Position numbers and translations under genes: made by a program. A DNA stretch of 26,478 nucleotides from a virus: IMG/VR virus record IMGVR_UViG_3300021957_000246, positions 1 to 26,478 of that record; one strand, 5' to 3'. Under the pieces are notes generated by a model, which was given only the letters and a program-made list of their open reading frames with translations, searched no databases and was not told the origin of the DNA. Shown piece by piece: positions 1-26,478 of this stretch. The number at the start of each line of letters is the position of its first letter. Positions within the stretch are counted from its first letter, which is position 1.

Positions 1-10
1 AATAATGTTG

Positions 11-16
11 TATATT
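11..16 (+). promoter_or_regulatory. Probable -10 element of a sigma70-type promoter, cut by left edge
   Basis: TATATT at 11-16 lies in the 14-base string AATGTTGTATATTA (4-17). The same string recurs at 3373-3386, where it forms the spacer end and -10 of a complete TTGACA-N17-TATATT promoter. The -35 box would lie just outside the window. The element would drive the small gene starting at 25 or 31. Confidence 0.5.
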
Positions 17-24
17 AAGGGTAT

Positions 25-261
25 ATGAAAATGGATATTAGAGAAATAATAAAACGATTAGAAGATATAGAAACTGAAGCTCGTGATGAAAGAGAGTATG
101 GATTAGAAGATTCTATTGGTAGACTGATTGAAGATATTATTGAGTTTGATTTAGAAGAAGAGCGTAAGTTCAGAAATGAAGTATCCAAATATGTAGATGA
201 AAAAATTGAAAACGAGATTGTCGCAAGAGCAATTAAAAACGGGACAATCGCAAAAGCATAG
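25..261 (+). CDS. Small acidic helical protein, unknown function
   Basis: A 78-residue protein, very rich in Glu, Asp, Arg and Lys, with long stretches of heptad-like charged helix (IIKRLEDIETEARDE) and no recognisable catalytic motif. Two in-frame ATG codons are possible: position 25 lies only 3 bases after AAGGG (17-21), while position 31 lies 9 bases after it. Position 31 has the more usual spacing, but very short SD spacings also occur at the next gene, so the longer start is given here. The gene follows a probable -10 element, and the next gene begins 9 bases downstream, so it is likely the first gene of a small operon. I do not recognise the family; the coding call rests on the RBS, composition and placement. 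Confidence 0.65.
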   Translation: MKMDIREIIKRLEDIETEARDEREYGLEDSIGRLIEDIIEFDLEEERKFRNEVSKYVDEKIENEIVARAIKNGTIAKA

Positions 262-270
262 AGAGGTTAT

Positions 271-741
271 ATGGAACGATTTCAAAAAAATGGTGGTTAT
301 ATAGTCAAAAAGGAAACTATATTTCCATTCGCAGAGAATGTAAGATATATGGATTGTAGTTGTGGTAGACAAGTTCGTAATGTCGGTGAAGATTGTGAAT
401 CAGTTAGATGTTCGAGATGTGTTGATTCAAATCACTATAAACAATTCGCAGATGAGTATCAAGAAAAGCAACAAAGGAAATCCACAGGTCGTCCGGCAGG
501 TTGGCATTTTATGAATGAGTTCGTTGATAAAGACGGAAATGTATTTCACAAAGGTAAAGAACAACCGAAGTTAAAAGGAACATTAGAACCGACTAAGGTT
601 AAACCTAAAAAGAAAGTTAAACGAAAGACCAGAGATGAAATCTTGGTTGCTCGTCATAAAGAGAAGTTGGCAGCTCAAAGAAAATTAAACAAAGACTTAG
701 AAAAACAAAGAAAATTCTTAATGGGAGATGTAGAAAAATGA
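271..741 (+). CDS. Zinc-ribbon-like small basic protein, unknown function
   Basis: A 156-residue protein. The N-terminal third carries five cysteines (C29, C31, C42, C47, C50), including a CSC and a CSRC pair, a spacing that suggests a treble-clef or zinc-ribbon metal site. The C-terminal half is strongly basic (many Lys/Arg, a PKKKVKRK run near residue 115) and probably helical, compatible with nucleic-acid binding. The start at 271 is supported by GAGAGG at 261-266, 4 bases upstream. Its stop overlaps the start of the next gene by 4 bases (ATGA), so the two are probably co-translated. No family is recognised; a DNA- or RNA-binding accessory role is inferred only from the cysteines and charge. 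Confidence 0.7.
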   Translation: MERFQKNGGYIVKKETIFPFAENVRYMDCSCGRQVRNVGEDCESVRCSRCVDSNHYKQFADEYQEKQQRKSTGRPAGWHFMNEFVDKDGNVFHKGKEQPKLKGTLEPTKVKPKKKVKRKTRDEILVARHKEKLAAQRKLNKDLEKQRKFLMGDVEK

Positions 742-935
742 TGCGTAAAAGGTTACAAATAGGAAAGTTATTAAAAGGCGATAAACGATTAGAAGGAGAA
801 TCATTTACAGAATATAAAGAAAGACTTAAATTAGAAAAGTCTTTATTGAATGATTATGGTAAAGGATTATGGGTTACGACTGATGAACATCGTCAAAACA
901 AAGTAAATCCATTCAGAAGAAATAAAAACGCTTGA
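738..935 (+). CDS. Small basic phage protein, unknown function
   Basis: A 65-residue basic protein whose ATG overlaps the previous stop (ATGA at 738-741). The middle (GESFTEYKERLKLEK followed by LLNDYGKGLW) resembles short hypothetical proteins scattered in many tailed phages, from memory and without a database check. A second ATG follows immediately (741), so either start is possible. The gene ends where the TTGACA of the next promoter begins (932), so that promoter's -35 box overlaps its last codons. Function unknown. Confidence 0.6.
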   Translation: MMRKRLQIGKLLKGDKRLEGESFTEYKERLKLEKSLLNDYGKGLWVTTDEHRQNKVNPFRRNKNA

Positions 936-960
936 CAAAGCAAAATAAAAAGGTTATATT
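932..960 (+). promoter_or_regulatory. Sigma70-type promoter for uvsE, apparently giving a leaderless mRNA
   Basis: A perfect TTGACA (932-937), a 17-base spacer and TATATT (955-960); an overlapping TATAAT sits at 960-965. Transcription from the 955-960 box would begin at about 966-968, and the ATG is at 967. An AGG at 951-953 could serve only read-through transcripts from upstream. Confidence 0.75.
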
Positions 961-966
961 ATAATT

Positions 967-1893
967 ATGAAATTAGGTTATGCTTGTATCAATATGCAAC
1001 TTAGTTATCCGACTAAGTATGGAAAACCAAAAGGTACTAAACCAATCACAACTGGTCGTGGTATGATTAAACGAACTTTTGAATCCAAAGGTGTGGACTA
1101 CGCGTCTGAAATTACTCTTGCAAACTCAAGAGATTTAAATTCTATTATGACTTGGAATGTTCTGAACAATCATCAGTTCTATCGTATGACAAGTGGATTA
1201 GCACCTTGGAAAACTGAGTATGAGTGGAACGACTTAAAAGATATTAAAGAAATCAAACAATGGTTGAGGTCAACCGGAACAATGGCAAACACACACGGAG
1301 TTCGTGTTACATCTCATCCAGGCCCTTTCAATGTTTTGGTTTCACCAAATGAAAATGTAGTTGAAAATACATTTGAAGATTTGACTATGCACGGAGAGGT
1401 GTTTGATATGATGGGTTTGAGTAGAACTCACTACAACAAAATCAATATACATTGTAATGGTGTGTATGGAGATAAACAATCTGCTATGGATAGATTTTGT
1501 AAAAACTTTGAACGACTACCAGAGTCAGTTCAAACAAGACTTACGGTTGAGAACGACGACAAGACATCAATGTATTCAGTAAAAGACTTGATGTATATTC
1601 ACGAACGAATTGGAATACCGATTGTGTTTGATTATCATCATCACAAATTCTGCACAGGTGATTTATCTGAACAAGAAGCATTGGAGTTGGCAATTTCTAC
1701 TTGGCCAAAAGATATTGTGCCAGTTGTTCATTATTCTGAAAGTCGTTCCATAGAACAATTAGATGAGTCAATCAAACCACAAGCACACTCAGACCTAATC
1801 AAAGAATTACCAAACACTTATGGTAATGATGTAGATATTATGGTTGAGGCAAAACACAAAGAATTAGCTATCAAGGAGTTTATAAATGAGTAA
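967..1893 (+). CDS. uvsE: UV DNA damage endonuclease (UvsE/UVDE family)
   Basis: A 308-residue TIM-barrel nuclease of the UvsE/UVDE type, which nicks DNA 5' of UV photoproducts such as pyrimidine dimers to start repair independently of UvrABC. The family pattern is visible in order: an LGYACIN-like first strand, RVTSHPG (metal His), INIHCNGVYGDK, LTVENDD (metal Glu), VFDYHHHKF (Asp/His cluster), HYSESR, a further AHSDLI His, and DIMVEAKHKE, where the late Glu and Lys belong to the active site. The length is normal for the family. Transcription appears to start at or next to the ATG (promoter 932-960), and the stop overlaps the next gene by 8 bases. A phage copy would protect or repair the phage genome in sunlit water (inference). 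Confidence 0.9.
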   Translation: MKLGYACINMQLSYPTKYGKPKGTKPITTGRGMIKRTFESKGVDYASEITLANSRDLNSIMTWNVLNNHQFYRMTSGLAPWKTEYEWNDLKDIKEIKQWLRSTGTMANTHGVRVTSHPGPFNVLVSPNENVVENTFEDLTMHGEVFDMMGLSRTHYNKINIHCNGVYGDKQSAMDRFCKNFERLPESVQTRLTVENDDKTSMYSVKDLMYIHERIGIPIVFDYHHHKFCTGDLSEQEALELAISTWPKDIVPVVHYSESRSIEQLDESIKPQAHSDLIKELPNTYGNDVDIMVEAKHKELAIKEFINE

Positions 1894-2788
1894 TATTAAT
1901 GGTTGGATAATCCATAAAAAAGAATTAGGAGAAAACTTCGAAGTATCAAGACTTGTAGAAGAATTTAAAAAACAAGATATTAAAGTTCGAGTTATTAATC
2001 CACAAGATGTAGATATCTTTGTTGATAGAGATGACAAGAAATCTATATTGGTTAAAGGTGTTCCAAGAAAACTTCCAGACTTTGTATTACCGAGAACAGG
2101 TAGTGGAACCACATACTTTATTAAAGCAATTATCAGACACTTAGAAAGATTGGGTGTTACTATGATTAATGGAAGTGATGCGATTGATAATGTTAAAGAC
2201 AAATTATATTCACAACAAATACTTGGACAATCAAATTTACCTTGTCCAAAAACTATGTTGGTAAAGCATCCGATTGATGTTAAGTTAATTGAAAAAAATA
2301 TTCCATATCCAATGATTGTAAAAACACTTAGTGGTAGTTATGGTAGTGGAGTGTTTATGGTGGAGAACAGAAAGCAATTTGTTCAAATGATGAAAATGGC
2401 AGAAATCACAAGACCAAGTTATAACATTATTATTCAAGAGTGTATTGAAGATTCTTTCGGTAAAGACTTACGAGTATTAGTTGTGAACGGAAAAGTAGTT
2501 GGGTGTATGATGAGACAATCAACAGACGGAGACTTTCGTGCAAACTTAACTCGTGGTGGTGAGGCCATTCCTTATCAAGTCGATGATGATATTGAGTGGA
2601 TTAGTGGTGAGTGTGCAAGACTTTTAGATTTAGACATAGCAGGTGTAGACTTGTTATTTAATGGAGATAGTTATACTATTTGTGAGGTTAATTCAGCGCC
2701 AGGATTCGAGGGTATGGAAAAGTATACCAAGATAAACATCGCTGAAAAAATGGTAAACTATATTGTTAAAAAAGTAGGGAGTAGATAG
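1886..2788 (+). CDS. RimK-like ATP-grasp ligase
   Basis: A 300-residue ATP-grasp protein of the RimK/alpha-L-glutamate ligase type. Family signs are the pre-ATP-grasp segment with DFVLPRTGSGTT, INGSDAIDNVKDK before the ATP-grasp core, the glycine-rich phosphate loop VKTLSGSYGSGVF, the FGKDLRVLVV strand, and the metal-binding end ICEVNSAPGFEGMEK carrying the Glu and Asn that hold Mg-ATP. Such enzymes form amide or peptide bonds by an acyl-phosphate; RimK itself adds glutamates to ribosomal protein S6, and relatives make F420, mycosporine or peptide tails. The substrate here cannot be read. The start at 1886 overlaps the end of uvsE by 8 bases, implying coupling. It could modify a host ribosomal protein or a phage product; both are inference. 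Confidence 0.85.
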   Translation: MSNINGWIIHKKELGENFEVSRLVEEFKKQDIKVRVINPQDVDIFVDRDDKKSILVKGVPRKLPDFVLPRTGSGTTYFIKAIIRHLERLGVTMINGSDAIDNVKDKLYSQQILGQSNLPCPKTMLVKHPIDVKLIEKNIPYPMIVKTLSGSYGSGVFMVENRKQFVQMMKMAEITRPSYNIIIQECIEDSFGKDLRVLVVNGKVVGCMMRQSTDGDFRANLTRGGEAIPYQVDDDIEWISGECARLLDLDIAGVDLLFNGDSYTICEVNSAPGFEGMEKYTKINIAEKMVNYIVKKVGSR

Positions 2789-2813
2789 TTATTACTATAA
2801 AAGGACGGAAACT

Positions 2814-3347
2814 ATGAAAAGATATTTTTTAATATTCATCACATTATTTACATTACTTAATGGATTAGTTTGGGATAAACTATTCAAAGGGTATCGTGAA
2901 TATTATATGGCGATGATTGACTCATTGGAAGACGATAGAGTCAGAATGCAATTAAAGATTGATGAATTAACAAACGGAGTTCGTTTAGACGGACTCGATG
3001 TTGTGGTTACAATGTATCACCCAGTCAGACATCAGACTGACAGAACACCAAACATATTAGCAGACGGAACTAAAATCACAATACACAAAGCATCAGAATA
3101 CAAGTATGTTGCGGTTAGTCGTAATCTATTAAAGCGTTGGGGTGGTTGGTTAGATTATGGTGATTTTATTATTTTGACCGGAACAGACGGAAAGGACGGA
3201 GTCTATCAAGTCAAAGATACAATGAACAAACGATTTGTAAATCGTATCGATATATTGGAAAGTCCAGGTACTAAACCATATAAGTTTACAGATGCTAAAA
3301 TTAAAAAAGCAAATCTAAACGAGGATATAAAATTTATTACAAATTAA
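2814..3347 (+). CDS. Exported 3D-domain (double-psi barrel) protein, probable cell-wall-acting
   Basis: A 177-residue protein with an N-terminal hydrophobic segment (about residues 4-19) that acts as signal or anchor, a short helical linker (30-55) and a C-terminal 3D domain. The domain's name-giving aspartates are visible: D84 in ADGTKI, D135 in VKDTMNKRF and D146 in NRIDIL, together with VAVSRNLLKRW. The 3D domain is found in MltA-type lytic transglycosylases, RlpA relatives and phage lysis or tail proteins, where it binds or cleaves peptidoglycan strands. A clear SD (AAGGA at 2801-2805) lies 8 bases before the ATG. The gene is 25 bases after the RimK-like gene, so it is likely in the same transcript. 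A role in lysis or wall degradation is inferred; no separate lysozyme is seen in the window. Confidence 0.75.
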   Translation: MKRYFLIFITLFTLLNGLVWDKLFKGYREYYMAMIDSLEDDRVRMQLKIDELTNGVRLDGLDVVVTMYHPVRHQTDRTPNILADGTKITIHKASEYKYVAVSRNLLKRWGGWLDYGDFIILTGTDGKDGVYQVKDTMNKRFVNRIDILESPGTKPYKFTDAKIKKANLNEDIKFITN

Positions 3348-3356
3348 AAAAAGTTC

Positions 3357-3385
3357 TTGACAACGGAACAAAAATGTTGTATATT
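3357..3385 (+). promoter_or_regulatory. Sigma70-type promoter
   Basis: TTGACA (3357-3362), a 17-base spacer and TATATT (3380-3385). The spacer end plus -10 repeats the 14-base string of the window's left edge (4-17). Unlike the 932 and 9318 promoters it leaves a short leader, holding an AGG at 3398-3400 before the ATG at 3411. Confidence 0.75.
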
Positions 3386-3410
3386 AGTATAAATAAAAGG
3401 TTATAGAATT

Positions 3411-3563
3411 ATGAGTAAAAAAGAATATAAAAAATATCAACAATCAATATGGTATAAGATAGAAAGATTTTTTGATAGACACAATCACTTGATGGAATTT
3501 ATCAGAACACTTCTGGCATTTGTTGTCCTATCTTTACAACTATATATAATAACGAGGTTATAA
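3411..3563 (+). CDS. Small membrane protein, 50 residues, unknown
   Basis: A short frame of 50 codons that begins ATG AGT AAA and ends TAA at 3561-3563. The first half is polar and aromatic (SKKEYKKYQQSIWYKIERF); the second half is a single hydrophobic segment (about residues 30-47, LLAFVVLSLQLYII) ending in Thr-Arg-Leu. It sits 25 bases after the -10 of a strong promoter and has AAAGG at 3396-3400, 10 bases before the ATG. The next gene's TTG start follows its stop directly, which supports real translation and coupling. Small single-pass phage membrane proteins of this kind often act on the host envelope, but no family is recognised. Confidence 0.6.
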   Translation: MSKKEYKKYQQSIWYKIERFFDRHNHLMEFIRTLLAFVVLSLQLYIITRL

Positions 3564-4718
3564 TTGAGTTTCGAAAAATTCACAGGAGAATCAGATTTTG
3601 ATTTTGAACTAAACAAACAAAAGTTCATTGAGAATTTAGATTACCTAAAAACTATGTCAGTTGAAGAATCCACTCTTTATAAGAAGTGGCAAGAGTTCAA
3701 TAAAGATGTAGAAAAATCAAGACAATGGGCAACTCAAATAGATACTATCAGAAATAAGTTGTGGACACCAACAGACATTTATAACAAAGAATTAACTATT
3801 CAAGAAATAGAAAACCTTGACCCGATTATAGAATTTACCAAAAACGCATCCGAATGGACATTAGTTAGAAAGTTAATTCACACAATGGATTGGAACGCTA
3901 ACCCAGGTCGTAATCAAAAGTATTATGTTAAAGATAGAACAACAGATAAAATACTTGGGTTGGTATCATTAGGTAGTGATGTCACGAGTATTAAAGTTCG
4001 TGATGATTTCTTGGGTTGGAAAAAAGAAGATAAATTTGAAGAACATAAACTAAACAATACAGCTATCGCATCAACGATTGTTTGTGTTCAACCATTAGGT
4101 TTTAATATGTTGGGTGGTAAGTTAATTGCATCAATGACAACATCTTCTAATGTTAGAGAACAATGGAAAAAAGATTATGATGATTTATTAGTTGGTATCA
4201 CAACTACATCTTTGTATGGTATTCATTCTCAATACAATGGAATACCTTTATGGAAAACATTAGGAGAATCCAATGGAAAGATTTTAATTAAACCGGACGA
4301 TAGTGTTTACTTGGTTTGGAATCAATGGTTAAAAGAAAATCATTATGAAGAACATTTAAAGGCCGTATCCAATACTGGTCCTAAACAAAATGTTATTAAT
4401 AGAATTTTTAAACACTTAGAAATCAAACCAAAAGAATATGAACACGGATTCAAACGAGGTGTTTACTTTGCAAACATTTATGAAAACGGAAAAGAATTTT
4501 TAAGAAGTGAAATCAAAGAAGAAGATTTAATTATGAAACCAAAGTATCAACAAGATACAGATTACATTAACAACTGGTGGAAACCAAAAGCAATCAAACG
4601 ATATACAAAACTATTGGAACAAAATAGAATTAAACCAGATTCATTATTTTATTCCAATATAATCGGTATGACTTGGGAAGAAGCCAAAGAAACTTATTTA
4701 AAGGAAGTCGGTAGATAA
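3564..4718 (+). CDS. DruA-like (DUF4338) family protein, tentative
   Basis: A 384-residue protein. The middle (about residues 120-260) shows the layout I associate with DUF4338/DruA: a strand ILGLVSLGSDV, then RDDFLGW, an asparagine pair (LNNTAIA), a hydrophobic turn QPLGFNMLGGKLIASM, a helix with EQWKKDYDDLLVGITTTSLYG, and IPLWKTLGESNGK. DruA is a subunit of the Druantia defence system; free-standing relatives in phages and elements have no settled role. The start is TTG at 3564, chosen because it follows the preceding stop directly and because GAGG at 3554-3557 is 6 bases upstream; the next ATG is at 3654. The C-terminal third (residues 275-384) is an unassigned basic helical region. Family assignment is from memory of motif order and is moderate at best; the coding call is firm. 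Confidence 0.55.
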   Translation: MSFEKFTGESDFDFELNKQKFIENLDYLKTMSVEESTLYKKWQEFNKDVEKSRQWATQIDTIRNKLWTPTDIYNKELTIQEIENLDPIIEFTKNASEWTLVRKLIHTMDWNANPGRNQKYYVKDRTTDKILGLVSLGSDVTSIKVRDDFLGWKKEDKFEEHKLNNTAIASTIVCVQPLGFNMLGGKLIASMTTSSNVREQWKKDYDDLLVGITTTSLYGIHSQYNGIPLWKTLGESNGKILIKPDDSVYLVWNQWLKENHYEEHLKAVSNTGPKQNVINRIFKHLEIKPKEYEHGFKRGVYFANIYENGKEFLRSEIKEEDLIMKPKYQQDTDYINNWWKPKAIKRYTKLLEQNRIKPDSLFYSNIIGMTWEEAKETYLKEVGR

Positions 4719-4792
4719 TGTTAAAAAAATACTTGACTTTTACAAAATTTATTATTAACTTATTGAACAATAAAAACTATGGAGATTAACAA

Positions 4793-6211
4793 ATGAAAAA
4801 AGAAAGAAAAATTAAGGCACCATTTAAGGAAACAAAAATTCTTCCTTATACTAACAAACCAGAAGCTTGTTTGTATTTAATAACCAATAAGACCAATGGT
4901 AAAAAATATGAGGGTGTACATAAATATAAAAAGAGCGAATATCCTGGAGATGGTACATATTGGCACTCATCAAAAAATAAAGAGTTTATCTCAGTATGTA
5001 ATAATGCTTCATCTCATCTCGTATATGAAATATTAAGATATGGTTCTTATGATGAAATGACATATTATGAATCTGAAGATTTAAAATCAGTTAATGCTGT
5101 GAGTAATGATATGTGGTACAATGATAGTAATGGTTCACCAAAATTCAAACCCGCTCAAATTGAAAAGATTGAAAAACTTCGTGATGAAATCTTACTTTAT
5201 AGTAAATCATATGGTGACCTGGTAGATTTAGATTTAATTAAAGATTCACCATTTGAAATTTATCTTGAAGATAAAGAAGTGGTTTACAATATGGATAGTA
5301 TTCAAGCAAGACAAGAAATGGATACGGAATTAATTATTTACATTACTGCAGAAGTAGATAAAAAGATGAGTATTAACAAATGTAAACCAGTCATTATTGT
5401 TGATGATAGAGTTTTAGATGGACACCATACAAGAGCTGGTGTTCATAGAGCAAATAAAGTAGACAAAATACCAGTTCTTTTGGTGGACAATTCTATAACA
5501 AAGGATTGGACAGAAACAGAAAAACGTATTTTGGCTAATTTGCTAAATCCAAAATCAGAAGTTCGTGAGAATGAGATGTCAGAAAAAGATGCGGTAAAAT
5601 TGTTAATTACTTACGCAGTTAATGATAAAGTTCCGGTTAGTTTTCCTGGAAATGTAACCACACTTGAAATGATGGGATTCGGTTCAACCGAGATTAGTAG
5701 AATCATTAATAAAGCTACAAAAGAAGTCGCTAGACAAACTTATTCTTTAAATGAAACTCATATTCATTGGGGTGGTGAAGTTTGGAAAACACGTATGTTA
5801 GACCTTATTTCAAAGGTTAGCGATGACAGCGGTGATGAAACACTCGTAACCTATACATCTACTGAAGCTTTGAGTATGAGAGCTTTAGAATTAGTTCACG
5901 AAGCTTTTTATAGTCTTGATAAAAAAAGCTTTTTACAACCTACTGGAAAAAAAGTTAAAGAGCTAATTATATTTGCTCATGCTCCAACACCAGATGCATT
6001 AACAACATATCAAAATGGTGAGGGTGATTTATTTAAAAGTAGATTAATGTTATTCTTAAAGGATAAAGGTATTAAAGTTAATGTAATTCTTATGCCATCA
6101 ACAAGACCAGATACTAATGTAAATCCTGAAGCTTTTTGGAAAACACAACAAGGTCAAGTTTGGATTTCTGACAACAACCTTGAACATCTTGGACTTGGAG
6201 ATGACAAATAA
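4793..6211 (+). CDS. Fusion of GIY-YIG-like domain and ParB-like domain
   Basis: A 472-residue multi-domain protein. Residues 23-110 look like a GIY-YIG homing-type nuclease module: ACLYLITNKTNGKKYEGVHK for the two core strands, then DGTYWHSSKNKEF, a helix with YYESED for the conserved Glu and MWYNDSNG for the terminal Asn. The first Gly-Ile-Tyr is LYL and the YIG is YEG, so activity is uncertain. Residues 160-245 match a ParB/sulfiredoxin-like domain: KPVIIVDDRVLDGHHTRAG with the signature D209-G210-H211-H212, then VLLVDNS and an ILANLLNP helix. The rest (250-472) is unassigned. SD GGAG (4781-4784) is 8 bases before the ATG. The stop overlaps the next start by one base. ParB-like domains bind CTP or nucleotides, cut DNA, or accompany DNA-modifying enzymes; which applies here is unknown. 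Confidence 0.7.
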   Translation: MKKERKIKAPFKETKILPYTNKPEACLYLITNKTNGKKYEGVHKYKKSEYPGDGTYWHSSKNKEFISVCNNASSHLVYEILRYGSYDEMTYYESEDLKSVNAVSNDMWYNDSNGSPKFKPAQIEKIEKLRDEILLYSKSYGDLVDLDLIKDSPFEIYLEDKEVVYNMDSIQARQEMDTELIIYITAEVDKKMSINKCKPVIIVDDRVLDGHHTRAGVHRANKVDKIPVLLVDNSITKDWTETEKRILANLLNPKSEVRENEMSEKDAVKLLITYAVNDKVPVSFPGNVTTLEMMGFGSTEISRIINKATKEVARQTYSLNETHIHWGGEVWKTRMLDLISKVSDDSGDETLVTYTSTEALSMRALELVHEAFYSLDKKSFLQPTGKKVKELIIFAHAPTPDALTTYQNGEGDLFKSRLMLFLKDKGIKVNVILMPSTRPDTNVNPEAFWKTQQGQVWISDNNLEHLGLGDDK

Positions 6212-7545
6212 TGTCGTTAAGTAGATTCATATCAGACGACAAAGAATACAAGTATAGAATACTCGTGTATCCAAATATAACTTTCCAAAAAGATTTGGAG
6301 AAAGATAGTTATGTAGTTGTGTTGGGTAATATAATTAAAGAACTAAATAAAATCAGAAATGATTTACATTGGACAATTATATCGCCCGAGTTAATATCAA
6401 GTTTACAATTTGACAATACAGAACAATTAATAGTTCCACAACTTACATATCCCAATTCAATGAGAATGTCTTTTCCATTCAAAGAAGTTATGACAGCGAT
6501 TGATTGGACTCGTAATGATTATGATATCGTGTATAGTCATTTACCAGAACACACCGGTCAACTGAAGAATCTACTTTTCAACACAACCAATATTTCACCA
6601 ACGATAATCGGTTATACTCATTGGACCGAGTTTAAAGAAATAACAAACTACGAATATCAAGTTGGTTTAGCATTTAACATTATTGGTTTATTACAACAAG
6701 AGAAATGTGGTATCAATACAGAAGCACAAAAACAACTCGTATTGAAAAATGCAAGGGAACATTTTAATGATGATGTCATTAAACAATTAGATGAAATTCT
6801 TGAACCACATTATCTTGGTTGGGAAACACCAAACTATGAAAAACAAACAATAGATAAAAATATAATTGTTTACAATCATAGACCACACACATACAAAAAC
6901 TATCCTTGGTTCTTACAACAAATGGATAAACTTTGGGAACAAAGACAAGACTTTGAAGTGTGGGTTCCATTAGCAGAATCAAAAGAAAAACAATATATGA
7001 CGATTGACAAGTATGATAGATATGGATATTTTTCTAAACTATCTTCTTGTAAAGTGGGTGTTTGTTGTAAACAAAAGTATGAAGGTTGGGCAGTATCTGC
7101 TACAGACGGAATGTCAGTTGGCGTTCCTTATATGTTTTCAGATGACGGAAGTTATCACGAATTAGCAGATGAAGCTGGAATATATTATAAAGATTCAGAT
7201 GAGTTTTTAGAGTTAATAAATAAAACATTAGACGACGAAAACTTTAGAAATGAATATTCTGAAAAATCATTACAAAGATTTGAAGATAGTAAATGGGATA
7301 AACAGATTTTAAAAATTAACGATATGTTTCAAAATGCTATTGACAACTTACACGAAAGTAAAGAAACTGATTCATATAAACGAATATTAAAATTTATCAG
7401 AGATAAAAAATCAGTTACCAAACGAGACATTACTGATGAGCTTGGTTGGGGTATACGAATAGCATTTAATTCATATAGAAATAGATTAAGAAATGAAAAA
7501 GATATAAGATTAACAAAAAATAGATACGAGGTTATTGAAAAATGA
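6211..7545 (+). CDS. GT-B glycosyltransferase with C-terminal putative DNA-binding domain
   Basis: A 444-residue protein. The N-terminal half has Rossmann-like strands (YRILVYPNITF, DIVYSHLPEH, IIGYTHWTEF). The C-terminal half carries the group-1/GT-B donor site: KYEGWAVSATDGMSVGVPYMFSDDGSYHEL beginning near residue 289 is here split as KYEGWAVSATDGMSVGVP and YMFSDDGSYHELAD, with the acidic and Gly residues that bind a nucleotide-sugar, followed by AGIYYKDSDEFLELI. Beyond the usual GT end, residues 375-444 form a separate basic module (KSVTKRDITDELGWG, then NSYRNRLRN and RYEVIEK) that looks like a winged helix. It overlaps the upstream and downstream genes by 1 and 4 bases. A sugar transferase acting on phage DNA, or on a host surface polymer or protein, is possible; the extra DNA-binding-like domain favours DNA (inference). 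Confidence 0.75.
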   Translation: MSLSRFISDDKEYKYRILVYPNITFQKDLEKDSYVVVLGNIIKELNKIRNDLHWTIISPELISSLQFDNTEQLIVPQLTYPNSMRMSFPFKEVMTAIDWTRNDYDIVYSHLPEHTGQLKNLLFNTTNISPTIIGYTHWTEFKEITNYEYQVGLAFNIIGLLQQEKCGINTEAQKQLVLKNAREHFNDDVIKQLDEILEPHYLGWETPNYEKQTIDKNIIVYNHRPHTYKNYPWFLQQMDKLWEQRQDFEVWVPLAESKEKQYMTIDKYDRYGYFSKLSSCKVGVCCKQKYEGWAVSATDGMSVGVPYMFSDDGSYHELADEAGIYYKDSDEFLELINKTLDDENFRNEYSEKSLQRFEDSKWDKQILKINDMFQNAIDNLHESKETDSYKRILKFIRDKKSVTKRDITDELGWGIRIAFNSYRNRLRNEKDIRLTKNRYEVIEK

Positions 7546-8327
7546 AGCAATTAACAGAACAACAAATTACAGATAATTGGACAGACTTACGAACAATTAT
7601 CAACAATACATTTAGTGGAGATAGATTAGAAAAACTAAACAAGATGTATGATGACTTTGAAGATAGAATGATAGTAGCACCAGCTAGTGCTAAAAAAGCA
7701 TTTCACAACGCAATGGTTGGTGGTTATGTAGAACATATACTACACGTGGTTAATATGTCCAAACAAATTAAAGATGTGTGGGTATCAAATGGAGCGATGA
7801 TAAACTTCACAGATGAAGAATTAGTATTCGCAGCTCTACACCACGACTTAGGAAAGATTGGAGACTTGGAAGGTAATGATTATTACATTCCACAAGACAA
7901 TGATTGGAGAGTAAAGAATATGGGTGAAATCTATACTCATAATGAAAACCTTTCGTCTTATATGAATGTTACGGATAGGGCATTATTTATTTTACAACAC
8001 TACGGAATCAGTATGTCTGAGTTTGAATATCTTGGATTAAAATTAGCTGACGGACTTTATGAAGACGCTAATGAAAAATATCTAAAAGGATATAATCCAG
8101 CTTGGAGATTAAAAAGTAATATCGCTTACATTATACACCAAGCAGATATGATGGCTACTCACACTGAATATGACGAGTGGCACAGAGAAGACAAGAAAGA
8201 ATCTGCTAAGGTTCAGAAGTCAGTAAATAAAATTAAAGATGCGGTTGACACGGAAATAAAAGAAAAGTTCACCAAGTCAACAGACCCTAAAGATATATTT
8301 AACGAATTGTTTGGAGAGAAAAAATGA
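7542..8327 (+). CDS. HD-domain metal-dependent phosphohydrolase
   Basis: A 261-residue HD superfamily protein. The metal-binding residues are visible in order: H in GGYVEHILHVVNMS, the H101-D102 pair in LHHDLGKIGD, later His in ILQHYG and the distal Asp in IHQADMMATHTEYD. These enzymes hydrolyse phosphate esters of nucleotides, cyclic nucleotides or RNA ends; the substrate cannot be told. The layout recalls HD proteins with a GGYVEHIL start seen in YhaM-type exoribonucleases and in T4-like phages. AGG at 7529-7531 is the probable SD. The start overlaps the glycosyltransferase stop by 4 bases and the stop overlaps the next start by 4. It could trim nucleotides to supply the modification pathway or degrade signalling nucleotides of host defence (both inference). 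Confidence 0.85.
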   Translation: MKQLTEQQITDNWTDLRTIINNTFSGDRLEKLNKMYDDFEDRMIVAPASAKKAFHNAMVGGYVEHILHVVNMSKQIKDVWVSNGAMINFTDEELVFAALHHDLGKIGDLEGNDYYIPQDNDWRVKNMGEIYTHNENLSSYMNVTDRALFILQHYGISMSEFEYLGLKLADGLYEDANEKYLKGYNPAWRLKSNIAYIIHQADMMATHTEYDEWHREDKKESAKVQKSVNKIKDAVDTEIKEKFTKSTDPKDIFNELFGEKK

Positions 8328-8575
8328 TAGGATACATATTACTAAGTATAATTGTTTTGATGTTAGGTTGGACTACATTTAATCTAACGAGAAAAACAGA
8401 ACGATTAGAAAGTTGGATTGAGGATTATGCACAAAGAATACAAGAAACACAACGAGTATTAAAAGAGATTGATAACAAAGGAACATTTGAAGCAGATGAT
8501 GAAATAGGTGTAGTGTTTCAATCAATCAAAGAAGCAGTAGACGAGTTAAACGAAATAACAGAAACGGAGATATAA
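8324..8575 (+). CDS. Small single-pass membrane protein with coiled coil
   Basis: An 83-residue protein with an N-terminal transmembrane segment (about residues 3-21, IGYILLSIIVLMLGWTTF) and a charged helical tail (ETQRVLKEIDNKG, then IKEAVDELNEITETE) likely to form a coiled coil. It overlaps both neighbours (4 bases upstream, 1 base downstream), so it is translated with the HD protein and the late sigma factor. The topology resembles small inner-membrane phage proteins, including spanin-like or host-takeover proteins, but no lysis cassette context supports a spanin call. Confidence 0.7.
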   Translation: MIGYILLSIIVLMLGWTTFNLTRKTERLESWIEDYAQRIQETQRVLKEIDNKGTFEADDEIGVVFQSIKEAVDELNEITETEI

Positions 8576-9300
8576 TGCCAAGAAAAGCAAAAAAAGGTTC
8601 ACCAAGATATTACTTTCACCAAGGAACAGAAGACGCAATCATCAGACACAATAAAGAAACTCGTCCACATATGAGAGAACGAATTTATAATGAACACATT
8701 AGAGTTCCATTTGAAAAGTTGGCAGAAAATATCATTCACACATTTAAGTTTTATTACTTTGATGTTCCGAGTACAGATGTTATTCACGAGGTAGTAAGTT
8801 TCTTGTATATGAATATGCATAAGTTCGCCGAAGGTAAGGGAAAGGCATTTAGTTACTTCAGTATTGTTGCCAAGAACTATCTCATCTTACACAACAATAA
8901 CAATTACAAAAAACTAAAACAAACTGATGAAGAATCCGTAACTGATTACAAAAGAGATGCTTTGGGTGAGACCAATAGAAAAGATGTTTTAGAAGGACAG
9001 AAAGAATATATGGATTTATTCGTAGACTACTGGACCAACAATCTAACTACCGTGTTTAAAAGAAAACAAGATATTGATGTTGCTAATTCGGTATTGTATC
9101 TTATGGAACAAAGACAAAACATTGAGAACTTTAATAAGAAAGCTCTATACATTTTGATTAGAGAAATGACTGGGTCTAACACTCAACACATTACTCGTGT
9201 GATAAATGTTTTGAAAAAACATCACGTCAATTTACAAAAGAATTATCTGGCTACTGGAAGTATAGAAACTAAATATACTGGAAGTTGGGATATATTATAA
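8575..9300 (+). CDS. gp55: T4 gp55-like late-transcription sigma factor
   Basis: A 241-residue protein resembling the late sigma factor of T4-like phages. The diagnostic stretch is sigma region 2-like: STDVIHEVVSFLYMNMHKF, then EGKGKAFSYFSIVAKNYLI, which corresponds to the core-binding and -10-recognition helices (compare the GKAFSYF motif in sigma-like phage proteins). A basic, Asn-rich stretch follows (HNNNNYKKLK). No region 4 is evident, as in T4 gp55, which relies on a separate protein (gp33) at the RNA polymerase beta flap. It is the last gene of the overlapping operon starting at 4793 and lies immediately before the late structural region. It should direct RNA polymerase to late promoters such as the TCTTATATTTATT-linked starts (inference). 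Confidence 0.8.
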   Translation: MPRKAKKGSPRYYFHQGTEDAIIRHNKETRPHMRERIYNEHIRVPFEKLAENIIHTFKFYYFDVPSTDVIHEVVSFLYMNMHKFAEGKGKAFSYFSIVAKNYLILHNNNNYKKLKQTDEESVTDYKRDALGETNRKDVLEGQKEYMDLFVDYWTNNLTTVFKRKQDIDVANSVLYLMEQRQNIENFNKKALYILIREMTGSNTQHITRVINVLKKHHVNLQKNYLATGSIETKYTGSWDIL

Positions 9301-9317
9301 AAAAAATAAAAAAAAGC

Positions 9318-9346
9318 TTGACATTGTCAGTTTTTCTTCATATATT
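9318..9346 (+). promoter_or_regulatory. Sigma70-type promoter for the HNH-sigma4 gene, apparently leaderless
   Basis: A perfect TTGACA (9318-9323), 17-base spacer, TATATT (9341-9346), with an overlapping TATAAT at 9346-9351. The ATG is at 9352, so the predicted start of transcription falls on or beside it. No SD lies upstream. The arrangement copies that of the uvsE promoter almost base for base in the -10 region. Confidence 0.8.
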
Positions 9347-9351
9347 ATAAT

Positions 9352-10131
9352 ATGATTGAGAGATTGAACGGAAAAAATAAAAATCAACACTTTGAGTGGA
9401 AGTGTTTTAACAACATACCACTTGTTCAAAAACACCACGTTATTCCAAGACATCACGGTGGTGATGATAATCCAAACAATCTTATAGAATTAGAAGTTAG
9501 AGAGCACGCTCTTGCACATTTAAATATTTATGAAAATGGTATCGAGGGTGTTCCAAATACTAAGGGTTGTGAAAAGTGTAAAAATAGTTATAATACTTTA
9601 ATGGGTATGTATAGAACTTGGTATAGAAAAACAAAAATATATCAAGAACCTAACAACGAAGTTGATTGGATTGAATATTACAATGAAAAAAATAATTATA
9701 ATGATGTATTAGAAAACTATAATACATATGAAGAAAATAATTTCGTAGGTTATGACCCAGACGAAAACTTTAATTATGAGTATCTCGTGGAAGAAGCTAT
9801 GTCTTTACTTACTTCTATAACAGAAAGAGAACGAAGTGTTGTAGAATTACACTTGGGAATAAATCGAAACAGACCACATTCTCTTTATGAAATTGGAGAA
9901 ATGTTTTCTTTAACACGAGGAAGAACTGGTGATATATATCGTAAAGCTATTAGAAGACTTCGTATGTTTATGGACAACTATGTAATTGAATTAAGTAGAT
10001 GTGATGAACCATTACAAAGGGCTTATAGGTACGGGTATAGAGAACAAAACTATCAAACAATAAATCAATCACCATATCACGAAACACAATTGGAATATGC
10101 CTTTGGAAAAGGTAATGGTAACTTTAGATAA
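9352..10131 (+). CDS. HNH nuclease domain fused to sigma-70 region 4
   Basis: A 259-residue protein made of two known parts. Residues 25-60 form an HNH endonuclease core: KHHVIPRHHGG (H28, H29), DDNPNNLIEL (N43) and REHALAH (H52, H56), followed by a Cys pair (GCEKC). A linker rich in Asn, Tyr and Glu follows (85-145). Residues 148-208 are a clear sigma-70 region 4: LTSITERERSVVELHLG, then SLYEIGEMFSLTRGRTGDIY and RKAIRRLRMF, with the helix-turn-helix that in RpoD reads the -35 box and contacts the beta flap. No sigma region 2 is present. It is expressed from its own promoter, right after a gp55-like gene that lacks region 4. It may be a transcription co-factor that replaces gp33, a homing nuclease that captured a DNA-reading domain, or both. 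Confidence 0.85.
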   Translation: MIERLNGKNKNQHFEWKCFNNIPLVQKHHVIPRHHGGDDNPNNLIELEVREHALAHLNIYENGIEGVPNTKGCEKCKNSYNTLMGMYRTWYRKTKIYQEPNNEVDWIEYYNEKNNYNDVLENYNTYEENNFVGYDPDENFNYEYLVEEAMSLLTSITERERSVVELHLGINRNRPHSLYEIGEMFSLTRGRTGDIYRKAIRRLRMFMDNYVIELSRCDEPLQRAYRYGYREQNYQTINQSPYHETQLEYAFGKGNGNFR

Positions 10132-10142
10132 TTAATATAACA

Positions 10143-10166
10143 AAGGGCAGTATTTCTACTGCCCTT
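10143..10166. terminator. Bidirectional hairpin terminator between convergent genes
   Basis: A perfect 10-bp stem (AAGGGCAGTA / TACTGCCCTT) with a TTTC loop. It lies 12 bases after the stop of the + strand gene (10131) and 13 bases after the stop of the - strand gene (10179). No long T-run follows on +; on - a TGTT-rich stretch follows. The symmetric position between two converging genes is the main support. Confidence 0.75.
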
Positions 10167-10178
10167 GTAATTCCACCT

Positions 10179-10400
10179 TTATTTGTTGAGTAATCCTAAT
10201 ATAATTATTAGTGAAATAAATCCAGCAAATCCTGCTTCACCGAAGCTATTTACTAAACTTACTAAATTACCAACAATATCAATTCCTAAGAATCCCCCTA
10301 CAAATACTAATTGTACGAGAACACCTAAGCCGATTATATGTAATAGTACATCTTTTAAACCAGATACACTATCTATAATCATTTTGATTGTGTCTTTCAT
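10179..10400 (-). CDS. Small hydrophobic membrane protein, only minus-strand gene
   Basis: A 73-residue protein with a short amphipathic start (MKDTIKMIIDSVSGLKDVL) and two hydrophobic segments, about residues 20-48 (IIGLGVLVQLVFVGGFLGI) and 55-71 (FAGFISLIIILGLL). On the minus strand AGGGGG (complement of 10409-10414) stands 8 bases before the ATG, one of the best SD sites in the window, which settles the strand. The + strand reading of the same bases is proline/threonine/asparagine-rich and has no SD, so it is a shadow. The stop is 13 bases before the shared hairpin. Glycine-rich two-helix membrane proteins in phages may be holins or envelope modifiers; holin is one option, unproven. Confidence 0.75.
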   Translation of the reverse strand: MKDTIKMIIDSVSGLKDVLLHIIGLGVLVQLVFVGGFLGIDIVGNLVSLVNSFGEAGFAGFISLIIILGLLNK

Positions 10401-10427
10401 TTTAGTTTCCCCCTATTAATGAATAAA

Positions 10428-10446
10428 AGTCGGTTTTTCCCCGACT
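10428..10446. other. Small GC-rich hairpin in the divergent promoter region
   Basis: AGTCGG (10428-10433) pairs with CCGACT (10441-10446) around a 7-base loop, in an otherwise AT-only intergenic stretch. On the minus strand the stem is followed by TTTTATT and then the SD of the 73-residue protein, so it would lie in that gene's leader and could act as an attenuator or an mRNA-stabilising stem. Confidence 0.45.
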
Positions 10447-10488
10447 CGTATAATAACTATATAGTAAAATTAAAAAAATAAACCGATA

Positions 10489-10496
10489 TATAAATA
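10489..10496 (+). promoter_or_regulatory. T4-type late promoter box TATAAATA, tentative
   Basis: An exact match to the T4 late promoter consensus TATAAATA, 49 bases before the ATG at 10545. It sits in an AT-only run (10484-10502), so chance is possible. The same run reads ATATATTTATAT on the minus strand and could serve the divergent gene at 10400. The rest of the intergenic region holds only AT-rich sequence and the hairpin at 10428. Confidence 0.4.
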
Positions 10497-10517
10497 TATA
10501 TACCCTTTTTTTCATAG

Positions 10518-10530
10518 TCTTATATTTATT
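10518..10530 (+). promoter_or_regulatory. Late-region motif TCTTATATTTATT, copy 1
   Basis: First of three exact copies of this 13-base string, all in short gaps directly before late virion genes. Here it ends 14 bases before the ATG at 10545, and an AGG SD follows at 10534-10536. It heads the long structural operon (10545-22968). Confidence 0.55.
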
Positions 10531-10544
10531 GTTAGGTAAAAACT

Positions 10545-10934
10545 ATGGCAAAAGACTACGAAATATTCGAGGGAAAAACCCTATCAGATGTCTTCAAAGA
10601 CATATACGATAATTCTCACACCAATAAAAAACAATTAGAAGTTCTAATGAAAGAGGTGGTAGGATTTATCAAAGACGGAGATACAGCCGTTCAGATTATT
10701 CCTATGTTAAAAGAATACTTAGAAATCAATGTCAAGAACGACGAACAATTGGTTAAGTTGGCAACAATCGTTCAAAGAATTACAGCAGCAGAAAAAAGAG
10801 TATCGGATTCAGGAGATGAGTTCGGTTTATCAGAAGCAGAAAAAGAACAACTGATGAATGCAATAGAATCAGATGTTCAAGAGTTACAAATCAAAAAAGA
10901 CGAAATAGAAAATTCAATCAGTAAGGAAAATTAA
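10545..10934 (+). CDS. Conserved-looking late helical protein, unknown function
   Basis: A 129-residue, acidic, all-helical protein beginning MAKDYEIFEGKTLSDVFKDIY. Similar short proteins (EIFEGKT-like start, KEYLEINVKNDEQLVKLA middle) sit next to the gp5 gene in marine T4-like phages, as I recall; no function is assigned. It is the first gene of the late operon, with an AGG SD 8 bases upstream, and its stop (TAATG) overlaps the next start by one base. A role in hub or tail-tube assembly (chaperone-like) is inferred only from position. Confidence 0.7.
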   Translation: MAKDYEIFEGKTLSDVFKDIYDNSHTNKKQLEVLMKEVVGFIKDGDTAVQIIPMLKEYLEINVKNDEQLVKLATIVQRITAAEKRVSDSGDEFGLSEAEKEQLMNAIESDVQELQIKKDEIENSISKEN

Positions 10935-12553
10935 TGCCTAAGATAAGTAAACAATCACTACAAAATGTGTTTGTTTCAGGAGACGGGTTCGTAACAAAAA
11001 CAGAACTCAACCGCGTATTGAAACAAGTATATGTGGAATCGGTTGACCCAAATACAACCGCAAACTTAGAAGTATTTGAAGTCATAGAATTAGAAACACC
11101 AAAAGTAAAAGGTAGATATGTATTTTCTAATCAGAGAGATAGTGTTGATGAATTGGTTTCTTTTTTACCTGCAACTTCTAACATTACACAACCACCATTG
11201 ATTGGAGAGTTGTGGTTAGGATTTAGATTCAAAAAAGAACATTTTTATATTTCAAGATTAAGTGATAGTAATATGTCGGTTAATTATCAGAGTGTAGGTC
11301 AAAGTACACCAACACTTCTTGATAACAAGACCAATAATGAAACGCGTTCTGATGTAAAGTCAAGACCCTATGGTAATGTATTTAAACCAAATATATCAGT
11401 AAGTAATCAGTTGTTACAATCTAACTTAGAAGGACAAACATTAATACAAGGTAGGTATGATAATTATATTCAATTAGGTGCAAAAGAACAAGAAGGATTT
11501 GGTTCAGAAAAAAATTATATAAAGTTATCAAATCAAGAAACATATATTGATATGGAAAGTTCTTTAACACTGAGAAGTTCTCAACAATATAGTGAGTTAC
11601 TTGATATGAATTACGATAAGACTTCTGGAAAAGTATCAAGATACTTACTTCGTGGTAAAGGAAAAGAAGATAAACCTTATTTAGATTTAGACTGGGAAGG
11701 TCCAACATTATGGGGAAATTCAGGTAGAGTATTAATAACAGCGTCAGAAGATGATGTTGCAATCTTTGCTAAGAAGTCAGTTCGTATTAAAGGGGAAAGA
11801 ATACAAATAGCAAATGATGGTGGTGGTGTAGAAATTAAAGCTAAAACACTCGTAAATGATATTAGTGAAGAGAACGGAAAAATTATAAACGCAACAAAAG
11901 AAGGTATTCCATTTCCAGATTTAAATATGTCTGGATTTTTAAAACAAACTATGGGAATACAAAAATTATTTCAAGCACTAACTTTAGGAGTTCCTAAATT
12001 ATCTAATCCAGCAACATTACCTTCTGGAGTAAAAGATATTGTTAAAGGTTTGGAAGGGGCAAAAAACTTTATAGAAGCCACTTTAAATTTAGAGTTTTTA
12101 GAAAAAGAAATACTTACTACAAAGACTCCAGAAGAAATTGCAGCTTCATTACCAATACCAGCTGGATTTAAAAATATAGTTGGAGACATACAAACTTTTT
12201 CTGAAGGTATTGATGAAAATATAAAAAAATTAGAAAAGGTGGTTAGTGATAATGCACCACTTTTAGAAAACGCACAACTTATAAATAATGCTCTTGAAAG
12301 TAATGATAGAACTGCTATTTTAAATACATTGGAAAGTGTACCATCAGATATACTTCAATCGATACCAGGTGGAGAAGATACTTTGTCAATGTTCAAAAGT
12401 TCTAAACTTAAAGAAAAGGATATAATTAAGGCAAGAGAAAATGGAGCGTTTGTTCAAATAGAAAATTACTTATCAGAAACCGCAACAGGTGAAAATGATT
12501 TAGAACTAATGAAATCATACGGGAAGATTTTAAATTTAACAAAACAGGAGTAA
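10934..12553 (+). CDS. gp5: gp5-like baseplate hub/central spike protein
   Basis: A 539-residue virion protein. Residues 35-115 look like the OB-fold of gp5/VgrG-type hub proteins (VKGRYVFSNQRDSVDELV, later PPLIGELWLGFRFKKEHFYI). Residues 155-220 carry LEGQTLIQGRYDNYIQLG, typical of hub proteins of marine T4-like phages. Residues 250-315 (DVAIFAKKSVRIKGERIQIA then GGGVEIKAK) look like stacked strands of a spike beta-helix. The C-terminal 220 residues are helical and unassigned. The lysozyme domain of T4 gp5 is absent. It lies two genes upstream of gp25, matching the T4-like hub/wedge order. The product should form the membrane-piercing tip at the end of the tail tube. Confidence 0.65.
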   Translation: MPKISKQSLQNVFVSGDGFVTKTELNRVLKQVYVESVDPNTTANLEVFEVIELETPKVKGRYVFSNQRDSVDELVSFLPATSNITQPPLIGELWLGFRFKKEHFYISRLSDSNMSVNYQSVGQSTPTLLDNKTNNETRSDVKSRPYGNVFKPNISVSNQLLQSNLEGQTLIQGRYDNYIQLGAKEQEGFGSEKNYIKLSNQETYIDMESSLTLRSSQQYSELLDMNYDKTSGKVSRYLLRGKGKEDKPYLDLDWEGPTLWGNSGRVLITASEDDVAIFAKKSVRIKGERIQIANDGGGVEIKAKTLVNDISEENGKIINATKEGIPFPDLNMSGFLKQTMGIQKLFQALTLGVPKLSNPATLPSGVKDIVKGLEGAKNFIEATLNLEFLEKEILTTKTPEEIAASLPIPAGFKNIVGDIQTFSEGIDENIKKLEKVVSDNAPLLENAQLINNALESNDRTAILNTLESVPSDILQSIPGGEDTLSMFKSSKLKEKDIIKARENGAFVQIENYLSETATGENDLELMKSYGKILNLTKQE

Positions 12554-12555
12554 AA

Positions 12556-13041
12556 ATGAACAAAGATAAATTAAAAAATATAATTGAATTAATTGTTCGT
12601 AAAGAAATCAAAAAACAATTAAGCGAGATATTTATTAATGAGAAAGAAGAAATCAAATTATCAGAAGTGATTTCTAAACCTACACCTAAAAAAGTAGTCA
12701 AGAAACAACCTAAAAAACAATACACAAAAAACAAAGTGTTAAATGAAGTATTGAACCAAACCAAACCATTAGGTTCATCTGAAATGGATGAGTATCCTAC
12801 ATTAGGAGGTGGAATATTAGGTAGTGATAATATGGCAGAAGTATTGGGTTATGGTGATTTAGGTATGGGTAGTAATAAAGAAAGAGCACGAGAAATGGGA
12901 GCAGTTGACACAATCAAGAAAGCAGGAGTTTCAGTAGATGCAGTTCCTGAAGAAGTTCAAAACGCATTGACTCGTGATTACTCTGGACTTATGAAAGCAA
13001 TTAATAAGAAGAAATCAGGTGAAGGTGGTTTTAGACCATAA
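12556..13041 (+). CDS. Late protein between hub and gp25, unknown function
   Basis: A 161-residue protein. The first 70 residues are strongly charged and helical (IIELIVRKEIKKQLSEIF, then a Lys/Pro/Val-rich basic stretch); the C-terminal half is glycine-rich (YPTLGGGILGSDNMAEVLGY, GDLGMGSNKERAREMG), followed by a short helix and a GGFRP end. A strong SD (CAGGAG at 12545-12550) precedes the ATG by 5 bases. It is wedged between the hub gene and gp25 with 2- and 9-base gaps. The basic N-terminus could be an assembly or scaffolding segment; no family is recognised. Confidence 0.75.
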   Translation: MNKDKLKNIIELIVRKEIKKQLSEIFINEKEEIKLSEVISKPTPKKVVKKQPKKQYTKNKVLNEVLNQTKPLGSSEMDEYPTLGGGILGSDNMAEVLGYGDLGMGSNKERAREMGAVDTIKKAGVSVDAVPEEVQNALTRDYSGLMKAINKKKSGEGGFRP

Positions 13042-13050
13042 AGGTAAACA

Positions 13051-13461
13051 ATGGCAAGAAGCGTAAGAGAAATAGATAGAAACGAAGATAAGAATGTTGG
13101 AATAGGATTTCCAATGGACTATACCGATACTCAAGGGTTCTTTCGTAAAACAAAAACGGTATTAGAACAGTCAAGACACAATCTAAGAAACTTATTATTA
13201 ACTACGCCAGGAGAAAGGATTATGCAACCAGACTTCGGTAGTCAATTAAAAAGTATAGTGTTTGAACAAGGTGAAAATATTCCTGAAAGAGTAGAGGAAG
13301 CAATAAATGAATCAGTCAGTAGATTTTTATCTTACATCAACATTAATGGTGTTTTCACAACACAAGATGGAAATCAACTAAATGTTCAAGTAGAATATTC
13401 AGTACCGCTTAATCCAGATACAATTGAAATATTAAACTTTGACTTTAGAATTGGAGAATAA
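13051..13461 (+). CDS. gp25: gp25-like baseplate wedge protein
   Basis: A 136-residue protein of the gp25/W family, close to the usual length (T4 gp25 is 132). The hallmark sits near the middle: NLLLTTPGERIMQPDFGSQL, containing the GER and PDFG residues conserved from phage baseplates to type VI TssE. The C-terminus has the expected alternating strands (LNVQVEYSVP and IEILNFDFRIGE). gp25 is the core that joins wedge proteins to the hub and starts sheath assembly. The SD-like AAAGG lies 6 bases before the ATG. gp6 follows after 2 bases, the standard order. Confidence 0.93.
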   Translation: MARSVREIDRNEDKNVGIGFPMDYTDTQGFFRKTKTVLEQSRHNLRNLLLTTPGERIMQPDFGSQLKSIVFEQGENIPERVEEAINESVSRFLSYININGVFTTQDGNQLNVQVEYSVPLNPDTIEILNFDFRIGE

Positions 13462-13463
13462 AA

Positions 13464-15431
13464 ATGTCAGACTTTGGGACAAATAAAAAAATAGTAAAGA
13501 AAGAAGTAAATTATCTCGGTAGAGACTTTACAGATATTAGAGAAAACTTAATAGAGTTTGCGAAAAACTATTTCCCAAACCAATACAATGACTTTAATGA
13601 AGCATCACCAGGTATGATGTTTGTTGAAATGGCATCTTATGTAGGTGATGTATTGAATTATTATGTAGATAATCAATTTAGAGAAACACTTTTACAATTT
13701 GCTGAAGAAAGAAAAAATGTATTAGCGATTGCACAATCGTATGGTTACACACCAAAGTTAGCAACTCCTGCTACCGTAGAATTAACATTTAGTGTTGAAG
13801 TACCAGCAAAAGATTTAGGTGGTAATGTATTTAAACCAGACTTAGACTATGCTGGAGTTTTAAGTGGTGGAACAACTGTTGAATCTTCTAACGGAACTAC
13901 ATTCACTTTATTAGACGACATTAACTTTAAAGTTTCAAGTTCATTGGATACAATGGTAGTAGAAACCCTAAACCCATCTGCAGGAAATGTTCCTACTAAT
14001 TACAAACTTACTAAAAGGGGATTAGCACTTTCTGGTAAAAGAGAATCGGAATCATTTTCATTTACTAATGCTAAAGAGTTTGATAAAATAGTTTTATCTA
14101 ATGATAAAATTACAGAAATTATATCAGTAACGGATAGTGATGGAAATACTTGGTATCAAGTTCCATTCTTAGCTCAAGATACTGTATTTGATTCTATGGA
14201 AAATACAAGTCTTAATGACCCGAGTTTATCACCATATCAAAATGATACACCTTATTTATTAAAGTTAATCAAGACAGCAAGACGATTTACAACTTATGTT
14301 AGAGAAGACAATAAAACTGAAATAAGATTTGGTTCAGGTATTAGTGATAATGCAGATGAAGAAATAATTCCAAATCCAGATAATGTGGGTTCAAGATTAG
14401 GACAAGGTGTATCTAAATTAGACGAGTCATTTGACCCGACTAATTTTATGAAAACAGAAACATTCGGATTAGCACCAAGTAATACTACATTGACGGTAGT
14501 ATATAATTATGGTGGTTCCATAGACCACAATGTTGGTTCACGAACTATCAATTCATTTTCAAGAAAGTCTTACACGATATCAACTGAAAATTTAAACGCT
14601 ACCCTAAAGGCTGCATCAGAAACTTCATTATCAGTAACTAATGAATCTCCAGCAGCAGGTGGTTCTTCTATGGAAACTATATCTCAAATAAGAGAAAACG
14701 CTGCAGCATATTTCAATGCACAGAACAGAGCTGTAACGAGAGCTGACTACATCACAAGAGTTTATTCATTACCACAAAAGTATGGTAATATATCAAAAGC
14801 GTTTGTTGTTCAGGATGAACAATTAGAAGAGTCTGGTCAACTACAAGTTATCGATGGAATAGCACAAAGAGTCAACAGAAATGCTGACAATATAAATCCA
14901 TTTGCTTTAAATATGTATTTGTTAGGATATGACTCAAATAAAAAATTAACAAGACTCAATAGAGCTGTGAAAGAAAATTTAAAAATTTACTTATCACAAT
15001 ACAGAGTACTGACAGATGCGATTAATCTTAAAGACGCATACATTATTAATGTTGGGGTTAAATTTAATATTATTGTCAAAAGAGGATTTAACAAAAATGA
15101 TGTGTTGTTTAGAGCAATACAAAAGGTAAAACAATTTTTCTCTACTGATAAATGGCAAATTAATCAACCAATAGTATTAAGTGATTTAGCTTATCAAATT
15201 TCATTAGTGGACGGAGTGGTATCATTGGTTCCACCAGAAACTAACAATCCTAATAAAGATTTAATTTTAATAGAAAATAAACACTTGGTTGCAAACGGGT
15301 ATAGTGGAAATGTATATGATATAAATTCTTCATCAAAAGATGGAGTTATATATCCTTCATTGGACCCAAGTATATTTGAACTTAAATTCCCTAATAGTGA
15401 TATTGAGGGAAGAGTAGTGGGAGATAGATAA
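13464..15431 (+). CDS. gp6: gp6-like baseplate wedge protein (Baseplate_J)
   Basis: A 655-residue protein matching T4 gp6 in size (660) and place. The N-terminus is typical: NYLGRDFTDIRENLIEFAKN, then NEASPGMMFVEMASYVGDVL with YYVDNQFRETLL, the helical opening of the family. The central part has ETISQIRENAAAYFNAQNRA and VTRADYITRVYSLPQKYGNI, the Baseplate_J hallmark found also in P2 gpJ and TssF-type wedges. The C-terminal part is VDGVVSLVPPE-like and completes the domain. gp6 dimers form the inner baseplate ring whose opening triggers sheath contraction. The stop shares one base with the next start, so translation is coupled. Confidence 0.9.
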   Translation: MSDFGTNKKIVKKEVNYLGRDFTDIRENLIEFAKNYFPNQYNDFNEASPGMMFVEMASYVGDVLNYYVDNQFRETLLQFAEERKNVLAIAQSYGYTPKLATPATVELTFSVEVPAKDLGGNVFKPDLDYAGVLSGGTTVESSNGTTFTLLDDINFKVSSSLDTMVVETLNPSAGNVPTNYKLTKRGLALSGKRESESFSFTNAKEFDKIVLSNDKITEIISVTDSDGNTWYQVPFLAQDTVFDSMENTSLNDPSLSPYQNDTPYLLKLIKTARRFTTYVREDNKTEIRFGSGISDNADEEIIPNPDNVGSRLGQGVSKLDESFDPTNFMKTETFGLAPSNTTLTVVYNYGGSIDHNVGSRTINSFSRKSYTISTENLNATLKAASETSLSVTNESPAAGGSSMETISQIRENAAAYFNAQNRAVTRADYITRVYSLPQKYGNISKAFVVQDEQLEESGQLQVIDGIAQRVNRNADNINPFALNMYLLGYDSNKKLTRLNRAVKENLKIYLSQYRVLTDAINLKDAYIINVGVKFNIIVKRGFNKNDVLFRAIQKVKQFFSTDKWQINQPIVLSDLAYQISLVDGVVSLVPPETNNPNKDLILIENKHLVANGYSGNVYDINSSSKDGVIYPSLDPSIFELKFPNSDIEGRVVGDR

Positions 15432-16588
15432 TGCATTATTTTGAATTTGGAAAAAGAGACACAACAATTTATTCAGGTGGAACAACGAGTTCTATTAATA
15501 CAGGTTTAGATGAAATATTAGAAATTAATAAAGTTGTTAGTGATAATGGAAATGTTCAAAATGTATCAAGAATATTGATTGACTTTGACTTATCTTACAT
15601 ATCACAATCTATAATTGACGGAAAGATTCCTTCTACTGCAAAATATTATTTAAATTTATTTGATGCAACATCAGAAGAGGTTGAATCGGAACAAAGTATT
15701 TTTGTATATATGATTAGTGGTAGTTGGAAACAAGGAACAGGAAAACTTGACCATACACCAGTTACAAGAGACGGAGCTAGTTATCGTTATCGTGATGAAG
15801 AACAATCAACACCTTGGGTAACGGGTTCAGTATTGACTGACGGGGGTGCTTGGTTTACTTCACAAACTGGTCAATATAAAGTTAGTTCATCTTATGATTT
15901 AACTTTTGACAAAAAAGATATTAGAGCAGATGTTACTGACTTAGTTAATAACTTTGTTTATTCATCATCAGTTTATCCAAACAATGGATTCATTATAAAG
16001 AGACAATCCATTACACCAACAGACTCTACATTCTCATACAATTCAGGTAGTGACACCACAAAAGATGAAGCTAGTTCAGATAGGTTAGGAAATTTAAAAT
16101 ACTTCGGTAGAGAAACACATACAATCTATCCACCTAAATTAGAAGCAGTGTGGGACGATTCAAGTTGGTCAACAGGAAGTTTATCAGGATTGGGTTCAAC
16201 AGATTTAGAAAATCTAAAAGTTTATTTTAAAAATTTAAGAACAGAGTATAAAGAAAACTCAATTGTTAAATTTAGATTAGTTGGTAGAGAGTTATATCCT
16301 ACTACTACATTTGGTACATCACCAGCAGAACTTTCAGTAAAATATTTACCAAGTGGTTCTATATATTATGAAGTAAGAGATGCTGATACCGAGGAAGTAA
16401 TTATACCATTTGGTAGTGGTTCAAAAGTTAGTTGTGATTCCACAGGTAATTTTTTCAGAGTTCAAATGAATGGATTTCAGGCAGAAAGAAATTATCGTTT
16501 TTGTGTTAAGGTAGTTAGTGGTAGTGGAACAACTGATGAACAAATTAATTTCTATGATGACAATTATGAATTTAGAGTAGTGAGATAA
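15431..16588 (+). CDS. Virion structural protein, DNRLRE-like domain
   Basis: A 385-residue, Ser/Thr/Gly/Tyr-rich beta protein. The N-terminal 230 residues resemble the DNRLRE-type adhesion module (DTTIYSGGTTSSIN, then VSRILIDFDLSYI, YYLNLFDATSEEV and later VTDLVNNFVYSS with GFIIKRQ), in which strands alternate with short loops. The second half (ENLKVYFKNLRTEYKEN, YYEVRDADTEEVIIPF) looks like Ig-like or fibre domains. It follows gp6 by a one-base overlap, where T4 has gp7/gp8, so a baseplate-periphery or fibre-attachment role is inferred. The domain name is from memory of motif layout. Confidence 0.65.
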   Translation: MHYFEFGKRDTTIYSGGTTSSINTGLDEILEINKVVSDNGNVQNVSRILIDFDLSYISQSIIDGKIPSTAKYYLNLFDATSEEVESEQSIFVYMISGSWKQGTGKLDHTPVTRDGASYRYRDEEQSTPWVTGSVLTDGGAWFTSQTGQYKVSSSYDLTFDKKDIRADVTDLVNNFVYSSSVYPNNGFIIKRQSITPTDSTFSYNSGSDTTKDEASSDRLGNLKYFGRETHTIYPPKLEAVWDDSSWSTGSLSGLGSTDLENLKVYFKNLRTEYKENSIVKFRLVGRELYPTTTFGTSPAELSVKYLPSGSIYYEVRDADTEEVIIPFGSGSKVSCDSTGNFFRVQMNGFQAERNYRFCVKVVSGSGTTDEQINFYDDNYEFRVVR

Positions 16589-16589
16589 A

Positions 16590-17330
16590 ATGCCTTATTT
16601 ACCATCAGACGCAGCTAAAAAGTCAGAACTATATGATAATATGATTAATGCTGATAGAAATGAATATCAGTCATTCATAGAAGACATTACTAAGAAGTCA
16701 GAAATATCAGGTTCAGTAAACACCAATGTTACACCAAGAGATGAAAATGGTAATTTAGTATCATTTGAAAGTAATGTACCAGGAGTTGCACTTGAAGAGA
16801 AATTTCAAGAAGTAAGATTACCAAACACACAATATTTTTTTAACGGAACCTTAGACTCAGAGTTTACATATTATGGTCAACCAAAAGACCTTGATGATGA
16901 TTCGGATGATGATGATACTGGTGAAGGAGATTCAGTTAGTGATGAAGTTGTAGAAAGAATCCTTACCAATAGAGATTATCTTGTTGAAGTTGTTAGTGAG
17001 ATATATGGTGAAGAATTAGACGAGTCTACATCAACAGCAAAACTAAATGCTAAACTACAAGAATTCTTTTTAAGTGAAAGAAAGAGATATAAGTTTGTTA
17101 GAAAAAATGAACTAAATAAAAATGCCGAAGGTTGGGAAGAATTTAGATTAAATAAAAAAAGAAATGTTCGAGGTATCAGTAAGAAAAGATATAAAGAAAT
17201 TAAGAAAGATTTAAAAAAATTAAGATATGATGAAATCATAGAAGACCACTTGTACAGAACACTAAAAGGTCAAGAAGTTTGGTTAAAGCTTGGATTTCCA
17301 TATGTTATAGACAAAAACATAAAGAGTTAA
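16590..17330 (+). CDS. Virion-operon protein with acidic linker, unknown
   Basis: A 246-residue protein. The N-terminal 100 residues are mixed strands (FNGTLDSEFTYYGQP) and end in an Asp-rich linker (DLDDDSDDDDTGEGDSVSDE, about residues 98-117). The C-terminal half is highly basic and helical (KLNAKLQEFFLSERKRYKF, then KRNVRGISKKRYKEIKKDLK). The acidic linker between a strand-rich and a basic helical part is unusual. It has 1-base gaps to both neighbours. No family is recognised; wedge or connector is possible. Confidence 0.75.
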   Translation: MPYLPSDAAKKSELYDNMINADRNEYQSFIEDITKKSEISGSVNTNVTPRDENGNLVSFESNVPGVALEEKFQEVRLPNTQYFFNGTLDSEFTYYGQPKDLDDDSDDDDTGEGDSVSDEVVERILTNRDYLVEVVSEIYGEELDESTSTAKLNAKLQEFFLSERKRYKFVRKNELNKNAEGWEEFRLNKKRNVRGISKKRYKEIKKDLKKLRYDEIIEDHLYRTLKGQEVWLKLGFPYVIDKNIKS

Positions 17331-17331
17331 G

Positions 17332-18222
17332 ATGGCAAGAGAATACGGATTATCACAAAAAGAAAGAGACACATTTTCATCACCGACTCGTGTATATAGT
17401 AGTTTTGGTAGAGATATCACTAACGACTTTTTGATGTTACACGTTTACGATACAGGTGGTAATTTGTTAGTCAATAAAGTTTTAGCTTTAGATGAAGTTG
17501 ACTTTGTTGATGAAGGAAATCATATCGATATTAATGTCGGTCAACACTTAAGAGATTTAGGATTTCGTGATGGTGAATATGATGTAACTTACAAATTTCT
17601 AAGAAGACTTGCTGGTAGAGAAAGACCAATATATGTTGACTCAAGTGGTTTAGTTTACGATGGTGAGGTTAAAAGAATTACCGATGAAGGTAAACCAAGA
17701 TTTTACAAATCAAAGGGTGACGAAACCAATACTGCTAATTTAGAAGAATTATTTATCAGAGAACAAAAATACAACATTGTGGACATTGCACCAGATAGAG
17801 ATGAGTTTATTTTATCTTTAGATGATATGATAAAGTATGAACCATATAGAAATGAATTTGTTGAAATGGGTGAAACGATTCAATATTCACCAACAGGTAG
17901 AGCTAAGTTTGATTCTAAAAAACCACACATATTGGAATTTGAAATTTCTGATACCGATAGAGGATTTACTCAAAATATGGTAGGGGCTCAAATAGTTATT
18001 CCAAATATGTATAAAGTAACTGGATTAGAAGACATTGATAATTCAGACTTACCAGATGACGATGATGATACAGATTCAACTTTCCTTGATGATTATAATA
18101 ATGACAATGATGTTAGAGACTATACTAATCAACAATTAATTTGGTATTTACAAAATGGTACTGAAGAAGAACAGAGAGCAGCAGATGGTGAGTTACAAAT
18201 AAGAGCACAAGATAGTGATTAA
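17332..18222 (+). CDS. Virion-operon protein, unknown, with acidic C-terminal linker
   Basis: A 296-residue protein with a strand-rich first part (FLMLHVYDTGGNLLVNKVLA, then IDINVGQHLRDLGFRDGEYD) resembling the N-terminal domain of marine-phage baseplate or fibre proteins. It also has a middle segment (HILEFEISDTDRGFTQNMVG) that recurs as a theme in such proteins, and an Asp-rich stretch near residues 235-262 (LPDDDDDTDSTFLDDYNN). The short C-terminal helix (NQQLIWYLQNGTEEEQRAA) is Gln/Glu-rich. It lies between the previous unknown protein and the nucleotidyltransferase, overlapping the latter by one base. Function unknown. Confidence 0.75.
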   Translation: MAREYGLSQKERDTFSSPTRVYSSFGRDITNDFLMLHVYDTGGNLLVNKVLALDEVDFVDEGNHIDINVGQHLRDLGFRDGEYDVTYKFLRRLAGRERPIYVDSSGLVYDGEVKRITDEGKPRFYKSKGDETNTANLEELFIREQKYNIVDIAPDRDEFILSLDDMIKYEPYRNEFVEMGETIQYSPTGRAKFDSKKPHILEFEISDTDRGFTQNMVGAQIVIPNMYKVTGLEDIDNSDLPDDDDDTDSTFLDDYNNDNDVRDYTNQQLIWYLQNGTEEEQRAADGELQIRAQDSD

Positions 18223-18686
18223 TGTTGTGGGAAAAAGGAAATATTAAAACTAACTTTTTTAATTTTGAAATCCCAACTAAAAAAAAGTTTGATAGTTGGA
18301 AAAAAGAGTTTTTAAAATTACCAAATGTTGACAACTATGTAGTTTGGGTATGTGGTGGATTTAATGAAACTTGGACCACACACGACATAGATATAATTTT
18401 AACGGGTGAACCAAATTACAAAGAATTAAGAAGTATTTTAAGAAAAGGAATTGAAATTGGAATTAAGTATAAAACTAAGATTGATATATCTTGGTGGGAT
18501 ACGGAACCTAAATTCAACACCAACATTAAAAAAGTAATGTATGGTGAAACAATAAAGTTAAACAATAGAATTATTAGAAAATATAATAATGAAGTTTACA
18601 AAGATTTATTTTTAGTTGAGTCTTACTACCCAACTGAAAAACAGAAAAAGAGAAACTACAAACATAAACCAATAAGGTTAAATTAG
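18222..18686 (+). CDS. Minimal nucleotidyltransferase (pol-beta fold), embedded in tail operon
   Basis: A 154-residue protein. The pol-beta nucleotidyltransferase signature is present: VWVCGGFNETWTTHDIDIIL, with the Gly-Gly followed at the right distance by D-x-D, and a third acidic residue in KIDISWWD. That is the minimal catalytic set for transferring a nucleotide to a protein, RNA or small molecule. No partner HEPN gene is adjacent, so it is not an obvious MNT/HEPN toxin-antitoxin pair. It starts one base inside the previous stop (TAATG) and ends one base before the next gene, so it is expressed as part of the virion operon. Its substrate is unknown. Confidence 0.75.
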   Translation: MLWEKGNIKTNFFNFEIPTKKKFDSWKKEFLKLPNVDNYVVWVCGGFNETWTTHDIDIILTGEPNYKELRSILRKGIEIGIKYKTKIDISWWDTEPKFNTNIKKVMYGETIKLNNRIIRKYNNEVYKDLFLVESYYPTEKQKKRNYKHKPIRLN

Positions 18687-18687
18687 T

Positions 18688-21600
18688 ATGGCAAGAGCTA
18701 GAGGAGAGTTTCCTAACTTTGATGTAGGAAGTGAAGAGTCACAACAAGGTAAGGGTAAAAGAACCAGTTCACAACAAGTGACAAATAGAATGATGTCAAA
18801 TGCTGGTGTTGGGGGTGGTGGTGCCCAAATTGATGCACAATCACCATCAAACATAACTACTCCAGGTAGGTCTCAAGTGAAGTCAAATATACAATCAATA
18901 TATTCACCAAAGACAACAACTCCAAAAACACAAGCTCAATCAGTAGTTAGTTCAACATCTAATACAGTAAAAACTGTACCAGATACACCAGTTGCCTCAA
19001 CTCTACAATTACCTAAACCAAAACCAAATACACCAACTGCACCAATTAGAACTATACAATCTATTGGTGGATTACCAGTGGAACAACCAACTGAAGGTGC
19101 TCCACCACAAGGTCCAGCTGTAGTTTATGATGGAACAGCTCCAAGTAATATTGTTCAAGGACCAATGTTTAAAAATTCTCAAACAAATGTTAGACCAGAT
19201 GGTGTTATTGAAATTCTGGGACCAGGTGGAGTAGTGTTGGAAGAAATAGGTCAAGACGGAAAAATAATTTCCGACCCAATCAAAGACGCAGGATTTGACC
19301 CTAAGAACCCACCGGCAAGTATTCAAGCATTAAGAGATGAATTTTCACAACACGTATCAAGTGGTGCAGATGAAGCAGGTAAACCATTTTATGTTTCAGA
19401 AGAAACAAAAGCAGCTATGGTTGCTGACGGATTAGGAAATAAAGGTGGAGCATTAACTGCAAAAGAACAAGCAGAAAAAATGGAATACTGGTTAAAAGTA
19501 AAACCAGAAAACAGACCTGCTGGATTCCAAGTATTAATCAACGATTTAACAAAAAAAGGACTTTTACCTAATGGTAGTGAAGTTACAACAAAGGGTGGTA
19601 AAAAAGCAAAAGAAAAAATTATTAAACCACAAGACATTGAATTAAATGCTCAAGATTATGTTGCAACCATTAAACAAGTTTTAGATTATAATCGTATTAA
19701 AGTTTCGTTATCTTACAATGAGGGAGTTGATTTATACAAACATAAAGGTGACGACCAAGTAGCAAATAAATTTAAGAATGCAAAAGTAAATTATATAAAG
19801 AGTAACATCAATAGATATAAAACATATGCTAAGGTTGATAATGAATATTACTTGGTAACAAATAGTAAGTTAGGTATCGAGGGTAAACAAAGAATCTTTA
19901 AAACTAAATCACCTTTATCTTCAGATGTTGAGGTTGGTGATAAATTTACATTAGTAGAAAAAAGATTACCAAATTATTCAGAAAGAGTTAGATTAGTACC
20001 ATTCGAATCAACACCTAATGATGGTTTATTTTTAAGACTACCAAACTTTAATTCAATTGATAATCCGATAAACTTCCAAGGAACTGGATATCAAACATAT
20101 ACCGGATTAATAAGTGAAAACGACGAAGACACCAGAGATATTGAAAGACTTATATCTTCAAGTAGTTTGTTAGATGTTCAACCAAACATTGATTATCAAA
20201 AGACAACATCAAATTTAAATTTTGAAGAAGACGATACGGGATTTGGAAACTTTGTTCATTTTTCGAGTGCAGAAAGAAGACTTCATAACTTTAAAAAGAA
20301 ATTACAACTAATCGAAGGATACACATCAGATAGTTCATCTTTATCATCAATAGCAAGTTCACTATCAACTATACAAGATATTGAAAAGAAAAGACAAAGA
20401 GTAAAAAACTCTTTTGACCCGTATGAGAACTTCTTGTATTACGAGACTACATCTTATGTAAGTTCATCAGACGGACAATTCCACGATACAAGTTGGCCTA
20501 AGTCATCTTCATTTGATTCTTCTGGTAAACAAATAAACTACATTTTAGATTCGGGAGATGTTAATTCAACATTGTGGTATAACAATATGATACTTAGTGC
20601 TTCTGATTATGACCAAAGAAATATGAACTCACTAAAAAACTCTTTACCAGAACACGTTTATTCTGATACTCAAAACAATGTATTTTTAGAATTTATGGAT
20701 ATGGTCGGACAACAATTTGATGAGATATACACTTATGTTAATAGATTTACTGATATTAATAAGAGAGTAGATAAAATATCAGAGGGTATATCAAAAGACG
20801 TAGCAAGAGAATATGCAAAATCACTTGGATTAGAATTATTTAATGGTAATGATTTAGTAAATCTACCCGAATATGTATTAGGTAAAAATAAAGACGGAAC
20901 ACCATTATATGAATCACCACAAGAAGAAGTTACGGAAAAGATTTGGAAAAGAGTTTTAGCTAACTTACCTTTCTTTGTAAAGTCAAAAGGAACAGAAAGA
21001 GCATTAAGAGGATTATTAAGTTGTTACGGAATACCGAGTTCTATATTAAGAGTTAGAGAATATGGTGGACCAGATGACGGAAATAGAGTAAGTTATGAAA
21101 TTAAAAGAAAGTTTACAAGAGCTACAGATTTTAAATCAGGACAATATATTAAAAGTAAATGGGATGCTCACAATGGATTATATCCAGACACCGTAGAATT
21201 TAGATTCAGAAGTCCTAAATCACAAGACCAAGTAATCTTACAGAAATCAGGTTCTGGTGCAGGAAGTGAAGGAAGTTGGGCTATATCACTTGAGGACAAT
21301 GGTTCATCAGATGACTATGGTTACTTAAGATTTACCATTAGTGGTTCGGACGGAAGTGTAAATTACATTACATCATCTTTACAAGAATTCTATAATGATG
21401 ATATGTGGAGTGTGATGTTAACAAGAAAATCATCGAGTGATGGAAGTGAGTTTACATCAGATAGTATATACGCTTCTGCTTCATATGAATTAACTGCAAA
21501 ACAATATGATTCAACAAGAAAAAGAATTGTTTGGTCAACATCTGAAACAATGGTAGTTACATCATCAACTATGAATGCAGCGTATACTTCATCAGGACAC

Positions 21601-22968
21601 GTTTACTTAGGTGGTGTTGGTAATTCATTCGGAACACAATTTAGTGGTTCATTGATGGAATATCGTTTATGGTCAGAACCATTAAGTTCAACTGTATTTG
21701 ATAACCACGTTCGTTCACCAAAGACTTACAATGGTAATAGTTATTCATCTTCTTATGATGAGTTATTAGTTCGTTATGAATTAAACGACAATAGAAACAT
21801 TGCAACATTTGGTGTAACGAGTTCCGCACATTTAAAATCATATGAACAATATTCAGTAGACACTAATGGATTTACAGGAAACTTTTCAAGAACTATTGTA
21901 GACCAAGAAAAATTAAAAGTTCCTAATGTTGGTCCAAGTCGTAGAAATGCAACAAAGATTAGAATTGATAATTCTTACAAACAAGGAACATTATTTAATG
22001 ATAAAAGAGTTCTTTGGGAAACACCTTCAATAGATAAGTTCACAAAAGATGATAATAAATTAGGAGTTTACTTTTCACCAAGTGATGTAGTAAATGAAGA
22101 TATTATTTATAGTATAGCTGACTTTAATTTTGATGATTACATTGGAGACCCAAGAGACCAGAAAAAATATTCTTACAAAGATTTAAGACAGATTAGAAGA
22201 GAATACTTTAAGAGATATGTGGGAACTAATAACTTTTGGGATTACCTAAGAATATTAAAGTTCTACGACTCAAGTATTTTTGATGCATTAGAATCATTGT
22301 TACCAGCTAAAGCAAATTCAACACTCGGTATACTGATTGAACCAAACATTTTAGAGCGTTCGAAACAAGTAATAGGTAGAGATGTTGAGTTTGACAATAA
22401 GTATTTTGAAAATGCAGACCACTTTGGTGAAGGAATTAAAGTAACAAGATACATTTCGGGTTCTAATGACAATTATTTTGAAACAAGTGGTGAATATACT
22501 ACATACAATAGTGAAATTAATCTCGCATATTTTGATACGGGTTCATCATTAGGTTTCTTAAATAATCGTTCACTTGTTAAATTAGATACAATAGATAAGA
22601 AAAGTGAATTTGGAAGTTTATATGCAACAGCAAGTGTAACACTCGGAGGAACAAATACTATATTTACCGAAACACTTCAACCTAACATTACAGCTTCAAG
22701 AATATCAGAACGAAATCAAATACAAAGATTCTTCTACGCAACACCACAAGATGCTCTGATAAATAATCCTAATAGTTCATCATTTGAACCAGCAGAATTT
22801 CAAAGTATGGCGTATGATTCATCTTTATATAGATTATTTGTTGAAGGTATAAAGATTACAAGAGATAATTCTATTGATGGTGAAGAACCAATAATAGTTA
22901 ATGAAGTTGCACCAACATTATTAAAAACAAAAGATTCAGAAGTTGTTAAACTGAAAGTAGAAAGATAA
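18688..22968 (+). CDS. Large virion protein with internal LamG-like lectin domain
   Basis: A 1426-residue protein, the largest gene here. Residues 1-170 are low-complexity (Gln, Ser, Thr, Pro), then mixed domains. Around 765-795 a segment VKSKGTERALRGLLSCYGIP resembles the tail-protein-I/gp7-type hallmark that fits wedge proteins. Residues 820-1015 form a LamG/concanavalin-like jelly roll (VEFRFRSPKSQDQVILQKSG, later WSVMLTRKSS, HVYLGGVGNSFG and FSGSLMEYRLWSEPL), a carbohydrate-binding fold. The C-terminal 400 residues are again unassigned, Ser/Asn-rich and strand-rich (RRNATKIRIDNSYK). It follows the position of T4 gp7-gp10. It probably forms a baseplate wedge arm that carries a receptor- or glycan-binding module (inference). 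Confidence 0.75.
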   Translation: MARARGEFPNFDVGSEESQQGKGKRTSSQQVTNRMMSNAGVGGGGAQIDAQSPSNITTPGRSQVKSNIQSIYSPKTTTPKTQAQSVVSSTSNTVKTVPDTPVASTLQLPKPKPNTPTAPIRTIQSIGGLPVEQPTEGAPPQGPAVVYDGTAPSNIVQGPMFKNSQTNVRPDGVIEILGPGGVVLEEIGQDGKIISDPIKDAGFDPKNPPASIQALRDEFSQHVSSGADEAGKPFYVSEETKAAMVADGLGNKGGALTAKEQAEKMEYWLKVKPENRPAGFQVLINDLTKKGLLPNGSEVTTKGGKKAKEKIIKPQDIELNAQDYVATIKQVLDYNRIKVSLSYNEGVDLYKHKGDDQVANKFKNAKVNYIKSNINRYKTYAKVDNEYYLVTNSKLGIEGKQRIFKTKSPLSSDVEVGDKFTLVEKRLPNYSERVRLVPFESTPNDGLFLRLPNFNSIDNPINFQGTGYQTYTGLISENDEDTRDIERLISSSSLLDVQPNIDYQKTTSNLNFEEDDTGFGNFVHFSSAERRLHNFKKKLQLIEGYTSDSSSLSSIASSLSTIQDIEKKRQRVKNSFDPYENFLYYETTSYVSSSDGQFHDTSWPKSSSFDSSGKQINYILDSGDVNSTLWYNNMILSASDYDQRNMNSLKNSLPEHVYSDTQNNVFLEFMDMVGQQFDEIYTYVNRFTDINKRVDKISEGISKDVAREYAKSLGLELFNGNDLVNLPEYVLGKNKDGTPLYESPQEEVTEKIWKRVLANLPFFVKSKGTERALRGLLSCYGIPSSILRVREYGGPDDGNRVSYEIKRKFTRATDFKSGQYIKSKWDAHNGLYPDTVEFRFRSPKSQDQVILQKSGSGAGSEGSWAISLEDNGSSDDYGYLRFTISGSDGSVNYITSSLQEFYNDDMWSVMLTRKSSSDGSEFTSDSIYASASYELTAKQYDSTRKRIVWSTSETMVVTSSTMNAAYTSSGHVYLGGVGNSFGTQFSGSLMEYRLWSEPLSSTVFDNHVRSPKTYNGNSYSSSYDELLVRYELNDNRNIATFGVTSSAHLKSYEQYSVDTNGFTGNFSRTIVDQEKLKVPNVGPSRRNATKIRIDNSYKQGTLFNDKRVLWETPSIDKFTKDDNKLGVYFSPSDVVNEDIIYSIADFNFDDYIGDPRDQKKYSYKDLRQIRREYFKRYVGTNNFWDYLRILKFYDSSIFDALESLLPAKANSTLGILIEPNILERSKQVIGRDVEFDNKYFENADHFGEGIKVTRYISGSNDNYFETSGEYTTYNSEINLAYFDTGSSLGFLNNRSLVKLDTIDKKSEFGSLYATASVTLGGTNTIFTETLQPNITASRISERNQIQRFFYATPQDALINNPNSSSFEPAEFQSMAYDSSLYRLFVEGIKITRDNSIDGEEPIIVNEVAPTLLKTKDSEVVKLKVER

Positions 22969-22991
22969 AATAACAATGGAAAATTTGACTT

Positions 22992-23004
22992 TCTTATATT
23001 TATT
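22992..23004 (+). promoter_or_regulatory. Late-region motif TCTTATATTTATT, copy 2
   Basis: Exact second copy, in the 80-base gap after the 1426-residue gene. It is followed by ATTGAA and, further on, a TATAAT-like run (23023-23028) and the SD CAGGAG (23034-23039) before the ATG at 23049. Confidence 0.55.
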
Positions 23005-23048
23005 ATTGAAAAAGAATAGTTATATAATTTCCACAGGAGTAAAATAAA

Positions 23049-23750
23049 ATGGGATTTTTAGACAACACGAGTATAACAGTAGACGCTATCTTGACAAAAA
23101 AAGGTCGTGAACTTTTGGCAAGAGGGCAGAACGAATTTAGAATTACAAAATTTGCATTAGCAGATGATGAAGTAGATTATAGTTTATGGGATACTGCACA
23201 CCCAAATGGTTCAAACTATTATGGAGCAGTAATTGAAAATATGCCTTTATTAGAAGCATTCGTAGATGAAAATCAGCTAATGAGATATAAATTGACAACA
23301 CTTCCAAAGGAAACGTCAAAACTTCCTATCTTGGAATTACCTTCACCTTCATTGAATTTTAAAGGTGCTGGTATTACACAAACCGTAACACCAAACACAA
23401 GAAATGGTGGAGATACGGATTACACATTTACATTGTTTAATGCAGATGTTGCAAATCTAACGGTAGTTGGTTCAGGTAGACCATCAAGAAGAAGACTTCC
23501 AGCAAGAGGTCCAAATGGTGAGACAGTTTCAATTTTCCGTGAAGAAGGACCATTACAAGAAGCTACAACACCAATATTCTTAAATGAACAAGAAAGAAAA
23601 CGTTCTATTACTCTTGTAGGTAAATCTTGTAGAGTGATATCAAGGTCTTTAACAACAGCAACAAATACAAACTTGTCAGTAACTGGAAACCAAACAGGTG
23701 CACAATTCACCATATCAGTTTCAGTTCAGGCTGACCCAAGTAAAGTTTAA
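23049..23750 (+). CDS. Virion structural protein, unknown, conserved phage N-terminus
   Basis: A 233-residue protein beginning with MGFLDNTSITVDAILTKKG then RELLARGQNEFRITKFALAD, a start I know from many uncharacterised virion proteins of aquatic phages (xDAILTKKGRELLA followed by KFALADDEVDY). The middle is strand-rich (FTLFNADVANLTVVGSGRPS) and the end is Thr/Ser/Asn-rich (ATNTNLSVTGNQTGAQFTIS). The GRPSRRRLP loop is locally basic. A strong SD (CAGGAG) precedes it. It begins the second late transcription unit, after motif copy 2, and is followed by two tail-fibre-like paralogs. Role inferred as fibre or tail-tip structural. Confidence 0.75.
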   Translation: MGFLDNTSITVDAILTKKGRELLARGQNEFRITKFALADDEVDYSLWDTAHPNGSNYYGAVIENMPLLEAFVDENQLMRYKLTTLPKETSKLPILELPSPSLNFKGAGITQTVTPNTRNGGDTDYTFTLFNADVANLTVVGSGRPSRRRLPARGPNGETVSIFREEGPLQEATTPIFLNEQERKRSITLVGKSCRVISRSLTTATNTNLSVTGNQTGAQFTISVSVQADPSKV

Positions 23751-23760
23751 GGAGTAGATA

Positions 23761-24774
23761 ATGGCATTTCAAAGATTCAATAGACAAAACGATATAGTTG
23801 AAAATCAACGAACAATAATATCAAGTGGTTTATGGAGTGCAGGTTCGTCGACCCTTACTTCATTTTACACACAATCACTTAATGGAAACATCACAGGTTC
23901 ATTCTTAGATATTTACCAAGAAGACCCAAATCTTTCAGGTTCTGCAGAAGTTCAATTCTCATTAGGATATGCTCATATTGCAGGAAGTGGTTCAGCAGGT
24001 AATACAACTAAATTAACAACAGGTGGTAGACAATCAGCTGCACTTTACAGACAATTTAGAAATTTATTATTACCACCTAACTCTACTAATATTGAGTTTA
24101 CAGCTGGAAGTACAGTATCAAAAGATGACTTTTACTTTATCTCGTTCCAAAGAGCAAGACAAAGAGAAAAGATTGACCCAGGTAATTGGCAATTACATTT
24201 AAAAACTGGCTCTGATGTCGTCAGATTAATTGATGATAGTGGTGCTTCAAACAACCCAACCGTAAATGCGGGTGGAAGAGTATTCAATATTGTTAGTGGT
24301 TCTATCGCTAATGGTGTGGAAACAGCTGCAACTTCAGAAGGTGGAGATGGAGCATATGGATTATTCTATCCAGACTTAGGAATCATATTGTTAAATGCAA
24401 GAAAACTGGACGACGATACAGATGTTTCAACAGCTCGTAACACAGACCAATTTGATAATAATCCACAAAAACTATACAATACAATAGTTGATGGTGCAAA
24501 CTTTCAAGCTCGTAGAGAAGAAGAAATTAGTTCAACAAATTACTTTGTTCGTGTAAACAACAGAGACTTTAATTTCAGTACTAATCCAACTTACGCTACT
24601 CAATCTGATGGTTCATTAACACAAGCTACTTTCTATAAAGACCCTAAAACTTATATTACACAAGTTGGTCTTTACAATGATGCAAATGAATTATTGGCTA
24701 TTGCTAAGTTATCAAAACCAATATTAAAATCATATTCAAGGGAAGCTATTATTAAAGTGAAACTTGATTTTTAG
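23761..24774 (+). CDS. Fibre-like virion protein A (paralog of the next gene)
   Basis: A 337-residue Ser/Thr/Asn-rich protein. The N-terminal part is strand-rich with Ser-Gly-Ser repeats (FLDIYQEDPNLSGSAEVQFS, HIAGSGSAGN). The C-terminal 45 residues (TYITQVGLYNDANELLAIAK, then LSKPILKSYSREAII and VKLDF) align with the end of the next gene (YVTDIGLYGENGELLAHGKL). AAGGAG (23749-23754) is the SD, overlapping the stop of the previous gene. The product is probably a tail or baseplate fibre subunit; no receptor domain is recognised. Confidence 0.7.
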   Translation: MAFQRFNRQNDIVENQRTIISSGLWSAGSSTLTSFYTQSLNGNITGSFLDIYQEDPNLSGSAEVQFSLGYAHIAGSGSAGNTTKLTTGGRQSAALYRQFRNLLLPPNSTNIEFTAGSTVSKDDFYFISFQRARQREKIDPGNWQLHLKTGSDVVRLIDDSGASNNPTVNAGGRVFNIVSGSIANGVETAATSEGGDGAYGLFYPDLGIILLNARKLDDDTDVSTARNTDQFDNNPQKLYNTIVDGANFQARREEEISSTNYFVRVNNRDFNFSTNPTYATQSDGSLTQATFYKDPKTYITQVGLYNDANELLAIAKLSKPILKSYSREAIIKVKLDF

Positions 24775-24783
24775 GACAAACTA

Positions 24784-25758
24784 ATGTTCAAAAATCTCTC
24801 ACCAGATGATATATCTAAAAAGTCATTCAAGACTTTTAAAAACTTTTCATTTGATAATAATGATAGTGGAAGTGGTATATTCTTAATTAAAGCTCGTTCA
24901 GGTTCAAGATACAATTATATAAGTGGTTCTGATGTAGTTACACCAATTACATCAGGTGTTATCACAACTAATTATTTCGCATATCCTTCATACGCAATGT
25001 TACATCAATTATATTATTCTAAACACGGAACATTATATATCAATACAGGTTCGGCTCATAGAGAATTACATACGTCAGCATCTATCGTTAGTATTGCAAG
25101 AGATGTAATTGGTGAAAAAGTTAAACCAGGTAGTGTTGAATTAGATGTTACGATAGGTGGTCAACTTTTTGAAATCAGAGATGACTCGGAAGGAACTTTA
25201 TATGACAACGCTCATTCAGCAAGTTTCGCAGCATTCAAGTCAAGTTCATTTGATAGAAGTCAAGGAGTTCTTGCGAACGGGAGTGGTTCCGATGTTGGTA
25301 ATATTTTTTATGAACAAGGATTAATAGCACTAACCGATACTGGTTCATACACAACAGACATTTCAAGTTGGACATTAAAATATAAATCAACACAAACACA
25401 TTATGAATATGAATATCGTATAAAAGTTAAACCAAATGAATTTAACACATCAACGAATATTAGTTTAACACCAGGACGTAGTGGTAGTCAGACCATAACT
25501 GAGGGTGCTGTTAGTATGTCGAATTACTTTCCACCAAGTGATAAACCAAGTGGACACGGAACGGGTAGTTATGCAAAATTTTACAACGCAGCTACAGAAT
25601 CATTAGGATTTGTAACTGAATCAACGTTTAGACCTTATGTAACTGACATTGGTTTATATGGTGAAAATGGTGAATTATTAGCACACGGAAAACTTGGAAA
25701 ACCAGTTAAATTATCAGACGATTTCAACACCACATTCGTGGTTAGGTTTGATGTATAA
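24784..25758 (+). CDS. Fibre-like virion protein B (paralog of the previous gene)
   Basis: A 324-residue protein, the second of the paralog pair. It opens with MFKNLSPDDISKKSFKTFKN and contains repeated Ser-Gly-Ser turns (YISGSDVVTPITSGVITT, NGSGSDVGNIFYEQGLIALT). The C-terminal YVTDIGLYGENGELLAHGKL then GKPVKL and FVVRFDV matches the end of the upstream gene. The order of strand-rich body then conserved end suggests that the shared end is an attachment or assembly domain and the bodies differ. The only SD candidate is weak (AGGAC at 24773-24777, 6 bases before the ATG). Confidence 0.7.
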   Translation: MFKNLSPDDISKKSFKTFKNFSFDNNDSGSGIFLIKARSGSRYNYISGSDVVTPITSGVITTNYFAYPSYAMLHQLYYSKHGTLYINTGSAHRELHTSASIVSIARDVIGEKVKPGSVELDVTIGGQLFEIRDDSEGTLYDNAHSASFAAFKSSSFDRSQGVLANGSGSDVGNIFYEQGLIALTDTGSYTTDISSWTLKYKSTQTHYEYEYRIKVKPNEFNTSTNISLTPGRSGSQTITEGAVSMSNYFPPSDKPSGHGTGSYAKFYNAATESLGFVTESTFRPYVTDIGLYGENGELLAHGKLGKPVKLSDDFNTTFVVRFDV

Positions 25759-25768
25759 TCTTTACTAA

Positions 25769-25781
25769 TCTTATATTTATT
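25769..25781 (+). promoter_or_regulatory. Late-region motif TCTTATATTTATT, copy 3
   Basis: Exact third copy, in the 50-base gap before the signal-peptide gene at 25809. It is followed by ACTGAA, comparable with ATTGAA after copy 2. Confidence 0.55.
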
Positions 25782-25808
25782 ACTGAATAAAACTCAACGG
25801 AGAAAACA

Positions 25809-26478
25809 ATGTTTCATTTAATGAAATCAATGGTTATTACAGCAGTTATGTTTGGACTTGTCTTTGCACAATCCCCAATCATAAGAGTAAAACAAATAGG
25901 TAGTTGGGATTCACCACAAACTTGGTGGAAAGATTCCGTTACACAAAATTTAGATACTTTTTTAGCACAAGATACATCTAATCCAGCGTTCGATAATAAT
26001 AACTTCGACATTTGGAGAGATAAAGTCTTGGAAATGGAAGTTACATTAGACGATGTAGGAGAAGATATTACTACACTTAGGTTTGATATTGCATTCGATA
26101 ATGACTTAATAACTTGGATAGAATCAGGTGAAACATCAATCAATGCTTGGTCACAAGGAGATTCCAAAGTTGTTAAAGGTAGTCATATATCAGGTTGGAC
26201 TGAAGGTGATGAATCATCAGGAGCAGACTATTCATTTGAAGTAGTTCATTATTCTAATGTTGGTTACCAAGATTCATTAGCAGTCGGAACTTCTACACAA
26301 TTAGTAGAAGAAAGTATTTCAGATACAAGATACGATTGGTTAAGAATTACTATGGTTTCTCACGGAGTTGACGCAGATTCAGACGGAACACCAGACTATA
26401 CTTTTGGAAACGGAAGTGGAAACCAAACACAAATATTAAAATTTTATTTTAAAATAAATGATGTGGTTGATGATTTCG
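25809..26478 (+). CDS. Exported protein with cohesin-like fold, partial (open at right edge)
   Basis: An open frame of 223 codons that runs off the window without a stop. The first 20 residues are a classical signal peptide (MFHLMKSMVITAVMFGLVFA, cleaved before QS). The mature part looks like a cohesin-type jelly roll: VLEMEVTLDDVGEDITTLRF, DIAFDNDLITWIE, and later WLRITMVSHG and ILKFYFKINDV, the pattern of strands that in cohesins and related surface proteins ends with an LxFKV-like strand. A DADSDGTPDY motif resembles a calcium-binding or dockerin-like loop. SD CGGAG is 7 bases before the ATG. A secreted protein in the late region of a phage is unusual: it may be a moron-type host-surface or virion-associated adhesin. 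The signal peptide ending in FAQ also recalls secreted host-type proteins. Confidence 0.7.
   Translation, partial: MFHLMKSMVITAVMFGLVFAQSPIIRVKQIGSWDSPQTWWKDSVTQNLDTFLAQDTSNPAFDNNNFDIWRDKVLEMEVTLDDVGEDITTLRFDIAFDNDLITWIESGETSINAWSQGDSKVVKGSHISGWTEGDESSGADYSFEVVHYSNVGYQDSLAVGTSTQLVEESISDTRYDWLRITMVSHGVDADSDGTPDYTFGNGSGNQTQILKFYFKINDVVDDF

Follow-up and report, generated by a model that had tools for sequence, protein, structure and literature searches.

The window, by which we mean the whole 26,478-nucleotide stretch analyzed here (IMG/VR virus record IMGVR_UViG_3300021957_000246), encodes a protein in which an HNH nuclease core is fused to the C-terminal part of a sigma factor. The reading frame is open from ATG to TAA on the plus strand (9352..10131) and encodes 259 amino acids. 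Because an identical frame (100%) is present in four other IMG/VR contigs, an assembly join is unlikely, and we take the fusion as real. The first-pass annotation had joined an HNH core to sigma region 4 in this frame, and this was confirmed by profile matches and by the intact ORF; the residues H28/H29, N43 and H52/H56 and the segments ERERSVVELHLG and YEIGEMFSLTRGRTGDIY all lie where it had placed them. Sequence comparisons suggest that the gene probably encodes an accessory, free-standing, Mob-like homing HNH nuclease residing in a hotspot, with a captured sigma region 3.2–4 as its targeting part.

The nuclease core occupies residues 23–57 (H28/H29, N43, H52 and H56; positions 9418..9522, plus strand). 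It matched the PHROG homing endonuclease family phrog_655 (E = 1.4e-6, residues 27–57) and, under the family cut-off, the Pfam HNH family PF01844 (E = 0.0017). By tblastn, an HNH endonuclease of a Synechococcus phage was 57% identical over 44 residues (5e-8), and 838 phage records matched this part of the protein, with homing endonucleases predominating. Every core residue is kept in alignments with the MobE protein of a Klebsiella phage and with HNH genes from two further phages, one of Synechococcus and one of Escherichia. These alignments and the phrog_655 match indicate that the complete catalytic core (HH..P, N, H..H) is present, so that the fusion is a predicted nuclease with an intact core of the Mob homing type. 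The mob genes of T4 combine an HNH domain with a distinct C-terminal region that is presumed to bind DNA (PMC2988022). The fusion likewise has a distinct C-terminal region, here sigma 3.2–4, with a putative DNA-binding role. A model of the whole protein (AlphaFold, single sequence, no alignment) had a pLDDT of 34 and was unusable.

The sigma region 4 that had been proposed for residues 148–208 was borne out by the Pfam family Sigma70_r4, which matched residues 153–204 (9808-9963, plus strand) at E = 2.5e-8, over the curated cut-off. Primary sigma factors in the PDB matched from about residue 134 to 204 (E = 1.7e-8), NCBIfam RpoD models matched residues 135–206 (∼1e-10), and a PHROG sigma factor family matched the fusion at 5e-9. 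The sigma-derived part, however, begins further upstream than had been claimed, at about residue 96, and reaches into region 3.2; the captured stretch, made up of the end of region 3.2 and region 4, thus spans residues ∼96–206 (9637..9969, plus strand). The best tblastn match, from Hymenobacter (Bacteroidota), was 42% identical over residues 112–204 (2e-9). The Hymenobacter alignment can be followed from about residue 96 through the end of region 3.2 (NDVLEN in the one, LLDVMEN in the other) into region 4, with SLTR and KAIRRL common to both proteins. As judged from these matches, the C-terminus of the fusion derives from regions 3.2–4 of a primary SigA/RpoD factor, and it appears Bacteroidota-like on the basis of the best matches among plasmid records rather than of a tree. 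Region 2 of sigma-70 is absent from the fusion: at E values up to 1, Pfam gave no match to Sigma70_r2.

The recognition helix of the captured region 4 reads TRGRTGD where a primary sigma factor has TRERVRQ. The residues that contact the −35 element are presumably R584, E585, R588 and Q589 of E. coli RpoD; in this numbering R584 is kept in the fusion, whereas E585 is replaced by glycine, R588 by glycine and Q589 by aspartate. Because two contact positions are glycine and one is aspartate, standard −35 recognition by the fusion is doubtful, and DNA binding by the sigma-derived domain may be altered or lost. The earlier suggestion of a homing enzyme that finds its target with a promoter-reading domain is supported in part: it is consistent with the intact HNH core and with a sporadic, intergenic insertion in a hotspot (see below), but whether its sigma module would read a standard −35 element is doubtful. 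The same changes bear on a different reading, in which the module docks on the beta flap or in the RNA exit channel and tethers the nuclease to RNA polymerase. The region 4 core is kept while the base-reading positions are changed, and the captured piece includes the linker as well as region 4 and so extends beyond the DNA-reading helix. A tethered HNH domain would cut host or rival-phage DNA at promoters or at transcribing polymerase, or block the host sigma factor. For such a tether we found no precedent in the literature searched, and we consider it unlikely; the same low probability attaches to the proposal that cutting follows the transcription machinery, and not a fixed homing site, by way of promoters or RNA polymerase contacted through the sigma C-terminal module.

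A second fusion of HNH and sigma region 4 did not appear in the collections searched, among the matches listed. Close relatives of the fusion in viral contigs were near-identical copies only, and none were found in species genomes. In tblastn searches of phage and plasmid records no match covered 80% of the fusion protein, and the partial matches examined proved to be either sigma factors or HNH genes on their own. Scans of IMG/VR with degenerate HNH-to-sigma4 patterns, which covered limited spacings and codons, gave no other fusion among the matches listed once their ORFs were inspected. It is from these tblastn searches of phage and plasmid records, and from pattern scans limited in spacing across viral contigs, that the fusion appears rare. 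The literature searched likewise held no precedent for a fusion of HNH with sigma region 4.

The distribution of the gene was established from the top 80 IMG/VR loci matching the product of the neighboring gp55-like gene, with 81 other contigs compared with the window. The fusion is present in four of the 81, all ∼100% identical to the window, and its carriers form a single lineage. It is absent from all 77 remaining contigs, which carry the gp55-like neighbor at 79–98% identity; one non-carrier has a gp55-like protein that is 98% identical. At the junction, 40 of these non-carriers are empty, with 34–92 bp from the sigma stop codon to the next conserved segment, 21 hold other genes, and 16 are more distant at the border. 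In the cleanest empty site (L007), the flanks are 92–93% identical on both sides and no gene replaces the insert. The fusion gene is therefore intergenic, sporadic and missing from close relatives. Intergenic regions are also where the free-standing endonucleases of T4 are found (PMC2988022).

The inserted segment that the relatives lack (9301..10137, plus strand) extends from the stop codon of the gp55-like gene to a terminator-like hairpin (10143..10166) just 3′ of the insertion, whose stem varies in sequence among relatives with pairing preserved. Within the segment, a promoter-like TTGACA-17-TATATT (9318..9346, plus strand; a consensus match only) ends 5 bases before the ATG of the fusion, which would give a short-leader or leaderless message. 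A similar promoter-like segment directly precedes unrelated genes in three relatives (L022, L056 and L057). The right-hand border of the site is formed by a gene for a small membrane protein of 73 amino acids (10179..10400, minus strand), convergent with the gp55-like gene; this protein is conserved across relatives and is holin-like by appearance alone.

In relatives, the genes at the same site include an N6/N4 DNA methylase (L048), a GmrSD_N-like protein just under the Pfam cut-off together with an HNH protein, with a PADLOC match to NsnA (L015), an endonuclease VII (L064), and several genes without a Pfam match. The site is a hotspot for cargo genes, of which the fusion is one. Large inserts at L022:810-2892 and L056:1153-3213, and that of L027, gave no Pfam match among those scanned, and the L025 and L027 inserts contain a DGQHR-like motif by eye (NGQHRDKIFQRLW).

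Since defence-like and modification genes occupy the hotspot as well, the insert could serve the exclusion of competitors or be a plain accessory gene. Under one such reading, the fusion would be a non-homing exclusion or defence gene kept in the hotspot, an HNH effector acting against incoming phage DNA, in keeping with the GmrSD_N-like/HNH pair and the type II-like methylase as co-occupants. We regard this as improbable, since the HNH core belongs to the Mob homing type and the sole PADLOC matches of the fusion protein were to MzaA, through its sigma-4 stretch, and, weakly, to C3a166. The similarity to MzaA, a sigma-like protein from the anti-phage system MZA, is weak (7.5e-6 in PADLOC, 3.9e-10 in NCBIfam); a generic sigma-4 stretch alone is common to the two proteins, at 39 of 800 bits, far under the family cut-off. 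The other nucleases and the GmrSD-like pair of the hotspot would also be fitting company for a nuclease tethered to polymerase.

Several other genes of the window were noted. The gene at 4793-6211 encodes 472 amino acids, of which the N-terminus weakly resembles GIY-YIG/SegE (PHROG homing endonuclease, 2.5e-7) and the stretch that follows is ParB-like by eye (DGHHTRAGVHRA); several relatives, L007 among them, show no alignment to it at this position. Positions 3564-4718 encode a phage-borne homologue of the Druantia defence protein DruA (Pfam 2.5e-23, PADLOC 1.6e-24), whose DNA is conserved in several relatives. A homologue of the UV-endonuclease UvdE (967-1893; 4.6e-58), with a TTGACA-like sequence close before its ATG, and a phage-borne RimK-like ATP-grasp ligase (1886-2788; 4.5e-51) are also encoded.

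The fusion gene starts 51 bp downstream of the gene for the gp55-like late sigma factor (8575..9300, plus strand), which by structure and profiles comprises a sigma-2 part (residues 12–122) and a C-terminal helical, HTH-like domain (residues ∼140–230). A model of this protein built from 27 relatives (pLDDT 68) had T4 gp55 (7d7c_F) as its top structural match, with a Z score of 10.2 over 106 residues, which is only suggestive, as is any Z under about 13 for all-helical models; other sigma-2 domains came next. In profile comparison with nine gp55 sequences, the N-terminal part matched with 62% probability, and two control profiles reached ≤0.2%. The model and the profiles support a gp55-like neighbor with a sigma-2 domain of the gp55 kind. 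The C-terminal part was predicted to be helical, with an HTH-like pair, and is conserved (40–46%) as far as Flavobacterium phage immuto, Microcystis phage Mel-JY01 and an uncultured 484 kb phage. Weak Trp_repressor matches fell within it; profile comparison with sigma 4 showed no similarity, and no sequence match was found in the PDB. Many members of the gp55-like family end in a TGSWDxL-like tail. A review has asked why a fused late sigma factor does not exist (PMC2988020), and the C-terminal domain of this family is a candidate for a second domain that would bind the flap or DNA.

The first-pass annotation had described this neighbor as a gp55-like sigma factor lacking region 4. Its gp55-like character is supported by structure, but the lack of region 4 is unproven and, because the protein has a second domain of its own, unusable as a premise. 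The proposal built on it was that the fusion acts as a co-activator of late transcription, serving the gp55-like sigma in place of gp33 or of sigma region 4. Its appeal lies in the position of the gene next to one whose product best matches T4 gp55, and in the fact that in T4, gp33 sits on the flap where region 4 would bind (PMC7892883). Yet none of the 77 other relatives has the fusion beside this sigma gene, nor does it occur at the equivalent site in either Flavobacterium phage immuto or Microcystis phage Mel-JY01, and by eye it has no obvious C-terminal sliding-clamp motif. It is thus not the constant companion of a gp55-type sigma that a gp33-like protein would be. Because no other relative checked has the fusion next to its sigma gene, this is the weakest of the readings, and we judge it very unlikely; given the distribution and the HTH-like C-terminal domain of the sigma factor, the claim that the fusion supplies a missing part is not supported, and the distribution argues against a late-transcription story in these phages.

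We therefore return to the homing nuclease as the probable identity of the fusion. Homing nucleases are thought to acquire new targets by exchanging C-terminal modules. In the mechanism that we propose, the sigma 3.2–4 module of a primary, Bacteroidota-like sigma factor would have replaced the usual Mob C-terminal module, and its helix-turn-helix would position the nuclease part on DNA. The HNH domain would then nick or cut alleles that do not have the gene, and repair would copy the fusion gene and its flanks into them, by intronless homing or marker exclusion. If this is true, the fusion would directly exemplify the capture, by a homing nuclease, of a piece of the cellular transcription machinery, and it would make testable which of the two, DNA sequence or RNA polymerase, guides a nuclease bearing such a piece.

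Among known systems, T4 gp33 resembles the fusion in so far as the fusion gene lies beside a gp55-like sigma gene and both proteins would act at the site on the flap that sigma 4 uses. It differs in that the fusion is a predicted nuclease and is absent from relatives, and gp33 itself is structurally unrelated to sigma region 4 (PMC7892883). With SigA/RpoD, the fusion shares an alignment over residues ∼96–206, from the end of region 3.2 through region 4, but it is without region 2, has an altered recognition helix and carries an N-terminal HNH domain. The Mob-type homing endonucleases of T4-like phages (MobA–MobE) have the same HNH core residue by residue, the same order of an N-terminal nuclease and a distinct C-terminal region, and the same intergenic and sporadic occurrence; where the aligned MobE has NUMOD3-like GK.NP.GK repeats by eye, the fusion has sigma 3.2–4 instead.
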